Positions 1-64,000 of a stretch of 64,000 bases of DNA are shown piece by piece (positions within the stretch are counted from its first letter, which is position 1; each line of letters starts with the position of its first letter). A program made the position numbers and the translations under genes. The DNA lies in IMG/VR virus record IMGVR_UViG_3300043410_001024, positions 1 through 64,000 of that record; one strand, written 5' to 3'. A model generated the notes under the pieces. It searched no databases and was not told the DNA's origin. It worked only from the letters and a program-made list of their open reading frames with translations. The DNA comes from a virus.

Positions 1-2
1 TT

Positions 3-59
3 GTGGGTATGGCGTTCGTAATGATCGCGGCAGTTTTACTGATTGATTTTATTAAATAA
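3..59 (+). CDS. C-terminal end of an unknown hydrophobic protein (partial)
   Basis: This frame is open from the window edge to a TAA at 57-59. It reads as a short hydrophobic tail (VGMAFVMIAAVLLIDFIK) that could be the last transmembrane segment of a small membrane protein. A long inverted repeat that could act as a terminator follows at 67-110, which fits the end of a gene. Too little is present to assign a function, and it could be chance read-through. Confidence 0.3.
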   Translation: MGMAFVMIAAVLLIDFIK

Positions 60-66
60 TACACTG

Positions 67-110
67 AAAACAGGCGCAAGCCGCGTCATTGCTGTGTTTG
101 TGCCTGTTTT
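67..110 (+). terminator. Long hairpin, possible terminator
   Basis: Arms AAAACAGGCGCAA (67-79) and TTGTGCCTGTTTT (98-110) pair over 13 bp with one G-U, around an 18-nt loop. The 3' arm ends in four T but no longer U-tract follows, so termination strength is uncertain. It lies just after the partial gene ending at 59. Confidence 0.4.
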
Positions 111-188
111 CGCCCCTGTTATCACGCTCCAGCGTTCGCCCCTGTTATCACGCTCCAGCGTTCGCCCCTGTTATCACGCCTAAGCGTT
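111..188. repeat. Three 26-bp tandem repeats
   Basis: The unit begins CGCCCCTGTTATCACGC and ends AGCGTT. Copies are at 111-136, 137-162 and 163-188. The first two are identical; the third changes TCC to CTA near its end. Each unit contains the imperfect palindrome ACGCTCCAGCGT. No convincing coding frame runs through it. It may be a protein-binding array or a replication slippage product. Confidence 0.8.
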
Positions 189-325
189 CAAAATTGCCCT
201 GTAAGCCCTGCAGGTGGTGCAATGGCATTGCTTTTTTGCTTTCGTGGCGTGGTGGTGGCTTAAAACGCAAATTCTAAATGCCAGCACGTTTTTAAAATTA
301 TTTTCATTTTTTTTCGTTTTGAGTA

Positions 326-386
326 TTGACACGGGCGAAAATGTCTGTAAAATACGCAGTCAGTGGGGGGCAATTTCGCCCCCCAC
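326..386 (+). promoter_or_regulatory. Promoter-hairpin cassette 1
   Basis: -35 TTGACA (326-331), 16-nt spacer, -10 TAAAAT (348-353). A 9-bp perfect hairpin follows at the expected start of the RNA (363-386; arms GTGGGGGGC and GCCCCCCAC, loop AATTTC). A GGAG Shine-Dalgarno then leads into the gene at 406. Three more copies of this arrangement follow downstream, so the cassette is clearly a functional unit. Confidence 0.85.
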
Positions 387-405
387 ATCAAACGGAGCAA
401 AAACA

Positions 406-663
406 ATGGCTAAATTATCAGATTCTTACACCACGCTCGTGCCAGCGAATATCGCTGGAATACCTTGCTTATTGGGCATTGACGATTTTTATCGTCAACC
501 CGCTGATTTTGGAGCGTGTAACCGTGATGATTTTTTTGGATACGTGGAACTTGAATTCACTGTAATGGATCGAAAAGGCTATAAAGCTGATTGGCTAGTT
601 AAAAAAATCACGCCAGTAATTGATCGTGAATTAGAAAAAACAGTTTTAGAATATTTCGCCTAA
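406..663 (+). CDS. Small early protein of unknown function, 85 aa
   Basis: I do not recognise this protein. The start is the ATG at 406, 9 nt after GGAG. The same frame is open further upstream, but that stretch runs through the promoter and leader hairpin and is not credible. The product is soluble-looking, begins MAKLSDSYTTLVPANIAG and ends in an acidic/basic helix (VIDRELEKTVLEYFA). It is the first of four short genes on this strand, each with its own cassette promoter, an arrangement typical of phage early host-takeover genes. No domain or catalytic motif is visible. Confidence 0.75.
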   Translation: MAKLSDSYTTLVPANIAGIPCLLGIDDFYRQPADFGACNRDDFFGYVELEFTVMDRKGYKADWLVKKITPVIDRELEKTVLEYFA

Positions 664-668
664 AAGAG

Positions 669-729
669 TTGACAAGGCAAAACAAGTCTGTATAATAGGC
701 AATCAGTGGGGGGCAATTTCGCCCCCCAC
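669..729 (+). promoter_or_regulatory. Promoter-hairpin cassette 2
   Basis: -35 TTGACA (669-674), 16-nt spacer, perfect -10 TATAAT (691-696), then the same 9-bp GC hairpin at 706-729 in the leader. It starts only a few bases after the previous stop codon, so each gene appears to be its own transcription unit. Confidence 0.88.
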
Positions 730-749
730 ATCAAACAGGGGCAAAGAAA

Positions 750-968
750 ATGAAAGCAAAAAAAGTGGTAGAAAAAGCAATCAAACTAGGTTTAATCCGT
801 TATAATGACGGTGAGTCATTTTCACCGTTTTATGGTGCGGCACGTCATGACGTGTGGTTTTCATGCGGTGCGGGCGTGAATAAAACCATTGACGCTAATG
901 ACGTTGAACAATATACAGGGCTAAAAATCGTGTCAATCAATGGCGATAGCATCGAAAAATTAGTTTAA
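750..968 (+). CDS. Small early protein of unknown function, 72 aa
   Basis: Starts at ATG 750 behind a GGGG/AAAG purine tract. The N-terminus MKAKKVVEKAIKLGLI is a basic helix and the rest is a compact mixed fold ending in VSINGDSIEKLV. The first five codons are nearly identical to those of the next gene (MKAK start), so duplication or cassette swapping may have carried the start region as well as the promoter. No family recognised. Real-gene confidence comes from its dedicated promoter, leader hairpin and tight packing. Confidence 0.75.
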   Translation: MKAKKVVEKAIKLGLIRYNDGESFSPFYGAARHDVWFSCGAGVNKTIDANDVEQYTGLKIVSINGDSIEKLV

Positions 969-974
969 AAACGG

Positions 975-1035
975 TTGACAAGGCAAAACAAGTCTGTATA
1001 ATACTCAATCAGTGGGGGGCAATTTCGCCCCCCAC
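975..1035 (+). promoter_or_regulatory. Promoter-hairpin cassette 3
   Basis: -35 TTGACA (975-980), 16-nt spacer, -10 TATAAT (997-1002), GC hairpin 1012-1035. The promoter is almost identical base for base to cassette 2 (shared spacer AGGCAAAACAAGTCTG). Confidence 0.88.
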
Positions 1036-1052
1036 ATCAAACGGAGCATAAA

Positions 1053-1358
1053 ATGAAAGCAAAAAGATTTTTTAATGGCAGTGACAGCTACGGGCGAAAT
1101 GTTCAAGTGGCGCAAGGCGTTGACGGTTCATGGTTTTATCGTATGTATGTATTCAACGGGTACGCCCGTGCATGGTCAAAATGGGATCAATTAGATACCG
1201 ATAAACATATATCATGGGCGCATGAATCAACCAACGTCTACAGCGGTGAAGTTACACCGCTAGAAAACCCCGTGTTAATGTGGGGGTTTAATTCATTACA
1301 TGAATACGCGGATGTTCCGCGCGTAAGATTGCCAGAAAAAAAAGAGTTGACAGTATAA
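1053..1358 (+). CDS. Small early protein of unknown function, 101 aa
   Basis: Starts at ATG 1053, preceded by GGAG. It begins MKAKRFFNGSDSYGRNV and is rich in aromatic residues (several Trp and Tyr in the middle third), suggesting a small beta-rich fold. No membrane segment or known catalytic motif is seen. Its last codons overlap the -35/-10 region of cassette 4, so the next promoter is embedded in this gene's 3' end. Unrecognised; likely an early host-interaction protein by position. Confidence 0.75.
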   Translation: MKAKRFFNGSDSYGRNVQVAQGVDGSWFYRMYVFNGYARAWSKWDQLDTDKHISWAHESTNVYSGEVTPLENPVLMWGFNSLHEYADVPRVRLPEKKELTV

Positions 1359-1407
1359 AATAATCCTGTAAAATACGCAGTCAGTGGGGGGCAATTTCGC
1401 CCCCCAC
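1347..1407 (+). promoter_or_regulatory. Promoter-hairpin cassette 4
   Basis: -35 TTGACA (1347-1352), 16-nt spacer, -10 TAAAAT (1369-1374), GC hairpin 1384-1407. The -35 lies inside the coding end of the preceding gene. The -10 region TGTAAAATACGCAGTCAG matches cassette 1 rather than 2 and 3. Confidence 0.85.
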
Positions 1408-1425
1408 ATCAAACGGAGCATAAAA

Positions 1426-1953
1426 ATGAACAAACCAGATTTTTTAAACGTAATGGCATCAACAAAAGGCGCGGCTATCGCGTCAATGGTAACTGATACA
1501 GCGGTAGGTGGAGTTGCCGCTAAATATAAAGCAATGGCAATCCGTAAAGTAACTACAGCATCAATTATGCTTTTCAACGGGTTGAAGGATGCTGATCCGT
1601 ACCTAAACAAAATCGCTAAAACCAGTGACAGCGATAATGCTACCGATTTTGAAAAAAGCGAAACCTTCTTTGAGCATTCACATGAATGTTATAGTTTAGT
1701 AAGCCATAAAAAAACAGGCAAGTTATATTTGTACGCGCTTTATAATAGCGCAAAATCAACGTATTACATCGACGGCAAAGAAGTTACCCGTGATGAAGTA
1801 GCCATTTTCTTGACACCTTCAGCGGCTAAAACCTTAATGGATGATAGCGGCAGGGTATATAATCTTAAAAATGACGTTTATCATTCAGCTATCATTAGAA
1901 CGATTAGCCTTGAAAATGTCGTTAAATTGACCGCCAACGGTCAAACGATATAG
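1426..1953 (+). CDS. Early protein of unknown function, 175 aa
   Basis: The start is ATG 1426, after GGAG; an in-frame GTG at 1384 would lie in the leader hairpin and is rejected. Residues 1-45 are alanine-rich and could form amphipathic helices (TKGAAIASMVTD, AVGGVAAKYKAMAIRK). The C-terminal half looks like a small beta-rich domain (YSLVSHKKTGKLYLYALY, STYYIDGKEVTRDEVAIF) ending in ISLENVVKLTANGQTI. No catalytic motif recognised. It is the last and longest of the four cassette-driven genes and is followed by a strong terminator at 2018-2043. Confidence 0.75.
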   Translation: MNKPDFLNVMASTKGAAIASMVTDTAVGGVAAKYKAMAIRKVTTASIMLFNGLKDADPYLNKIAKTSDSDNATDFEKSETFFEHSHECYSLVSHKKTGKLYLYALYNSAKSTYYIDGKEVTRDEVAIFLTPSAAKTLMDDSGRVYNLKNDVYHSAIIRTISLENVVKLTANGQTI

Positions 1954-2017
1954 CGGCAATGGTAAGGGGGCGGGTAGACCGCCCTCGTGCTGTCACGGGC
2001 GTTTAAACGCGAATTTC

Positions 2018-2043
2018 AGCACGGGCGTTGCCCGTGCTTTTTT
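2018..2043 (+). terminator. Rho-independent terminator of the early gene cluster
   Basis: A 9-bp stem AGCACGGGC / GCCCGTGCT with a GTT loop is followed by a run of six T. It closes the cassette-driven early cluster. Confidence 0.9.
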
Positions 2044-2078
2044 ATGCGTGGTGGTATGGTGTGGCACGGTAATTGACA

Positions 2079-2202
2079 ATGCAGGAATCGTGCCAACGGG
2101 GAGGCGTATCATATAAAAAAATATTTGTCAAATATTTTTTACGATGCAAAAATCGTGCCAACCGAAGGGGGGGTGGCGTATATATGCAAAAATCGTGCCA
2201 AC
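2079..2202 (-). promoter_or_regulatory. Three 19-bp direct repeats resembling sigma-54 promoters (minus strand)
   Basis: Copies lie at 2079-2097, 2144-2162 and 2184-2202. On the minus strand two read GTTGGCACGATTTTTGCAT and one GTTGGCACGATTCCTGCAT. This matches the sigma-54 -24/-12 consensus TGGCACG-N4-TTGCA, exactly in two copies. The expected transcripts run leftward, antisense to the early genes, and no minus-strand gene is evident there. They could instead be binding sites for a phage protein. The resemblance is seen directly; a promoter function is inference. Confidence 0.5.
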
Positions 2203-2603
2203 TTTTGTTGCGGCGGACAAAAATTCTTTCAAAAAACTCCCTGATTTTTCCAAAAATTTCCACAAAAATTTCCACAAAAATTTCTCCAACTTTTCTCCCA
2301 ACTTTTCTCCAACTTTTCAAAAACTTTCCTAAAAACTTGCCTCAAAAAAGGTCGATATATAGAAAAACAGGTCGATCAAAGTGTAAGTACCTTCTTCTAA
2401 TTTTTTGCGCGGCTCAGGTTTTCACACTGTGTAGGAAAAGTGGGTCCAAAGTGTAAGTACCTTGTTGAAATTTTTGGGCGGGAAAAATTTTGCGCTCCGG
2501 TATAGAAAAAGTAGGCTAAATATGAAAGGGCACTAGAGAGAGTAAGGTACCATAATTGATGGTGTTTTACTCTAGTGAGTGTAGAGATATTAAAGGACTT
2601 TTG
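2203..2603. other. Non-coding, repeat-rich region (possible control region or origin)
   Basis: No convincing gene. 2249-2325 is a pyrimidine-biased microrepeat tract (AAAATTTCCAC-like and AACTTTTCTCC-like units, each about three times). The 17-mer CAAAGTGTAAGTACCTT occurs twice, at 2377-2393 and 2447-2463. A CTAAATA box at 2516-2522 could be a late-type promoter for the kinase-like genes. Direct repeats in an AT-rich gap at an operon boundary are compatible with a replication origin or regulator-binding site; neither is shown. Confidence 0.5.
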
Positions 2604-3302
2604 ATGAGAATAGAAGAATTAAGTGGATATCGTGATAATGAGTACATGCAGGGTGCAAAGGATATATTTAAGCAGCGTCCGGCTGATAATCCTGCAACTG
2701 GCGATGATGACATAATAGGCAAGTTAGATCCTAACAAGAGTAGTTTGGAATATGCGCCATATTATCAGATGATGCAATTTAACAAGTTTTTGACTGCTAA
2801 GGGATTTCGGCAATTGGGTTCTGGGGCGTATGCTGGTGTGTGGGAGCATCCTAATCATCCGTGGGTATTTAAGGTATTCAAGAATGATGAGGCGTATATG
2901 ACTTATTATAAGTGGTGTCGTTCTCACCAGAATAACCCTAATGTTCCTAAGATTAAGGGTGGTGTGATTAAGATAAATGATGAGACTTATGCCATACGGA
3001 TGGAAAAATTATCTCCGATAGACAAGGATGTATACAATGATGTTGATCGTGCGGTTGGAGCATTTGAGTGGTATGTACGTGGTATAAAGAAGGGATGGGA
3101 CGAGGAGACTATGGAACGTGTACGAGCTGAGTTAGAAGAATATCGTGAGGCGTATCCTGGTATATATGAGATAATGGCGATGATATTTAAGAGTGGATAT
3201 CGATTAGATTTGCATTTTAACAACATCATGCAGCGTGGTGATATTCCGGTAATCACTGATCCGATAGTAGGAAGTGGTTGGGGAACTAAGGTGGAAATAT
3301 GA
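2604..3302 (+). CDS. Kinase-like protein A, 232 aa
   Basis: The start is ATG 2604, six nt after AAAGGA; an upstream in-frame ATG at 2556 lacks a ribosome binding site. It is one of three tandem paralogues that share the N-terminus M(K/R)(L/I)(R/K/E)EL(T/S)GY. Protein-kinase-like signatures appear in order: a glycine loop (GSGAYAGVWEHP), WVFKVFK in the position of the VAIK strand, a hinge-like MEKL, a catalytic-loop-like LDLHFNNIM and TDP in place of DFG. At 232 aa it is smaller than a standard kinase. Whether it phosphorylates protein, a small molecule or nothing cannot be told. Start and stop overlap the next gene (ATGA). Confidence 0.7.
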   Translation: MRIEELSGYRDNEYMQGAKDIFKQRPADNPATGDDDIIGKLDPNKSSLEYAPYYQMMQFNKFLTAKGFRQLGSGAYAGVWEHPNHPWVFKVFKNDEAYMTYYKWCRSHQNNPNVPKIKGGVIKINDETYAIRMEKLSPIDKDVYNDVDRAVGAFEWYVRGIKKGWDEETMERVRAELEEYREAYPGIYEIMAMIFKSGYRLDLHFNNIMQRGDIPVITDPIVGSGWGTKVEI

Positions 3303-3907
3303 AACTACGGGAATTGACTGGGTATCATAATACGCCTATCCAGGGGATTGTTGATAAGGCCAAGGATGAGTTTAGTGGTGGTAAGAAGACCAGATATGAT
3401 GCTGCGTTTAACAATTTCTATGAGTATATAAAGCAGCATGGATTTCATCGTGTTGGCACTGGTAACAATGCTGATGTATATGAGAAGGAAGGATATCCGT
3501 GGTTGTTTAAGGTGTTTAGTGGTGATCCTGCGTATATGTCGTATTACAAGTATTGTAGGGTTAACCAGGGTAATCCGCATGTTCCGCGTATTAAGGGTGG
3601 GTTGCGTAAGATATCTGGGAATACGTATTGTGTACAGATAGAGAAGTTAAATCCGTTGCCTGGAAGTGGTATGAAGTTTGTTGAGACGTTACAGAATGCT
3701 GCGTTAGGCTTGGTGGATGATGATCCGTTTGATGATGAGATGGCGGATGAATATCGGCGTAGTATTTCTCAGATTAGTACAAAGTTTCCTGAGTTGATGA
3801 AGTTACTGCGGGATTTGGTTGCGTTTAGGAATTACACATTTGATTTAGATGAGAGTAATGTGATGATGCGTGGTGTGATGCCTGTAATAACAGATCCATT
3901 TGCGTGA
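3299..3907 (+). CDS. Kinase-like protein B, 202 aa
   Basis: Begins in an ATGA overlap with gene A, implying coupled translation. It shares the GTGNNADVYEK glycine loop, WLFKVFSGDPAYMSYY, the PRIKGG strand and the IEKL hinge with its neighbours. The catalytic loop is degenerate: FDLDESNVMM has Asp where the other two copies have His after DL, and the glycine loop has NN for AY. TDP stands where DFG would be. It is the most divergent copy at the active site and may be a pseudokinase partner of A or C. Function unknown. Confidence 0.7.
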   Translation: MKLRELTGYHNTPIQGIVDKAKDEFSGGKKTRYDAAFNNFYEYIKQHGFHRVGTGNNADVYEKEGYPWLFKVFSGDPAYMSYYKYCRVNQGNPHVPRIKGGLRKISGNTYCVQIEKLNPLPGSGMKFVETLQNAALGLVDDDPFDDEMADEYRRSISQISTKFPELMKLLRDLVAFRNYTFDLDESNVMMRGVMPVITDPFA

Positions 3908-3917
3908 GGGGAAATAG

Positions 3918-4526
3918 ATGAAATTAAAAGAGTTAACTGGATACAAGGGTAATGCGCATTATCAGGCGGCTAAGAATACATTGGTTAGAGATAATCCGGA
4001 GGATGAGAATCGCAAGCAGTTTAACAAGTTTAAGGAGTATATGGTTGCGAATGGATTCGAGTATATGGGGACTGGTGCGTATGGGACTGTATATGAGAAG
4101 CCTGGGTATCCGTGGTTATTTAAGTTATTTAAGGAAGATCCTGCGTATATAGAGTTTATCCAGTATAGTAAGGCGCATGCTGACAATCCTCATTTACCGA
4201 AGTTTAAGGGTGGTATAATAAGAATCAATGCTGATACTTATTGTATCCGGACTGAGAAATTAGTTGATTTACCGTATGAGAATTATAGAAAGTATATGGA
4301 TTATTTTACTGCGGTGTTTGCGGTACTACAAAACCGGGTTGACAAGAATGATTCGATGTATGATGAGTTGTATCGTGAGTATCAGCAGTTTAGTCGTAAG
4401 CATCCGAACATATATGAGATATTGAAATACATATTTACGGAAAGTTCGTACCATCCTGATTTGCACAATGGGAATTTAATGATGCGAGGGAGTACGTTAG
4501 TGTTTAGTGATCCGGTAGCGATATAG
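3918..4526 (+). CDS. Kinase-like protein C, 202 aa
   Basis: Preceded by a strong GAGGGGAAATAG ribosome binding site. It is the most kinase-like copy: glycine loop GTGAYGTVYEKP, strand WLFKLFK, hinge TEKL, catalytic loop HPDLHNGNLMM (compare HxDLHxGN in aminoglycoside-phosphotransferase-type and ABC1-type kinases) and SDP for the metal-binding motif. The best reading is a minimal kinase-fold enzyme acting early in infection. The alternative is a kinase-fold binding protein without catalysis. The operon ends at the bidirectional terminator directly downstream. Confidence 0.72.
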   Translation: MKLKELTGYKGNAHYQAAKNTLVRDNPEDENRKQFNKFKEYMVANGFEYMGTGAYGTVYEKPGYPWLFKLFKEDPAYIEFIQYSKAHADNPHLPKFKGGIIRINADTYCIRTEKLVDLPYENYRKYMDYFTAVFAVLQNRVDKNDSMYDELYREYQQFSRKHPNIYEILKYIFTESSYHPDLHNGNLMMRGSTLVFSDPVAI

Positions 4527-4547
4527 CCCTCTTACGAGGGCTTTTTT
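4526..4547. terminator. Terminator between convergent genes
   Basis: Stem GCCCTC / GAGGGC with loop TTAC, then six T in the plus direction. The last codons of the minus-strand gene (KKPS-stop) are encoded inside the hairpin and T-run, so the structure serves the rightward kinase-like operon while coding for the leftward gene's C-terminus. Confidence 0.9.
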
Positions 4548-5629
4548 ACGGGTTGTTGAAGTGCTGCTTGTCTAGCTTGCATATCGTTTGCTTGTGCGTC
4601 TGGGTTTCGGCTAATAGTAGGACCGATAGCTTTCCAGCCACGTTTTTGCATTAGTTGAGCTTGTTGTCTACCGTTTCTGAAACTTGGGTGATTCAAATCT
4701 TCTTCTGCGGACAGTGGGTCATTCGGGTGACCTAATTGGTATTTTAGGCCAGCGTTATGACCTGGGCAGTTTGGGTCGGTTGCATCAACACATGGATGGA
4801 AATCGTTTGGTCCTTTGGGTGGTTTTGGTCCATACCTAAAAAAACTTCCGTTTCCCATAGCTTCAACAATATCTTTATCGATTGATTCATAGATCTCATA
4901 CATGAAGTCATCTTCATCCCCATAGGTTACATTCTTTGCCATAACTAGGCCACCGATTTGAATAACTAGGTCAGCTTTGATAACTGGTTCTTGTGTTTTT
5001 CTATCGTAGAAATAAGAATGTCGTTCTGGGTCCATACCAACTTGAGTCCACTCTGGGTTGGATAATGCGTCTTGTGCGATTAATCTAGCTTGTTCTACGG
5101 TTGATGGGATGTATAAACCATTCATAGTAGCAAGTGGATTTTTATCTACTTTTTTACCTTTATCTGAGCGTCCCCTAGCGATATTCAGTGCACCTTTTTC
5201 TGGTACTTCAAACGTAACATTTTTAATAATAGCGGTGGATGCGTGTGCGATTGGATCACCAGATGCATTATGAATAGTTGGAATCCACACTCCCTTAGAT
5301 TTATAAGCTGGGATATCTAGTCTAAGTTTAACGGGTGTACCAGCTGGGATTTGTGTATTAAGTTTATCACGTTGGTTAACTTTCAGCGTGTTATACATGG
5401 TATCATCATCGGCGGATGGTGGTAGTTCATCATACGCCGACACTGGTTTATATTTGTTAACTAGACGACGATATTCGGTTTTATCAATTTCACCGTGCCG
5501 TAGTTTTTCGGCAGCCGCTGTTAATTGTGGAATACGGTCAGTAACGTTTTTGAAGTGTAGGTTACGTCTATCAGGTGCGACATAATCATCTTCTTCGGTA
5601 TTTTCGGTTAGAATGTCAAATATTTTCAT
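4532..5629 (-). CDS. Conserved phage protein of unknown function, 365 aa
   Basis: No enzyme motif recognised. The N-terminus MKIFDILTENTEEDD is the kind seen on many T4-like accessory proteins. The centre (residues about 155-245) contains NPLATMNGLYIPSTVEQA, HSYFYDRKTQEPV and VIQIGGLVMAKNVTYG, a pattern I associate with accessory domains of large phage polyvalent proteins; this is a family resemblance only. The C-terminal 80 residues are Pro/Gln-rich and probably disordered. No Shine-Dalgarno is seen. A TATAAATA box ends 5 nt before the ATG, so the late transcript may be leaderless. Confidence 0.7.
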   Translation of the reverse strand: MKIFDILTENTEEDDYVAPDRRNLHFKNVTDRIPQLTAAAEKLRHGEIDKTEYRRLVNKYKPVSAYDELPPSADDDTMYNTLKVNQRDKLNTQIPAGTPVKLRLDIPAYKSKGVWIPTIHNASGDPIAHASTAIIKNVTFEVPEKGALNIARGRSDKGKKVDKNPLATMNGLYIPSTVEQARLIAQDALSNPEWTQVGMDPERHSYFYDRKTQEPVIKADLVIQIGGLVMAKNVTYGDEDDFMYEIYESIDKDIVEAMGNGSFFRYGPKPPKGPNDFHPCVDATDPNCPGHNAGLKYQLGHPNDPLSAEEDLNHPSFRNGRQQAQLMQKRGWKAIGPTISRNPDAQANDMQARQAALQQPVKKPS

Positions 5630-5634
5630 AATAT

Positions 5635-5642
5635 TATTTATA
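5635..5642 (-). promoter_or_regulatory. Late-type promoter TATAAATA
   Basis: A perfect T4 late-promoter -10 box on the minus strand, overlapping the end of gp41. It ends only 5 nt before the ATG of the gene at 5629. If active, transcription starts at or next to the start codon. Confidence 0.5.
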
Positions 5643-7008
5643 TATTGTTCAACAGGTTTCTTAGTTTTGAGCTTTGGACTTCTGCGGTAACTTTTGGTTC
5701 TTCGATAGTGGATCTTTGTCTAATTGAGTTAAGAATAGCTGATCCTGCTGATTGCATAGGTTGGTTACCGAATTCATCATCAACGTCTGCGTCGGTGATT
5801 CTAAGTGAATCGATACAGAAAGATAAATCGATTTTTTGCCCTGTACCAGAACTATTACGAGTTTTCATAAGTTGAATTTGGTATTGTCCGCGTTCGCGCA
5901 TAGCTCTTGAGGTAAAGATACCGAATACGTTATCAGCTGTCATAATTTTAGAAAGACCGCCAGAGATATGGCTATGGTCGAATTCAACTTCTTCTACTGC
6001 GCCACGGTTTAGCTGAGATGCGGTGACTAATAAGCAATTCTTTTCTACTGCTAGGTTTCTAAGTTCTTCCGAGACGTACTTATCTTTGATGAAAAGGTCA
6101 GCTGGGCTGATTTTCTTCGAGAGTGGCATTAGCAAATCTAGGTAATCTACTAACAGTACATCAATTTTTCTATTAGTTTTTATTTCATATTCTTTTAAAT
6201 ATGATCTTACGTCATTGGCATTTTTGCCGGATGGCATATATTTGACTTGCAGTGACCCAGCTTTTTTACCGATGGTTTTAACTTTAAGTTCTACGTTATC
6301 GATTTGTTTAAAGATATCTCTGGATGGTATACCGGTAATCATGGAATCGATACGCATTGAGACTAGTTCTTCTGAGAGTTCTAGTGTAAGGTAAAGAACA
6401 TTAAGACCGGCTAGTGCCCAGTTAACGCCAAGATTTGCTAGGAATAGTGATTTACCTGCGCCAGAACCACCGGCAAAGATATTAAGTTCACCGCGATTCA
6501 TACCGCCGAAAAGTTTATCATCGACGTTTTTCCAGCCGGTTGATACTTGGCCATTTTTATCTTTGATTTTTGAAAGACGTTTTTTAGGGTCTTCGAAGTA
6601 ATCGGTACCCATATCTTTTTGTAGACCGACTTGGACTGCGCGTTTAATTTTATCTTCGACTGTACCGTATTCACCTTTTTCTAATAAATCGGCTGATTCG
6701 ATGATTGCGCGTTCTAGTCCTTTATGTCGGGTGAATGTTTCAAATTCGTTTAACAACCAATCAAAATTTTCTGCGCGTAAGTTAGCAGGTGGTGCAAAAT
6801 TAGCTTTGGTGGTTGCGTTTACGATTTCGAAGGTTGGGATTACATTATAGACATCAACATATTCTTTAATGAATTCTGCTGGTAATTGTAACTTTTTATC
6901 GAATAAAGTGTGGTCAAAAATTGATTGACATCTAACAAATGATTCTGGGTCCACTAGCATCATTTCTAGGTATAATTTTTGTACATCGAATCCATAATTT
7001 ACATTCAT
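5638..7008 (-). CDS. 41: Replicative DNA helicase, T4 gp41 (DnaB family)
   Basis: Hexameric 5'-3' helicase that unwinds the fork and works with the primase encoded upstream. At 456 aa it is close to T4 gp41 (475). It has a DnaB-type RecA fold: Walker A GGSGAGKS at residues 180-187, Walker B DVLLVDYLDLL near 280-290, and later helicase motifs (TASQLNRGAVE and MKTRNSSGTGQ near the C-terminal third). The N-terminal 150 residues are the helical primase-interaction domain. The start is ATG 7008, with GGAGG 7 nt upstream. It is the last replication gene of the leftward operon that includes primase and carbamoyltransferase. Confidence 0.93.
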   Translation of the reverse strand: MNVNYGFDVQKLYLEMMLVDPESFVRCQSIFDHTLFDKKLQLPAEFIKEYVDVYNVIPTFEIVNATTKANFAPPANLRAENFDWLLNEFETFTRHKGLERAIIESADLLEKGEYGTVEDKIKRAVQVGLQKDMGTDYFEDPKKRLSKIKDKNGQVSTGWKNVDDKLFGGMNRGELNIFAGGSGAGKSLFLANLGVNWALAGLNVLYLTLELSEELVSMRIDSMITGIPSRDIFKQIDNVELKVKTIGKKAGSLQVKYMPSGKNANDVRSYLKEYEIKTNRKIDVLLVDYLDLLMPLSKKISPADLFIKDKYVSEELRNLAVEKNCLLVTASQLNRGAVEEVEFDHSHISGGLSKIMTADNVFGIFTSRAMRERGQYQIQLMKTRNSSGTGQKIDLSFCIDSLRITDADVDDEFGNQPMQSAGSAILNSIRQRSTIEEPKVTAEVQSSKLRNLLNNI

Positions 7009-7034
7009 ATAAGCCCTCCGTGGCTGTTATTACT

Positions 7035-8480
7035 TTAATTAAAAACTTTTACATTATAAGTATTTTCAAATACTTTAGAATCTCCTATGGTATTAACCAT
7101 TGGATGACCCTTAATATTCAGACTAGTATTGAGAAGCATTGGGCATCCGGTTTTAGAATACCACTCTTCCAATAGAGTTCTTACTTGTGGGTCGGCATTT
7201 TTTCCAACAGTTTGCACACGGCTGGTTCCATCAGCATGTACTATTCCTGGGAATTTATCTGGATATTTGCAAGTGGCGGTATATTGCATATATCGATTAT
7301 CGGTACTGATAAGGTCGAAATGTTCTGACGCGTGTTCCTCCAACACCATTGGTGCAAATGGACGAAATGCTTGTCTATCTTTAATTGTATTAACCCTATC
7401 TTTGATATTTGGTACACGCGGGTCAGCGATTAAGCTTCTGTTACCTAATGCGCGGGGTCCAAATTCTGCTTTACCTCTTGCTATACCACAAACTTGATTA
7501 GCGATAAGATATTCCACTATTTCTGCATTAGTGGAATGATACCCGATATCATATCCAATATATGGGTTAAACCGTATTCTATTTTTGGTATGTGCTAGCA
7601 CTGTTCCGATTGCGCTTCCTGCATCACCAGGATTTGGCATAATCCAAACATTATTAAAATATTTGTAAGCCAGTGGGTTGGCACTACAATTCAATGCGCA
7701 TCCACCCATGAATACTAAATTATCACTTGGAACTAGTTTTTTTGCCAGCTCTAGTGCATCTTTGAACATTCTATTATACACTAATTGTGTTCCAGATGCA
7801 ATATCAAAATAATCAGATACAGTTAAGTCTGGTGCCCAATCTAAGCAGCCACGGTGTAAATTCCGTCTAAACTTAAAATTATCAGCAACAAAATCGTCAT
7901 AGATGCGCTGTTCAAGTTTATTACCACCGTATGCTGCCATCCCCATTAAGATATATTCATCTTCGTTTGGTTTCAACCCAACTCGTTGAGTCATTGCGCT
8001 ATAAAACAGACCAATGCTATTGGGATAATTTTGAGACCATATTTTTTTTAATTTGTTTCCAGTACCATGCCAGATTGTCATGGTTTCAAATTCACCAATT
8101 GCGTCTATCACTAATATACAAGCATCAGCAAAGCTACTGGTATAATAGCCTGCAGCGGCGTGGCTATGATGATGTGCGGTATATGTAATTGGTACATTTA
8201 GATGATAAGTGGATAGATATTTTTTGATATTATTATCATCAAATTTTAATCCTTGCCCAGCTACTAGTTGTCTAATTGATTTAAGTAATGGGCGTTCATA
8301 CCAGTATATTTTTGATGGGTTTCCAAACTTAGATGCATAATTTATTAATTCATCACAAAGATTGGCATCATTTTTAATGCCGCTAAATCTTTCACTATGA
8401 CTAGCAAAAATCAAATTGTTGTTATCAAATACAGCAAGTGCGGCATCATGGCTATTTGCACTAATTCCCCATGTTATCAT
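7035..8480 (-). CDS. NodU/CmcH/TobZ-family O-carbamoyltransferase
   Basis: Transfers a carbamoyl group from carbamoyl phosphate, through carbamoyl-AMP, to a hydroxyl. The Kae1-like ATPase domain is clear: GISANSHDAALAV at residues 5-17, HHHSHA at 103-108 with metal-binding histidines, VIDAIGEFET and GMAAYGG. The C-terminal carbamoyltransferase domain has EFGPRALGNRSLIADPR and LLNTSLNIKGHPMV. At 481 aa it is shorter than many bacterial members (about 550-600). Family members in phages have been linked to DNA base modification (5-hydroxymethylcytosine to 5-carbamoyloxymethylcytosine). Placement between primase and gp41 fits a DNA substrate, but the substrate is inferred. Translation starts in an ATGA overlap with a 37-aa ORF and has no own Shine-Dalgarno. 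Confidence 0.92.
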   Translation of the reverse strand: MITWGISANSHDAALAVFDNNNLIFASHSERFSGIKNDANLCDELINYASKFGNPSKIYWYERPLLKSIRQLVAGQGLKFDDNNIKKYLSTYHLNVPITYTAHHHSHAAAGYYTSSFADACILVIDAIGEFETMTIWHGTGNKLKKIWSQNYPNSIGLFYSAMTQRVGLKPNEDEYILMGMAAYGGNKLEQRIYDDFVADNFKFRRNLHRGCLDWAPDLTVSDYFDIASGTQLVYNRMFKDALELAKKLVPSDNLVFMGGCALNCSANPLAYKYFNNVWIMPNPGDAGSAIGTVLAHTKNRIRFNPYIGYDIGYHSTNAEIVEYLIANQVCGIARGKAEFGPRALGNRSLIADPRVPNIKDRVNTIKDRQAFRPFAPMVLEEHASEHFDLISTDNRYMQYTATCKYPDKFPGIVHADGTSRVQTVGKNADPQVRTLLEEWYSKTGCPMLLNTSLNIKGHPMVNTIGDSKVFENTYNVKVFN

Positions 8481-8590
8481 TTGTAAATAAATGGGTCACG
8501 TTTGCGCATTTCTTCTATACGTTTTTTTAATTCTTGTTTTTCTTTATACCATTGAAATGGATGGAGTAAAATATATATAAATGTTCTCAT
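8477..8590 (-). CDS. 37-aa conserved-looking small protein coupled to primase and carbamoyltransferase
   Basis: A short ORF with AAGGA 6 nt before its ATG. Its start overlaps the primase stop (ATGA at 8587-8590) and its stop overlaps the carbamoyltransferase start (ATGA at 8477-8480). Both junctions are classic translational-coupling overlaps, strong evidence that it is translated. It begins with a hydrophobic/aromatic stretch (MRTFIYILLHPFQWY), then a charged helix (KEKQELKKRIEEMRKR) and ends DPFIYK. It could be a peripheral membrane anchor, a tiny adaptor for the carbamoyltransferase, or a coupling ORF that delivers ribosomes to a gene lacking its own binding site. No family identified. Confidence 0.75.
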   Translation of the reverse strand: MRTFIYILLHPFQWYKEKQELKKRIEEMRKRDPFIYK

Positions 8591-9561
8591 GTTGTTTCCT
8601 TAAACCATTGTTTTGCCCGAACCGCAATTGCGGCGGTTCCTGATTTTTTTGCTGTTACAATTAGCCATAATGTTGCCAATCTTCCTAATTGTACAACGGC
8701 ATCATTGATATCTTTAATACCAGGTGGATAATCTGGCATTGATACTGACCAACCATATTCCAACGCTTTACTTACTAGTTTTTCACCAGCGGCATCACGG
8801 TCGGGTACTAGAACGATTTCTTTTCGTAATTGTTTTAGTAGAATATCTTGTTGATCTTTAATTTCTGAACCTAGTAATGCACAGCCGCTAATACTAATTG
8901 CGTCGATTGGACCTTCGCATACAATTACAAAAGTTCGATTATCGGTTTGTGCATCTAGGTTAAACACATAACCCGGTTGTTGTTCTGCGAGATATCTAGT
9001 TTTATCATTATTAACTGCCCTAGCGGTATATCCTACAATTTTTCCTTTGTAATAATACGGCATAATAAGACGATTATTAAATCCTGTTCGTGGGGTCCAG
9101 TAAAAATTATAATCTTCTAAGAACAAGTTTCGGGTGTTCATATACTCTAAAACTGGGAATAATTCTTCTGGTACATCATTAATAAAGTCTAAAATTGGTT
9201 TTGCATCTAACGGTAACGCACGAGCATCGAATCGTGGGATTGATGGGATGGTGGTGGTATCCGAATGTTCGTGTAAGTATTTGATAGCGGCAAAAACTAA
9301 TTTAGTTACTAGATCGTCTGGGACATTAAGGTGTCGTAAAAATGCTTTCATATTTTTACTAAGTTGGCGACCTGGCTGCCAACTACACTTGAATCCACAA
9401 TTAAAGCAATGGTATGAAATTGCGTCGCCTTCATTTACAATGAACCCACCGCGTTGGCGAGTATCATTGCAACATACGGCATTGAAAGAAACCCAGCCAC
9501 TTGGAGTGGTTTTCCGTTTGGCTGGGAGATATAATTGAATGGTATCTGTGATTAAGTTCAT
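8587..9561 (-). CDS. 61: DNA primase, T4 gp61
   Basis: Makes RNA primers for lagging-strand synthesis together with gp41. At 324 aa it is close to T4 gp61 (342). The N-terminal zinc-ribbon region has cysteines at 30, 31, 52, 55 and 59 (VCCND, HCFNCGFKC). The Toprim catalytic core is visible as CEGPIDAISISG (the Glu of motif 1) and VLVPDRDAAGEKL (the DxD). The start at ATG 9561 has no Shine-Dalgarno. A consensus promoter -10 box lies 6 nt upstream, so the mRNA may be leaderless. The gene heads a coupled operon with the 37-aa ORF and the carbamoyltransferase. Confidence 0.9.
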   Translation of the reverse strand: MNLITDTIQLYLPAKRKTTPSGWVSFNAVCCNDTRQRGGFIVNEGDAISYHCFNCGFKCSWQPGRQLSKNMKAFLRHLNVPDDLVTKLVFAAIKYLHEHSDTTTIPSIPRFDARALPLDAKPILDFINDVPEELFPVLEYMNTRNLFLEDYNFYWTPRTGFNNRLIMPYYYKGKIVGYTARAVNNDKTRYLAEQQPGYVFNLDAQTDNRTFVIVCEGPIDAISISGCALLGSEIKDQQDILLKQLRKEIVLVPDRDAAGEKLVSKALEYGWSVSMPDYPPGIKDINDAVVQLGRLATLWLIVTAKKSGTAAIAVRAKQWFKETT

Positions 9562-9567
9562 TATGCT

Positions 9568-9596
9568 ATTATACTATAGCACAATAATTTTGTCAA
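9568..9596 (-). promoter_or_regulatory. Consensus sigma-70 promoter for primase
   Basis: -35 TTGACA (9591-9596), 17-nt spacer, -10 TATAAT (9568-9573), all on the minus strand. The distance from the -10 box to the ATG is only 6 nt. The promoter sits at the end of the upstream structural gene. Confidence 0.9.
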
Positions 9597-10671
9597 CCAT
9601 TCCTGAGTAATTAATACCTGATACAACATAGGTATGAGTTCCAGTTGATGCAACGCCATCTATTGATATTGCTGCAATTGAACTGATTGTATAACTAGAT
9701 GGGGCGGTGGATGAGTTACCGTTGACGCCGGTAACGGTTATAAACAAATCGTTTACTGTGTCAACACCGCCTAATTGGGTACCTGGTACTCGTATGATAG
9801 CGCCAGTGGTATAACCGGTACCAGCATTACGAATAGTAACAGAATATTGGCCGCCTGATTTAACGACGTCGAATGATGCGCCAATTCCATTTACTGAAAG
9901 TGATTGATATGACACTCTAAAATATGAATAGTCATTAATTGGTACTGATGCGGCAAATGGTATTATACCTGTATATTTTCCATCTTGAGGTGTTTGTGTC
10001 CAAGAGCCAAATGGTTTACCAGCGGCTTTGAATGCTTCAACATTTATCGTGTCATTTTTAGTTGCATCGATCCATATTGACCCGACGAATCCAGTTACGT
10101 GGATTTCAAAGGACATAGTGGCTGATGGAATTGCTTCGTATGACTTACAAGGAATTGCTGATGAATGATAAATTGGCACGCCATTTAAATCAATTTCAGC
10201 GGTAAATGTATCAAACACGCGAGATGGTTTTGTTTTTGGCATAGCATTATTGGCTAGTTGTAAATATCCAACTGCGCTAAATCGTGCATCGGCATATAAC
10301 ATTACTACATCTTGATTATCTTTAGTTGCAGTTACGCTATATACTAGGGATTGTTCAGACAATCCAGCTAAATCAGTAGATGGAATAGTTACAGTTGAGA
10401 TACCTTTTAGGTCGGTTGGTGCTACAGTATAAGGACTGTTAGGCAATGCGTTCCCGGAAACATCCATTACATTCATTTGGATGTCGGAAAAAATTGTTAA
10501 GTCTATGCGTTTTTGGTCAGCATTCTTGATATCGAATTCGATGGTGTTATCGATACCGTTATATATTTTGATAGTTCGTTGGTACACGTTAGTAAACTCC
10601 ACTGTGAATCCTGCCAAATCAGCAAGTAGTTCTATTCTATTTGGATATAAATATCTTGATATTTTTTGCAT
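9574..10671 (-). CDS. Virion structural protein, T4-like marine phage type, 365 aa
   Basis: The N-terminus (MQKISRYLYPNRIELLADLAG, YQRTIKIYNGIDNTIEFDI, NADQKRIDLT) is of a type I recognise from structural proteins of cyanophage-like T4 phages. Residues about 275-310 (TIRNAGTGYTTGAIIRVPG, QLGGVDTVNDLFITVTGV) are shared in pattern with the giant fibre proteins at 49-62 kb (GTGYSASTTIKILGTQVGG), so it is probably an exposed beta-rich particle component. It lies inside the replication cluster, but a late-type GATAAATA box at 10705-10712 gives it separate timing. Exact location in the virion unknown. Confidence 0.75.
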   Translation of the reverse strand: MQKISRYLYPNRIELLADLAGFTVEFTNVYQRTIKIYNGIDNTIEFDIKNADQKRIDLTIFSDIQMNVMDVSGNALPNSPYTVAPTDLKGISTVTIPSTDLAGLSEQSLVYSVTATKDNQDVVMLYADARFSAVGYLQLANNAMPKTKPSRVFDTFTAEIDLNGVPIYHSSAIPCKSYEAIPSATMSFEIHVTGFVGSIWIDATKNDTINVEAFKAAGKPFGSWTQTPQDGKYTGIIPFAASVPINDYSYFRVSYQSLSVNGIGASFDVVKSGGQYSVTIRNAGTGYTTGAIIRVPGTQLGGVDTVNDLFITVTGVNGNSSTAPSSYTISSIAAISIDGVASTGTHTYVVSGINYSGMVDKIIVL

Positions 10672-10704
10672 TAGTTAGTATCCGGCTGGTTTTCATGTTT
10701 ATAG

Positions 10705-10712
10705 TATTTATC
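10705..10712 (-). promoter_or_regulatory. Late-type promoter GATAAATA (leftward)
   Basis: Minus-strand GATAAATA upstream of the structural gene starting at 10671; an NATAAATA late box. It forms a divergent pair with the plus-strand box at 10725-10732. Confidence 0.5.
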
Positions 10713-10724
10713 GTATACTGTGAT

Positions 10725-10732
10725 GATAAATA
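10725..10732 (+). promoter_or_regulatory. Late-type promoter GATAAATA (rightward)
   Basis: Plus-strand GATAAATA 22 nt before the ATG at 10755, the only rightward gene in this part of the replication cluster. Confidence 0.45.
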
Positions 10733-10754
10733 TAGCTTACACTATATAAAATAA

Positions 10755-11129
10755 ATGACGACATTAAGAAATGAAATAGAACAGAATCTACCATATGTTA
10801 GTGTATTAACATATGGTGGTAATGAATATATAGGAATAATTATAAATCAAGATCAATATGTAACAAGCTTTTACGATTTTGGTACATTGAAATCACCGTC
10901 TGAAAAGGCGCAACTATTAGATATTGGTGAGATTTGGTGGTGGGAATCTAACAGACAATTCCCCATATCTATCTTTTGTAGGGATCAAATACAACCATTT
11001 AATTATTCTATAAAAACTTTTAATAGCAAGGACACCCGTATAATTTTAGGTCCAATAGTAAATATAATGGACTTAACCATTAAACGGGCGAAACGAAAAT
11101 CTATTACGCTAGTAAGAAAAGTCAGATAA
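10755..11129 (+). CDS. Unknown protein, 124 aa
   Basis: No family recognised. It is an isolated rightward gene between leftward genes, ending at the base before the next gene's stop. It looks beta-rich (YVSVLTYGGNEYIGIIINQDQ, GEIWWWESNRQFPISIF) with a basic C-terminus (IKRAKRKSITLVRKVR) that could bind nucleic acid. No clear Shine-Dalgarno. A late-type box upstream suggests late expression. There is no terminator between it and the convergent gene, so antisense overlap of transcripts is likely. Confidence 0.6.
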   Translation: MTTLRNEIEQNLPYVSVLTYGGNEYIGIIINQDQYVTSFYDFGTLKSPSEKAQLLDIGEIWWWESNRQFPISIFCRDQIQPFNYSIKTFNSKDTRIILGPIVNIMDLTIKRAKRKSITLVRKVR

Positions 11130-11702
11130 TTAAAGCAATGATTCGGTGATAAGATTCATTTGTACTATCACCGCAACTGCGTAAGAAATTGCGTGTGATT
11201 TTTTAAAATAATATTCACCTGTGGTTGGCGGCACCCATACCTCGTTCATCACCGTGGTCCAATCTTTCCCAATCAGATAGCGTTTCGCGGGGCGTATCAT
11301 TGCTAGGACTGCAGCTAATTGTTCCACCGAAGTCGGCAATGTTTGTTTCAGAATATCGGTATGCCCGTTCAAATGAAATAGTAGATTCACAAACTCTTCG
11401 TTTACTAAAAGTTCCCATATGGGCTCAGTCTCCATCAGTTTAAGTAAATGGTCGTTATCCTTAACGCCATTATATACGTGGACATTTAAGAAGTCAATTT
11501 TAAAATATCCACGTGATTCTGCTTCTTTGTAATCAATTGTGCTTAAATTTGTAATAGGATTATGTGGTATTTGTTGTACATATATTCCAGAGTTATGTGC
11601 AACTAAGTTTGTTTCGGTGGTGCGCGAGGCAATAATGTGTGGTAAGAAGTCCAATGCGGCTTTTCTGTCATAAAAATCAATATCGATATCAGGTGTTTTC
11701 AT
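11130..11702 (-). CDS. Miniature DnaE-like (DNA polymerase III alpha palm) protein, 190 aa
   Basis: Short segments match bacterial Pol III alpha in the same order. PDIDIDF at residues 4-10 (DnaE PDFDVDF) carries the first two catalytic Asp. NSGIYV corresponds to the HAGGVVI segment. FKIDFLNV (DnaE VKFDFLGL) has the third catalytic Asp. LLFHLNGHTDILKQ then resembles AVFQLESRGMKDLIK, and LAAVLAMIRPA resembles MIALVALFRPG. Near the C-terminus FKKSHAISYAVAV resembles FNKSHSAAYALVS. The PHP, fingers and tau-binding parts are absent; full DnaE is above 1100 aa. All three carboxylate positions are kept, so a metal-dependent role is possible, but independent polymerase activity is doubtful. It overlaps the upstream zinc-finger gene by 4 nt (ATGA). 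Confidence 0.72.
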   Translation of the reverse strand: MKTPDIDIDFYDRKAALDFLPHIIASRTTETNLVAHNSGIYVQQIPHNPITNLSTIDYKEAESRGYFKIDFLNVHVYNGVKDNDHLLKLMETEPIWELLVNEEFVNLLFHLNGHTDILKQTLPTSVEQLAAVLAMIRPAKRYLIGKDWTTVMNEVWVPPTTGEYYFKKSHAISYAVAVIVQMNLITESLL

Positions 11703-12379
11703 AGATTAGCATCTTTTACTAATTGTGTTACTATTTCTAAATCGGCTGGGTTACGTCTAAATTTTAATAACCAATACTGCGGGTCGATTGCGGAATTGAT
11801 CATATTTAATTGTTGGTCATCAAATTTTTTCAACATTGATTTTCCAGATTGGCAATTCAATACTAGCCAAGGACTAATTTTACCATCTTTGATATCAAAT
11901 GCTGCGCGGGATAAACTGGCATCATGAAAATATTTATCCCAATTTGTATTATGTGCATCAGCCCACGATATCATAGTTGATATACTGCGTTGCAATGCGG
12001 TTTCAACATTTTCACGTTTAAGTAGTTCTATAACGTACTTATCATACACTTCTTCATGACACCAATGATCTAATTTAATACTATTGGTAATTATATATTT
12101 TATGAAATGGTCTGGATATAATGGTTTTACGTTACTAACATAGCTACCAAATTTAACAAATGCGGTATAATATTGACTATTGCAAAAATCCTCATATGTT
12201 TTTTCTTTTGAGTTTTGCACAGTTTTGAAAAATTTTTTGAAAGTATCAAATGCAATCATTACGTGTTTTTCATGCTGGGCAAGTGCGCGACGTTTCTTTT
12301 CGCATACATGAACCATTAGCGTACTTTCACGTAAAAAACCATGATTGCAATACTTGCATACATATGGTTTTTCTGTCAT
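11699..12379 (-). CDS. C2H2 zinc-finger protein conserved in T4-like phages, 226 aa
   Basis: An N-terminal single zinc finger, YVCKYCNHGFLRESTLMVH followed by VCEKKRR, gives C-x2-C-x12-H-x-C spacing, a C2H2/C2HC-like finger. The rest is helical (KTYEDFCNSQYYTAFVKFG, HWCHEEVYDKYV, SPWLVLNC). I recognise this layout from cyanophage-type T4 genomes, where the function is unassigned. Its position between the possible gp62 and the DnaE-like protein, with ATGA overlaps on both sides, suggests a replication or late-transcription accessory role. Function not known. Confidence 0.7.
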   Translation of the reverse strand: MTEKPYVCKYCNHGFLRESTLMVHVCEKKRRALAQHEKHVMIAFDTFKKFFKTVQNSKEKTYEDFCNSQYYTAFVKFGSYVSNVKPLYPDHFIKYIITNSIKLDHWCHEEVYDKYVIELLKRENVETALQRSISTMISWADAHNTNWDKYFHDASLSRAAFDIKDGKISPWLVLNCQSGKSMLKKFDDQQLNMINSAIDPQYWLLKFRRNPADLEIVTQLVKDANL

Positions 12380-12852
12380 TTTAAAAGTTTCTTTGATTGT
12401 TTTTCATCTAATCCCAATTCCATAGCTAATGACGTTATTTCATTATCTGTGTACATTGATGCCAATAATTCTAATTCATCCATTTTGTAATTTGGATAAA
12501 GTTCTTGTAAGAATTTTATTTTTTTGTCTACATTATCGGTTTTCTTTTTATAGCCAATCCATTCGTGATAGAATACTTTACCATTTAGGTTACACATACA
12601 TAGCAACATCCATAGGAGTTTTGGATGTTGCTGTAAGGTATGCCAATGTTTATTAAAATATTCATTAACAGTTAAAACAAAATGTTCTTTTGTTTCCCTA
12701 CCACCAGATTTAACATTGCTGATATAACGATTCAGCCGGAATAAATCACCTTTAATTACTTTTTTATTGTCGTCATCGGATGCATCCCAGAGTTCTTTGA
12801 CATTTGTATCAACTGCTGCAAGTATTTCTTTTAATAGTAGGGTGTCTGTCAT
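12376..12852 (-). CDS. Replication-cluster protein, possibly clamp-loader small subunit gp62
   Basis: 158 aa, helical and lysine-rich. The segment LFRLNRYISNVKSG with TVNEYFNKHW has the spacing of the conserved FxxNRxLS...NxxN region of phage gp62 proteins, and the length is near T4 gp62 (187). The C-terminus (DELELLASMYTDNEITSLA) looks like a small helical bundle. The assignment is tentative because the large subunit gp44 and clamp gp45 are not in the window. It overlaps the downstream zinc-finger gene by 4 nt. Confidence 0.4.
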   Translation of the reverse strand: MTDTLLLKEILAAVDTNVKELWDASDDDNKKVIKGDLFRLNRYISNVKSGGRETKEHFVLTVNEYFNKHWHTLQQHPKLLWMLLCMCNLNGKVFYHEWIGYKKKTDNVDKKIKFLQELYPNYKMDELELLASMYTDNEITSLAMELGLDEKQSKKLLK

Positions 12853-12898
12853 AAATGTATTATTGTTGAATAGTGGTATGGTATTGGATATTATATCA

Positions 12899-13405
12899 TT
12901 ATAATAATTTATCCATGTGAATTATTTCACTTTGTCTTGAAACTTCTTTAATAAAGTAAGCACATTCTGGTTGTTCACCGTATCTTAACGGGGTTGCCAA
13001 TAGTTGCCCACTTTTCATTTTTGGAAAATACCATTTTATATCAGTATAGAAATTTACTATTTCAATTGGGTAAAATTCTAGCCTATATGAACTCAATGGA
13101 TTATATACCAATGCATCAAAACCACGGTCATTTAAACTGGTAAGTGGTATGATTTCTATATTTGCTGCACAAGTACTATCACCGACAGCAATGCACCAAT
13201 CTAGGGGCATTGTAATTTCTTTATTACCAATTCTAAGAACCATTGCCGGTGAATTAAATGATTCTAGAAATATTAATGGAACAAAAAAGAAATCTGGGTC
13301 TAATGGATTACTGTTATCTAATACACCAAATCTTGTGGAATCGTCCACCTCATCTGGTAAATTGTTTAATGAGAAAGTATTATTTTCAACTGTTAATATA
13401 TTCAT
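12899..13405 (-). CDS. Conserved T4-like phage protein of unknown function, 168 aa
   Basis: The start is ATG 13405 (MNILTVENNTFSL), with GGAAG about 8 nt upstream. A longer frame from a TTG at 13432 would overlap uvsW for no reason. Notable segments are FFVPLIFLESFNSPAMVLRIG, PLDWCIAVGD, RGFDALVYNPL and IKWYFPKMKSGQLLATPL. It appears to be a compact, beta-rich soluble protein with no obvious catalytic motif. It lies 4 nt after uvsW and is probably co-translated with it, so a recombination or replication accessory role is plausible but not shown. Confidence 0.65.
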   Translation of the reverse strand: MNILTVENNTFSLNNLPDEVDDSTRFGVLDNSNPLDPDFFFVPLIFLESFNSPAMVLRIGNKEITMPLDWCIAVGDSTCAANIEIIPLTSLNDRGFDALVYNPLSSYRLEFYPIEIVNFYTDIKWYFPKMKSGQLLATPLRYGEQPECAYFIKEVSRQSEIIHMDKLL

Positions 13406-13409
13406 TATA

Positions 13410-14876
13410 CTACTTCCAGTCAAGTTTTTCAATAGTAAATGGGTATTTTGCTTCTTTGTAAAACTTTTTACGTTCAGTTAGATGTTTCTTTGCATATTTA
13501 CATGTTGAGGTAACATCCCAAATTTGCACAAAATCTTTATCCTTAGCTTTTCTAATACCACGACCGATACTTTGGATTACTCTAGTAAAACTTTTACCAG
13601 GTTCAATTAATACTAAGTTAAAAATTCTAGGAATATTCAAACCAACAGCCGCGACGCCATAGGTTGCGATAATCACTTTATCGTCACTAGTTGATACCTC
13701 ATCATATTCGCTTTTTCTATCCTTAGTTTTAACTTCACCAGAAACAAAAACAGAATTAGGAATTAAGGTTGTTAACAATTTGCCGGTATCAATCCGATTG
13801 ACCAGTATTAGTGTATTACCAGTTGGTGTAACTATGTTATTTAAAATATCACTAATATAAGTTATTCTATCTTTATTTGTTACTAGGTATTTTATTTCAT
13901 CTGCGTATGAACGAAATGTTTCAGTGTCCAATAGCTGTAAAACGTTGACGTGGCACTGTGATAACACCCCCATATCTTGTAACTCATGGGCTTTAATACC
14001 ACCAACCACTTGCCCGATACTTGCAAAAATACTTTGATATTCAAATGGCTGCTTTGGCACTGTGCCAGTTAATCCCCATCTTATTGGTGCATTTTTTAAG
14101 TTCTGTGTTAAGAGATTTTTTAACACTTCTGCTTTTGCCATATGAACCTCATCAACGATTACGCCACAAACTCCATCTAGGAATTCAGCGAGCGTAACAA
14201 TATCAGCTTCATGGTTTTTACTTTTTTTATCTAATACATTAAGGCTTTGCCAAGTGCATATTGTATGGGTTTTACCTAAATCTTTTCTATCACCATAGTA
14301 AACACCAACGTCTAAACCACAGTTTTTGTAGTCTTCCTCGGTTTGTTCAACTAAAGATTTATTAGGTACAATAACAATACTTCTACCAAATTGTTCACAC
14401 AATTTTGACAGGGTGGCGGTGGTAATAGTTTTACCGGCACCAGTTGCGATTTCCTGTAAACTTTGTGGGTACTCTAGGAATTTATTAATGGCGGTTACTT
14501 GATAGTCACGCAACATAATAGGTTCACCAGCAAACTGATGGCCGTCTGGCCACACCACGCCTTGGTCTGCCCAATATGTTTCGGTAACTGGTGTGAACTG
14601 TAGGTTATATGGTTTTCTACAATCGGCTACGTCATCGATTGATATCCCCATTTTTCCTAAAATATTTAAGATTTCTTCAAGATGGCAGAGGTATCCTGAC
14701 CCGCCAACCCCAAACAATGAGACAAATCCATCCCATCTTCCAAGTTTAAATGCTGGTTGATGTCTAGCATATGGGATTTCATATTTAAAATGCGATGATA
14801 ATCTTTTTCTAGCATCCAATGGGAGGTTTTCGAATTTAAGATTTACTTCATCTTTGATGACTAAGCGTACTGTCAT
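13410..14876 (-). CDS. uvsW: RNA-DNA and DNA helicase UvsW
   Basis: Superfamily 2 helicase that, in T4, unwinds R-loops and branched DNA and drives the switch to recombination-dependent replication. At 488 aa it matches T4 UvsW (503). Motifs in order: the Q-like RDYQVTAINKFL, Walker A ATGAGKT at residues 144-150, DEVH (VIVDEVHMAK), LTGT (GLTGTVPKQ), and motif VI QSIGRGIRKAKDKD. The N-terminal 110 residues carry the UvsW substrate-recognition domain (HQPAFKLGRWDGFVSLFG). It sits in the recombination cluster with the UvsX and UvsY-like genes upstream. Confidence 0.93.
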   Translation of the reverse strand: MTVRLVIKDEVNLKFENLPLDARKRLSSHFKYEIPYARHQPAFKLGRWDGFVSLFGVGGSGYLCHLEEILNILGKMGISIDDVADCRKPYNLQFTPVTETYWADQGVVWPDGHQFAGEPIMLRDYQVTAINKFLEYPQSLQEIATGAGKTITTATLSKLCEQFGRSIVIVPNKSLVEQTEEDYKNCGLDVGVYYGDRKDLGKTHTICTWQSLNVLDKKSKNHEADIVTLAEFLDGVCGVIVDEVHMAKAEVLKNLLTQNLKNAPIRWGLTGTVPKQPFEYQSIFASIGQVVGGIKAHELQDMGVLSQCHVNVLQLLDTETFRSYADEIKYLVTNKDRITYISDILNNIVTPTGNTLILVNRIDTGKLLTTLIPNSVFVSGEVKTKDRKSEYDEVSTSDDKVIIATYGVAAVGLNIPRIFNLVLIEPGKSFTRVIQSIGRGIRKAKDKDFVQIWDVTSTCKYAKKHLTERKKFYKEAKYPFTIEKLDWK

Positions 14877-14914
14877 GCTACAATCCTTGTAGTGTTCATT
14901 TTCATCCTTGAAAA

Positions 14915-16027
14915 TTATCTGTTAAAAAACGACCCCATCAATGGAGGCTCGTAAGAGGCGGTGATTATTAAATCACAAAATTGTTTTGCGTAATTGGCAA
15001 CAGCATTTACACGTAGTTCATTATCAATTACCAATACTGCCATAGGTTTCCAACCGGTACTAAGAAATATTTTAGGTAATTTATTTTGTTGGCACACCGC
15101 TATATTTGTTTGTTCATCCAAACGAGCATTATACTGCTTATTACTAATAAGTGTATTAAACTCACAATCGCCGTCCTTCCGGTGGTATACACCAACATTT
15201 TCAATTTTATGGTGGTCAATAGCTGAAGATAATTCGCATAACCATTTATATGATGAAGTATAACTAGATGATGGTAATACAACCATCAGCGGCAATCTTT
15301 GTAAATATAATATAGAGTCTATTATATCATGGATTGGATTTTTATGCAAGTCAATCCATACATTTGCCGATGATCTATATGCGATTTTTTCAGTTAGATT
15401 AGTCGCAGCTGGCGGGTCCGGTAAAACATATTGATGATACAGTCGGCGATCATAGTTTAAGATGATATCATCAAATTGTGCAATCCCCATTTCTGCTGGT
15501 GTAAACTTATCTTTAGCATCTTGCAAATTCCAGCTTTTAATTTCATTATATAAATCCATTATGGGTTTATCAATTACAAAACCGTATGTAAATAATGCAT
15601 CAATCAAATAAACCAGTCCATGTTCGGTTAGTTTTGTTGTATACCACGATCCTGGACATTTGATATTAAATGCCAATGGTGAGTTTGTAAGTATTCTACG
15701 AATTCCATTAGAATATGTAAATTTTATTTCAATACACTTATTACCATTTTCATCACGAATCAAGTTAATGGTGCGTTCGGTGAAAATACGTTTAAATGGT
15801 TGTGACCAAATTGGTGTTTCTAATGCCAATACTAGGTCATCAGAGAATTTGGTAAATTCATCAACATTATCTTTATATAATATTAATAGGTAGTTTGCTT
15901 GGTTTTCGGTTAAAAACCCATGCGATTTTATATATTTCTTAAACCCATTAAGAACTCGCATAGATTTTTTATCAACCGTTGGGATATTTTCTGGTAAATC
16001 AAATAATATTTGATCTAATGTTTTCAT
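14915..16027 (-). CDS. Unknown protein in the recombination cluster, 370 aa
   Basis: No family recognised. The N-terminal half is helical (KKYIKSHGFLTENQANYLL) with a basic patch. The C-terminal half has Rossmann-like alternation (LPLMVVLPSSSYTSSYKWL, KPMAVLVIDNELRVNAVANY, CDLIITASYEPPL), reminiscent of an inactive helicase or nucleotide-binding half, but there is no P-loop. Located between uvsW and the uvsY-like gene, 11 nt from the latter, it is most likely a recombination or replication accessory factor. Start ATG 16027. Confidence 0.6.
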   Translation of the reverse strand: MKTLDQILFDLPENIPTVDKKSMRVLNGFKKYIKSHGFLTENQANYLLILYKDNVDEFTKFSDDLVLALETPIWSQPFKRIFTERTINLIRDENGNKCIEIKFTYSNGIRRILTNSPLAFNIKCPGSWYTTKLTEHGLVYLIDALFTYGFVIDKPIMDLYNEIKSWNLQDAKDKFTPAEMGIAQFDDIILNYDRRLYHQYVLPDPPAATNLTEKIAYRSSANVWIDLHKNPIHDIIDSILYLQRLPLMVVLPSSSYTSSYKWLCELSSAIDHHKIENVGVYHRKDGDCEFNTLISNKQYNARLDEQTNIAVCQQNKLPKIFLSTGWKPMAVLVIDNELRVNAVANYAKQFCDLIITASYEPPLMGSFFNR

Positions 16028-16038
16028 ATATTAAAATA

Positions 16039-16494
16039 TTATAGAGTTGCATCTTCCAACCCAGCGCACCGTAATTTTACAATGTTTGTAATTTGCCATT
16101 GTTTTTGATCAAGTGCTTTTGTAATGCCGAGCCATTTATTTCTAACTAATGCAAATTGATTGACAAGTTTATTGAATTCAACCACATCAGCCTCACCATC
16201 AACGTATTTTTCGCAATCTCGACTACTTAACATTCTGTTGTAATTTTCAAGATATTTACGGTAGGTTTGGCTGCGTAGTTGTTTCAGTTCAATGTTAAGA
16301 TATTCAAGGATAGCTTCAATTTCTTGAAGCTGTCCATATCTATGTTCAACTATGCCAGGCATTGCAGCAGCTGCTCTTTCAACATTTCCTTGAATTTTAC
16401 ATTCAAGTTTTGCTGATTCCAATTCACGATCATAGAAATCAATACAATCGGGAAGTTTAGTTGGATCTTTTGCTACCACATTATACCAGGCCAT
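16039..16494 (-). CDS. uvsY: UvsY-like recombination mediator
   Basis: UvsY loads UvsX on gp32-covered ssDNA. This 151-aa helical protein (T4 UvsY 137) lies directly downstream of uvsX, apart from one small gene. Its C-terminal two-thirds fits the UvsY pattern: a coiled region (EIEAILEYLNIELKQLRSQ), YRKYLENYNRML, KYVDGEADVVEFN (compare SADKDVLKVD in T4) and ALDQKQWQITNIVKLR (compare ALDAIKSRGFAIKHIQDMR). The call is by pattern and context, not by strong identity. It shares one base with the upstream gene (TAATG junction). Confidence 0.62.
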   Translation of the reverse strand: MAWYNVVAKDPTKLPDCIDFYDRELESAKLECKIQGNVERAAAAMPGIVEHRYGQLQEIEAILEYLNIELKQLRSQTYRKYLENYNRMLSSRDCEKYVDGEADVVEFNKLVNQFALVRNKWLGITKALDQKQWQITNIVKLRCAGLEDATL

Positions 16495-16730
16495 TAGAAA
16501 TCCAATTCGTCGTAGTCATCAGTATCTGGTTCTTCATCATCTTCCAGATAATATTCAATTGCGTGATCCAATACTGAATCAGTGCCAATCGCTGCTTGCA
16601 ATGTTCTATCCCGAACTCCACTATCAGCTAACAGTTCGATATATCGTTCAGCAACGATATCTAATTGTTTCTTATCAATGTAGTCGGAAAAGAGCATCCA
16701 TACTTCGCCAATTTGCGTTTCATTAAGCAT
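16494..16730 (-). CDS. Small acidic protein between uvsX and uvsY, 78 aa
   Basis: A helical N-terminal domain (QIGEVWMLFSDYIDKKQLDIVAE) is followed by a strongly acidic tail (EDDEEPDTDDYDELDF). Acidic tails of this kind in phage replication proteins often mediate contacts with ssDNA-binding or polymerase partners. A short protein of similar layout occurs beside uvsX in cyanophage-type T4 genomes; its function is not known to me. It begins 4 nt after uvsX and shares its last base with the next start. Confidence 0.7.
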   Translation of the reverse strand: MLNETQIGEVWMLFSDYIDKKQLDIVAERYIELLADSGVRDRTLQAAIGTDSVLDHAIEYYLEDDEEPDTDDYDELDF

Positions 16731-16733
16731 TTA

Positions 16734-17807
16734 TTATTCCTTGTTTTCAATATCAATAATTTCGTCGTTAGATTGGTTTTTTGTCATAAGGTTATCAAAA
16801 TCATTCATAACTCTTATCAAAGAATTATTTTCATTTTTCATCCAAGCTTTTCTGAATTGTTTAATGAATGTTCCATCAGATAATGTACAAGATAAACTAT
16901 TACCATCTTTTGTTAATATTTTTTGTGTTTCAAAAAACTCAACTAACCCAGAGGTTGGATTCATACCAGTTGTATATGGTATTCTGACCTCTAATGTTTC
17001 AAATGGTTTTGCATATCGAGTTTTCATAATTTTACATGCTGCACGAATACCATTAACAGTAGATGTTTTATTTCCATCTTCATCTTCTTTTAATTTTAGT
17101 TTTTTCATTGCTACAACAATAGAACTAGCATAGATAAAACCTTGACCACCAGAAATTTTATCATCCGGGTCAAACATATCCTGAGATGCATAACTATGAT
17201 TAGTTGCGACTAAGCCAACATTATGACTACCGAACATATTTACACAATTTCTGACTAAAGCGGTAAGTGCCTTAGGTTTTCTACCCATATCACCTTTAAG
17301 GTCGCCATCGTCAAATTGTTTAATATCAGTTGGTGTTAATAACATACCTAGACTGTCGATTACGAATAATACTTTTGGTTTAGTATCCTCTGGCATTTCT
17401 TTATAATCGATCATAAAAGTACTAATAGTTTTAGCAACATCATCAATCATAGCCATAGATAATTTTAACAACTTATCCTCGGAAGTATCCACGCCTAGTG
17501 CGTGAAGCCACGCCTCATCTAATGCGTTTTCACTATCAATAAGAACAACATAAATGCCTTGTTCTTGGGCGTGTCTGATAATGTTTCCAGAACAAATATA
17601 ACTTTTTCCAGCACCGGAATCGCCAGCAAAAACTGTTACTTTTCCGAGTGGAATACCTTTGTGGAAATCTGAACTAATAAGATAATTTAGAGCAAAGTTT
17701 CCAGTTGATACCCAATCAGTTGGGTCATTGAAACCTACACCTAAACCATCGATGCTTTTTGTTAATGTTTTTCTAAATTTTGTTAAATCAAATGCGCGTG
17801 ATGCCAT
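16734..17807 (-). CDS. uvsX: RecA-like recombinase UvsX
   Basis: Forms filaments on ssDNA and catalyses strand exchange for recombination-dependent replication. 357 aa (T4 UvsX 391). Walker A AGDSGAGKS at residues 61-69, Walker B VLFVIDSLGML, and the glutamine/asparagine switch region (GLVATNHSYASQDMFDPDD with KISGGQGFIYASS for loops L1/L2). The C-terminus is acidic (NDEIIDIENKE). The start is ATG 17807 with AGGAG 8 nt upstream. A terminator lies between gp32 and uvsX, so uvsX probably depends on partial read-through. Confidence 0.94.
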   Translation of the reverse strand: MASRAFDLTKFRKTLTKSIDGLGVGFNDPTDWVSTGNFALNYLISSDFHKGIPLGKVTVFAGDSGAGKSYICSGNIIRHAQEQGIYVVLIDSENALDEAWLHALGVDTSEDKLLKLSMAMIDDVAKTISTFMIDYKEMPEDTKPKVLFVIDSLGMLLTPTDIKQFDDGDLKGDMGRKPKALTALVRNCVNMFGSHNVGLVATNHSYASQDMFDPDDKISGGQGFIYASSIVVAMKKLKLKEDEDGNKTSTVNGIRAACKIMKTRYAKPFETLEVRIPYTTGMNPTSGLVEFFETQKILTKDGNSLSCTLSDGTFIKQFRKAWMKNENNSLIRVMNDFDNLMTKNQSNDEIIDIENKE

Positions 17808-17821
17808 CCTTGGCTCCTATT

Positions 17822-17853
17822 AAAAAAGGTGAGGGAGGAAACTACCTCCCTCA
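17822..17853 (-). terminator. Terminator (attenuator) between gp32 and uvsX
   Basis: A 9-bp stem TGAGGGAGG / CCTCCCTCA with a 6-nt loop, followed on the minus strand by CCTTTTTTA. Placed between the gp32 stop and the uvsX Shine-Dalgarno, it would make gp32 mRNA more abundant than the downstream message. Confidence 0.9.
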
Positions 17854-17865
17854 ACGAGAAATCAC

Positions 17866-18879
17866 TTACTGAGCTGCGTTGCGATTACGAATTGCAAGCA
17901 AGATATCTGCGGCGCGATTGTCAGCAGATGCGGTGGGTGTTTCAACCTTTGTTACTTGTGGTTCTGTTACGTCATCATCCCAAGGTAAGGATGATTCAAC
18001 AACAGTAGGAGCAACTGACACGGGTGCAGTTGGTGTTGGGGTGGATACAGCTTTCACTGGGTCACCAGTAGCTTGGTTTAAACTAGCTGGTTTGTAGTAT
18101 TGTCCCCACCGTGCAGGATCATAAGCTTCGCCATCGACTGATGCTTCGAACATTTCTTTGATGATGGCTAATTCAGCAGAAGTTGGTTTCTTAGGTAGAA
18201 ACTCTGAAAGATTGTGCAATCCATGACTCTCAATTGATTGTAATTCATCGGTAGACAATGGACGAGTTCTGCGTGACCAGGTTGATGTTGAATAATCAGC
18301 ATAACCACCTTTTGAACCTTTTTTCAAACGGAAATCTAATCCATTAATGTAATCAGTTGGTGAATCATCACCGAACTCTGGGTCCATCAATGCAGCACGA
18401 ATAATTGTAAAAATTTGTGGACCAATGATGAATCTTCTGATTGGATTTTCTGGCGCATCCTTTTCAGCAAGGCCATCCTCTGTTACAAATCCTTGGAAAA
18501 TATATGAACGTTTCATCCAATATTTTCTTGCGATAGGTTCTAATGCTGGATCTTTAAACCAACCACGAACTTCTGATAAGATTGGGCAATATGTACCATC
18601 GTTATACATCTCAACGCAAGGTACTTGAACTGTGACTTCTCTTGAATCGGTTTCACCTTTAATACCGGCGAATGGGAGTTTAATCATAGCACGTTCAACC
18701 CAAAAGAACGTATTGTTTTGATCTGCATCGGGGAGGAATCTGAATACTGCTTCCTTACCTTCTTGAATATTCCAGAATGGATAGATTGAATTGTCACCAG
18801 AGAAACGATTGTTACTGTTGGTGCCACGTGTTTCCGCTTGTTTTAATTTTGCACGAATTTCTGCTAATTTGTTTGTCAT
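17866..18879 (-). CDS. 32: Single-stranded DNA-binding protein gp32
   Basis: Coats ssDNA at the fork and organises replication and recombination proteins. 337 aa (T4 gp32 301). The N-terminal basic segment (MTNKLAEIRAKLKQAETRG) matches the cooperativity domain. The core has FWNIQEGKEAVFRFLPDAD, the two-Cys segment PCVEMYNDGTYCPI in the zinc-subdomain position, KYWMKRSYIFQGFV and GLDFRLKKGSKGGYADYSTS. The C-terminal 70 residues are low-complexity, with acidic residues near EDDVTEP-like stretches (LPWDDDVTEPQ). Two consensus promoters and a structured leader precede it; a terminator follows. Confidence 0.9.
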   Translation of the reverse strand: MTNKLAEIRAKLKQAETRGTNSNNRFSGDNSIYPFWNIQEGKEAVFRFLPDADQNNTFFWVERAMIKLPFAGIKGETDSREVTVQVPCVEMYNDGTYCPILSEVRGWFKDPALEPIARKYWMKRSYIFQGFVTEDGLAEKDAPENPIRRFIIGPQIFTIIRAALMDPEFGDDSPTDYINGLDFRLKKGSKGGYADYSTSTWSRRTRPLSTDELQSIESHGLHNLSEFLPKKPTSAELAIIKEMFEASVDGEAYDPARWGQYYKPASLNQATGDPVKAVSTPTPTAPVSVAPTVVESSLPWDDDVTEPQVTKVETPTASADNRAADILLAIRNRNAAQ

Positions 18880-18899
18880 AATATAAGTCCCTTTAATAT

Positions 18900-18972
18900 A
18901 TGCCTAAATGCCTATTAGTCAAACAACCCTGTTTGACCTATGCCTAAGAACCAAACTATCCTGTTCAGTTCT
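18900..18972 (-). promoter_or_regulatory. Structured 5' leader of gp32 with two hairpins
   Basis: In the mRNA sense the first hairpin is AGAACTGAAC / GTTTGGTTCT around AGGATA (18947-18972, two G-U pairs). The second is GTCAAACA / TGTTTGAC around GGGT (18918-18937). TAGGCAT occurs three times between and after them (18900-18906, 18908-18914, 18940-18946). T4 gp32 represses its own translation through a structured leader, so this is a good candidate for an analogous operator. That role is inferred. Confidence 0.65.
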
Positions 18973-18985
18973 AAAGTATGTGATT

Positions 18986-19014
18986 ATTATATCGCATACT
19001 AATCATCTTGTCAA
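18986..19014 (-). promoter_or_regulatory. gp32 promoter, proximal
   Basis: Perfect sigma-70 consensus on the minus strand: TTGACA (19009-19014), 17-nt spacer, TATAAT (18986-18991). It would start just upstream of the hairpin leader of gp32. Confidence 0.92.
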
Positions 19015-19069
19015 CTATTATTTTTAGTTAATTTGGATGAATTCTTGATTTGGCTAACCAAAAACACAT

Positions 19070-19098
19070 ATTATATTCTTGATTAGCCGTGTTGTCAA
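19070..19098 (-). promoter_or_regulatory. gp32 promoter, distal
   Basis: Second perfect consensus on the minus strand: TTGACA (19093-19098), 17-nt spacer, TATAAT (19070-19075). It lies 84 bp upstream of the proximal promoter and just after the stop of the structural gene at 19102. Confidence 0.92.
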
Positions 19099-19101
19099 CT
19101 A

Positions 19102-19962
19102 TTATTTTATTTTTGCTAATTCTACAATTCTAGCTAAATTGTCTTTGTCTTTATATGAAATTGATTCATGATGTCCTGCACGTGACCCGCTAGCAATACT
19201 AAGTGCTTCCGGCTCTCCCGGATATTGCCGACCACTGCCTGGATTTTCATACTCAGCTTTTACTGCTGCAACATATTTTGGATCACGCATGCCTGTCATA
19301 CCGTGCGCTTTAGCTACTTTATCGTTGTTATATTCTGAATCAAACATTGAGCCAAAGTCTGGAAATTCATCAGGTGAAATTGGTGTTACTGATCCCGAAG
19401 GTTGTGCAGCAGGTGTTTGAGGTTGCGCTACCGGCCCAGAGTATTCAGGTGTTTCAGAAGGCATACCAGGACCGCCTAAATCTGCAGGTAACGGCGCATC
19501 AGGATTATTTTTTCTAAAACTAGCAATTTGATACTTCTTTAACAATTCTGGATTCTCATCGGCCATTGCTCCAAAGTTCCAAGTTTTAACATTTGGATCA
19601 GAAGAATCTAAGCCTGGTTCATTTGGATCTAAGTATTTAGTGCTATACGGTTCCTCTTTCCAGTCAGAATAATCTGGATCAACATCTTGCTCGTTAGGCT
19701 TAACCGGAGCTGCCGGTTGAGCTGCAGGCTGCGCGGTTGGCGTGTTCAGCGTTGCGGTTCTAGCAGCGGATTGTGCTTGCCAATCCATTGCTGCTTTGGT
19801 TTTAGGACCCATTATACCATCTGGTTTTAACGGGTATCCTTGTGCAATCAAATCTTGTTGTATTTTTAATACCGCCGGATCTGATTTAGCTTCCATCATA
19901 GCCATTTTCCCATTTAATCGATTGACCCTAGCAAGTAATGTTTTTTCGGTAATCTTTTTCAT
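19102..19962 (-). CDS. Virion-associated protein with peptidoglycan-binding-like domain, 286 aa
   Basis: The N-terminus MKKITEKTLLARVNRLNGK is shared in pattern with the upstream gene. Residues about 32-63 (LKIQQDLIAQGYPLKPDGIM, GPKTKAAMDWQ) fit the PG_binding_1 pattern VxxLQxxLxxxGY...DGxxGPxTxxA. The middle is Ala/Pro/Gln-rich linker and the C-terminus is short and charged. No lytic catalytic residues are evident. It is the last gene of the leftward late block and forms a pair with the gene at 19967. It may attach a particle component to the cell wall or be a cargo or scaffold protein. Confidence 0.65.
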   Translation of the reverse strand: MKKITEKTLLARVNRLNGKMAMMEAKSDPAVLKIQQDLIAQGYPLKPDGIMGPKTKAAMDWQAQSAARTATLNTPTAQPAAQPAAPVKPNEQDVDPDYSDWKEEPYSTKYLDPNEPGLDSSDPNVKTWNFGAMADENPELLKKYQIASFRKNNPDAPLPADLGGPGMPSETPEYSGPVAQPQTPAAQPSGSVTPISPDEFPDFGSMFDSEYNNDKVAKAHGMTGMRDPKYVAAVKAEYENPGSGRQYPGEPEALSIASGSRAGHHESISYKDKDNLARIVELAKIK

Positions 19963-19966
19963 AGTT

Positions 19967-21145
19967 TTACAATCTTGCTAATTTTAAAATTCTGGATAGT
20001 TCATCTGATTCTTTGAATACTTGAACTTCCGATGATTTTTGAGGGGGTTCGTTAGCTGCTGGTGCCGCTGCTGGCGCAGGTGTCGCTGCTGGTGCCGCTG
20101 CTGGTGCAGGTTGTAAACTTTGAAAGTTTGGTGTAATAGCGGCGGCCGCTTGGTTAGCAACTGGTTGTGTACTTCCTGCTGTAACTGGTGGCGTCGTTGT
20201 ATCCGCGTTTACTTTTGCATTTGGGAACACTTGGTGAACTTTTTGTGCAATTACAGCCGGATCAGTTCCAAGTTTTTTCATTTGGGCAACATATTCATCG
20301 GCTGATTTTTGATTGGCAGCTGCATAATCTTGTTCAATTTTAGAATGATTATTGTATATAGAATCGTATGCTTCTTGGGTTTTTGGACCCCAAATACCAT
20401 CAACATTAAGTTTAGCACCTTTTGAATTTAAGTCTTGTTGAAGTGCCGCAACTTTTGGATTCATACCAGCACCACCGTGTCCACCACCGTGTCCACCAGT
20501 TTTTCCACCATGTTTTGCACCACCTTTTGGTTGTGCGGCGGTTTGACCTTTGGGCGGTGTTCCACCACTAGTTGCACCATTATATACACCAGATACAAAA
20601 TCGCCAACACCTTGTGCCATATTCGCTGCTGTTTTACCAACTCCTTGTCCAATATCACCTAAGTGATTTGCTGCATAACTTAAATCATCACCAACATTTG
20701 ATGCAAATTTGGTAATTGGATCATACCAATGCCCACTAGCATCTTGCGCTGGTTGTGCTGCGGTCGCACCTTGTTGTTTAGGTGGGGTTACAGGAGGCAG
20801 TGGGTTGTTAATAGCGTTGTCAACAACTCCACCTGGTATACCGCCTTGCGGTTGTATACGAGGACTTGTTTGTGTTGATGCAGGGTCAACTGGGAATGGT
20901 TTAACATTTCCAGATGGCGAATTTGTTCTCGATGGATCTGCATGACGCTCACCAGGTTTTACCGCCGATGGGAACATCAAGTTGTTGTTCGGGTTTTGAT
21001 CGCCACCGTATTGCCCTTGTGAGGGCGATGCTGGTGGATTAAGTTGTAACTCATTTGGGGATGGTTTAAGTGGTCCCGCCTCGTTCACCTTTGCACGAAG
21101 CTGTGCAACTCTATCTATTAATTGGCTTTCTGTAATTTTTTTCAT
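19967..21145 (-). CDS. Virion-associated protein with peptidoglycan-binding-like domain, 392 aa
   Basis: The start MKKITESQLIDRVAQLRAK parallels the next gene. A long Pro/Gly/Gln-rich N-terminal half includes a histidine-glycine cluster (KHGGKTGGHGGGHGGAG). The PG-binding-like motif follows (VAALQQDLNSKGAKLNVDGI then WGPKTQEAYDSI, about residues 230-262). The C-terminal linker is Ala/Pro-rich. Both copies end in a similar short helix (LSRILKLARL here, LARIVELAKIK in the neighbour), suggesting duplication with divergence of the linkers. It overlaps the upstream gene by 4 nt. Virion role inferred from location next to terminase and tail genes. Confidence 0.65.
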   Translation of the reverse strand: MKKITESQLIDRVAQLRAKVNEAGPLKPSPNELQLNPPASPSQGQYGGDQNPNNNLMFPSAVKPGERHADPSRTNSPSGNVKPFPVDPASTQTSPRIQPQGGIPGGVVDNAINNPLPPVTPPKQQGATAAQPAQDASGHWYDPITKFASNVGDDLSYAANHLGDIGQGVGKTAANMAQGVGDFVSGVYNGATSGGTPPKGQTAAQPKGGAKHGGKTGGHGGGHGGAGMNPKVAALQQDLNSKGAKLNVDGIWGPKTQEAYDSIYNNHSKIEQDYAAANQKSADEYVAQMKKLGTDPAVIAQKVHQVFPNAKVNADTTTPPVTAGSTQPVANQAAAAITPNFQSLQPAPAAAPAATPAPAAAPAANEPPQKSSEVQVFKESDELSRILKLARL

Positions 21146-23238
21146 TTATATATTCCTGCAAATCTTTTGATTTTATCCAGCTCACTTTCCATAACTGGTT
21201 CTTCTTGCATATAAATCATCTTGTCAAACATATGTTTTTCACGATTATCGGTATCGATATCATCTAACGAGGTCGGTTCGACGCTGGCATCCGTACTTGG
21301 ATCTTTTTTAGTGATGAATAACAATGCTTGTTTGACGTCATCCTCGGTTGCGGATGGGCATTCGCCATCTTGAAACGCTTTGACAACTTTAATTTTAGCA
21401 CGAGTTCCACCGATTGTAAAATTTTTGTCGGTGGCATTCCAGAATCCTGAAATTACTTTGAGTAATTCATCAACCCCAGATGACCGCGATTGTTCTTTAT
21501 TTGATGAAAATCCGCATTCTTCATTATCTAATCCGCATTCTTTAATTGCGTCACGAATAGTAATTCCTTCAGCAATTATAGAATCTAACGTTGCACCAGC
21601 CATTTTCGCTTTAATAAATTTAGCTCGCATTTTAATACTTTCCGCAACTGGAGCTGGTGGAACTGTTGCACCCATTGGTGGTGCTGGAGGCATTTCTCCA
21701 CCCATTGGTGGTGCTGGAGGCATTTCTCCACCCATCGGTGGTGCTGGTGGAACTTCCCCGCCCATTGGTGGCGCGGGTGGTGCTTCCCCGCCCATTGGTG
21801 GTGCTGGAGGCATTTCTCCACCTGCCGGTGGTTCCGCGCCAGCCGGTGATTCTCCACCAATTTCAGCTGGGGATTTTGAATCCAAGTTAGGTAATAACGG
21901 GATTATTTCTGGTTCTTTATCTAGTAAGTATTGTTTAAGTTCGTTTCTAATTTCAGAATCGGTCTTAAGAACAGAGATTTTATTAGTGAAACTTCGGTCA
22001 TCGATAAGTCCACGTAATGCTAATACCCCGGCTTCGCCACCAGCTAATTCTGATGAAAGAAGTATATTTAAATCTTTGATTGCTTTATTTCTAGCACCAG
22101 GCATCTCGCTAAACAATTCATCTTTATCCTCACTAATAATTCGATTTAAGAATGTTTCTAGTATTAAAGATGGATTGTATGATGAAATCTTATTAGGGCG
22201 GGGTGCAACTGATTCTGACAAAAGATCATCGATATCACTCATATCTAGTTCACGCACTGGCAACGAACTGGTTTCCATAATATTATATAAGTATGGGAAT
22301 ACTTGTTTAATATCTTCATTAAATGAACGTATAGTTAATCTATCTTGCCAATCTTGCATTATAGATTCTGGTATTTCTTGTGCGTCATATTCTTGGAAAT
22401 TTTCAGCAAATTGTTCATAATATGATTTACGTTGTAATTGTTGAACTTCTTTTTTTACAGCATCAATACGTTCAACCACTTTATCAGTAATTGTTCCCAT
22501 TGCTTCTGACAATTGAGTTTGGCGACCAACGTAATTTTTAAATTTGCGTAATTGTGTAAGTTCTTCACTTAAACCAACAATGTGTCGGCCAATTGAATCA
22601 TATGGGGTACCGCCATGTTTAATATGTTCGGCAATTGCTCTTGCACCGTGCAAGTGTTTATACGGATATTTGAAGCGTTCACCATCACTATTTTCTATAT
22701 AAATGCTTTCGATATTCATAGAGCGACCGGCAGCAAGATTTGGATTTACTGGCTTATTGTGTTTTACAACCAACTTAGCCTCGCCTAAATCTTGGTAGCT
22801 GATACGGCTCGTACCAAACATTTTGTTTTCCATCATTGTAAATTCCTTTGGTTTTGCACGAAATTCATAATCGCGTTTATCTAAGTTACTTTTACCGATG
22901 TTTTGCACGTCGTAATTTAATAACCGTTTTTTAGCGAATAATCTGAATGAACGTAGAAATGTATACAAATCATCATCAGCTGCCATAGAGGTTTCTGATA
23001 GGTTTGATAGCTCGTCGCTTAGTTGAATTACAACCCCATCATCTTGATCTAATGTAATAGCAATCGTACCAAGAGGTTCGCCATTATGTTCATATTCGAA
23101 TTCAAAAAATCTGGCGTTTGGAATATCTGTTTTTTTACTTAAAACTTCAGCATTCTCATCTCCCATCTTAATTTGTGGGAAACGTGTTCTAATTTTGCCA
23201 TAAAGATCTTTGGCAACTTGATCTAAATTATTGTCCAT
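21142..23238 (-). CDS. Large T4-like virion-associated protein with PPAPPMGGE repeats, 698 aa
   Basis: The N-terminus (MDNNLDQVAKDLYGKIRTRF, FFEFEYEHNGEPLGTIAITL, LYTFLRSFRLFAKKRLL, NIGKSNLDKRDYEF) is of a type found in cyanophage-like T4 genomes near the terminase; its function there is unassigned. Coiled segments follow (DKVVERIDAVKKEVQQLQRK). Near residues 465-530 about six copies of a 10-residue PPAPPMGGEx unit form a proline-rich linker, and a C-terminal helical domain ends ELDKIKRFAGIYK. AAGGA precedes the ATG and overlaps a GATAAATA late box. Confidence 0.7.
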   Translation of the reverse strand: MDNNLDQVAKDLYGKIRTRFPQIKMGDENAEVLSKKTDIPNARFFEFEYEHNGEPLGTIAITLDQDDGVVIQLSDELSNLSETSMAADDDLYTFLRSFRLFAKKRLLNYDVQNIGKSNLDKRDYEFRAKPKEFTMMENKMFGTSRISYQDLGEAKLVVKHNKPVNPNLAAGRSMNIESIYIENSDGERFKYPYKHLHGARAIAEHIKHGGTPYDSIGRHIVGLSEELTQLRKFKNYVGRQTQLSEAMGTITDKVVERIDAVKKEVQQLQRKSYYEQFAENFQEYDAQEIPESIMQDWQDRLTIRSFNEDIKQVFPYLYNIMETSSLPVRELDMSDIDDLLSESVAPRPNKISSYNPSLILETFLNRIISEDKDELFSEMPGARNKAIKDLNILLSSELAGGEAGVLALRGLIDDRSFTNKISVLKTDSEIRNELKQYLLDKEPEIIPLLPNLDSKSPAEIGGESPAGAEPPAGGEMPPAPPMGGEAPPAPPMGGEVPPAPPMGGEMPPAPPMGGEMPPAPPMGATVPPAPVAESIKMRAKFIKAKMAGATLDSIIAEGITIRDAIKECGLDNEECGFSSNKEQSRSSGVDELLKVISGFWNATDKNFTIGGTRAKIKVVKAFQDGECPSATEDDVKQALLFITKKDPSTDASVEPTSLDDIDTDNREKHMFDKMIYMQEEPVMESELDKIKRFAGIYK
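21655..21850. repeat. 30-bp tandem repeats coding PPAPPMGGEx
   Basis: About six near-identical 30-bp units inside the gene at 21142. On the plus strand the unit reads around CCCATTGGTGGTGCTGGAGG. Synonymous differences between units show they have been maintained at protein level. Such tracts are prone to copy-number change. Confidence 0.85.
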
Positions 23239-23242
23239 TTTG

Positions 23243-23250
23243 TATTTATC
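23243..23250 (-). promoter_or_regulatory. Late-type box GATAAATA overlapping a Shine-Dalgarno
   Basis: The minus-strand sequence AAGGATAAATACAAAATG combines an AAGGA ribosome site with a late -10 box ending 4 nt before the ATG of the gene at 23238. Read-through mRNA from gp17 could use the ribosome site; a transcript starting here would be leaderless. Confidence 0.4.
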
Positions 23251-23256
23251 CTTGTG

Positions 23257-24849
23257 TTAATAATACGATGAAACAAACACTGGCAATGGTGGTTCCCAGT
23301 CTTCATCCAATTCCTCAATACTCAATGTTTCAAAAATACTTGGATCCCATTCAGCTAATACAGAACTCATTCGTACAACCAACAATACCGCTGATACTAA
23401 ATCATCATGTGCCCCTTGTTTAGCTTTAAAACTAACACCAGATGCAATAAACGTCTTTAATTCACTAATGAATGCACGACTGTTTATTTTCATTTTATCT
23501 TCTTCTATTAAATATTTTAATCTAGCACAAGACGAAATCTTGTTACCAAATGTTGTGTTAAATCCTTTTCTAAACTTTTTAACGTGGCCCTTTTTCATTG
23601 GTTCACTTAGAAATAATCCAGGAAAAGATTCCTCACCAAGATTTTCAATTGTAATAAGCGCACTATCACCAACAGTATTATTTTCAATAGACCAATAGAT
23701 AGAATTAGTATTATCGATTCCAATTTCAGTTTGAATATATTTTAATACTTCTCGAAGCATAATACATTGTGTGTGAATAGGCGTTATGTTATGCTGCCAT
23801 TCTGCAATTTGTGTAAAACTAGGTAATTCAAATACCTCAATACCAGAAAAATCACCCCCAGTACCCAAGCACGGATCTAATGCCACCATATATAAATTAC
23901 CAGGTGTTGGCTTTTTAAACCAACGAACTTCACCCATTTTAAATAATGGTTCTCGCCCGATTAACTCTGTTAATTTAAGACTGTTAATAAGTGTTTCATC
24001 GTATACCAAGAATTCGCAGTTAAATTCTCGTCTAAATCGTTCTTCACCAATACGACCAATTTCGTCTCTTTTCCAATCCTCGTCTCGGTCTGGGTGTTCC
24101 CACCAGTCAGCTTTATATCCATAAAACCCATTTCGTCCAATACCATCTTGACGTTCGTTTCCATATTCATCGAACAAGTCTTTACTTTCTTTCCATATTA
24201 ATGCAAATTGGTCTTCATCTGAATTTGGGGTTGATGTAATAATCGCCCGTCCACCAGTTGATAATGTTGGTGAAATAGATGTCCAAAACTCATTGGCAAT
24301 ATTGGGTTGCACGAATGCAAACTCATCGCAATACAATAAAGAAATAGAAAGACCACGACCTGTGGTACCAGTGGTTGTTTGACTTATTATTCTGGAACCA
24401 TTATCGAATTCCATACTTCCTTTGTTATAGCTAGTTACACCAGCTCGTAAGTAATCTGGACACAATTCATATCCATATCTAATACGTTGCATAATCTCTT
24501 GCGCACCTGTAAATTTATGCGCGGCAACCAAAATAGTTTGATCTGGATGGAACATCGCATACCATAATAGATACGCGGATGCGCATGTGGTTTTACCAGA
24601 TTGTCGCGGTAACATATTAACATTAAATCGACGGGTATGATAACTATTCAAAAGTCCAATTTGGTAATCAAATGGTTCGAAAAGTAATTTACCACGAGTT
24701 GGGTGTTGAATATGAAAGAAGTTTTTTGAAAAATGGATGTAACCATTTTCAGTATCCATACAGGCTAACATATCTTGTATATGTTGTTCTGTCCATTGTT
24801 GTTTGATGTGTGCGCGTTTTGTTAGCGCATTATCGACATTTCTGCCCAT
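23257..24849 (-). CDS. 17: Terminase large subunit gp17
   Basis: ATP-driven DNA packaging motor and headful nuclease. 530 aa (T4 gp17 610). Walker A-like PRQSGKTT at residues 81-88, Walker B LLYCDEFAFV at 171-180, and coupling motif IITSTPNSDED. The C-terminal RNase-H-fold nuclease has YMVALDPCLGTGGDFSGIEV (first catalytic Asp), SIENNTVGDSALI (Glu) and KQGAHDDLVSAVLLV (last Asp). The start is ATG 24849 with GGAG upstream. It is isolated from the upstream gene by a terminator at 24896-24919, so it needs its own late promoter; a CTAAATA box lies about 20 nt upstream. Confidence 0.94.
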   Translation of the reverse strand: MGRNVDNALTKRAHIKQQWTEQHIQDMLACMDTENGYIHFSKNFFHIQHPTRGKLLFEPFDYQIGLLNSYHTRRFNVNMLPRQSGKTTCASAYLLWYAMFHPDQTILVAAHKFTGAQEIMQRIRYGYELCPDYLRAGVTSYNKGSMEFDNGSRIISQTTTGTTGRGLSISLLYCDEFAFVQPNIANEFWTSISPTLSTGGRAIITSTPNSDEDQFALIWKESKDLFDEYGNERQDGIGRNGFYGYKADWWEHPDRDEDWKRDEIGRIGEERFRREFNCEFLVYDETLINSLKLTELIGREPLFKMGEVRWFKKPTPGNLYMVALDPCLGTGGDFSGIEVFELPSFTQIAEWQHNITPIHTQCIMLREVLKYIQTEIGIDNTNSIYWSIENNTVGDSALITIENLGEESFPGLFLSEPMKKGHVKKFRKGFNTTFGNKISSCARLKYLIEEDKMKINSRAFISELKTFIASGVSFKAKQGAHDDLVSAVLLVVRMSSVLAEWDPSIFETLSIEELDEDWEPPLPVFVSSYY

Positions 24850-24895
24850 GTTATAATCTCCATACTTTATTTAGTGTATAGGATTTACATAAGAC

Positions 24896-24919
24896 AAAAA
24901 AATAGCCCCGAAGGGCTAT
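24896..24919 (-). terminator. TTCG-loop terminator upstream of gp17
   Basis: On the minus strand the stem ATAGCCC / GGGCTAT encloses TTCG and is followed by seven T. It ends the transcript of the gene at 24926. Confidence 0.92.
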
Positions 24920-24925
24920 GATTTG

Positions 24926-25507
24926 TTAACGATTTTTGATTTCTCTATATAATCTATGTAAGTTATTAATTAGTGATTCCGCCATTGGGTTTTCACCACC
25001 ATTAACTTTTGGTGGGGCGGCTCTACCTTTACTTGCTAAGTCATCACCGGTTGCGGTAATCGCAGAAATAGCGAGAGTTGTGGGGCCAAGTCCACCGGCA
25101 ATAGAATTACCAAACGTTTCGTCTGCGTGTTCATCACCACCATCGTCATCGACGTCAAATTCTGGTTCATCGATATTGTGTTGTGATAATTCATCTGGTG
25201 CGATTTCTTGTTCATCACCGTGTTTAATAACCATCATATCTTCGATACTAGGTGAACTAAATTCGCTATCACCACCAACAACCATTGTACCGTGAGCTGG
25301 GTCATCTTTTGGTTTGTCCATATTACGTAAGACATCCAAGATGTCACGGATACCACCGGCACCTTGACCACTAACGGTAATATTCATATTGACTGAATCT
25401 TGTTGTGGTTGGTGTCCCATATCTGGACTACCGCCGCATCCGCATTCATCTAGCTGCTTACCAGAATCAATTGCGTTAAGTTTTTTATTTAAATCGACAA
25501 AGTTCAT
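24926..25507 (-). CDS. Acidic virion-associated protein, 193 aa
   Basis: The N-terminus MNFVDLNKKLNAIDSGKQLD is followed by CGCGGSP. The segment VNMNITVSGQGAGGIRDILDVLRNMDK is typical of small structural accessory proteins in cyanophage-type T4 genomes. The middle is very acidic (EPEFDVDDDGGDEHADE) and probably disordered, and a C-terminal helix (SLINNLHRLYREIKNR) is basic. No enzyme motif. Its place just upstream of gp17 in the head/packaging block suggests a head-interior or assembly role, which is inferred. Confidence 0.65.
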   Translation of the reverse strand: MNFVDLNKKLNAIDSGKQLDECGCGGSPDMGHQPQQDSVNMNITVSGQGAGGIRDILDVLRNMDKPKDDPAHGTMVVGGDSEFSSPSIEDMMVIKHGDEQEIAPDELSQHNIDEPEFDVDDDGGDEHADETFGNSIAGGLGPTTLAISAITATGDDLASKGRAAPPKVNGGENPMAESLINNLHRLYREIKNR

Positions 25508-25508
25508 A

Positions 25509-26129
25509 TTATTTTCCTGTTTTTGCAGCTGTTGGTTTTTTAGTTGTTCTTGAACCTATTATGCTGTTACTTGTGGTTGGTTTACTACATTGCATATTTG
25601 ATTTTTCAGAATGTTGCGTTTGTGGAAATAACTCATCGTTTATACCAGAATATTGTTCTAATTTTCTAGATATTGAGTTTAGTGATGATAGGAAACTCAT
25701 CTTATGGTTTTCACCAACTAAGTTTTGATTACATTCTGATTCGTAATCTGTGCCGAGTAATGCGTTATATTTTTTATCATAATGTGCGGTATTCAACTCT
25801 TCTTCAGCAGTTTCAAATTTATTGCGGACGCGAATATTTGACAATGGTGTTGACAGTGCTTCTGAAATATTAGTTGCAATCTGCACACATGTCACTGGAT
25901 AGTTCGTACTAATATCATATACCGATACGCTGATATTTTTTTGATCTGGGAAATCCACTTGGGTTTCTTGGATTGGTGTTGTTTTTGCAGCAGACACGTG
26001 TTCTACTTTATATGTTTGTAGTGCAGTTTTTATTTTATCTGCCATATCTTTTGGTTGTTCACCAACTATTTTCAACTTAAATTCATAATTTTGTTTTGAT
26101 TCTAAGAGGTATTCTTTAAATGATTTCAT
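25509..26129 (-). CDS. Conserved T4-like virion or assembly protein, 206 aa
   Basis: The N-terminus MKSFKEYLLESKQNYEFKLKI is followed by a domain with two beta-alpha-beta-like halves (DMADKIKTALQTYKVEHVSA, PIQETQVDFPDQKNISVSVY, YPVTCVQIATNISEAL, NIRVR). The layout resembles proteins in the neck-to-terminase block of other T4-like phages. The C-terminal third is polar and probably disordered. An AATAAATA box at 26148-26155 and AGGAT upstream of the ATG support late expression. Function not known. Confidence 0.65.
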   Translation of the reverse strand: MKSFKEYLLESKQNYEFKLKIVGEQPKDMADKIKTALQTYKVEHVSAAKTTPIQETQVDFPDQKNISVSVYDISTNYPVTCVQIATNISEALSTPLSNIRVRNKFETAEEELNTAHYDKKYNALLGTDYESECNQNLVGENHKMSFLSSLNSISRKLEQYSGINDELFPQTQHSEKSNMQCSKPTTSNSIIGSRTTKKPTAAKTGK

Positions 26130-26150
26130 AGTTTAATCCTAATAGTGTAT

Positions 26151-26627
26151 TTATTTCATATTCTTTAATTTTTCAATTAAGCTATTTCGGTCGGTTACCA
26201 CAAACCCATCCCCTGCAATATTCACCCCTTTATCGTCAGTTGTATCATTATCCATTTTTTGTTTTTTAAGTTGCAATTCAATCATTTTAAGTTTTTTATC
26301 AATTTTGGCTGATTTGGCATCAACCGCATTTTTTAGCATACTTGATGCAACCTCAAAGATTCGAGCTGAATATCTTGCTTCAACATTCATACCCAGATCC
26401 ATTAAATCGTCATACGCATCAGTTGCGCGTTGTGCTAACGCATCAAACTCTTGGTCACTACCCTCACCTAATCCTTTTACAGCAGGTAATGCGGCTGAGA
26501 TTTTATCAAATTCAGATATATCTCTAAAGTTTACGACTGGCTCGACTGGAGTACTGCGTTTTGGTTCTGTGGGGATGAATTCTTTGTTACTAGGTAAGTT
26601 TAGTATTTCTTCAAGTTTTTTAGTCAT
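26151..26627 (-). CDS. 16: Terminase small subunit gp16 (probable)
   Basis: Recognises DNA and stimulates the gp17 ATPase during packaging. 158 aa (T4 gp16 164). The central region (ALAQRATDAYDDLMDLGMNV, EARYSARIFEVASSMLKNAV, KIDKKLKMIELQLKKQK) gives the long paired helices of T4-type TerS, flanked by a flexible proline-rich N-terminus (EPKRSTPVEPV). The C-terminus has GDGFVVTDRNSLIEKLKNMK, like the short conserved tail of gp16 (VFMGSPTELMDE). Packing with gp4 and gp17 supports the call. Confidence 0.75.
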   Translation of the reverse strand: MTKKLEEILNLPSNKEFIPTEPKRSTPVEPVVNFRDISEFDKISAALPAVKGLGEGSDQEFDALAQRATDAYDDLMDLGMNVEARYSARIFEVASSMLKNAVDAKSAKIDKKLKMIELQLKKQKMDNDTTDDKGVNIAGDGFVVTDRNSLIEKLKNMK

Positions 26628-26636
26628 AGGTTATCC

Positions 26637-27077
26637 TTATTGTTTTCCGCCTTGGTGGAATATATCGTTTTCATTTAATACTCTAAATCGGATACCCTGT
26701 TGTCTACACCATGCAGTGGCAGCTTGCCATTTTGCTTGATTTTTAATAAACTGTTTTTGGTTTGATATACTTTTACCAACCTTTTCTAACAATTGTTGAC
26801 TAGATGGTTTTATTTCAATAAGCTCTACTTGTAGCTTGTTATTATTATCAAGATATTGAATAAAAAAATCTGGTACGTAAACGGTATTTCTGTTAGTTAG
26901 TGGGTCTCTATAAGGAATAGTAATAGCTTCACTTGCCCATTTTTGAATTGCTTTGTTTTTATCACAAAAGTTCATAAAGTGTAATTCCCAAGAACTACGA
27001 TACATTGGTTTTTTATTACCAACGTATTTTTCTGGGTGTTTCATATTAAAAAAACCTTTTGCAAATTTATGTGCCAT
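26637..27077 (-). CDS. 4: Head completion protein gp4 (gp50/gp65)
   Basis: Required for head completion and stable DNA packaging in T4. 146 aa (T4 gp4 150). Characteristic segments: MAHKFAKGFFNMKHPEKYVG, YRSSWELHFMNFCDKN, KWASEAITIPYRDP, YVPDFFIQY and VELIEIKPSSQQ. The E...PDF...EIK arrangement is the PD-(D/E)xK nuclease core, as noted for this family. Start ATG 27077. It lies between gp16 and a virion protein, with 2-10 nt gaps. Confidence 0.9.
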   Translation of the reverse strand: MAHKFAKGFFNMKHPEKYVGNKKPMYRSSWELHFMNFCDKNKAIQKWASEAITIPYRDPLTNRNTVYVPDFFIQYLDNNNKLQVELIEIKPSSQQLLEKVGKSISNQKQFIKNQAKWQAATAWCRQQGIRFRVLNENDIFHQGGKQ

Positions 27078-27079
27078 TG

Positions 27080-27445
27080 TTATACCAATATGTTTCGTGT
27101 TTCATAATTATCAGCAATTGGCTGTATTCTATAACCGAGAACACTTGTTTTATCTCGGTTTGCATTTAGAACTTGCGCCACTAGTTGACTTAGTTGGATT
27201 TCGGGTAATCCTTTTAACGTATCTAACAATGTAAATACATTAACATTATCAGTTCTTGCTTGAGTAAGTAATACTATTGCGGTTGATCTAGCGCTGTCAA
27301 TATCAAATTCTCTTTTTAAAAAGAACCCAACCACAGCATCGATTTCATCAGTTGGAAAACTAATTGTTTTAGTAAAATACTTATCATAGAACTGTCTGGT
27401 ATTTAATAATTTACCATTGTTTGTTAGTGCAGTTGTATCAATCAT
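27080..27445 (-). CDS. Conserved small virion protein of marine T4-like phages, 121 aa
   Basis: Helical protein with AVVGFFLKREFDIDSARSTA, IVLLTQARTDNVNVFTLLDT, LKGLPEIQLSQLVAQVLNANR and the C-terminal TSVLGYRIQP...ETRNILV. I know this pattern from cyanophage-type T4 structural clusters. The exact T4 counterpart is unclear (gp53 has been the nearest positional candidate). It is encoded 2 nt upstream of gp4. Likely a baseplate or neck component by context. Confidence 0.65.
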   Translation of the reverse strand: MIDTTALTNNGKLLNTRQFYDKYFTKTISFPTDEIDAVVGFFLKREFDIDSARSTAIVLLTQARTDNVNVFTLLDTLKGLPEIQLSQLVAQVLNANRDKTSVLGYRIQPIADNYETRNILV

Positions 27446-27455
27446 CTATCGTTTC

Positions 27456-28412
27456 CTATATTAACTTGTTCAGTGATGCTGGTGTCGCACTCATAGTATC
27501 CCCAGTTGGGAATAATACATCCGAAACCCCACCAATATTATTACCATTAGATGAACCAGTGGCGGCACGTTCGGCTGCGGTTTGCGCACCGATTGCATAA
27601 GTTGCGATCTGTGCAAGTTGTGATGCAGTTGTCTGACTAGCCACATCATTAATCGCTGCAGTATTTGGATATGTTTGTCCATATAAAGGTGATGGTGTCA
27701 AATCATAATGCTGTGCTGCAAATCCTTCAGGCCCAGATGTTTCAGTAATTGGTCCGGCACCATAAGCAACCGCTTCATATGCAAGCTTCATAGTATAATC
27801 TTGTGGTTGATTACTACTATGGTCAACTTTATTATGATTCCAATGTGTAATAACTGGGTTGATTAATCTATAGCTATTGTACATATGGCCTGACATTTGA
27901 TACAATGTAACATAATTAAAAAATGGAACTGTACTTCCATTATCTAAACCATATTTTCCATGTATATACGATGGACCTTGTGTTGCATTTCTACCATATG
28001 ATTTACCAGTTGCCGCCACGGTTGGGTCGCTATAATAATATAAGTAGTAATTTTGCCATAATTGATTAATAATATTAGCACTATCATCGTGGAATGTAAT
28101 TTGTGTCTCACCGTATTTATGGGTGGTTTGAATTACTTTTTTTCTATTATATTGATTAGCGGTTTCGGCGGTTACGTTAAAGATTGGTAAGTCCGCAGTT
28201 TTGACTAAAATATTAATTTCATTCCTAAACATAGTTCTTAATTTTATATCCTTTAATGCTTTTGGGTTTATCCCAAATGCAACATGGAATAGAAATTTTG
28301 GTTTAGGAAAAAGTCTAAATTGATCATCAACGAATATACGAGCAGCAGTTTGTCTATCTCGTAGGATTATCGTTGGGTCTGGTTTTAATTGGTCATTAGG
28401 TGTAAAAGGCAT
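27456..28412 (-). CDS. Tail tube/baseplate initiator-like protein (gp54/gp48 type, tentative), 318 aa
   Basis: The start is set at ATG 28412 (MPFTPNDQLKPDPTI). The frame is open further upstream, but those 55 residues translate the gp19 terminator and are not real. Residues about 35-130 (PKFLFHVAFGINPKALKDIK, LPIFNVTAETANQYNRKKVI, GETQITFHDDSANIINQLWQ, NYYLYYYSDP) fit the tail-tube fold used by gp19, gp54 and gp48. The C-terminal third is low-complexity. A CATAAATA box ends 4 nt before the ATG. Which baseplate protein it is cannot be decided from sequence alone. Confidence 0.55.
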   Translation of the reverse strand: MPFTPNDQLKPDPTIILRDRQTAARIFVDDQFRLFPKPKFLFHVAFGINPKALKDIKLRTMFRNEINILVKTADLPIFNVTAETANQYNRKKVIQTTHKYGETQITFHDDSANIINQLWQNYYLYYYSDPTVAATGKSYGRNATQGPSYIHGKYGLDNGSTVPFFNYVTLYQMSGHMYNSYRLINPVITHWNHNKVDHSSNQPQDYTMKLAYEAVAYGAGPITETSGPEGFAAQHYDLTPSPLYGQTYPNTAAINDVASQTTASQLAQIATYAIGAQTAAERAATGSSNGNNIGGVSDVLFPTGDTMSATPASLNKLI

Positions 28413-28416
28413 AAAG

Positions 28417-28424
28417 TATTTATG
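28417..28424 (-). promoter_or_regulatory. Late-type box CATAAATA next to a start codon
   Basis: Minus-strand CATAAATA between the gp19 terminator and the ATG at 28412, with a 4-nt gap to the start codon. Because the terminator blocks read-through, this box is the likely source of the downstream mRNA. Confidence 0.45.
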
Positions 28425-28453
28425 CAAAAAATAAGTTACATTTTTGAAGACAT

Positions 28454-28478
28454 AAAAAAACCCACCGAAGTGGGTTTT
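28454..28478 (-). terminator. TTCG-loop terminator after gp19
   Basis: On the minus strand AAAACCCAC / GTGGGTTTT encloses TTCG and runs on into TTT. It lies 16 nt after the tail tube stop and would strongly end the gp18-gp19 transcript. Confidence 0.92.
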
Positions 28479-28494
28479 CTTACGCATATAATTG

Positions 28495-29124
28495 TTATAT
28501 TGTTGCGTAACCAGTATCCGCAGGACGGTCTGTACTTTCGTATCCAATACCTTCGCCGTATTCAGAAAGTTGAACACAGTTATCTGGTTGAATCATCAAG
28601 TCGATTGTCATGTATGCGGCATCACCGTAGCTTAATGCATTATATTGGGTACTTTGGATATAACATCCATAGCATTCCCATGCTTCTAACACAGTTGCAC
28701 CGTTTGAACCATTTCCACCATCTAGCATTTCAATTGTCATTTTGAACTTGTAATCACCACCAGATGCGGCTGAACTTTGTTCATAGAAATCAAATTGTTT
28801 TTGATTTTGCTGGCCGACGAGTTTTGTAACTTCGCCAGTAGCATTATCACGAATTTTAACAGAGATTGGTTTCCAGGTTGGTTTACCGGCGTAATTGATT
28901 TTACTGTTGTAAACCTCAATTACTTTGTTTTCAAATTCCACATTTGGACGTGCAGCCTCTGAAACTTGTTTAGTAATTTCAGTGGTGTCTGCTGACTCTG
29001 CACCAAATCCAGTAAAGGTAATTCGGAAACGGTATTTCAATTTTGGCATCAAGGTGCCTTCGGTATCTGACCCATTATCTGATTCTAATGGAACCGAAAA
29101 TTTATTTAATGTTGAACTAGCCAT
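28495..29124 (-). CDS. 19: Tail tube protein gp19
   Basis: Polymerises into the inner tail tube. 209 aa (T4 gp19 163). Segments: LKYRFRITFTGFGAESADTT, EITKQVSEAARPNVEFENKV, EVYNSKINYAGKPTWKPISV and KIRDNATGEVTKLVGQQNQK, the standard gp19 order of strand, loop, PxxxF, YAGKxxW, IxVxDD/N. The C-terminal domain has LEAWECYGCYIQSTQYNALS and the closing IDLMIQPDN. It is preceded by AAGGAG 8 nt before the ATG and lies 13 nt after gp18, as in other T4-like phages. Confidence 0.92.
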   Translation of the reverse strand: MASSTLNKFSVPLESDNGSDTEGTLMPKLKYRFRITFTGFGAESADTTEITKQVSEAARPNVEFENKVIEVYNSKINYAGKPTWKPISVKIRDNATGEVTKLVGQQNQKQFDFYEQSSAASGGDYKFKMTIEMLDGGNGSNGATVLEAWECYGCYIQSTQYNALSYGDAAYMTIDLMIQPDNCVQLSEYGEGIGYESTDRPADTGYATI

Positions 29125-29137
29125 TTATATCTCCTTA

Positions 29138-32100
29138 TTAACCTAGTGCTTTAATTTCGCCAGTATTTTTTAAACGTAATGGAATGTAAATGAATTCCAC
29201 TGATTTAACTGGTTCAATAGCGACGTCCAAATATAGTTCATTACGATCTATTCTTGCTGGGGTGTTATTTGTTTCATCACATACCACCACATAGTCATAT
29301 AAAGCACGTTGTCCCACTAATTCAAGTAACAGTTTTTCTGCTGCATAAGCTAGTTCCGCACGAGTGCGTGGGTCGTTAGGTTCAAATAAATATGGTTTTG
29401 CAAGAACTGCAAATTGTCTACGTAATTGGATTACTAAACGTGCAACATTAATTCTATCTAAAGAACTTGCATTTTTCGCGCGTGTATATTGTGCAAAGTT
29501 AACAATACCAGCACCGTTGATAAATGTAATTGCATTTACTTTAATACTAGCTAATGTATCACGTTGACCAACATTTAATGCAACAGTTTTGAACTCGCCT
29601 TCTGATGTAATATAACCAACACTATCAGCGTTAGTAATACCACCACGACGTGTACCCGCTGGTGCAAACCAAGGATAACTTGCGTTGTCACTTAATGCAA
29701 TTGTACGGAGCATCATATGACTTGGTGGAACCGCAATGTTATTACCTAAGTTGTCACTTGTGTAACCCCAAGGATAGAAAAATGCCAAGTATTCATCACT
29801 TGAAACTAACCCACGTTCATTATCTTCCGCAGCACCATTTTGGTTGTTACCCCAATTACTTAACGATGTTGCATCTGGTGCTAATCTAGCAGGTGTGTCA
29901 GCGACGACGAATGCCGTAATTCCACGGTCATAATTCAAGTTTTTCATTTCACCAACAAGCTCTGAGTAGCCAGGGCATGCTATCAAATTGAAAATTCTTG
30001 ATTCATCATCACGAATTTCTTGGTTAGAGTTAACTAATGCTTGTAATGCTTGTACTACAACAGTTCGTTGTGCTTTATGACCAAATGTTCCAGCGCCGTC
30101 GATTTGATTAGCAGCTTCACTAATCCATCTGTGTGGATAATATGGTGCTACGTAATCAGGTTCGCCAAATGTGCCAGATGACCCCATGTATTCATTTGAA
30201 TTACGGAGGTTACGAGCTGTTAGATCAACATAATTGTGAACAAATTTCTTCACGTTGAATCCACTTCTACGTAAGTTCCATAACAACATACCTTTTGGAT
30301 ACAATGCTGGGTCTGGTGCATCGAAATCTAAGAAATCATTTGTCAGCAATACTTCAATGCTGCTAGCATCAGCTGATTTACCATCAGTATTCCATCTTGC
30401 ATCGTGGAAAAGAATACCAGTATCGGTTGATTGATCAGTTGTATCAACTAAAATCCATTTCTTAGGGTTAGCTTGGAAACGATAGATAGCTGGGTAATTT
30501 TCTAAATCAGACATATCAATCCATAAATCACCGTTTTTCAAACGAGTTGAACCATCTGATTGTGTCGTTGGTTTAGTTGCACTTACAATAGGACCGTTAA
30601 CGTCGGTTGCACCTACGCCTTCGCCTAAGTCAGCGTTACGATATCCAATCCATGTGGTACCATTATGAACCATAATATCAACATCATCTGTAATACTATT
30701 GTACCATAATTGGCCATTTGCGGTCGTTGCTGAAATTTCCGAAGCACTTGCAGTTGCAAATCCAGCGGTTTTATCATCTGACAATGCAGTCCACAATGTA
30801 GCGATATAATTATCATTCATATCACCATATAAATTGGTCGTTGGCGTTAAACCAGTATTGGGATCAATCGCACCAAATAACACAGCGAATGGGGTGTTTG
30901 TTCCATCTGCAATTTTGATATCACCACCATTTTCATGTTGGATAACTAATTGATTTGTTGCAACCGCAACGAATGCGGTAACTGAACCACCCAATGAATT
31001 AATAGCTGTCGCTAATGCTTCTGCATTTGCGATAGCTGAATCTGCACCAACGCTTAATAGTACGTCAGTTTCAGAGTGGTCAACCCATGTGTTACTTCCA
31101 GTAGCACTTTCACTAACTGTAAAAGAAACCATAGTGTGTGAACCAAATGTATTATCAAGAATTGGAATACTTTTAATAGTGGTTGGTCCAACTGTTCCAC
31201 GTCTGTAAATTTTAAAGTTAGCCAATACTGGATCACTATCCAAATCATTGTATTTGACATACAATGTGTTTAATGGTAAATTGATACCACCACCGGTTGA
31301 ATCCAATGCTGCCAATGCAGTGATGTGATCTTTATATAGCAATGGTGTATTAGGACTTGACCATGCTTGAACCGCTGAATTATAACGAGTAACAGTCCAA
31401 CTTGCACCCAAATTAGGTGTGGTCGTTTTAATCCAGATTGAACCAGTTGGATTATTATCATCTGATAATCTGTATGCTGGTGGTTGGGTATGTGGTGCAA
31501 TTGTCAATGCAGGTGCATTGTAAGTTGCAGCAGTCATTCCTAATGCTGACAACATATTACCACTAATTGAAATAGTGGTTGCATCTGTTGAATATAATGT
31601 CAATTTTCCATTAATTGATGCAGCTTTTACCCCGGCGATTGATTGAGCATTAATGTAAGTTACTAGCGCATCTAACGTTGCACCAGTACAATTTACAGTG
31701 TTAATAGTCAATGTCGATGCGTTGGTTCCATTGGTAACTGGTGATGAAATTGTTCCTTGAACAGTAGGCCAAGATGCCGCCCATGCGTCTGAGCCAACCT
31801 CAACCCAAGTTCCAGCATCAGCTGCGCCAACATAGGTTGCTGGTTTTTTAAACCATAATTTAATTAATGTGCTTACCGCTACTAAAGCATAGCTACCAAC
31901 AGGTGCGCCAATACTTGATTTAGGGGTATTTTCAACACCATTTACAGTATCAACTTGGTTGATGTCAGTAATAACCAATGGGATTTTGTTTGTAAAAGTT
32001 TGCCCACCGATTACGTCTGCGGTTGCAGAATTCCACTCAAAAATACCATATTTAGAATTTTTGATGTCGAACCAAAATGAACCATCAACTGGTTTACCAA

Positions 32101-32482
32101 CTGGCATAATTGATGTTTTATTCAGTTGGGCTAAATCAATATCAGCACGTACAACATATGCACGATTACTAACACCAAGATAGCTATATGCTGCCTGTAA
32201 TCCATATTCATTTTGTTCTCCAGCATGAACAGGATTGTTGTTTGCATCTGTAATAAATTTGGGAATACCAAATGTATCAGATAAATCTTTTTGGCTGGTA
32301 AGTAAATATACTTTTCCAGCATTTGCTTTTAATGTTCCAGGAGCAGTACCTGTCGCAGCACCATTTTGTTTATTTTCTTCTGATGCAACAATAATCAATG
32401 GTACGGTACCAGGTGCGGCAGAAGTGTAAAAACTTTCGTCAATTACTTGAACACTAACGCCAGGTGAACTAAGTTGAGCCAT
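29138..32482 (-). CDS. 18: Tail sheath protein gp18 (enlarged)
   Basis: Contractile sheath subunit. The N-terminus MAQLSSPGVSVQVIDESFYT and the C-terminal core (RSGFNVKKFVHNYVDLTARN, PPSHMMLRTIALSDNASYPW, FAPAGTRRGGITNADSVGYI, LVIQLRRQFAVLAKPYLFEP, NDPRTRAELAYAAEKLLLEL) are clearly gp18. At 1114 aa it is much longer than T4 gp18 (659). The extra length lies between about residues 130 and 690, a beta-rich, low-conservation region that probably decorates the outside of the sheath. TATAAATA (32525-32532) and GGAG precede the ATG. Confidence 0.95.
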   Translation of the reverse strand: MAQLSSPGVSVQVIDESFYTSAAPGTVPLIIVASEENKQNGAATGTAPGTLKANAGKVYLLTSQKDLSDTFGIPKFITDANNNPVHAGEQNEYGLQAAYSYLGVSNRAYVVRADIDLAQLNKTSIMPVGKPVDGSFWFDIKNSKYGIFEWNSATADVIGGQTFTNKIPLVITDINQVDTVNGVENTPKSSIGAPVGSYALVAVSTLIKLWFKKPATYVGAADAGTWVEVGSDAWAASWPTVQGTISSPVTNGTNASTLTINTVNCTGATLDALVTYINAQSIAGVKAASINGKLTLYSTDATTISISGNMLSALGMTAATYNAPALTIAPHTQPPAYRLSDDNNPTGSIWIKTTTPNLGASWTVTRYNSAVQAWSSPNTPLLYKDHITALAALDSTGGGINLPLNTLYVKYNDLDSDPVLANFKIYRRGTVGPTTIKSIPILDNTFGSHTMVSFTVSESATGSNTWVDHSETDVLLSVGADSAIANAEALATAINSLGGSVTAFVAVATNQLVIQHENGGDIKIADGTNTPFAVLFGAIDPNTGLTPTTNLYGDMNDNYIATLWTALSDDKTAGFATASASEISATTANGQLWYNSITDDVDIMVHNGTTWIGYRNADLGEGVGATDVNGPIVSATKPTTQSDGSTRLKNGDLWIDMSDLENYPAIYRFQANPKKWILVDTTDQSTDTGILFHDARWNTDGKSADASSIEVLLTNDFLDFDAPDPALYPKGMLLWNLRRSGFNVKKFVHNYVDLTARNLRNSNEYMGSSGTFGEPDYVAPYYPHRWISEAANQIDGAGTFGHKAQRTVVVQALQALVNSNQEIRDDESRIFNLIACPGYSELVGEMKNLNYDRGITAFVVADTPARLAPDATSLSNWGNNQNGAAEDNERGLVSSDEYLAFFYPWGYTSDNLGNNIAVPPSHMMLRTIALSDNASYPWFAPAGTRRGGITNADSVGYITSEGEFKTVALNVGQRDTLASIKVNAITFINGAGIVNFAQYTRAKNASSLDRINVARLVIQLRRQFAVLAKPYLFEPNDPRTRAELAYAAEKLLLELVGQRALYDYVVVCDETNNTPARIDRNELYLDVAIEPVKSVEFIYIPLRLKNTGEIKALG

Positions 32483-32524
32483 AATATATTCTCCATAAAT
32501 ACGTTCTATCTAGATCTGTAACTG

Positions 32525-32532
32525 TATTTATA
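32525..32532 (-). promoter_or_regulatory. Late promoter TATAAATA of gp18
   Basis: Perfect T4 late box on the minus strand, 42 nt before the sheath ATG, with a separate GGAG ribosome site downstream. It is the best-formed late promoter in the window. Confidence 0.75.
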
Positions 32533-32606
32533 GAGATTTTAGTTTTTATCGCATTTAGCACCCATAAAAAAGGGCAAAAAAGGTTTGAATTTTGTTAAAT
32601 ACTGGC

Positions 32607-32936
32607 ATGAGACCATTATGTTCGTGTAGATCCTATCCAGTTGCCATTAATTATATAAAAAATGGCCGAACCTATTATCGTAAAGTATGCGAAAGCTGTT
32701 TGAAAGGGAAAAGAGTTAATTGCAGGTGGGCTCAAGTTGGATACACTAAGAAAAGCCAATGTGATAAATGTGGATTCAAATCACCATACTCAGAGGTTTT
32801 TAGAGTATTCCACGTTGATGGTGATTTGAATAATTGTAGACCTAGTAACTTAAAAACAATTTGTGCAAATTGTCAAGTTCTGTTACACCGTGAAGGGATT
32901 ATTTGGAGGCAGGGGGATTTGAAGCCAGACTTGTAA
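32607..32936 (+). CDS. HNH-like zinc-binding protein, 109 aa
   Basis: The start is taken as ATG 32607 (MRPLCSCRSYPVAINYIKNG); a TTG 15 nt upstream is also possible. Zinc-knuckle cysteines are at CSC, CESC, CDKCGF and CANC. The segment VFHVDGDLNNCRPSNLKTIC matches the HNH fold (H-x-D-G-D/N...N...NL...C..C). It ends WRQGDLKPDL. Proteins of this type are common single genes in T4-like phages. They may be nicking endonucleases or only HNH-fold DNA binders. It is rightward, inside a leftward block, and its last 38 nt overlap the convergent kinase gene. Confidence 0.75.
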   Translation: MRPLCSCRSYPVAINYIKNGRTYYRKVCESCLKGKRVNCRWAQVGYTKKSQCDKCGFKSPYSEVFRVFHVDGDLNNCRPSNLKTICANCQVLLHREGIIWRQGDLKPDL

Positions 32937-33546
32937 TTAAGTCATCGAGTTGTGCATATAGTTCTTCTATAGAACCATCATTCTCAATTACATGATCGAG
33001 TTCTGTGACAAACCATGCCCATTCACTAGGATGAACTTTTTTTGATAATCGTGCGCCAACTCTGGCGGCATATGCGTTATCAGATAATGCATTTTCTGCA
33101 TCGATTCGCCAGTCCGGTTCAAAGCCACGTTTAATACGTATTATAGTACCACCGGCATCTCTGATTGATTGAATTTCATTTGGAAACCGGCAATCTGATA
33201 TTACAACATCACCGGTATAGTGTTTCATTTTATTGGCTAAACTGGCAATCCAGATTTCATTATGAAATGAATCGCGTCCAAGTGTGGTTCCCCATTCGCG
33301 TAACATTGAGCGAGGCGATACCTCAAATCCTAGTCGTTCACTCCACCAGGTATCTGGTTCTTCCCGCCATGCACGTGACGCTGGTGTTGCACCATCAAGT
33401 AATAGTCTGTTCCATCCAAATATACTAGATAACACATCTTTCAAACTATTTGCAAATGCTTCCTGTGTAAAACTATGATGTCTTACTAAGTAATCAGATG
33501 CTGTTGTTTTACCTGAACCAATTAAACCTACAATTCCTATAATCAT
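32899..33546 (-). CDS. 1: Deoxynucleoside monophosphate kinase (T4 gp1-like)
   Basis: Phosphorylates dNMPs (in T4 including the modified hm-dCMP) for DNA synthesis. 215 aa (T4 gp1 241). P-loop GLIGSGKTTASDYL at residues 7-20, FANSLKDVLSSIFGW, MLREWGTTLGRDSFHNEIWI and VVISDCRFPNEIQSIRDAGG, all standard for phage dNMP kinases. It has its own perfect sigma-70 promoter (33568-33596) although it sits in the late block, so it is probably expressed earlier than its neighbours. Its end overlaps the convergent HNH gene. Confidence 0.9.
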   Translation of the reverse strand: MIIGIVGLIGSGKTTASDYLVRHHSFTQEAFANSLKDVLSSIFGWNRLLLDGATPASRAWREEPDTWWSERLGFEVSPRSMLREWGTTLGRDSFHNEIWIASLANKMKHYTGDVVISDCRFPNEIQSIRDAGGTIIRIKRGFEPDWRIDAENALSDNAYAARVGARLSKKVHPSEWAWFVTELDHVIENDGSIEELYAQLDDLITSLASNPPASK

Positions 33547-33567
33547 TTTATATCCTTATAAAATTAT

Positions 33568-33596
33568 ATTATACCATATAAGATTTATTATGTCAA
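33568..33596 (-). promoter_or_regulatory. Consensus sigma-70 promoter for dNMP kinase
   Basis: TTGACA (33591-33596), 17-nt spacer, TATAAT (33568-33573) on the minus strand, starting just after the gp13 stop. An AAGGAT ribosome site precedes the ATG at 33546. Confidence 0.92.
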
Positions 33597-34382
33597 TTAT
33601 CCAATAACAAATGTGTACGGCAAGCCACCAGGTACAAGATTTTCAATTTCTTTTTCAAGTTTTTCAATTTCTTCTTTTGCTGATTGCAATAATGCCGAAC
33701 CGTTTAACGTAATACCACCAGATGGTCCTGCGATACTAGCAAATAAACTTCTAGCTTCACCGAGCATAATTTTACAAGTGGCTAGTGTATAATCGCGTAG
33801 CCATTGTTTAGCGTAAATATCAGTCAATAATACAAAATCTGGTCGATAGTTATATGTTTGAACTAATATCTGCTCACCGTTTGCAAATGGTCGTTGTAAA
33901 ATAGTCAATGTATGGTTCTGTGCTTTCCATTTAAATTCGATAAAACTACCAAACATTCTACCAACTAGTTTTTGATATCCGGCAAACATATCGTATGTGG
34001 CAAGACCACCCATCATACTTCCACTTAGTAAGTATGTATTAGTGTATGCTAAGTTAAATGGTTCGAACAATGTACCACCTGCTCCCATTCCAGAGCGAGA
34101 ACCAATCGCTCTGCGATACACTTGTCTAACTTCAACTACCTCATTTGGTAATCGATATTCATTTTGGTCTTGAATGAGTTCAAGAAACATGTAGCTTTCT
34201 TCTACCGCATTTGAACTGCGTTGTCTAAATTTGTTAATAGCTTTATCTAAAGCTGTTTCATAATGTATTGGGTCGAGGTCGATGTCAATCATTCCATCGC
34301 CTAGCATTGCTTTTACGTAATCAAATACTTTGTTACGTTCTATAGTTGGGGTGGAATCATTTGAGTTATAATCATCAGTCAT
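33597..34382 (-). CDS. 13: Neck protein gp13
   Basis: Forms the neck ring with gp14 that joins head and tail. 261 aa (T4 gp13 309). Segments DIDLDPIHYETALDKAINKF, LIQDQNEYRLPNEVVEVRQV and YRRAIGS precede the core region LAYTNTYLLSGSMMGGLATY, FIEFKWKAQNHTLTILQRPF, YNYRPDFVLLTDIYAKQWLR, ATCKIMLGEARSLFASIAGP, with the C-terminal YTFVIG, as in cyanophage-type gp13. GGAG precedes ATG 34382, and a TATAAATA box at 34400-34407 drives it. Confidence 0.87.
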   Translation of the reverse strand: MTDDYNSNDSTPTIERNKVFDYVKAMLGDGMIDIDLDPIHYETALDKAINKFRQRSSNAVEESYMFLELIQDQNEYRLPNEVVEVRQVYRRAIGSRSGMGAGGTLFEPFNLAYTNTYLLSGSMMGGLATYDMFAGYQKLVGRMFGSFIEFKWKAQNHTLTILQRPFANGEQILVQTYNYRPDFVLLTDIYAKQWLRDYTLATCKIMLGEARSLFASIAGPSGGITLNGSALLQSAKEEIEKLEKEIENLVPGGLPYTFVIG

Positions 34383-34399
34383 GTTAAATCTCCTATGTA

Positions 34400-34407
34400 T
34401 ATTTATA
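34400..34407 (-). promoter_or_regulatory. Late promoter TATAAATA of gp13
   Basis: Perfect late box on the minus strand, 17 nt before the gp13 ATG with GGAG between. It is back to back with the rightward box at 34409-34416, only 1 nt apart. Confidence 0.7.
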
Positions 34408-34408
34408 C

Positions 34409-34416
34409 GATAAATA
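34409..34416 (+). promoter_or_regulatory. Late-type promoter GATAAATA of gp14
   Basis: Plus-strand GATAAATA, 23 nt before the GTG start of gp14 at 34440, with AGAGGA between. It forms a compact divergent late promoter pair with the gp13 box. Confidence 0.6.
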
Positions 34417-34439
34417 TCTTAATACTAGAGGATTACCAA

Positions 34440-35849
34440 GTGCCAAGATTGAGTATGTATAAGCCGGAGAAGGGCAATAACTACAGATTTATAGATCGTC
34501 AGATTTCACAAATGTTTCAGGTTGGTGGAACTGATGTGTATGTTCACAAATATTTAGGACCAAAAAATCCGGACGAGGGAACAGCAGACCAACCAATTTA
34601 TGATACAATCAGAGAAACTAATATCCAAGATTTATTATTTTTAGAAAATCGTGACCGTCATTATGAAAAAGAAATTTATAGAATTCGTGGTATCTATAAT
34701 GTACAAAACATTGACTTCAATTTAAGCCAATTTGGACTATTCATTGACAATGATACATTGTTCATGACCGTTCATATTAATGATTTTATAAATTACTTGG
34801 GTAGAAAACCATTAAGTGGTGATGTAATGGAGATGCCACATTTACGTGATGATTTTGCGTTAAATGATTATGACATTTCATTACCCAGATATTATGTAAT
34901 TGAAGATGTGGGACGGGCAAGTGAAGGATTTAGTGCGACCTGGTATCCACATTTGTATCGTTTAAAATTAAAGAAAATAACTGATGCACAACAATTTTCT
35001 GATATTTTAGATCAACCAGCAGGTGAAGCAACTGACATGACCTTGCGGGAATTACTAAGTACAAAAACAAAAGAATTAGAAATTAATGATGCAATAGTAC
35101 AGCAATCCGAAATAGATGCACCGTTAAGTGGTATGGAAACTAGACATTATTATACTATGGCGGTTGATCCATCCACTGGGACAACCTTATTAAACACGGT
35201 TGATATGGACACGCTCGATGCAAGCGTTGCATCATATTTAGCTAGTGAAAACAACAAAAGACCAGTTAGGTCTGGTTATTGTGGATATTTATTAGGTGAT
35301 GGATATCCAATGAATGGCTATGAATTCGGTAGAGGAGTGACATTCCCAGCAAATCCTGGTCCGGATGACTTTTTCTTACGTGTTGACTTTTTACCAAATA
35401 GGTTATTTAGATTTGATGGAATCCGTTGGACAATGGTCGAGGATGCAATTAGAACTACAATGACCAACAATGATACTCGTAATACACAAAAAACTGGCTT
35501 TATTAACAATACCAAATTCACTTATGTTGACAAAGTTGCAAGTGATATTATTACATTGGACGCGGATACATTTGTCATTAACACTAATATATCATACCAA
35601 GAATCGCCATATGTTGTATTTAAATGCGAAGGTATTAATGTGTTAGATTTTGCATTAGCCGATTACCCAGATATCTATAGCTCGTATATGAATAATAATG
35701 TTGCTAAATTACAAATAACCTTACCACTAATTAACAATGAACAAGTGGTAATCCCATATGCTGGTAAATGGGATGTAACATTATATACACATAGAGAAGC
35801 ACAACGTCAAAGTATCTCTAAAGTATTAAAACCACGTGCAGATTTATAA
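34440..35849 (+). CDS. 14: Neck protein gp14 (long form)
   Basis: The start is set at GTG 34440 (PRLSMYKPEKGN follows), 8-9 nt after AGAGGA. An upstream ATG at 34395 would run through the promoter boxes. 469 aa, against 256 in T4. The N-terminal half has gp14 features: YVHKYLGPKNPDEGTADQPI, YEKEIYRIRGIYNVQNIDF, LGRKPLSGDVMEMPHLRDDF, YYVIEDVGRASEGFSATWYP and HLYRLKLKKI. The C-terminal extension has a DGIRW motif (RFDGIRWTMVEDAIR) and a beta-rich domain not present in T4. Role: neck joining, with gp13. Confidence 0.8.
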   Translation: MPRLSMYKPEKGNNYRFIDRQISQMFQVGGTDVYVHKYLGPKNPDEGTADQPIYDTIRETNIQDLLFLENRDRHYEKEIYRIRGIYNVQNIDFNLSQFGLFIDNDTLFMTVHINDFINYLGRKPLSGDVMEMPHLRDDFALNDYDISLPRYYVIEDVGRASEGFSATWYPHLYRLKLKKITDAQQFSDILDQPAGEATDMTLRELLSTKTKELEINDAIVQQSEIDAPLSGMETRHYYTMAVDPSTGTTLLNTVDMDTLDASVASYLASENNKRPVRSGYCGYLLGDGYPMNGYEFGRGVTFPANPGPDDFFLRVDFLPNRLFRFDGIRWTMVEDAIRTTMTNNDTRNTQKTGFINNTKFTYVDKVASDIITLDADTFVINTNISYQESPYVVFKCEGINVLDFALADYPDIYSSYMNNNVAKLQITLPLINNEQVVIPYAGKWDVTLYTHREAQRQSISKVLKPRADL

Positions 35850-35873
35850 CCAAACTTTTATGGAGGCAACGGT

Positions 35874-37359
35874 TTGACACCGTTGAAATATTATTCAACA
35901 TTTTTATGATGGGCAAATACGAAGATATATTACCCAAACAATACGTATTTTAAGTAATTTCACTGTTAGATACAACGATGGAACTTTGTCTAGGGTTCCT
36001 GTAATGTACGGTGATATGGATAGACAAGCCGCTAATATTCTTCGCCAAAATAGTGAAAATAAAATCAATTCAGTTCCCCGTATGTCGGTATATATTAAAG
36101 AATTAGAATTAGATAAAACACGACTTGCGGATCAAACCTTCATTGGTAGAAAAAATATTAGAGAGCGTGGCGTTTCAAATGGTCGATATAATAGCTCAAC
36201 TGGTAGAAATTACACAATCGAACGTATAATGCCAACACCATTTAATCTTACAATGAACGTTGATATATGGACCGCAAATACAGACCAAAAGTTACAATTA
36301 TTAGAACAAATTTTAGTGTTGTTCAATCCTAGTTTAGAGATTCAAACCAACGATAACTATATTGATTGGTCTAATATATCTGTGTTAAACTTGAAAAATA
36401 TTGTATGGTCTAGTAAAAGTGTACCGGTTGGCACTGATTCACCAATTGATATAGGGACACTGACCTTAGATACCCCGATATGGATTAACCCACCTGTTAA
36501 GGTAAAACAACTTGGTATTGTTACCAATATTATTACATCATTATATTCGAGTGCATATACAAGCAAGACTGGATATATTGAGGGTCTTGGTACAGATGCC
36601 GCACATCCAACTGTTACTATGCAGTCACTTATGGAAAAGATTGTTACAACTATCACTGATTATAAAATAGAAGTGTATAATGGTGTTGTTATGTTACTAG
36701 AAAGTTCATTACAGGCCAATAACATAAGCGAGTTACCAACTCGTCATGGTTCGGCAATAAGTTGGTTAGATGTATTTAATAAGTATCCAGACCAATTTCA
36801 CGCTGGTGTCAGTCGATTATATTTGGTTCAGCAAGATGGGAATGAAATAGTTGGTACAGTTAGTTTAAATGAATCAGATCAAACACAACTACTAGTTGAG
36901 TGGGACCCAGATTCACTTATACTAGACACATTGATTGATACAAATGGATATATGTATGGCGACTCGCAATTTGACCAAACCACCGCTCGTAGTAAAGTTG
37001 ATGCAATCATTGATCCAACCACTTACAATCCTAAACGACCATTAAAAGAATCAGCTGACCAACCAATTCCACTTGGTATTAGATATTTAATCATAGAAGA
37101 CATTGGTAATGAATCAAATGTCGATGGCGCGGATGCGTGGAAATCCTTAAATGGTGATGATTTAGTTGCACATGCGAATGACTTAATTGAATGGGATGGG
37201 GAACGCTGGAAAGTAATCTTTGATTCTATAAACGAAAATGATACAATGGTATGGCAAACCAACATATATACAGGTGTACAGTATCTATGGAATGGTGCCG
37301 CATGGGTGATATCATTTGAAGGAATTTATGATGTTGGATATTGGCGTTTAGAATTATAA
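35874..37359 (+). CDS. 15: Tail terminator gp15, N-terminus in a different frame (frameshift)
   Basis: Stabilises the top of the contracted sheath and joins tail to neck. The main frame from about 35887 has FYDGQIRRYI, RVPVMYGDMDRQAANIL, NYTIERIMPTPFNLTMNVDI and DQKLQLLEQILVLFNPSLEI, matching T4 gp15 (FYNSSFRRY, RVPITYAS, SPIKMIYELSIFT, VEQILPYFQPHF). That frame has no start codon before FYDG: a stop lies at 35884-35886, and TTG 35986 is too late. A strong GGAGG (35862-35866) precedes TTG 35874, which opens MTPLKYYSTF in another frame and stops at 35907. Omitting one T of the run 35901-35905 joins the two. It is longer than T4 gp15 (272 aa) through a C-terminal extension. Confidence 0.8.
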
Positions 37360-37364
37360 AAACA

Positions 37365-37823
37365 ATGGAAAATATAGCTAAAGATAAAATAGTATGCAGT
37401 GGTGCGTTAATTTATTCAATTTCAACAAGTAGGGTATTATTGATTCAAAAAGCCGCTGGTAAACATCAAGGTTCTTGGGGTTTAGTTGGCGGTACTAATT
37501 TGATTCATGAAAATCCGTGGCAAGGATTACATCGTGAGATAGAGGAAGAAATTGGGTTTTTTCCAGAGTTTATTAAAGTACTACCATTAGAAAAATTTGT
37601 GTCCAATGATAGTATTTTTAATTTCCATACTTACTTTTGTTTAGTTGAGAATGAGTTCATACCAATTTTAAGTGATGAACATTGTGGGTGGGCTTGGTCC
37701 ACTATTAATTCAGCACCAAAACCATTGCATCATGGTTTGCGAACTAGTTTTTCAAATAAAATAATTAAAGCAAAATTGCAAACCATTTTCGAGTTATGTA
37801 CCATAATAAACGCTAGTGAATAA
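37365..37823 (+). CDS. Nudix hydrolase, 152 aa
   Basis: Cleaves nucleoside diphosphate-X compounds; T4 NudE is the nearest functional analogue, but the substrate is unknown. A perfect Nudix box at residues 43-65 (G-x5-E-x7-REIEEEIGF; GGTNLIHENPWQGLH precedes REIEEE). The preceding strands CSGALIYSISTSRVLLIQKA and GSWGLVGG are typical. Start ATG 37365, 5 nt after the gp15 stop; an in-frame TTG at 37341 would overlap gp15. No Shine-Dalgarno is seen, so translation may be coupled to gp15. It is followed by a bidirectional terminator. Confidence 0.88.
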   Translation: MENIAKDKIVCSGALIYSISTSRVLLIQKAAGKHQGSWGLVGGTNLIHENPWQGLHREIEEEIGFFPEFIKVLPLEKFVSNDSIFNFHTYFCLVENEFIPILSDEHCGWAWSTINSAPKPLHHGLRTSFSNKIIKAKLQTIFELCTIINASE

Positions 37824-37848
37824 AAAAGGCCCGGTTAAGGGCCTTTTT
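37822..37848. terminator. Bidirectional terminator between convergent operons
   Basis: AAAAAGGCCC / GGGCCTTTTT with loop GGTTAA, giving a T-run on both strands. It ends the rightward gp14-gp15-Nudix unit and the leftward fibre gene at 37850. Confidence 0.93.
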
Positions 37849-37849
37849 G

Positions 37850-40800
37850 TTATGCTTGGGCTTCACCCCATCTTAATACTAAGTTACACGGAATAGTACC
37901 AGAACCTGATGCACGATATATGTTAATTGCAAGTACGTCTGGTCCATTTGGGTAACACCCTCTACCACCTAATACTGTATTAGTTAACTCTTTCAATTGA
38001 CTTAAATCTAATACACTTTGTGAGCCAGGTGCAGCAATAAATGAGAAAATCTGTTCTCCCGGTTGCGCATACGGTGGCTGTCCAAATTTAAAGGTAACTT
38101 GTGTTGTTCCTGGAACAATAGTTGTAACACTATCAGATGATTGGTTAAAACTTACTTTATAATACTGTGTTCCAAAAAATGAAACTAGTTGCACACTGTT
38201 GGTATATGTACTACCAGGGAAAATTCCTCCACTCGCAACCTCGGTACCAGTTGTCGCATTGGTGCTTTCCCAACTTGACTTTTGGAAGAAAATTTGGCTG
38301 GTTTTAACCGTTTGATAACTGTTCGTGACAGTGGCGGTTGTTGTTCCAGACACAGTGGCATTAGTATTTTTACTTAATGTAATATAATAGTAACTTACTG
38401 AATTGTAAGTACCCCAAAAGGTTATAGCATTAATAACAGTTCCCGATTGGATACCTGATGCAGCTGTGATTGCTTGGCCAGTCGTTAACCCTTGACTAAT
38501 ATAAGATGCATAATTGGCCGATGTAATATAAATGTATGGTGAATTATTTTGAATTGATCTTGAGTCACCAGGAACAAGTTCAATAGCAATTGAGCCAGTT
38601 AAAAATGCCGCAGTTGTAATAGATGCGGTTGATTGTGTTGCACCACCAGCCCATACAACCGACCCACCTGATACCACCTGACTAAAACTAGGTAAACCAC
38701 CGGCACCGGATGATTGCAAACCATTCCACGCTACGTCCGTCACGTTAGACGGATAGTTTTGGGGATTTAATACTCCTTCAACAATGATACCACCAGTACC
38801 ACTATCTGCGGTAATTTCAAGCGCTTGAAGCAATAATTGGGCACGATTAATTAAATCTCTATCTCCCAGATCACCAATCAATGAATTACTTACACTAGGG
38901 GCAAGACGAATCATAAACGCGGTTTGTTTAGTGGTAGATACTGGGATGTTTGTACTTTGATAGTTAAACAAGTAACCACGATCGGAATCAAATCCACCAT
39001 CTTGGATAAATGCACTACCCCAATGGCTGATATTTGGCGTGGCTGTTTGTGCAACTTGGATTACACCAGTAGTTGAAATATGAGATGATGCGGAACCTGC
39101 TGAAAACACACGATTAGCCCCGGCTACATAATGTGTAATAGTTGCAGCACGCACACACCCGGTCAAATTACCTGGTCCGGTCGATGCACTTTTTCCGGTA
39201 TATCTAATAAACTCGTTATCTAAATATACGGTACCGGCGGATGGGAATAATGTTAAATCTGAAATTGGCAATGATGTGTCTGATGCTGATACGGCAGCAG
39301 TTAACTGGCTTCTTGCACCTTCGTTAATTACTTCATATCGTACTGGACTATTACCCGATCTTTGATACGCTTCTCTATTTAAGTTATTATTACGCATTCT
39401 ATGGGCGAGTATATAATTACCCTCATTTCCACGTAACATCCAATCAATAAACCCGGCACCATACCAAGTCCATTGCAAACCAATCATTTGCATTTTACTT
39501 ACATCAATTTGATATCCGCTTGGATTAAATGGGCCATTAGAACCATCACATCTGTCAACATTCCATTTAGATTGTGGGACAATTGTTTCTAAGGTTTTTG
39601 CAATCTTAATACCACTACTAATGTTGGTACCACGGTAATCAGGCGAAATTGTTAAACTTGTGTCCGACACTAATTGTGTTACCACATGCGTCATCCCACG
39701 AATAACTATTCTATCACCTTCGATTAATTGTGACAAGAATCTAGTTGATATACCTGATACAACATTGCTATCAGGGGTTACTGTTACCGTACCTGATAAT
39801 TGAAACGTACTTGATCTACGACCAAGACTAAATGTTTGCCCATCATACTGGAAAAATTGTCCATTTTGGTCATCAAAAGTACCAGCACGAACGATAGCAC
39901 CAGTCCAATTCTTGACACACATATAACACGGGCCTTCTAATAATGCGGTCGTTGCACCAAGAACTGACGTTGCGGTTACAGTTAACGATCTTTCATCAAT
40001 AATACTAACTACTTGGTATGTTCCAACATACCCTGATGTTATAATACCAAATAATTGCACAGTTGCACCAACTTGGCAGCTATGATCGACGTCATCCGTA
40101 ACAATAGTAATTGTGCTACCGATAGATGTACCACTTGCGGTGACACTTTTTAAATCGTAGTTTGGGGCGAATAATGCACCGGTGTTATAGTTAACTGCTT
40201 TACCAGATTGGTAACGAATATATTTTTTACTCATACGTATTGCGTGTGCACCATACGAGGGACCACCGGTACCTAAAATAACACCGCCATCGATTGGACG
40301 ATGTTGGAAAAATGCATCCGGGCGAGCATAAATAGTTGCGCCAATAGTACCAGTGATAACAGCGGCACCTCTACAAGTGTAAGTGAAGGTGGTCAAACTA
40401 GGCGTTGTTTCAACAAAGATTGGACCGCCAGCAATTGCATGATTTTGTGTATTACTTGAATCACTTGTTATTACAACCATAAGTGTGGTACCTGGTAGAA
40501 ATCCATGCGCCGCTGGAAAGGTAACTGTAATAATTGGGGTCGCATCCGCAGAATAAGTAAACAATGGGGCACTCACTGAAGCACCTGTATAAAATCCGGC
40601 TTTACGTAATTGCAAATATGACGAATACAACGAATCACCATTTGTTGTTCCAACTTTTGCTTTAGCATAGTATGTAAAAGTTGTGGTGGATGCAGTTGTA
40701 TTAATGATAAAACTACCTTCTGCACGACTGAAACCAGAAATCCCAGAGTTAAGACCTTTAATAGTAAACGGTTGACCAGCAGTCATTCCATGAACAGCAC

Positions 40801-41344
40801 TAGTGGTAACTGTAATTAAACTTTCACCATTACTAGCATCAGTGGTAATAGCACTAACATTCATATCCGTACCGGGAATCTCGAAAACACTTGGATAGCC
40901 TCTCATCATACTAACTGCTTGCCATTTAGTAGGCTGTAGTCCGTATTCAAAGTCAGCATCAAGCATACTAACAGGTTGTGCAATACGAGTACGTTCAAAT
41001 GCATCAGTACCCATTGGCCAGGGCCGAACTGTCATTTCAGGTTTTTCGTAAAAAATTTGTATAGCATCGGTGCTGCTATGTGTTGCAGTATTAACTGCTA
41101 ATGTTATAGTCGTAATCCCATCATGATTTTCAAGTACATTCGTAAAATTAGTATCAGCTGCTCTACTAAAGGTTACAGTGGTACTTGCATTTGTTGTATC
41201 CGCAAAATTGTATAGTATAATGTTGCGTGTGGTATTAGTGATAACTAATAGTTGATTCAGGTCGTACTTTCCTGGTATTTTTATCGTGCCTACACCAGCA
41301 TTTCCTGGGGTAAAAACATATTGTCTAATCTGACTTTTAGCCAT
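37850..41344 (-). CDS. Large virion structural protein, tail-associated, 1164 aa
   Basis: The N-terminus has YVFTPGNAGVGTIKIPGKYD, YEKPEMTVRPWPMGTDAFER and PTKWQAVSMMRGYPSVFEIP. Repeated beta units follow (LITVTTSAVHGMTAGQPFTI; IITVTFPAAHGFLPGTTLMV) of the ITVTx..HGxxxGxxxxI type. The middle includes QWTWYGAGFIDWMLRGNEGN, FRxYTGKSA-like strands and a C-terminus ending in LKELTNTVLGGRGCYPNGPD, LAINIYRASGSG and LVLRWGEAQA. I recognise this organisation from cyanophage T4-like virion proteins. It is probably a baseplate or tail-surface component, but the T4 equivalent is not clear. Preceded by an AATAAATA late-type box and GGAGA. Confidence 0.75.
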   Translation of the reverse strand: MAKSQIRQYVFTPGNAGVGTIKIPGKYDLNQLLVITNTTRNIILYNFADTTNASTTVTFSRAADTNFTNVLENHDGITTITLAVNTATHSSTDAIQIFYEKPEMTVRPWPMGTDAFERTRIAQPVSMLDADFEYGLQPTKWQAVSMMRGYPSVFEIPGTDMNVSAITTDASNGESLITVTTSAVHGMTAGQPFTIKGLNSGISGFSRAEGSFIINTTASTTTFTYYAKAKVGTTNGDSLYSSYLQLRKAGFYTGASVSAPLFTYSADATPIITVTFPAAHGFLPGTTLMVVITSDSSNTQNHAIAGGPIFVETTPSLTTFTYTCRGAAVITGTIGATIYARPDAFFQHRPIDGGVILGTGGPSYGAHAIRMSKKYIRYQSGKAVNYNTGALFAPNYDLKSVTASGTSIGSTITIVTDDVDHSCQVGATVQLFGIITSGYVGTYQVVSIIDERSLTVTATSVLGATTALLEGPCYMCVKNWTGAIVRAGTFDDQNGQFFQYDGQTFSLGRRSSTFQLSGTVTVTPDSNVVSGISTRFLSQLIEGDRIVIRGMTHVVTQLVSDTSLTISPDYRGTNISSGIKIAKTLETIVPQSKWNVDRCDGSNGPFNPSGYQIDVSKMQMIGLQWTWYGAGFIDWMLRGNEGNYILAHRMRNNNLNREAYQRSGNSPVRYEVINEGARSQLTAAVSASDTSLPISDLTLFPSAGTVYLDNEFIRYTGKSASTGPGNLTGCVRAATITHYVAGANRVFSAGSASSHISTTGVIQVAQTATPNISHWGSAFIQDGGFDSDRGYLFNYQSTNIPVSTTKQTAFMIRLAPSVSNSLIGDLGDRDLINRAQLLLQALEITADSGTGGIIVEGVLNPQNYPSNVTDVAWNGLQSSGAGGLPSFSQVVSGGSVVWAGGATQSTASITTAAFLTGSIAIELVPGDSRSIQNNSPYIYITSANYASYISQGLTTGQAITAASGIQSGTVINAITFWGTYNSVSYYYITLSKNTNATVSGTTTATVTNSYQTVKTSQIFFQKSSWESTNATTGTEVASGGIFPGSTYTNSVQLVSFFGTQYYKVSFNQSSDSVTTIVPGTTQVTFKFGQPPYAQPGEQIFSFIAAPGSQSVLDLSQLKELTNTVLGGRGCYPNGPDVLAINIYRASGSGTIPCNLVLRWGEAQA

Positions 41345-41371
41345 TTAAAATGTCTCCATTTGTATTTTATA

Positions 41372-41379
41372 TATTTATT
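41372..41379 (-). promoter_or_regulatory. Late-type box AATAAATA
   Basis: Minus-strand AATAAATA 27 nt before the ATG at 41344, between two fibre-cluster genes. An NATAAATA match with a GGAGA ribosome site downstream. Confidence 0.45.
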
Positions 41380-41385
41380 GCGTCA

Positions 41386-42162
41386 TCATCCACAACTTGC
41401 AAAAAATGATAGCATTCTTACTTGTTCTACATATCGTTTAGTAGATAACTCGTTTCGATTACTATTCCAATTTTCATCAGGGGTTGTAACGGATGCAGAT
41501 GTAAATCGCCCAGGCGCGGCGGTTAATACACCAATTGATACGTTGTTTATTGAGCCAAGCGCGGTTGGTGTTATTGTTATTGTTCCAGTACCGGTTGGAC
41601 TAAAGTTTATAGTTTGATTAATTGCGGTCGCATTAATACTGGTTGAATTTAAATATAAGGTACCAGAACCACCAAATGTTACATTACCATTAGGCGAAAC
41701 CGTTACATTACCAGTTGGGGAAACGGTCACACTTCCAGTTGGGGAAACCGTTACATTACCAGTTGGTGACAACGATACTAGCCCAGTAGATGTACAAGTC
41801 AATGATGTAAAGTTACCAGATGCCGCCACGGTTCCACCAATTGCCACGTTGTTAATCACCGATGTATTGGATGGATTTAAGTTAACCGTACCAGTTACCA
41901 TTTGCAAAGTACCAGATAACGCTACCGTTCCAGCGACGGTCAAACCAGATAGTGTACCAGGTATAGAGGTAATACTAGCCCCTAGCGCAGTATGGGTGAG
42001 CAATGGGTCACCGTTATAACTAATATACGCACTACTAGTTAACTCAAGTCTATTACCAGTAACTGTAACTGTTTGAGTTAATAAATTGCCGTCAGCATCA
42101 ACTATAAAATATGGACTAACGTATCCTGATGCCGATCTAAATAATTCCGAAACTGTAACCAT
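41386..42162 (-). CDS. Tail fibre-type repeat protein, 258 aa
   Basis: Built from short beta repeats. It contains SVINNVAIGGTVAASGNFTS and GSINNVSIGVLTAAPGRFTS, the (S/G)xINNxxIG...FTS module seen in neighbouring genes, plus four 8-residue SPTGNVTV units. The N-terminus (MVTVSELFRSASGYVSPYFI) may be an attachment segment, and the C-terminus ELSTKRYVEQVRMLSFF resembles the trimer-closing segments of fibre proteins. Function inferred as a fibre or fibre-associated protein. It is the last of three small genes sharing this module. Confidence 0.6.
   Translation of the reverse strand: MVTVSELFRSASGYVSPYFIVDADGNLLTQTVTVTGNRLELTSSAYISYNGDPLLTHTALGASITSIPGTLSGLTVAGTVALSGTLQMVTGTVNLNPSNTSVINNVAIGGTVAASGNFTSLTCTSTGLVSLSPTGNVTVSPTGSVTVSPTGNVTVSPNGNVTFGGSGTLYLNSTSINATAINQTINFSPTGTGTITITPTALGSINNVSIGVLTAAPGRFTSASVTTPDENWNSNRNELSTKRYVEQVRMLSFFASCG
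41678..41773. repeat. Four 24-bp tandem repeats in a fibre gene
   Basis: Units at 41678-41701, 41702-41725, 41726-41749 and 41750-41773, consensus GTTACATTACCAGTTGGGG plus AAACC. Each encodes SPTGNVTV on the minus strand, with a few substitutions between copies. Confidence 0.88.
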
Positions 42163-42171
42163 AATATTCCT

Positions 42172-42852
42172 TTAGCACATTATCATACCGTATGCAGCGG
42201 CAAGCGTAGCCGCATATCCGATAGTTAACGGACTATTTGCACCGGATGGTTGTGTTGTCAAAGTGACAGTTGTAAATGTTCCAACTGCCGGTGTTATACT
42301 ACCAATTGTCATGTTGTTAATCGAACCCGTAATAGTCGGGTTGATTGATAATACACCAGAACCAGTTGGACTAAGAGTAATAGTTGAATTATTTCCAGTA
42401 CATGACAAATTACCAGTAACGGTCAGTGAGGTAAATGTTCCAGCGGCCGGAACGTTTGCACCAATTGTTACATTATCTATACTACCAGTTGTCGCTGGAT
42501 TAATAGCAACGGTTCCTGATCCGGTTGGCGAAATTGTTACATTTCCAGTACTTGGACTTAATGAAACCGAGGTGGTTGCTGTCAATGTGGTAAATTGTCC
42601 ACTTCTTGGAGTTGTTAGTCCAATAGTGGTATTGTTAATAGAACCAGTGGTTGATGGGTTTGCGGTTAACTGGTCGGTAACTGTTAAACTTGCTAATGAA
42701 ATTACACTACTAGCATTAAAAGTAACCGTATTCGTTGTACTATTAGTGGTAATAGAAATCCCATTTCCGCCCACAAGTGTTAATGTATTGTTAATTGGAG
42801 TTAAACTGATAGTTGGTTGCCCAGCCACTCCCAAGTATGTATAACTGTTCAT
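42172..42852 (-). CDS. Tail fibre-type repeat protein, 226 aa
   Basis: Short N-terminus (MNSYTYLGVAGQPTISLTPI), then at least three copies of the module GSINNxTIGxxxPxxGxFTxxTxT, interleaved with NVTISPTGSGTVAINPATTG units. A repetitive beta-helical or beta-solenoid shaft is the likely fold. No catalytic motif. Its start overlaps the upstream gene by 4 nt, and it lies 10 nt before the next, so the three genes are co-translated. Role in the tail fibre or particle surface is inferred. Confidence 0.62.
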   Translation of the reverse strand: MNSYTYLGVAGQPTISLTPINNTLTLVGGNGISITTNSTTNTVTFNASSVISLASLTVTDQLTANPSTTGSINNTTIGLTTPRSGQFTTLTATTSVSLSPSTGNVTISPTGSGTVAINPATTGSIDNVTIGANVPAAGTFTSLTVTGNLSCTGNNSTITLSPTGSGVLSINPTITGSINNMTIGSITPAVGTFTTVTLTTQPSGANSPLTIGYAATLAAAYGMIMC

Positions 42853-44015
42853 ACGCCTGCTCCAAGCAAAATAGAAGTTAGTTGTTGTTGTTTAATAAGA
42901 GAATTACCCGTATTTGCTATTTGGGTAATAGTCATTGATGAAAATCTTCCAGATGCCGGTACAGTATTACCTATAATAGTGTTATCTATAAATCCAACGA
43001 CTGGAGATATCAAAACAGTATTGGTACCTGTTATAGAAATATTTTGATTTCCATTTAATATTAAATTAGAATTATTGGTTATTGATGAAAATTTACCAGT
43101 TTTTGGTACATTTGCACCTATTATCATTTTATCACAATCACCAGTATTGGCTGGGGAAATAGTCAAGGTCCCGGTTGGTGCTATTGATACATTTTGTGAT
43201 GTGTTTAATATCGTTGTATCGGTGGACGTCAATGACGTAAAAGTACCACTCACCCGTTGAGTATTTCCAATAGTAATATTATTAATTTGGCTTGTGATCG
43301 CCGGTGATATTACAAAATTATTTGAAACAGAAATACTTCCATAGTTTGATATATTAAATGTTAAACTAGATAATGATGAGGCAAATGACAGATTATTATC
43401 AGAATTAGCAAAATTTAATTTAGTTAAAATAAAATCTGCGGAAAGTGTTGATTGTCCTGGCGATGCTATATTACTAATACTGGTAATAGATACTGTCCCA
43501 AACTCATTTACAGCAATATAATTGTCTGGTAAATTACTATACCAATTTCTATACGTACCTAGTTCACCACCTAAGCTATCACTTCTTCCAGTGATGTCTG
43601 GAATTTGTAATGTGTTAATTCTTTCAGAATAAGTTGCTTTGTATGTTAATATAATATTGACTAATGGGGTGATTGTATCAGAATTGTTGTATGGTGTTGC
43701 AATCACTGAAACTGCGGATTCATTAACTGTTGCTGAGAACTTAACCAAATCACGCCCAGAGTTAGTTCTACCATATACTAATACACTGGCAAAATTTACT
43801 CTAGCGGTAATTGTTACATTAACATGCTCAATGTCATTAGGGCCATATTCAATAACTATTTTATAGTCTGCACTTGAAAAATCACCTACATTCCATTTAT
43901 CAAATACAGTAGCTTCTGGGATTTTTACTACAGTACCTGTATACGATAAGTTTAACCCTCGTTTGAGTTTAAGAGTATTTTTCAACCCTGTTAAAAAAAA
44001 ATTAGAAAACGTCAT
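42849..44015 (-). CDS. Tail fibre-type protein, 388 aa
   Basis: The N-terminal half is a non-repetitive beta-rich domain (NTLKLKRGLNLSYTGTVVKI, YKIVIEYGPNDIEHVNVTIT, VLVYGRTNSGRDLVKFSA, YRNWYSNLPDNYIAVNEFG). The C-terminal half carries at least three INNITIG...GTFTSLT modules, as in the two downstream genes. It could be the particle-attached member of the three-gene set. Overlaps the downstream gene by 4 nt; a CTAAATA box and a terminator lie upstream, so this gene heads its transcript. Confidence 0.65.
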   Translation of the reverse strand: MTFSNFFLTGLKNTLKLKRGLNLSYTGTVVKIPEATVFDKWNVGDFSSADYKIVIEYGPNDIEHVNVTITARVNFASVLVYGRTNSGRDLVKFSATVNESAVSVIATPYNNSDTITPLVNIILTYKATYSERINTLQIPDITGRSDSLGGELGTYRNWYSNLPDNYIAVNEFGTVSITSISNIASPGQSTLSADFILTKLNFANSDNNLSFASSLSSLTFNISNYGSISVSNNFVISPAITSQINNITIGNTQRVSGTFTSLTSTDTTILNTSQNVSIAPTGTLTISPANTGDCDKMIIGANVPKTGKFSSITNNSNLILNGNQNISITGTNTVLISPVVGFIDNTIIGNTVPASGRFSSMTITQIANTGNSLIKQQQLTSILLGAGV

Positions 44016-44058
44016 AATATCTCATTGTTGTACTGTATTTAGTCAGTTTTTAAGCTGA

Positions 44059-44092
44059 TAAAAATCCCGCATACTACTAAATATGCGGGATT
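44059..44092 (-). terminator. Terminator inside the fibre cluster
   Basis: On the minus strand AATCCCGCATA / TATGCGGGATT (11 bp) with an 8-nt loop, followed by TTTAT. It ends the transcript of the gene at 44105. Confidence 0.92.
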
Positions 44093-44104
44093 GATTTTAA
44101 ACTA

Positions 44105-44686
44105 CTATTCCGCAGCTGGTGTATCAGTTACTACAGTATCATCAACTGATACCTCGTCAACTGGTTCGTTGACAATTGTTGGTTCAATCTCGGTTGGTAA
44201 TGTACCGTTTTCAATCATCTCAGTAACTATTTCATTGTTTACAATAGTTAATGGGATTACAGATGCAGGATCATAGATTTTCCAATTTACTGTTAATTCA
44301 TCCCACTCATACAATTTACCATCAGTTGGGTACGGAATTGGTGCTTCAAAACAACAATTTTTGGGATTAAATTTCCAACTTTTAAATGCAAGAGGATTAG
44401 ATTTCCATCTTTCTTTTGTATCCTCTTGCATTTTCTTCATTTCAGTTTTTGTCAGTTTGGAAATGTTGTGAACATCATGAACAACACCATCTATAAACTC
44501 ATAGGTGGTCCCTTCCAATTTTTCATAAACTCCCAATTCAGGAACATCATTTCTTTGAAATTTTGCACAACCTTCTGGAATATTATTTTCTAAATTAATA
44601 CCTGGAAAAATATATTGTAAATTACTACCAGCGATTGGATGGCCAACTGGTTCACCGTTTTCTAATCTAATATATAAATTAATCAT
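44105..44686 (-). CDS. Fibre-cluster accessory protein, 193 aa
   Basis: The N-terminal segment MINLYIRLENGEPVGHPIAG is followed by LQYIFPGINLENNIPEGCAK. A conserved-looking core has WKFNPKNCCFEAPIPYPTDG and YEWDELTVNWKIYD, a PxPxDGxxYxWDE...W pattern common in small genes beside T4-like fibre genes. The C-terminus is Thr/Val/Asp-rich. It may be a fibre-associated virion protein or an assembly helper. It starts in a 4-nt overlap with the glycine-rich gene upstream, so the two may work together. Confidence 0.6.
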   Translation of the reverse strand: MINLYIRLENGEPVGHPIAGSNLQYIFPGINLENNIPEGCAKFQRNDVPELGVYEKLEGTTYEFIDGVVHDVHNISKLTKTEMKKMQEDTKERWKSNPLAFKSWKFNPKNCCFEAPIPYPTDGKLYEWDELTVNWKIYDPASVIPLTIVNNEIVTEMIENGTLPTEIEPTIVNEPVDEVSVDDTVVTDTPAAE

Positions 44687-45675
44687 GATATATCTGCCGT
44701 GTATGTTGAAGGGAATAATCTTCCTGGATTATTAACATCGATCGGTACAGTTGTCCATATTAGCTTAACAGCACCCCAGCCTGCCTTTCCAGGGTTACCT
44801 GGCCAGGATGTACCAGGACCGCCACTGCCACCGCCATATAATCCTCCCCAGCAATTACTATTTCCACCTTCACCACTGCTTGTTGCTGGGTTCTCACCAC
44901 TCATTCCTCTAGAACCTCCACTTCCGCCTGCACCACCACCACCGTAACCCGCAGTAGTTGTAAAATTAATAGTATTGCCACCAGTATATTGATTACCGTG
45001 CCACCAGCCGCTAGCTGTATCACCTTTACCATGTATACCGGTACCACCACCCGCACCTGTGCCGTATGTCGAACTATAGGATCCGCCGCCGCACGAGCCG
45101 CCTGAGTTTGCCGCAGGCAACGAATTAGTATCGCCACCATTCCCTGTATAGCCACCCGCGCCACCGCCGCCATTCCAACTTGATGATGTGCCGCCAGCGC
45201 CGCCCCCGTCACCGTACCAGCCACCGCCGTAACCGTTCTTGTTTGGCCCGGATGAATCGGATCCGGAGGTGGCGTTTCCGCCGCCGTATCCAGCAACGGT
45301 AGTTGTAGATATAAAATAGCTATTTCCGCCTAGTCCGCCATTCTTAGCTCCTCCGTCACCAACAACAACAGTATATGATGTTCCTGGTATAACTGGGATA
45401 TTATTCTTCCAACCTAGGCCGCCACCTGCGCCAGAACAATTTGACCAACCGGTATATCCACCACCACCTCCACCGATACATACAACCGAAACTACCGTTA
45501 CTGAACCTGGGCAAACCCAAGTATACGATCCTGGTCTAGAATAGGTTATTTGGCCACAGTTATCTTTGGTTAATGGGATTACACCACTGGTAGTACCAGC
45601 GGTGCTTGTAAGCTGTGTAAAACCAGTGGTAGTATTAGTCAAACCAAAAGAATTAGAAAATTGTTTAAAAAACAT
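44683..45675 (-). CDS. Glycine-rich putative receptor-binding adhesin, 330 aa
   Basis: The N-terminal 50 residues are ordinary (FFKQFSNSFGLTNTTTGFTQ). The rest is a glycine-rich domain opening with GSYTWVCPGSVTVVSVVCIG and closing with GKAGWGAVKLIW. Between them are many GGGGG, GYGGG and GGAGG runs alternating with short variable polar loops (SSGPNKNG, SSSWNG, SSTYGT). This is the pattern of phage glycine-rich tip domains; the gp38 adhesins of S16-like and T2-like phages use polyglycine sandwiches with variable loops. Receptor binding is inferred. AAGGAGAG precedes the ATG. Confidence 0.7.
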   Translation of the reverse strand: MFFKQFSNSFGLTNTTTGFTQLTSTAGTTSGVIPLTKDNCGQITYSRPGSYTWVCPGSVTVVSVVCIGGGGGGYTGWSNCSGAGGGLGWKNNIPVIPGTSYTVVVGDGGAKNGGLGGNSYFISTTTVAGYGGGNATSGSDSSGPNKNGYGGGWYGDGGGAGGTSSSWNGGGGAGGYTGNGGDTNSLPAANSGGSCGGGSYSSTYGTGAGGGTGIHGKGDTASGWWHGNQYTGGNTINFTTTAGYGGGGAGGSGGSRGMSGENPATSSGEGGNSNCWGGLYGGGSGGPGTSWPGNPGKAGWGAVKLIWTTVPIDVNNPGRLFPSTYTADIS

Positions 45676-45677
45676 AA

Positions 45678-48600
45678 TTATTGACTCTCCTTGATAGTTA
45701 ATAACACTGCAATAACATTTGGGGTATCACATGATGCTTTAATACTATAACCATTTGGAACTTGATAAACAGTTTCACTACGGAATAACCCAGTTGTGGT
45801 ATCGCTTGGACTAAGTGTCTGACCATTGTTTAAATAAAATACGTTACCAGCATTATCATCTAATGTTAAATAGAATTTGACATCGTCTGGTAATCCGTAT
45901 GCGGTGTAAGTATTATTAAGTGATGCGGTTGAGTTATATAACTGCCATGAATTTTTACCAGTTCTGTATAATACAATCCATCCACTACCAATTGTCGCAA
46001 CTTGGGTTGATTGATAAGTGGTCGAATCAACGGTGTTAAAATTATAGTTAAATGCTTGTTGGTCAATTTGTGCTGTGTTTTGTAAAGTAACAGCATATCC
46101 CATTTTACTGGCAACGATTTGTGCCCATCTATGGCTAGTATATAACGATACGGTCATCAAACTACCCGTTGCTGATGATAATGTTAATGCACTTCCACCG
46201 ACTGACGTACTTACTGAAAACGTGGTAGAGGTAAATCCAGATAATACATAGTACGTTGTACCAGCGCCTATACCACCGTATGCAGTACCATTAAATCTAA
46301 CCGCCATATTAGTATACATACCAGTTGTACTTGCAACGGTGATTAAATTTCCAGTAGAATTAGTTGATAAAACTGATTGTGGCGCCCATTGGGTGTAATA
46401 TCCTTGCCAATCATTTAAACGACCATTAATTGACGCATATATTCTTGGGGTTCCGAGATATTCATCATACATCATTGCAACTTGCGTACCAGATTTAGAA
46501 CCACAATGAACATGCATTGGTGTACCCCATCCTTGAGTAACTTGGCTTTCACCACCGGTTTTTCCATTTAATGGGTAGGCCGTTGTGGTAAAACTACTTA
46601 AGTTGGTGGCAACCGCATATGCAGCACTCATACCATGCAGTGCATAGTTAGCGGCACTACTAGGGAAGTATGATCCAATTATTCTCCATAGCCCTCTTGA
46701 GAAAGTTAACGAGCACGGGGTATCTTGAATCAATTTGAAATTTGGCCGATAACCGATAGTCCAGGTACCGTCACCGAAATTCATACCAGTGTTACCCAAA
46801 TCACTCCATGTAGAACCATTAAACAACCCCATACGCATAAAGGTTCCACTGCTACCCATGTACAACAAATACGCCATTTCTGTGGTGGCTGTTGCACTCG
46901 TTTGTTCACTAAAGTATACCATGTTACATAGTGCACCGCCACTCATACCTACTAAATTTTGTTGTGATTTTAAAGTTGGTAATTGGGTATAAGATGTCAT
47001 TGCTTCAGTAACTAACGCGAGACAGTTGTTACCAAATGTGCCATTAGTGTTATGTGGCCCGTAGCTTGTATGTGGATACACTCTATTCCCATATTCAATA
47101 CCGATTAGTAATCTACCGGTTGGTGTTACTTGGATTTGGGTTGCGGCATAAATGTAATTTAATGATGCATTCATTGAGCTGAGAAGTACTTCACTCAATA
47201 CAACACCAGATGTATTCATTGCGTAAATTCTACCACCTTGGCATACCATCCAGCATCCTGCCGGTTCATTCCACGCATATCCCTCACCGTAGTCATATCC
47301 CCATGGCAAGTAGTTACCAGTGTGGGCGGTTTGGCCAACGCTTGTGGTACTACCAGTCGAATTAATACGTGCTTTGTAATTGCCAGATGCGTTTGCATTA
47401 ATAGTTGCAGGATCATAATATATGTATAATGGGCGACTATTAAATGGATACCATTTAGTCGAATAGCGAACAGTGTTAACACTTTCACTTAATCCATTGA
47501 TTAAATTAGTTGCCACACCTGCACTATCATAACATACTAAACACCCGTATTCACCAACAAATACAACTCTTTCATCACCCCATTGGTAATGTTCAGATAT
47601 ACTCTTCATAGTAGTGTGTTGTGTCGTAAGCTGGGTTCTGGTGTTAGATAATGTCGTTGAGCTGGTTTGACGATAGAAAGTCACTAATCCGTCAGACGCG
47701 CCAGTTCCAGTGGTGGCTGCAATAACTGCGTTAACGTTGGTTCCTGTCGATAAACACGCACATTCTAATCCAGAGTGGGCGGAACTGACAGCGGTTAATG
47801 ATACAGCGGTGGCTGCACTGGTCCATGCGTTAGTACTTGAGTTAAAGTTGAATGCAATTGCTTGGCTAGCGGTGGCAGAGGTTGTTACTGCAAACAAGTA
47901 AGGGGTAACGTTTGCTGTTGCAGTTTTTACCATTTTACACATACCAATATTGTATGTTGATTGTGCAATACCAAGACTTTGTATAGAACCTGCAGTAGAA
48001 ATTGCGCCAGTGTTTGCCATGTTAAATGCCTGCGCACTCCAGTTACCAACCGCCGTACCTGATGCAACAATTACTTTATCAGTATTGTCTGGGACGATTT
48101 CAAGTGCAAATGGATATGCATTGGCGTTCCCAAATGCGGTTGACATATCTAAACTGGTAACAAGGTGGTCAACAGTGTTACCCGTAATAGTAAATCTCAT
48201 TAAATATTTAGTAGTACGTTGTTGGCAAACAACTGCCACTTTAGTTGCGGTAAGTGCAATTGCTCTCCAGCAAGGTTGTTGCCAGGAGGTTGAACTACCG
48301 TTAGGTGCAGACCATAAGTTATAGCTAAAATCACTAAACCAAGCAACTGGTAACGTGTGGTTTTGGATTGGTCCAGCCACGTATTTGTTAGTTTGATATT
48401 CAACAATTTGTGTGTGGATCATATTTCCACCAAAGAAATCTAAACTTCCACAACGGTGATGTGAATGAGGAAGGAAAAATAACAATACACGATTTGCACT
48501 TAATTGTACTTGATACGGTTCACCCCATCCGTATGTGCTTGCGCCACTATAACTAATAATAGGATTAACATTTGAACCAAATGGTGTCCATTCTTGTGCA

Positions 48601-48770
48601 CCGCTAGCGGTTGAGTTAATTGTTGCATTATTTTGCACACCATTGATATTAACTGCACGTAACTCTGCGCCTGCACCAGTGGCGTTTGTGTAAACAGATG
48701 ATAATGTACTAGTAATTGTATTATTAATTACTGATTTGTTAATTGTTGGTGCTGTATATATTCTACCCAT
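45678..48770 (-). CDS. Large tail fibre/surface protein, 1030 aa
   Basis: No family recognised. It begins GRIYTAPTINKSVINNTITS, with a short attachment-like segment, then a long region of repeated beta sheets with Trp/Tyr-rich blade-like motifs (GWGEPYQVQLSANRVLLFFL, DERVVFVGEYGCLVCYDSAG, GEGYAWNEPAGCWMVCQGGR) that resemble beta-propeller blades. An internal segment TGNLITVASTTGMYTNMAVR with FNGTAYGGIGAGTTYYVLSG is the VxST..m..gm.v.F module also found in the giant fibres. Preceded by TATAAATA (48795-48802) and AAGGA. Likely a host-recognition or surface protein. Confidence 0.7.
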   Translation of the reverse strand: MGRIYTAPTINKSVINNTITSTLSSVYTNATGAGAELRAVNINGVQNNATINSTASGAQEWTPFGSNVNPIISYSGASTYGWGEPYQVQLSANRVLLFFLPHSHHRCGSLDFFGGNMIHTQIVEYQTNKYVAGPIQNHTLPVAWFSDFSYNLWSAPNGSSTSWQQPCWRAIALTATKVAVVCQQRTTKYLMRFTITGNTVDHLVTSLDMSTAFGNANAYPFALEIVPDNTDKVIVASGTAVGNWSAQAFNMANTGAISTAGSIQSLGIAQSTYNIGMCKMVKTATANVTPYLFAVTTSATASQAIAFNFNSSTNAWTSAATAVSLTAVSSAHSGLECACLSTGTNVNAVIAATTGTGASDGLVTFYRQTSSTTLSNTRTQLTTQHTTMKSISEHYQWGDERVVFVGEYGCLVCYDSAGVATNLINGLSESVNTVRYSTKWYPFNSRPLYIYYDPATINANASGNYKARINSTGSTTSVGQTAHTGNYLPWGYDYGEGYAWNEPAGCWMVCQGGRIYAMNTSGVVLSEVLLSSMNASLNYIYAATQIQVTPTGRLLIGIEYGNRVYPHTSYGPHNTNGTFGNNCLALVTEAMTSYTQLPTLKSQQNLVGMSGGALCNMVYFSEQTSATATTEMAYLLYMGSSGTFMRMGLFNGSTWSDLGNTGMNFGDGTWTIGYRPNFKLIQDTPCSLTFSRGLWRIIGSYFPSSAANYALHGMSAAYAVATNLSSFTTTAYPLNGKTGGESQVTQGWGTPMHVHCGSKSGTQVAMMYDEYLGTPRIYASINGRLNDWQGYYTQWAPQSVLSTNSTGNLITVASTTGMYTNMAVRFNGTAYGGIGAGTTYYVLSGFTSTTFSVSTSVGGSALTLSSATGSLMTVSLYTSHRWAQIVASKMGYAVTLQNTAQIDQQAFNYNFNTVDSTTYQSTQVATIGSGWIVLYRTGKNSWQLYNSTASLNNTYTAYGLPDDVKFYLTLDDNAGNVFYLNNGQTLSPSDTTTGLFRSETVYQVPNGYSIKASCDTPNVIAVLLTIKESQ

Positions 48771-48794
48771 TTAAAAAAATTCCTTGTTATCTAT

Positions 48795-48802
48795 TATTTA
48801 TA
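48795..48802 (-). promoter_or_regulatory. Late promoter TATAAATA
   Basis: Perfect late box on the minus strand, 24 nt before the ATG at 48770. It overlaps the last codons of the small gene at 48798 (stop 48798-48800). Confidence 0.65.
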
Positions 48803-49118
48803 CAGTTGATGTTTCGATTCCATACACAACCGCAGAAACAGATGTTGCACTTGAGTATGCTACAATTCGTTTAGTTGCATCTAGTACTAAACCGGTTCTT
48901 TCAACCACGCCTTTAGGTGGTATCGTTACATCGTATTCAATATATTCATTAGCGGCGGGTGATGCTGATGTCGCAAGTGCTAAACGAACTAATACTGAAG
49001 ATGAACCTCTGTTGCAAATTGAAACTGTTACCACAGCAAATGTTGTTGCAGGAACGGTATACAAGGTTGTATTTGTTGTTGCTGCTAGATCAGATGATCC
49101 TAAAATTCCTGATGCCAT
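48798..49118 (-). CDS. Small virion protein of marine T4-like type, 106 aa
   Basis: Beta-rich protein with LYTVPATTFAVVTVSICNRG, SSVLVRLALATSASP, EYIEYDVTIPPKGVVERTGL and VLDATKRIVAYSS. The pattern (VxISIxNRG...VRxA...IEYDxxIxxxGxxxRTGxVL) is that of a common small structural protein near fibre genes in cyanophage-like phages, and it is related in layout to the gene at 62398. Function is probably particle decoration or attachment; not established. GGAG precedes the ATG. Confidence 0.72.
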   Translation of the reverse strand: MASGILGSSDLAATTNTTLYTVPATTFAVVTVSICNRGSSSVLVRLALATSASPAANEYIEYDVTIPPKGVVERTGLVLDATKRIVAYSSATSVSAVVYGIETSTV

Positions 49119-49150
49119 TATATTTCTCCATATTTTATAATTTTGGCTAT

Positions 49151-49174
49151 ATTGCTACTCCGAAGAGTAGCAAT
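49151..49174. other. TTCG-loop hairpin between fibre genes
   Basis: On the minus strand ATTGCTACTC / GAGTAGCAAT (10 bp) encloses TTCG. No T-run follows in the leftward direction, so it is not a standard terminator there. It lies 10 nt after the stop of the giant fibre gene and could protect the 3' end of its mRNA or act as a processing site. Confidence 0.6.
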
Positions 49175-49183
49175 ATCTATTTT

Positions 49184-52100
49184 TTATACTAAAAAGTATG
49201 ATAATGATAAAGGTGAACCATCGACCCCACCTATAAAATTAAATTTACTTGTTGCATTAATCTGTACACCTGTTGTGGTCGATATAGTGTTACCTGAAAC
49301 AAACACAGTACCAGCGGTTAATGTATTTACATTTAATGAACTACCGCCACCACCAATTTGACTATTAATGTATGATTTAATTGCCTTTTGTGTCGGTACT
49401 ATACTATCACTATTTAATGTAAAGTATGGGTCAGTTGAGAACGATGTAATCGTTGCACTTGTACCACCTAATGTTACCGAACCAATAGTTAATTGATTTA
49501 ACCCAGCAATGTTAAATGCATCAGCATTCAATGTTGCAACCCCAGTTGACTGTTGAACTGAGAATAAGTTCCCAACGTTAAAGTTACCATCTTGGTCAGT
49601 ACTAGTAAAGAATACGCGTCCACCACCAAATTGTACAGTTTGTTTAGTACTATCAACCGCTAAATTTGGTGTACCTGGGTAATTTGTATTTGCAATATTA
49701 CCTGTACCAATGTTCAAGAAGTCATGACCAGTTAATCTAACTTGGCTATATTTAATACGCATTGTTGCAGCTGTCGTATGAGTAGGTGCAAGTGCGGTTG
49801 TCATAGCCGGACTAACTTGTATTGTTGCATTATATGGTGCGATTCCACCGCCTGAACTTAAATAGTTTGTGATAGCAACGACTTTATATACGGTTGAATT
49901 ACCAGCGAATACAACATTTGAACCTGCAATTGGTTGACTTGTTAATCCTGATACGTTAATATAACTGCCAATTTGGTACATATCAGCATATCCATTACCG
50001 GTTACGGTGGCGGTTGATGATGCATATTGTGTTCCTCTATTGGTAAATGTTGGATTAGCTAATACACCAGTCCCAGTTCTAACTGTATATGTAAATGCTG
50101 TTGTTGCGTTTGGATCAGTAATAGTTAATGTTGGCGTTGAACCATAACTACTTCCTGGTTCAATAATTCTAAATTCACTAATAGCACCATTTGCTACTTT
50201 TACACGTCCTCTAGTTGTTGTACCAATATTTAAATAATATCCAGTTGTTGACGATTGTGGTAATAAAACCCATCTTGGTATATTATTAGGATTTCCAAAT
50301 ACAATCACAGAATTAGTTGAGCTTGGAATTGTTCTAGAAGTCCAAAATACCCCATCTTCGGATGTTTGAAAACTGGTTACTGCTCCTGTATAATTAATCC
50401 CTGCAAATATTCCTTGACCATATCCAAGTTTGTATGCACTGTCAGGATGTCTAGAATCGTACCAAGTAATACCATCAAAAGAGTATGCTGACCGTTCCGG
50501 TGCTACCGCTACAAATCGGCCATTACCGTATGTAACAGTTGACCAGTTAGCAACGCTAATAGTAGTCGCAGTCCAAGTTGCGCCGTCATTTGTTGAATAC
50601 GCTGCATAAGTTGAACTAAGTGCCATAGTGACCCATATTCCTGCACCGTAAGCTGGTGCTATCCAGTTAGCCGATACTACTGGTAAAGCGCCACCTGCTG
50701 TCCATGATACACCACCATTTGTTGAAATGTTGGTGGTTCCTGCGTATGCTACACCAACAAATATACCATTTCCGCTACCAAATGCATGTGATGTACCTGT
50801 TGTAAATGCACCACCTGCTGTCCACGATGTACCACCGTTTGTTGAATAACTTGTGATATTACCTGACCGTGCAATCCATGTGCCTACACCACTAACAACG
50901 CCATATTTAATATCCTGCCAAATAGCTGAAGAAGTTAACGCACCTCCTGCTGTCCAAGTAATACCGTCGGAACTAACTAATGTTGCCGTACCGGATGTTT
51001 CTGATACCGCTACATATTTTCCGCCTGCACCAACACCACTATATGTAAAGTTATTAATTACGCCAGTACCGCTAACTACGTTGGTTACTGTAATTGTAAT
51101 ATTATTAGTTGCGGTTCCACCTAAACTTGTTCCTGCAATTGTTAATGTATTACCAATTGCATATCCGGTACCACCAGAAACCAATGTTACTGCATATGCA
51201 ACACCAGTTCTTACAACTGTAAATGTTGCACTAGAACCCGCGCCACCTGTTACACCTACCGCTGCGTAAGTTCCATTTATATCCCCATATGCGGCGCTTG
51301 ACCAAGCGTTTGATGTAATGGTTGTTGCAGTTGCGGAATACGCAGGAGCACTAAATTTAATTCTTGGTTCAATGGTATAAGTGGTTGTAACATCTAACGC
51401 GGATGCAATAGATGTACCAGAAACAGCATGATCCCATCCTGCTGCGTGTACTGTTACAGTTTGTGATGATGTATCACTTGAAATATCAAATACTGTTCCA
51501 GCAGCAATTGTACTAATACTAAATTGTGTGGTACTTGAAATAGTTTTAACGTAATATAAAGTATTCGCTGAAATATTAGCAAGTGCTGCACCAAAATAAA
51601 TCGGCATGTTTGCGGTTAACGTACTCGTACTTGCAACTGTGATTAAGTCCGAACTTGCAGTTGTAGCAGTTGCGGTCATATCAGGGAAACTTTCTTTCGC
51701 AACTAACGCAATTTTTGAACCTGAGTTGTAACTTACAATGTAACCACTTTGTCCAGCACCAGCGCCACCATTTAACTGAATTCTCATACCGGTATATGCA
51801 GAACTAATTGCACTATCAGTTGCCGCAATGGTGATTTGTGTTGTATTACCAGCTTGTCCAGTATTTGATGTTGTTACATAGTTTGCACCATTTGTTAATA
51901 AACGAGTTTCATATACAGCATTATCTCTAAATTCATTACCAACTGTTGTAACGCCGTAACCAGTACCAACGAATGAGTAAGTTGCGGTATTATATCCGGT
52001 ACCAGCATTTAAGTATTCAACACGATAAATTTTATCAACCGCATTAGTTACAACATTTGAAATAATTGCTTGACTAGAACGATTGTTAACGGTCGCGGTC

Positions 52101-55100
52101 AATGCTGTTTCAGATGAATCAACTCCCTCCGCAACAGTACCGTATGTACCGTAAGAACTATTACCATTTGTTGCACGAATTTTACCACCATTTTCAGCTA
52201 GGTAACCAATATGTCCGTAGTATGAAAATACCGATACCAATTCAGTCAATGCATTCGTACCTGTACACCACACACCGATACCATCACTTATAATTTGTGT
52301 AAAATCATTAGCAACAATTGAACGATTTCCACCGTTATGCAAAGTACCGTCAATTTTTAATCCAGTACAAGCAGTACCAAAAGTGGTTACATTTTGAATA
52401 TATGGACTGCGAGACGTAATCCAAGCACGCGAATCTGCGGTACCCCATCCTGGGTCTAAACTAACATAAGCACCAGCGGTTGGACGTTGTGTTCCATATG
52501 CATTAGCAGTTCCTAAAGTTCCAGATAATCCTTGTACAGTTAAGTTACGAATACCAGTTGCATTACGCACATAGAACATATCTTCTAATACTGATGTTTG
52601 TACGCTCCGTCTATAATAACGAGCCGCCAATAATGTTCTATAGTTTCCAGTATAAACTAGATCGTATTTCATTGCGTTAACTAATTCTCTAACGTCACGC
52701 GCACAAGCGGTGGAATCATATGATAATTTTATAGTAAACGACATTCCAGAGGTTGCTGACCATGTCAACGCTGTACCACCAGAGGTTGCCGCAACAGTGA
52801 TAACATTAGCTGCCGAGGTTTTAACATAGTATACAGTTCCGACCACGATACCTGATGCGCCAACGGTTCCGCTAAACACAACTGGCATACCGACCGCAAA
52901 GTTAGTTGAACTTGCAACGGTAATATTACCATTAGTCGCGGTTGCTGACACGGTTGTGCTGTATGTATAATTTGTATACGCAACAGCTTCTTGAGCCAAG
53001 AATTCTTTATTTGCTTCTAATACTTCAACCGCGTCATAGTATGCTTGTGTTGCGGTTGGTGTGACAGTACCAGTTAAAGATGGTGCTGAACCAGAACTAT
53101 TAATGTAATAGTTAATATAATCTTTATAATTAGTAAATAACGCAACAGCTGCCGTACCCACAGTTGAATTACTTGCTGGGCGGGTGGTAACTGGTGTTAA
53201 CGCATTTCCAGAGGTTGGGGTCACTGTTAAATTTTGTACCAAATTTGAGATAATAGCACTTAATCTGGTTACTGCGGCTAAACTATATGTTGTATCAGTT
53301 GTTGCAATTGCTGTACTTTTTGGTCTAATATTTGATGAACGTAATTCGTCACCAACTAACGCGGTGTTAGCAGGTACAATAATTGGCAATGTTTCATAGT
53401 AGATACCAGTTTTTACAAAAATTGTATAAGTTGTATTAACAACCGCTGGAATATTAGTATTAACACCTGCAGTAATTGCATCGGTGATAACTTTAACTAA
53501 GTTTGTTACTAATGTGGTAACACCAGATTCCAATGTTTTTGTCGAATCACTAACACGAGTTACAGTTGCTTGATATGTTGTACCAGGTGCAGTGTTTGCA
53601 ATAACGGCATTAATTACTGATACCATTTGATTGTATCCAGCAACGTCTTGTGTTTTTTGGTTAGTCAACTGTGTATATGTTCCACCAACATAAGCTTGGG
53701 CGGCGGCCACTGAACGAGCATTACCACCGTGTGATAAGTCGTAAACTAATGCATCGATTACATAACCAATATCTCGTTCACAAGTTGCTTGAACGTAAGA
53801 GAATCCTGCAAATGGTGCGATACTATTTGTAACTTGATAGTTAATCCATGCGATTACTTCTTTTTGGATATAACTTCTGTTTCTTGCCAGTAAATAAGAA
53901 CCATTTGGATTTAATGCCCCTCTTTCAACTTGTTCGGTTGCATAACGTACAGTTAACCAAGGACGATCTAGGGTAACACCATAATCTGGTGCTGGGTTAT
54001 TTACACCGGCGGGACTAACATAATATACTTGGTCAATAACACCAAAGTAGCTCCACGATGGAACTAATGATGACGAAACTTTTAAAATTTGTCCAGCGGC
54101 ACCAACAGCTAATCTTGCTGGTCCAGATTGACTCATATAAGGAATATCACCAGTGGTGGTTAACACAGAGGTTGATGAACCAGCTGATAATACGTTCCAA
54201 TATGTACCAGTTGAATCGTTATCTGGTCTGTTTATAGTAGCACCGGTATGCGCCAAAATACAAATATAAGAGTTTGCACCAAATGATACTGAGTCGCCAG
54301 CAACATATCCAGTCGAGGTTGCCCAAGTTGCAGCATACCCAGTCGCGGTAATAGTTGCAATTGCACTACCAGAAATTGTGGCAATTGTAATTAAGATATC
54401 GTTAAATGGACTTAACCCACCAACTTGTGTACCTAAAATTTTAATAGTGGTCGATGCGCTATAGCCAGTACCGGGTGCATTCAAGGTAACTGAATACGAT
54501 GTACCGACAGTGCTTACGTTAAATGTGGCACTGTTACCTGTTGCTGTTACGTTAGTTCCAGCCACAGCGGTATATGATTTATTAACGTTTGCCCATTTAA
54601 TACCAGAATTCAATCGTGACCAATATGTTAAATTAGGAGGTGTATTACCTGAACTTGATGTATGGTCTAAAACGGCAACATAAGTGTATCCACCTAGTCT
54701 TGTAACATTACCAACTTGATAAGATTGTGCGGCTGCCCAATCACCAATAAAGTTAAATCCAGTGGTAAATAATCCCCAGTTCGAGGTGCTTGTAGACGGA
54801 ATTGCGTTGCTGTTTATTGTTTTACTAATATAAGAATACCCGCCATACCCAACGATGTCACCTGGTTGATAAGTTGTAGCACTCGACCATGTATTCTCGT
54901 AAGTCAACCCTTCGATAAATCTTGCCCAGTTTGCCTCAATAAATGATGCACTTGACGTATGATAGGTTGTACAAATCCAAACATCTGCGCCAAAATTAAC
55001 TAAGTCATTAGCTTTATATCTAACAGAGCTACCACTCCATTGACCTAAGTAATCAAACCCTTTGTGGTATACATCCCAGTACCCAATATTAGTTTCTAAT

Positions 55101-55582
55101 CCCAATGTTGCGGTTGCAGCTGAAACGTGATTGGTGTTACAAACGTATACAATACCCCCATATTTTACTACTTCATTTACTCTGTATTTTGTTGACGTTG
55201 TCCACGTTGATTGCCATTTAAATCCGGTGGCATATACATCCCAACTACTTGCATTGGCGTCTAAACCTAATGCGGTGGTTGCAGCTGATGTATGTGTTGA
55301 TGTACAAATATATAATTTTCCACCATATTTCACTACATCATTTAATCGATAGTATGTATTAATAGTCCAATCTGACATCCATGCAGTACCATCAGATACC
55401 TGGTTCCATCGTGTTGGAACGTTACTAATATCTGTAGTAAAATCTGCAGAGCTGGTATGCCCAACGATACATACGTATGTTTTACCACCATTTCTAACAA
55501 TATCGTCTTTTAAATATGCGGTTGAAGCTGCCCAAGCGCCCTTCCATATAAAACGTATTCTACCTAATTTAAATTCAGCCAT
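49184..55582 (-). CDS. Giant tail-fibre/surface protein A, 2132 aa
   Basis: The N-terminal part has seven repeats of about 50 residues with the pattern W...W..ST.Y...D.V.YGG..Y.C...HTS, like small carbohydrate-binding (CBM5/12-type) modules. A pectate-lyase-like beta-helix start follows (DRPWLTVRYATEQV, IFVKTGIYYETLPI) with helical inserts (CERDIGYVIDALVYDLSHGG, CARDVRELVNAMKYDL). The conserved core has NDFTQIISDGIGVWCTG, VFSYYGHIGYLAENGGKIRA and NGNSSYGTYGTVAEG. About six Asp-box repeats (STNGGTSWTAGG, SFDGITW) suggest a beta-propeller. The C-terminal domain carries VFFTSTDQDGNFNVGNLFSV and DSIVPTQKAIKSYI. Cyanophage-like; host surface binding or degradation is inferred. Confidence 0.82.
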   Translation of the reverse strand: MAEFKLGRIRFIWKGAWAASTAYLKDDIVRNGGKTYVCIVGHTSSADFTTDISNVPTRWNQVSDGTAWMSDWTINTYYRLNDVVKYGGKLYICTSTHTSAATTALGLDANASSWDVYATGFKWQSTWTTSTKYRVNEVVKYGGIVYVCNTNHVSAATATLGLETNIGYWDVYHKGFDYLGQWSGSSVRYKANDLVNFGADVWICTTYHTSSASFIEANWARFIEGLTYENTWSSATTYQPGDIVGYGGYSYISKTINSNAIPSTSTSNWGLFTTGFNFIGDWAAAQSYQVGNVTRLGGYTYVAVLDHTSSSGNTPPNLTYWSRLNSGIKWANVNKSYTAVAGTNVTATGNSATFNVSTVGTSYSVTLNAPGTGYSASTTIKILGTQVGGLSPFNDILITIATISGSAIATITATGYAATWATSTGYVAGDSVSFGANSYICILAHTGATINRPDNDSTGTYWNVLSAGSSTSVLTTTGDIPYMSQSGPARLAVGAAGQILKVSSSLVPSWSYFGVIDQVYYVSPAGVNNPAPDYGVTLDRPWLTVRYATEQVERGALNPNGSYLLARNRSYIQKEVIAWINYQVTNSIAPFAGFSYVQATCERDIGYVIDALVYDLSHGGNARSVAAAQAYVGGTYTQLTNQKTQDVAGYNQMVSVINAVIANTAPGTTYQATVTRVSDSTKTLESGVTTLVTNLVKVITDAITAGVNTNIPAVVNTTYTIFVKTGIYYETLPIIVPANTALVGDELRSSNIRPKSTAIATTDTTYSLAAVTRLSAIISNLVQNLTVTPTSGNALTPVTTRPASNSTVGTAAVALFTNYKDYINYYINSSGSAPSLTGTVTPTATQAYYDAVEVLEANKEFLAQEAVAYTNYTYSTTVSATATNGNITVASSTNFAVGMPVVFSGTVGASGIVVGTVYYVKTSAANVITVAATSGGTALTWSATSGMSFTIKLSYDSTACARDVRELVNAMKYDLVYTGNYRTLLAARYYRRSVQTSVLEDMFYVRNATGIRNLTVQGLSGTLGTANAYGTQRPTAGAYVSLDPGWGTADSRAWITSRSPYIQNVTTFGTACTGLKIDGTLHNGGNRSIVANDFTQIISDGIGVWCTGTNALTELVSVFSYYGHIGYLAENGGKIRATNGNSSYGTYGTVAEGVDSSETALTATVNNRSSQAIISNVVTNAVDKIYRVEYLNAGTGYNTATYSFVGTGYGVTTVGNEFRDNAVYETRLLTNGANYVTTSNTGQAGNTTQITIAATDSAISSAYTGMRIQLNGGAGAGQSGYIVSYNSGSKIALVAKESFPDMTATATTASSDLITVASTSTLTANMPIYFGAALANISANTLYYVKTISSTTQFSISTIAAGTVFDISSDTSSQTVTVHAAGWDHAVSGTSIASALDVTTTYTIEPRIKFSAPAYSATATTITSNAWSSAAYGDINGTYAAVGVTGGAGSSATFTVVRTGVAYAVTLVSGGTGYAIGNTLTIAGTSLGGTATNNITITVTNVVSGTGVINNFTYSGVGAGGKYVAVSETSGTATLVSSDGITWTAGGALTSSAIWQDIKYGVVSGVGTWIARSGNITSYSTNGGTSWTAGGAFTTGTSHAFGSGNGIFVGVAYAGTTNISTNGGVSWTAGGALPVVSANWIAPAYGAGIWVTMALSSTYAAYSTNDGATWTATTISVANWSTVTYGNGRFVAVAPERSAYSFDGITWYDSRHPDSAYKLGYGQGIFAGINYTGAVTSFQTSEDGVFWTSRTIPSSTNSVIVFGNPNNIPRWVLLPQSSTTGYYLNIGTTTRGRVKVANGAISEFRIIEPGSSYGSTPTLTITDPNATTAFTYTVRTGTGVLANPTFTNRGTQYASSTATVTGNGYADMYQIGSYINVSGLTSQPIAGSNVVFAGNSTVYKVVAITNYLSSGGGIAPYNATIQVSPAMTTALAPTHTTAATMRIKYSQVRLTGHDFLNIGTGNIANTNYPGTPNLAVDSTKQTVQFGGGRVFFTSTDQDGNFNVGNLFSVQQSTGVATLNADAFNIAGLNQLTIGSVTLGGTSATITSFSTDPYFTLNSDSIVPTQKAIKSYINSQIGGGGSSLNVNTLTAGTVFVSGNTISTTTGVQINATSKFNFIGGVDGSPLSLSYFLV

Positions 55583-55613
55583 TTAGCTACTCCAAAAATC
55601 TTTGTTGTTTTTA

Positions 55614-55621
55614 TATTTATC
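55614..55621 (-). promoter_or_regulatory. Late-type box GATAAATA
   Basis: Minus-strand GATAAATA 31 nt before the ATG at 55582, with GGAG between, in the 50-bp gap separating the two giant fibre genes. Confidence 0.5.
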
Positions 55622-55632
55622 TGTTATCATAA

Positions 55633-58600
55633 TTACGTCCAGCTTTGCTTAAAATAATTCATTGCTAACATGGTACCAGTAACACCGTTTTTGAAATTCA
55701 TTTTATTGTTAATCTTAACGGCACCAGAGGTAGTTGAACCAATTTTATATGGTCCAATTTGAACAGTACCTGCGGTAAGAACTGATGTTTGTGCGTTAGC
55801 GCCGCCAGCACTAATCGCTCTAGCAACATATGTTTTAATCGCACGTTCAGTTGGAACAATACTATCACTATTTGCAACAAAATAGGAATCAGTTGAAAAT
55901 TGGGAAATTGATACTTGGTTTACACCAACTTGTACTCCACCTAATGATAAAGATGTTATTCCATTTAAGTTAAATAAATCAGCTGAAACAGTAACAATAC
56001 CAGTTGCCTGTTGTACACCAAACAATCCACCAACATTAAAGTTACCATCTTGGTCAGTTGAGGTTACGAATACTCGACCTAGGTTATTTTCTTGAACTTG
56101 CTTAAATGATGCGGCGGTTGTAACATCAACATTTGGATAATTAGTGGTTGTTTTATTACCAGTACCAATTAATAAAAAGTCATGACCAGTTAATCTTACT
56201 TGGCTGTATTTCTGTCTAATAGATACCGATGTACCGTGAACCGGTGTTAATGCACGATCAATAGCTGGGCTAATCTGAAGTGTGTATGATGAGAATATAT
56301 CAGTAGGTGGGGTGAAATTCTTGGTATATCTTGCAAAATTTGATATTCTCAAATTATCCATATAACCAACAAATCCTAAACTTGTACCACCGACTCTATC
56401 AAGTTTTAATGAGGTGGTTGATAATGCCCCCATACTTCCATATTCTATACCGTTTACAAACACACGAATCGTATTACCATATTTAACAACAGCATAATGC
56501 GCCCATTGGTTGATGGTATCCGGTATTGTAAACATACCAGTAACATCAGCTAATTGTACCCGCCAAGTTGTACTATTTCCATACCATCCGATAGCTTCTG
56601 AACCAGCAACTTGGGTAACCATAGTATAACTACCGCCAGCCACAGCTGTTCTTTTTAACCACACCTCCCAAGTAAAATCACTAGAAATAGTAATTTGTGT
56701 AAATGCAAAATTGCCACCAATCGGTGGGAAATATAAAGATCCCGAACCAGTGTATTTTTCGGCATTACTAACAGTCACTCGATCAACAATATTACTCATT
56801 GATACTTGCGATAATGAATGATCAAGTAAATCATCGCCAGTTAAAAATAGCACAACATTACTAAAATATGGGTCAGGGGGTGTTGCCGACACGCTAACGA
56901 CTTTATATTTTGTTGAATCATTAGCAACCACTAAACTTGAACCCAAACTAGGTTGATAAGTTAGATTACTAACGGTTAAGTATTTTGATGTTTGATTTAT
57001 GTCCGCATACCCACTTCCACCGATAATTTTACAAGTGGTGGTCGATGTTTGATATTTGGACCCACGCGAGATAAACGACGGGTTGCCTAAAACACCGTTA
57101 CCCGTGCGACAAGTTAGCACCGCTGCGGTTGTTGCATTTGGATCTGTAATTGTTACCACTGCTGAACCAGCTGTATATCCTTGCATATAAACTGATGCAA
57201 CTGTTTGAGATACATTAACCGTGTAACTATTCCCAGCTATACCGGTTGCGGCAGCAGTTTGACTGATATTAATGGTATATCTTATTCCAGAAATAATTGT
57301 CGAAGTTTGGGTAACTGATGCACTTACAGTCCAAGTACTGTTAATACCAGCCCCACTAATATTTGAAACTATATACGTTCCAGTTGGGATAGCACCGCCG
57401 GTGAGTGTCATACCTGCATATATAACCCCGGACGTCATTGCTGATACTGTAAGTGTGGTACCAGATATAGAACCTGTAAATATAGCTGAATCAGAACCAG
57501 TAATTGTAGAACCAGACACAATCCCGTTTCCAGATAGTACAAGTCCAGTTGTAATGATTCCACTAGTAATATTTGTAATAGTTAAACTAAAATTAGATAT
57601 GAAACCAACGAAAGTTGCACTATTCTGAGCTGTTATTGATGTATTTGCTGAAATATTACCATACGCACCACCCAATAACATTCCAACAAGCGGATTGGTT
57701 AACGAGCTAACCGATGTTACTGATAACGTTGTTCCGGTAATACTTCCTGTAAATTGTGATATTGACGGATCAGATAGATATCCACTACCAGGATTCCATA
57801 GTTTAATACCACCAATCTTTCCTGATGCGGTAATTACTCTACCAACAGCTGGGGTTCCCAACGTAATAGCTTGGGTATTACCAGTCGTATCAATAACAAT
57901 GGCGGTTGGTACATTTGAAATAGAACCAATGGCGACATTATTCCATAGGTTATTTGGTAATGTTTGTAATACCCATACAATACCGTCCGTACTGGTTGCT
58001 GAATTAACTGAATTAGATATAGCAAAGAACATACCGTGATTATAGGTGATATTCGTCCATGCTGCACTAATAGGCAATGTTGACGCAACCCATGTAATTC
58101 CATCTAATGAGTATACAGCATTGGTTCCACTATTTGCGATTGCAACAAATCTACCGTTACCATATATTAAACTTGCCCAAGTTGCGGTCGTTGGTAATGT
58201 TACTGTGTCCCATGTTATTTCAGTTGCCGAATATGAAACTTGGTTTGTATTCCCAGATGCGAATGAAACATATATACCAGCACCATACGCAATAGGACCG
58301 CCAGCAACGGATGGTGAACCCAACGCGGTCCATGTTATTCCATTAGTCGATGTAAGCAATTCAGTGGTACTGTTGGTTGATGAATATCCTAGTGACTGAA
58401 TATACGCGGATGCAGATGAACCTATTTCAAGCTGTACACCCCAGAAATATATACCAGATACACCATCTCCTAAAAATCCATAATTACCGTTTGACAGATA
58501 TAATGCAATATAAGTGGCTGTGACATTTAACGTAAAGGTAAAAGAGCATCTATACCAACCATTATCAAGTGGCGTTACCGAATAAGAAAGCGGTGTTCCT

Positions 58601-61600
58601 TCACCAGGATTAAAGTCCATCGTTGCTGTTAACGACGATAAATTAAAATCAGCAACAACCGAACCATTAACACTCAATCTAAAACGTTTTGATGCATAAT
58701 CATCACTTTTTACAAATACCGATGCGGTATATGGGACGTTATCAGTAATAGAATAGTATCCAGATTGAATGTAGTGAGTAGATGTAACTGCGGTAGCAAC
58801 AACTTTATCAGCGGTCATATTACCATCAGGTGCGATAGCAGCATTTGAGACAACCGTGGTCTGTGATAGGGTTGGCCATCTAGTGGCGTTGGCCAAATCC
58901 TCAGATCTTCCTGTTATATTAGTTCTGGTTGCATTAAAACTGACAAATGCAACTTTAGATCCTGCAGCAATAATTGGCGTGTTTGAACCCGACGGCCGCA
59001 ACGTTCCACTGGTCCATACCATCCCATCCGTTGAATATCCGTATACATTTCCAGAATTATTGATGGCAACGAATGTGTTAGATGCACCCGCAAATGCGAC
59101 CGTTGGCGAATTGAATCCCACTGTTCCAGTCCCAGTTGCCCACGAACTACCAGTGGTTGAGTATGCCATAACCCCAGAAGCGATTCCGCCAACCGTGACA
59201 AATTTACCATTACCATATGCAATTGCCGAGGTATTAGCAGCAGAACTAGTTGCGGTTAATGTAATTGGTGGTGTTGAGAAAGTAACACGCGGTTCGATAC
59301 TGTATACAGTTGTTGAATCCAATACGGATGCAATAGTTGTTCCAGGAATAACATGATCCCATCCAGCAATACCAGTGCTTTCTTTATAAATAGTTGCAAC
59401 TTTACTAACAGAATTATATGATTGAATATATCCATATTGTCCCACCCCAGTACCGCTGGTTATAATAATTCTCATACCAACGTAATTCGCTGAGGTTCTT
59501 TGATCATTGGATGCAATAGTAATAGTTGTTGATGTACCGCTTTGTGCTTGGTTCCCACCAGTAAGGTACCCATTACCACCTGCACTATATGTGGAACCAG
59601 TAACAAATGCTTCGAATATTGCATTATCTCTAAATTCATCAAACAGAACCGATACACCAGTACCAGCACCGCTAAATGTTGCATATGGCTGCGATTGTAA
59701 TGAATATCCTTGTCCAGCATTTGAATATTCTAACACTAAAATTTTATCTTGTGCCTGTCCTGCAAAGGATGACGCAACTTGTGCATTTTGGGTTCTATTG
59801 TTAACCGCACCAATTAATGGGCTTTCATTTGGGTCATATCCTTCAGCAACTGTACCGTAAGTACCATAAGAACTATTACCGTTAGTTGCACGAATTTTCC
59901 CACCATTTTCAGACAAGTAACCAATGTGGCCATAATACGAAAATACGGATACCAATTCGGTCAAGGCTCCACTACCGGTACACCAAACACCAATCCCATC
60001 ACTTAAAATTTGTGTAAAATCGTTTGCAACAACTGAACGATTACCACCATTGTGTAATGTACTATCGACTTTTAAACCAACACATCCTGACCCAAATGTA
60101 GATACATTTTGAACATATGGTGATTTCGTGGTAATCCAAACTGATGAATCAGTCGGTCCTGTACCTGGGTCTAAACTAACATATGCACCAGCGGTTGGGC
60201 GGCTTGTGCCATATGAATTGGCTGCACCTAATGTTCCTGATAAACCAGATAAGGTCATATTTCTAATTCCAGAACCATTTCTAACATAGAACATATTTGA
60301 TGTTGTGTATCCACTTGCTGGCTGGACTACTGTGCTTCTAATTTCATCGCCAACTAATTCTAATCCAGCAACCACCGTAATTGGTAATATTTCACTGTAA
60401 GTACCAGTTTTAATAAACAAGGTTGCACTTGGTACATTTAAACTTGCAATATAATCACACGCATATTTTATTGTTTTAAACGGTTGGTCTAAAGTGGTTC
60501 CTTTTGTTGTTGCATCGGTACCAGTTGGTGCCACGTAAAATACATTAGAGGTTACACCAAATTTTTCCCAATATGGCAATGTATTTGATTTATAAGTGGT
60601 TCCATCCGCACCTATATGAACTGGAATATATGTACTTTGGTATGTTATCGTGTCACCAGTTGCCGTCATTGGTTCATTAACCGCACCACTAATCAATAAA
60701 TTCCAATATGTGTTAGTCGTATCGGCAATCGGGTTATTACTAGAACTTGAGGTGTGCTTTAAAATACATCTATAGGTCGATGTATTATACGAGACTAAAT
60801 CACCAAGTACATATGTATTATTAGCGAGCCACGCGCCATGCCATTCATTACCGGATATAACTAAAGTCCAAAAGCCAGTATTAGTTGTTTCTGTATTTAA
60901 ATTATCTAAAATACAAACATATAGCTGTCCATTACGTCTTACCACATCACCAACATAATACTGAATGGATGATACCCAATCCCCTTTAATTCTAAACCCG
61001 GTGGTTAATAATGTCCAGTCAGATGGGCTAGCACTCGGAACTGCATCAGTATTATGAGTTTTACTAATATAATTGTAGCCGCCGTAACCAACGATATCAC
61101 CGGGAGCATAATTGTATGTTATAATTTCAATAAACTGTATTTGTATCAATGATGCTATAGTTGTTGCATTAATAGTGTTTAACCTAATATCAATACCTTC
61201 TTCTATTATAAATTTATAGATAGTACCATTGAATTGTACAATATCATTATGTCTATACCATACACTTGGTAACCACTCACTAGGAGAAAGTGAGGTAGAA
61301 GAAAGCCAGGCGTCTCTAAATTTTACACCTGGTACATATAACGTCCAGTTAATTGTTTGAAATGTTGCAATAGAGGTGTGGTCGGTTGTACATAACCAAA
61401 TATCAGCACCGTACTTTACAATGTCTTTAGCTTTATAAACAGTTGATGCAGTCCAAGTGTATTTGTAATCTATACCTTGAGTAACAATTTCCCATCCCCA
61501 ACTTGGAAACCCAATTAGTGGGTCTGCCTGATGCGTAACTATACATCTATAAATAGTTCCGCCATATCTTGTAATATCGCCTTTTTGGTATGCAGTAGTA

Positions 61601-62019
61601 ACCAACCATTCGCCTCTCCAATTATCAGTTTTAAGATAAACTGACCATTTTGATGAATCGGTGGTTAATCCTGAGAGATCATCAATATGTGCGGTAGAAG
61701 TATGCGAGGTAAGACAAATGTACAAGAAACCATTATATCTAACTATATCACCTTGGTTATAAAACGTCGAAAAATTCCAACTACTTTTCCATGCATACCC
61801 ATCAAACCACAAAGTCCAATATGGTTGGGCGGTATCTGGTTCTGTCAAAGTATTAATATGATTCAAATCTGTGTAAAAATTTGGGCTAGCGGTGTGACCT
61901 ACTAAACAAACGTATGATTTCCCACCATAACGAACGATATCGTCTTTTATATATAATGTACTAGCAGTCCAGTCACCTTTCCAGGTAAATCTTATTCTAT
62001 CTAATTTAAATTCAGCCAT
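55633..62019 (-). CDS. Giant tail-fibre/surface protein B, 2128 aa
   Basis: Paralogue of protein A with the same order: eight N-terminal Trp repeats (first WKGDWTASTLYIKDDIVRYG), a beta-helix start (GTTLDQPFKTIKYACDYI, LFIKTGTYSEILPI), the NDFTQILSDGIGVWCTG core, Asp-box repeats (SLDGITW, STDGIVW) and the VFVTSTDQDGNFNVGGLFGV C-terminal domain. It lacks the two helical inserts of A. It gains three modules: a carbohydrate-binding-like domain within the Asp-box region (NITGRSEDLANATRWP to YFWGVQLEIGSSASAYI), SGTTLTVSAMTSGVIYAGM-type repeats, and a LamG/concanavalin-like domain (SSDFTWEVWLKRTAV, QWAHYAVVKYGNTIRVFVNG, YMDNLRISNFARYT). Glycan recognition is inferred. Confidence 0.82.
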   Translation of the reverse strand: MAEFKLDRIRFTWKGDWTASTLYIKDDIVRYGGKSYVCLVGHTASPNFYTDLNHINTLTEPDTAQPYWTLWFDGYAWKSSWNFSTFYNQGDIVRYNGFLYICLTSHTSTAHIDDLSGLTTDSSKWSVYLKTDNWRGEWLVTTAYQKGDITRYGGTIYRCIVTHQADPLIGFPSWGWEIVTQGIDYKYTWTASTVYKAKDIVKYGADIWLCTTDHTSIATFQTINWTLYVPGVKFRDAWLSSTSLSPSEWLPSVWYRHNDIVQFNGTIYKFIIEEGIDIRLNTINATTIASLIQIQFIEIITYNYAPGDIVGYGGYNYISKTHNTDAVPSASPSDWTLLTTGFRIKGDWVSSIQYYVGDVVRRNGQLYVCILDNLNTETTNTGFWTLVISGNEWHGAWLANNTYVLGDLVSYNTSTYRCILKHTSSSSNNPIADTTNTYWNLLISGAVNEPMTATGDTITYQSTYIPVHIGADGTTYKSNTLPYWEKFGVTSNVFYVAPTGTDATTKGTTLDQPFKTIKYACDYIASLNVPSATLFIKTGTYSEILPITVVAGLELVGDEIRSTVVQPASGYTTSNMFYVRNGSGIRNMTLSGLSGTLGAANSYGTSRPTAGAYVSLDPGTGPTDSSVWITTKSPYVQNVSTFGSGCVGLKVDSTLHNGGNRSVVANDFTQILSDGIGVWCTGSGALTELVSVFSYYGHIGYLSENGGKIRATNGNSSYGTYGTVAEGYDPNESPLIGAVNNRTQNAQVASSFAGQAQDKILVLEYSNAGQGYSLQSQPYATFSGAGTGVSVLFDEFRDNAIFEAFVTGSTYSAGGNGYLTGGNQAQSGTSTTITIASNDQRTSANYVGMRIIITSGTGVGQYGYIQSYNSVSKVATIYKESTGIAGWDHVIPGTTIASVLDSTTVYSIEPRVTFSTPPITLTATSSAANTSAIAYGNGKFVTVGGIASGVMAYSTTGSSWATGTGTVGFNSPTVAFAGASNTFVAINNSGNVYGYSTDGMVWTSGTLRPSGSNTPIIAAGSKVAFVSFNATRTNITGRSEDLANATRWPTLSQTTVVSNAAIAPDGNMTADKVVATAVTSTHYIQSGYYSITDNVPYTASVFVKSDDYASKRFRLSVNGSVVADFNLSSLTATMDFNPGEGTPLSYSVTPLDNGWYRCSFTFTLNVTATYIALYLSNGNYGFLGDGVSGIYFWGVQLEIGSSASAYIQSLGYSSTNSTTELLTSTNGITWTALGSPSVAGGPIAYGAGIYVSFASGNTNQVSYSATEITWDTVTLPTTATWASLIYGNGRFVAIANSGTNAVYSLDGITWVASTLPISAAWTNITYNHGMFFAISNSVNSATSTDGIVWVLQTLPNNLWNNVAIGSISNVPTAIVIDTTGNTQAITLGTPAVGRVITASGKIGGIKLWNPGSGYLSDPSISQFTGSITGTTLSVTSVSSLTNPLVGMLLGGAYGNISANTSITAQNSATFVGFISNFSLTITNITSGIITTGLVLSGNGIVSGSTITGSDSAIFTGSISGTTLTVSAMTSGVIYAGMTLTGGAIPTGTYIVSNISGAGINSTWTVSASVTQTSTIISGIRYTINISQTAAATGIAGNSYTVNVSQTVASVYMQGYTAGSAVVTITDPNATTAAVLTCRTGNGVLGNPSFISRGSKYQTSTTTCKIIGGSGYADINQTSKYLTVSNLTYQPSLGSSLVVANDSTKYKVVSVSATPPDPYFSNVVLFLTGDDLLDHSLSQVSMSNIVDRVTVSNAEKYTGSGSLYFPPIGGNFAFTQITISSDFTWEVWLKRTAVAGGSYTMVTQVAGSEAIGWYGNSTTWRVQLADVTGMFTIPDTINQWAHYAVVKYGNTIRVFVNGIEYGSMGALSTTSLKLDRVGGTSLGFVGYMDNLRISNFARYTKNFTPPTDIFSSYTLQISPAIDRALTPVHGTSVSIRQKYSQVRLTGHDFLLIGTGNKTTTNYPNVDVTTAASFKQVQENNLGRVFVTSTDQDGNFNVGGLFGVQQATGIVTVSADLFNLNGITSLSLGGVQVGVNQVSISQFSTDSYFVANSDSIVPTERAIKTYVARAISAGGANAQTSVLTAGTVQIGPYKIGSTTSGAVKINNKMNFKNGVTGTMLAMNYFKQSWT

Positions 62020-62030
62020 GTATTATCTCA

Positions 62031-62387
62031 TTATATTCCACTTGGGTACTGATATTTCATATCAGTACGTATTACTAAATTTCCAGAACTGTCAATATAG
62101 TAATATATGTTTCTGTCATCCCAACGATATTGTTCATAATTTAAATTTTCATATGTTAAATTATGATATACGTCTCTACCTTCAAAAAAATCAACACCAG
62201 TTTCAAACTCGGTGAAATTATCGGCTGGGTCACCTTCATTGTTAATTGTAATCGAATCAACTCTGCTTAATTGATTGATTTTAGCTAGGTAAAGTTCACC
62301 ATCATCAGTTCTGCGAAATGCATAAAGGTAGTTAGGACTATCCCCTTTCAAATCTGATTTTTCATTACCTAAAAAATAATTACTCAT
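62031..62387 (-). CDS. Conserved small virion protein of marine T4-like phages, 118 aa
   Basis: The start is set at ATG 62387 (MSNYFLGN), 9 nt after AAGGA; an in-frame start 27 nt upstream would overlap the previous gene. Segments YLYAFRRTDDGELYLAKINQ, DNFTEFETGVDFFEGRD and YEQYRWDDRNIYYYIDSSGN are characteristic of a small structural protein encoded beside fibre genes in cyanophage-type T4 genomes. Its position just upstream of giant protein B suggests a fibre attachment or baseplate-edge role. Function not established. Confidence 0.75.
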   Translation of the reverse strand: MSNYFLGNEKSDLKGDSPNYLYAFRRTDDGELYLAKINQLSRVDSITINNEGDPADNFTEFETGVDFFEGRDVYHNLTYENLNYEQYRWDDRNIYYYIDSSGNLVIRTDMKYQYPSGI

Positions 62388-62397
62388 TGTATTATCC

Positions 62398-62727
62398 TTA
62401 TACGATTTCAGCATAACTGATAATTACATCAACACTTGATGTGGTATCACTTACGATTTTGAATAGACAGTTTTCTGCTATCACTAGTTTTTCACCATTA
62501 GTAACAAGTTTTGCACTATTATATGGTGATATTTTTAATTGTTTTATAAAATATACTTCATTTAAACTTGGATCAACCATAGTTACGTCGATGAATACAT
62601 CATCATCGGTAACATTTGCAACGTTGCATCCAATCACGGTATATCTGGTAATTCCAGTTGGGCTTAATAATGTAACTGCCGATGTCCCAATTGATTTTTG
62701 TATTTTTGTTCTTAAAAAAGTTGCCAT
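62398..62727 (-). CDS. Conserved small virion protein of marine T4-like phages, 109 aa
   Basis: Beta-rich: TFLRTKIQKSIGTSAVTLLS, TGITRYTVIGCNVANVTDDD, VFIDVTMVDPSLNEVYFIKQ and LVTNGEKLVIAENCLFKIV, ending in VDVIISYAEIV. The NGEKLV...SYxEI pattern is shared with structural genes near fibres in cyanophage-like phages. It resembles the 106-aa protein at 48798 in size and layout; the two may be distant paralogues serving fibres B and A respectively. It lies 4 nt after the upstream gene. Confidence 0.72.
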   Translation of the reverse strand: MATFLRTKIQKSIGTSAVTLLSPTGITRYTVIGCNVANVTDDDVFIDVTMVDPSLNEVYFIKQLKISPYNSAKLVTNGEKLVIAENCLFKIVSDTTSSVDVIISYAEIV

Positions 62728-62731
62728 TTTG

Positions 62732-64000
62732 TTATCCGAAAATTAGTGCCGATGCTAATCCCATGTCTTCGGCGGTTGAAGCGGATATCCCGCCAGAGTT
62801 ACCAGCAATACTAATCCATGAAACACCATCAAATATTTCAACCATCACCGATTGGGTATTGAAACGTATCATTCCAGTTTCAGTTACGGTTGGCCGATCA
62901 TGTAAAGTATCACCACTTGGTATCACCACCCCGTTCACCCCAGTAAATTTTACATATCCAGTACCAGTTTGTAAAAATTCTGTGATAGCATTTGATGCAA
63001 CATTAGTTATTGTGTTGGTGTTAACGGCTAGATTTCCAAATCTAACTCTACCAGTACCAGTCGTGGTTAAATTTATATCAGTGTTAGTTGCAATGGTACT
63101 AATGGTATTACCATTAATGTCCAAACTAGATGTTTGTATTTTTTGTGCAAACAATTTTGTACTATCAATAGTCGCGGTTAAGTTATTATTTGCATAAAAA
63201 TATAAGGTATTATCATTTGCACCAGGGGTTGCTTCGGCTAATATTCTAGTATTACCACTATTATCAATTACCCCACTTAGTTGTAACCAATATCCATTAT
63301 TATACCCTTCATATCTTGATAAGGTGGTATTATAGCGTATCATACCATTAGCTGGTGTCAATGGGCGTTGGACGGTCGTGCCAACTGGTATTGTTATACT
63401 GCGAGTACTGTTTATTACAACACCACCAGTTCCCTGTGTGGTTAATGTGATATTAGTATCAGTTGCAATACTTTGAATAGTATTGTCCTGAACTTTTAAT
63501 CCTTCTATTATTACGTTACCAGTACCATTTGCATATAATTCTAAATCAGTATTAGTTGGTGTGGTGTATATCGAATTACCAGTTATTGTTATTTGTGGTA
63601 ATTGTAAATACCCGGTAGCTGTTATGTTGCCAGTAACGGTAGCAGTGCCACTAGTGGTGAAATTACCAGTTTGGTTAATGTTACCAGTTTGGCCGATATT
63701 TCCAGTTATGTTGACACTTTTTAATGATGAGGTACCAGTTGTTACGGTTAAGTCATTTGTTACAGTAAGACTTTGATCGATTTGTACATTGTTACTAGGT
63801 ATATAAATCCGGCCAGTACCATTGGCAATAAGTTGTAAATCATCATTTGCGTTGGTGGTACTAATCGTGTTACTGTCAATCACCAATGTATCAACTTCAG
63901 CACGACTTACATAAACATTATTCCATCTATAAGTTGGGGTTCCCAAATCATAAGTTGCAGTAACTGATGGCACAATATCACTGTTAATACCAGCCACAAA
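62732..64000 (-). CDS. Tail fibre/virion repeat protein (5' end outside the window)
   Basis: At least 421 residues. The frame continues through the window edge, and the first possible start visible (GTG 63997) is probably internal. The N-terminal part, ATYDLGTPTYRWNNVYVSRA, is a typical fibre module (xYDLGxxxxRWxxVY). It is followed by NGTGxxxI repeats, NTIxxxxTNxDxxLxxxGTG units, and TPANGMIRYNTTLSRYEGYN and TVTETGMIRFNTQSVMVEIF, the GMIRYNT-x-YEGYxxGxW module of phage surface proteins. Likely a fibre or baseplate-edge protein. A TGA overlaps or adjoins the next start region. Confidence 0.75.
   Translation of the reverse strand, partial: FVAGINSDIVPSVTATYDLGTPTYRWNNVYVSRAEVDTLVIDSNTISTTNANDDLQLIANGTGRIYIPSNNVQIDQSLTVTNDLTVTTGTSSLKSVNITGNIGQTGNINQTGNFTTSGTATVTGNITATGYLQLPQITITGNSIYTTPTNTDLELYANGTGNVIIEGLKVQDNTIQSIATDTNITLTTQGTGGVVINSTRSITIPVGTTVQRPLTPANGMIRYNTTLSRYEGYNNGYWLQLSGVIDNSGNTRILAEATPGANDNTLYFYANNNLTATIDSTKLFAQKIQTSSLDINGNTISTIATNTDINLTTTGTGRVRFGNLAVNTNTITNVASNAITEFLQTGTGYVKFTGVNGVVIPSGDTLHDRPTVTETGMIRFNTQSVMVEIFDGVSWISIAGNSGGISASTAEDMGLASALIFG

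Follow-up and report, generated by a model that had tools for sequence, protein, structure and literature searches.

Carbamoyltransferases are widespread in phages, where they are mostly classed as auxiliary metabolic genes whose target is not known. The window analyzed here (64,000 nucleotides, positions 1-64,000 of G000, a 99.7-kb IMG/VR virus contig that may be a fragment) carries such a gene inside a replication operon, where an open reading frame of only 37 amino acids separates it from the primase gene. The locus thus raises the question of whether this small ORF is a gene and, if so, whether its product serves the carbamoyltransferase (CT), the replisome or a DNA modification pathway. 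We report that it is a previously unannotated micropeptide gene found beside a sugar-type CT in hundreds of uncultured phages, and that it looks like a dedicated partner of the enzyme.

Operon layout and the carbamoyltransferase

The features of the operon are collected in Table 1, and the translation of the 37-aa ORF is MRTFIYILLHPFQWYKEKQELKKRIEEMRKRDPFIYK. A 4-nt ATGA overlap occurs at both the primase/peptide and the peptide/CT junction; ORFs and coordinates match the doubly ATGA-coupled primase-peptide-CT operon of the first-pass annotation. Operon neighbors in the window include UvsX-like, single-strand-binding and helicase genes. A 190-aa protein encoded at 11130-11702 (-) matches a short PHROG "DNA polymerase" family (phrog_11778) and is far below polymerase size.

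Table 1. Features of the primase-peptide-CT operon in the window.
Feature	Position	Strand	Basis or remark
Predicted sigma-70 promoter TTGACA-N17-TATAAT, 12/12	9568-9596	-	-10 box ends 6 nt before primase ATG
Primase (TOPRIM), first operon gene	8587-9561	-	Pfam Toprim_2, phrog_47
Shine-Dalgarno-like AAGGA of peptide gene, within primase 3' end	8597-8601	-	6 nt upstream of peptide start
37-aa peptide gene: aromatic/hydrophobic N-terminus, basic helix, DPFIYK tail	8477-8590	-	ORF, conserved in relatives
Constant C-terminal tag DPFIYK + stop	8477-8497	-	Motif conservation
O-carbamoyltransferase (CT), NodU/CmcH/TobZ family, Kae1-like + YrdC-like domains	7035-8480	-	PF02543/PF16861; PDB relatives
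DnaB-type replicative helicase, gene after CT	5638-7008	-	Own ribosome site GGAGG at 7015-7019

By its domains, its motifs and the fold of a relative, the enzyme is a NodU/CmcH-family O-carbamoyltransferase like TobZ, NovN, GdmN and VtdB. The Kae1-like N-domain (PF02543) scores 129.8 bits against a Pfam cut-off of 24, and the YrdC-like C-domain (PF16861) scores 169 bits against a cut-off of 27. The HxxxH metal motif reads HHHSHAAAGYY, the GPRALGxRS carbamoyl/ATP motif reads AEFGPRALGNRS, and the key motif residues are invariant across relatives. The nearest solved relatives by sequence are NovN, GdmN, VtdB and TobZ (PDB), and a 59%-identical relative, a natural read-through fusion with its own peptide (AlphaFold pLDDT 88.7, pTM 0.82), gave full-length matches to the same four enzymes in a fold search. 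Unlike these enzymes, the CT described here is encoded by a phage, has 481 aa rather than ~570-700, and comes with a dedicated micropeptide; to our knowledge, no dedicated micropeptide is known for any of the four. Its best PHROG match is phrog_1601, which holds the Nol-like CTs of cyanophages and pelagiphages. Those in named phage records are 28-43% identical to it, and a number of them likewise lie in replication regions (S-SSM7, HTVC008M).

Conservation of the peptide gene and its association with the CT

For a census free of the peptide, 80 viral contigs were collected by the CT protein alone, corresponding to ~29 distinct CTs at 80% identity and sharing, in most cases, the primase-CT-helicase synteny. 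Exactly one ORF ending in DP[FY][IL]Y[KR] was found in each of the 80. A second CT-only search, with the non-replisome CT of locus L117 as query, returned the tail motif in 74 of 80 loci, in one of them as the variant DPFTYR. Conservation beside the enzyme in other phages had been named beforehand as the test of the proposal, and with these two counts (80/80 and 74/80) we conclude that the 37-aa ORF is a real gene. CT-only searches of two further, more distant CT branches found the peptide in 2 of 77 and in 0 of 11 loci, respectively. Nor was a DPFIYK-type peptide present near the CT in the six Nol-like isolate loci examined (HTVC008M, P-SSM2, Mosig, S-CAM8, S-SSM7 and C48C1), unlike the arrangement described here, and an internal DPFIY motif was absent from the peptide-less CTs; a DPYIYEE form of the peptide exists in the single-cell virus AG-345-D19. 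On the CT tree, peptide presence requires 4 changes, compared with 13.4 when the labels are shuffled, although the CT-only counts are the cleaner evidence because part of the tree rows were picked by motif. Partnership of the peptide with one CT clade is well supported.

Of 24 large virus records, 23 match the motif pattern, about once each, and one holds two copies; the reversed pattern, used as a control, matched none of the 24. A conserved once-per-genome micropeptide that accompanies one CT branch offers a handle on how these enzymes are targeted and on what they modify. One 138.5-kb contig (L086 and L124) encodes two DPFIYK peptides ~8 kb apart, only one of them directly beside a CT, and also carries a second, distant CT. 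A scan of ~85,000 prokaryote genomes yielded only six convincing K-ending copies, four of them with a CT in the retrieved stretch; since these copies are so few, and all lie in metagenome-assembled contigs, the peptide-CT pair is essentially viral. The peptide has no significant Pfam or PHROG family, tblastn against a phage collection gave chance matches only, and DPFIYK was not found in the literature searched. The earlier suggestion of a previously unlisted small partner of the CT is thus borne out by a peptide that falls in no Pfam or PHROG family and is conserved with the enzyme.

When IMG/VR is searched from the opposite side, with nothing but the DPFIYK-stop motif, the association is again with the CT, which lies close by in 94 of 113 distinct loci among the matches listed. 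Most of the 60 loci found with the DPFIYE-stop motif likewise contain a CT, and in many the peptide gene is directly downstream of it. Where the CT was missing from the retrieved stretch of a motif locus (25 records), 15 records carry one elsewhere, including all those of at least 50 kb. Over all loci, the peptide gene precedes the CT in 201 cases, 109 of which have the exact -4 overlap, and follows it in 40; ORFs of DUF2061, DUF1289 or GIY-YIG-like type are inserted between the two genes in some loci, and the pair occurs without a primase in L037, L067 and the L117-like loci. The peptide follows the CT through differing genome neighborhoods and therefore looks like its dedicated partner. Small DUF2061-like membrane-protein or DUF1289 genes recur between peptide and CT in L031-L036, L060, L063, L077, L011 and L345.

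A total of 238 distinct peptides of 30-50 residues were compared, most of them selected by motif, so that D, P and Y of the tail are invariant by selection; F is present in 232 and I in 234, and the final residue varies between K, E, R and H. A basic helix, (K/R)KKL(K/E)EL(R/K)KR, comes before the tail, and the constant C-terminal part has the consensus KRKKLKELRKRDPFIYK or the same ending in E. The N-terminal half is variable: window-clade peptides are aromatic/hydrophobic there, those of the L117 clade amphipathic and those of L247/L248 acidic. Ile of the tail is encoded almost equally by ATC, ATT and ATA (81/77/76) and Pro by all four of its codons, indicating that selection acts on the protein.

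The short C-terminal tail recurs on a few other phage enzymes and proteins, a pattern that a modular docking tail would produce. Two of the proteins ending in it look SGNH-like, namely a DUF6071 protein (L215) and one encoded next to a CT (L264). In the phage AdoMet decarboxylase SpeD (PF02675; L217, L228 and L250) it forms a C-terminal ...KAKDPFIYE extension, and in L253 it closes an unknown 137-aa protein whose gene lies upstream of a CT.

Role of the peptide and the carbamoyl acceptor

Our results suggest, with somewhat better than even confidence, that the 37-aa peptide serves the CT as a dedicated small partner, with a constant tail that docks on the enzyme and a variable N-terminus that places it, the two being made by coupled translation. 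Translation would begin at the ribosome site of the peptide gene and, where the two genes overlap, reach the CT by termination-reinitiation; the tail would then most likely dock on the CT, and the N-terminus could hold the enzyme at the surface of a membrane or at another site. Physical binding, tail docking and N-terminal targeting are inferred, and in two natural read-through fusions of peptide and CT, AlphaFold models the tail with only moderate confidence (pLDDT ~60-80). The chemistry of the CT itself is predicted to be ordinary, with carbamoyl phosphate and ATP giving a carbamoyl adenylate that would be used for O-carbamoylation of a hydroxyl, and it should not need the peptide, because the related C48C1-like branch lacks one. 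C-domain residues 411-446 differ between the CT and this peptide-less branch and may form the tail interface. Counted against this proposal, besides the peptide-less branch and the moderate tail confidence, some of the tagged proteins (SpeD and the L215 protein) come from short contigs on which there is no CT, 20-30 kb in the case of SpeD.

HypF, a carbamoyltransferase, carbamoylates the C-terminus of HypE, and a peptide with a nearly invariant short C-terminus and a hydroxyl-bearing Tyr beside an O-carbamoyltransferase could by analogy be the substrate of the CT or a carbamoyl carrier, its tail (e.g., the invariant Tyr) being carbamoylated. Such a role, with which the occurrence of the constant tail on variable bodies, larger proteins included, is also consistent, we consider unlikely, since the enzymes closest in fold modify small molecules, the last residue of the tail varies and the replisome clade has no further conserved enzyme to make use of a carbamoylated peptide. 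HypE, moreover, is a large enzyme with a C-terminal Cys, unlike the 30-50-aa peptides here; in place of a HypE-type invariant C-terminal residue the tail ends in K, E, R or H, and the preceding Tyr remains a candidate site. The broader version, in which DPFIY[K/E] would be a tag for protein or carrier carbamoylation on the micropeptide or on tagged proteins (SGNH-like, SpeD), making a phage counterpart of HypF-HypE, is in our judgment doubtful to a slightly greater degree.

In the non-replisome loci, the neighbors of the peptide-CT pair are radical SAM/SPASM proteins, identified by Pfam, and genes named from sequence only as amidinotransferase-like, glycosyltransferase-like and SGNH-like, a company more easily reconciled with a sugar-like or small-molecule acceptor than with a base. 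We infer that the acceptor is probably a sugar-like hydroxyl, more so than a DNA base. Of these neighbors, the radical SAM/SPASM, amidinotransferase-like and glycosyltransferase-like genes recur as a cluster around the pair in the L117-like loci (L296-L375), together with an unnamed 360-aa family found in 47 of 61 loci.

It has been demonstrated via MetaGPA that a phage carbamoyltransferase acts on 5-hydroxymethylcytosine (5hmC), and that this enzyme is found together with a hydroxymethylase of the thymidylate-synthase type (PMC8670742). The first-pass annotation was correct in pointing to a link between phage CTs and carbamoyloxymethylcytosine, although the link concerns a different CT branch. 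The operon shared with primase and helicase would suit an enzyme making 5-carbamoyloxymethyl bases in phage DNA with the assistance of the peptide, as would I333 of the window CT, which matches the 5hmC enzyme at the position of TobZ W408. However, the window CT is only 26% identical to that enzyme, of the same family and likewise phage-borne, and its G346 and R348 are TobZ-like, the three diagnostic residues at TobZ W408/G421/R423 being I/G/R in the window CT, I/C/T in the 5hmC enzyme and W/G/R in TobZ. The hydroxymethylase companion was also not found: no PF00303 match and no dCMP or dUMP hydroxymethylase occurs in the 99.7-kb fragment G000 or in four replisome-type relatives (G001-G004, 155-266 kb), and the search that the first-pass annotation had called for gave no dCMP hydroxymethylase in 30 records, the PF00303 matches in four of them all being canonical thymidylate synthases with the asparagine (FNIASY). 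No Tet/JBP match was obtained, though the control for that search was also silent. Together with the peptide-CT pairs that lie away from replication operons and have radical SAM, amidinotransferase-like and SGNH-like genes nearby, these data make a DNA-modification role very unlikely, and we reject it as the main explanation given the absence of a hydroxymethylase, with only canonical thymidylate synthases, in the records searched. A carbamoyltransferase inside a replication operon need not imply modified DNA.

A still less credible possibility is that the peptide is a replisome factor that binds primase or helicase and merely adjoins the CT. It does lie directly after the primase in nearly all window-clade loci, even where ORFs intervene between peptide and CT, but in about half of the listed motif matches, and in the L117-like clade, the CT is present and no primase is nearby. 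The distribution of the peptide thus largely refutes this reading, as well as the earlier proposal that the peptide couples the CT to primase as such, since many phages have peptide and CT together without primase.

Expression signals and other features of the window

A Shine-Dalgarno-like motif is present at 46 of 83 peptide starts, the window included, and at none of 87 CT starts in loci with the -4 overlap, where the DPFIYK-stop codons occupy the position in which a CT ribosome site would lie. The CT start of the window has no such motif either. The CT was originally described as lacking its own ribosome site and as coupled to the peptide, and these counts agree; in view of the missing motif, translation of the CT probably depends on reinitiation after termination of the peptide. 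That the ORF does nothing else, being a leader without a functional product, is suggested by the double ATGA overlap and the lack of a CT ribosome site but is the least probable reading of all, and is rejected here, since the amino-acid motif is conserved despite synonymous variation in the tail codons and the peptide is kept when it lies downstream of, or far from, the CT.

Upstream of the operon, the best promoter site lies 5-8 nt before the primase ATG in all 50 distinct relatives, scoring at least 10/12 in 45 of them compared with 1 of 50 at random positions. With the -10 box so near the ATG, and its placement kept in relatives, the primase mRNA is predicted to be leaderless. Three more perfect promoter matches occur in the window, at 18986, 19070 and 33568 (-).

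Elsewhere in the window, three tandem paralogues at 2559-4526 (+) belong to the phrog_15752 protein kinase family, annotated as an inhibitor of host transcription, and are 36-39% identical to the first. A 125-nt direct repeat is present in four copies (62-100% identity) at 318-1463 (+), spaced by 306-372 nt among small ORFs, and a 26-nt unit, TTCGCCCCTGTTATCACGCTCCAGCG, occurs in three head-to-tail copies at 109-186.
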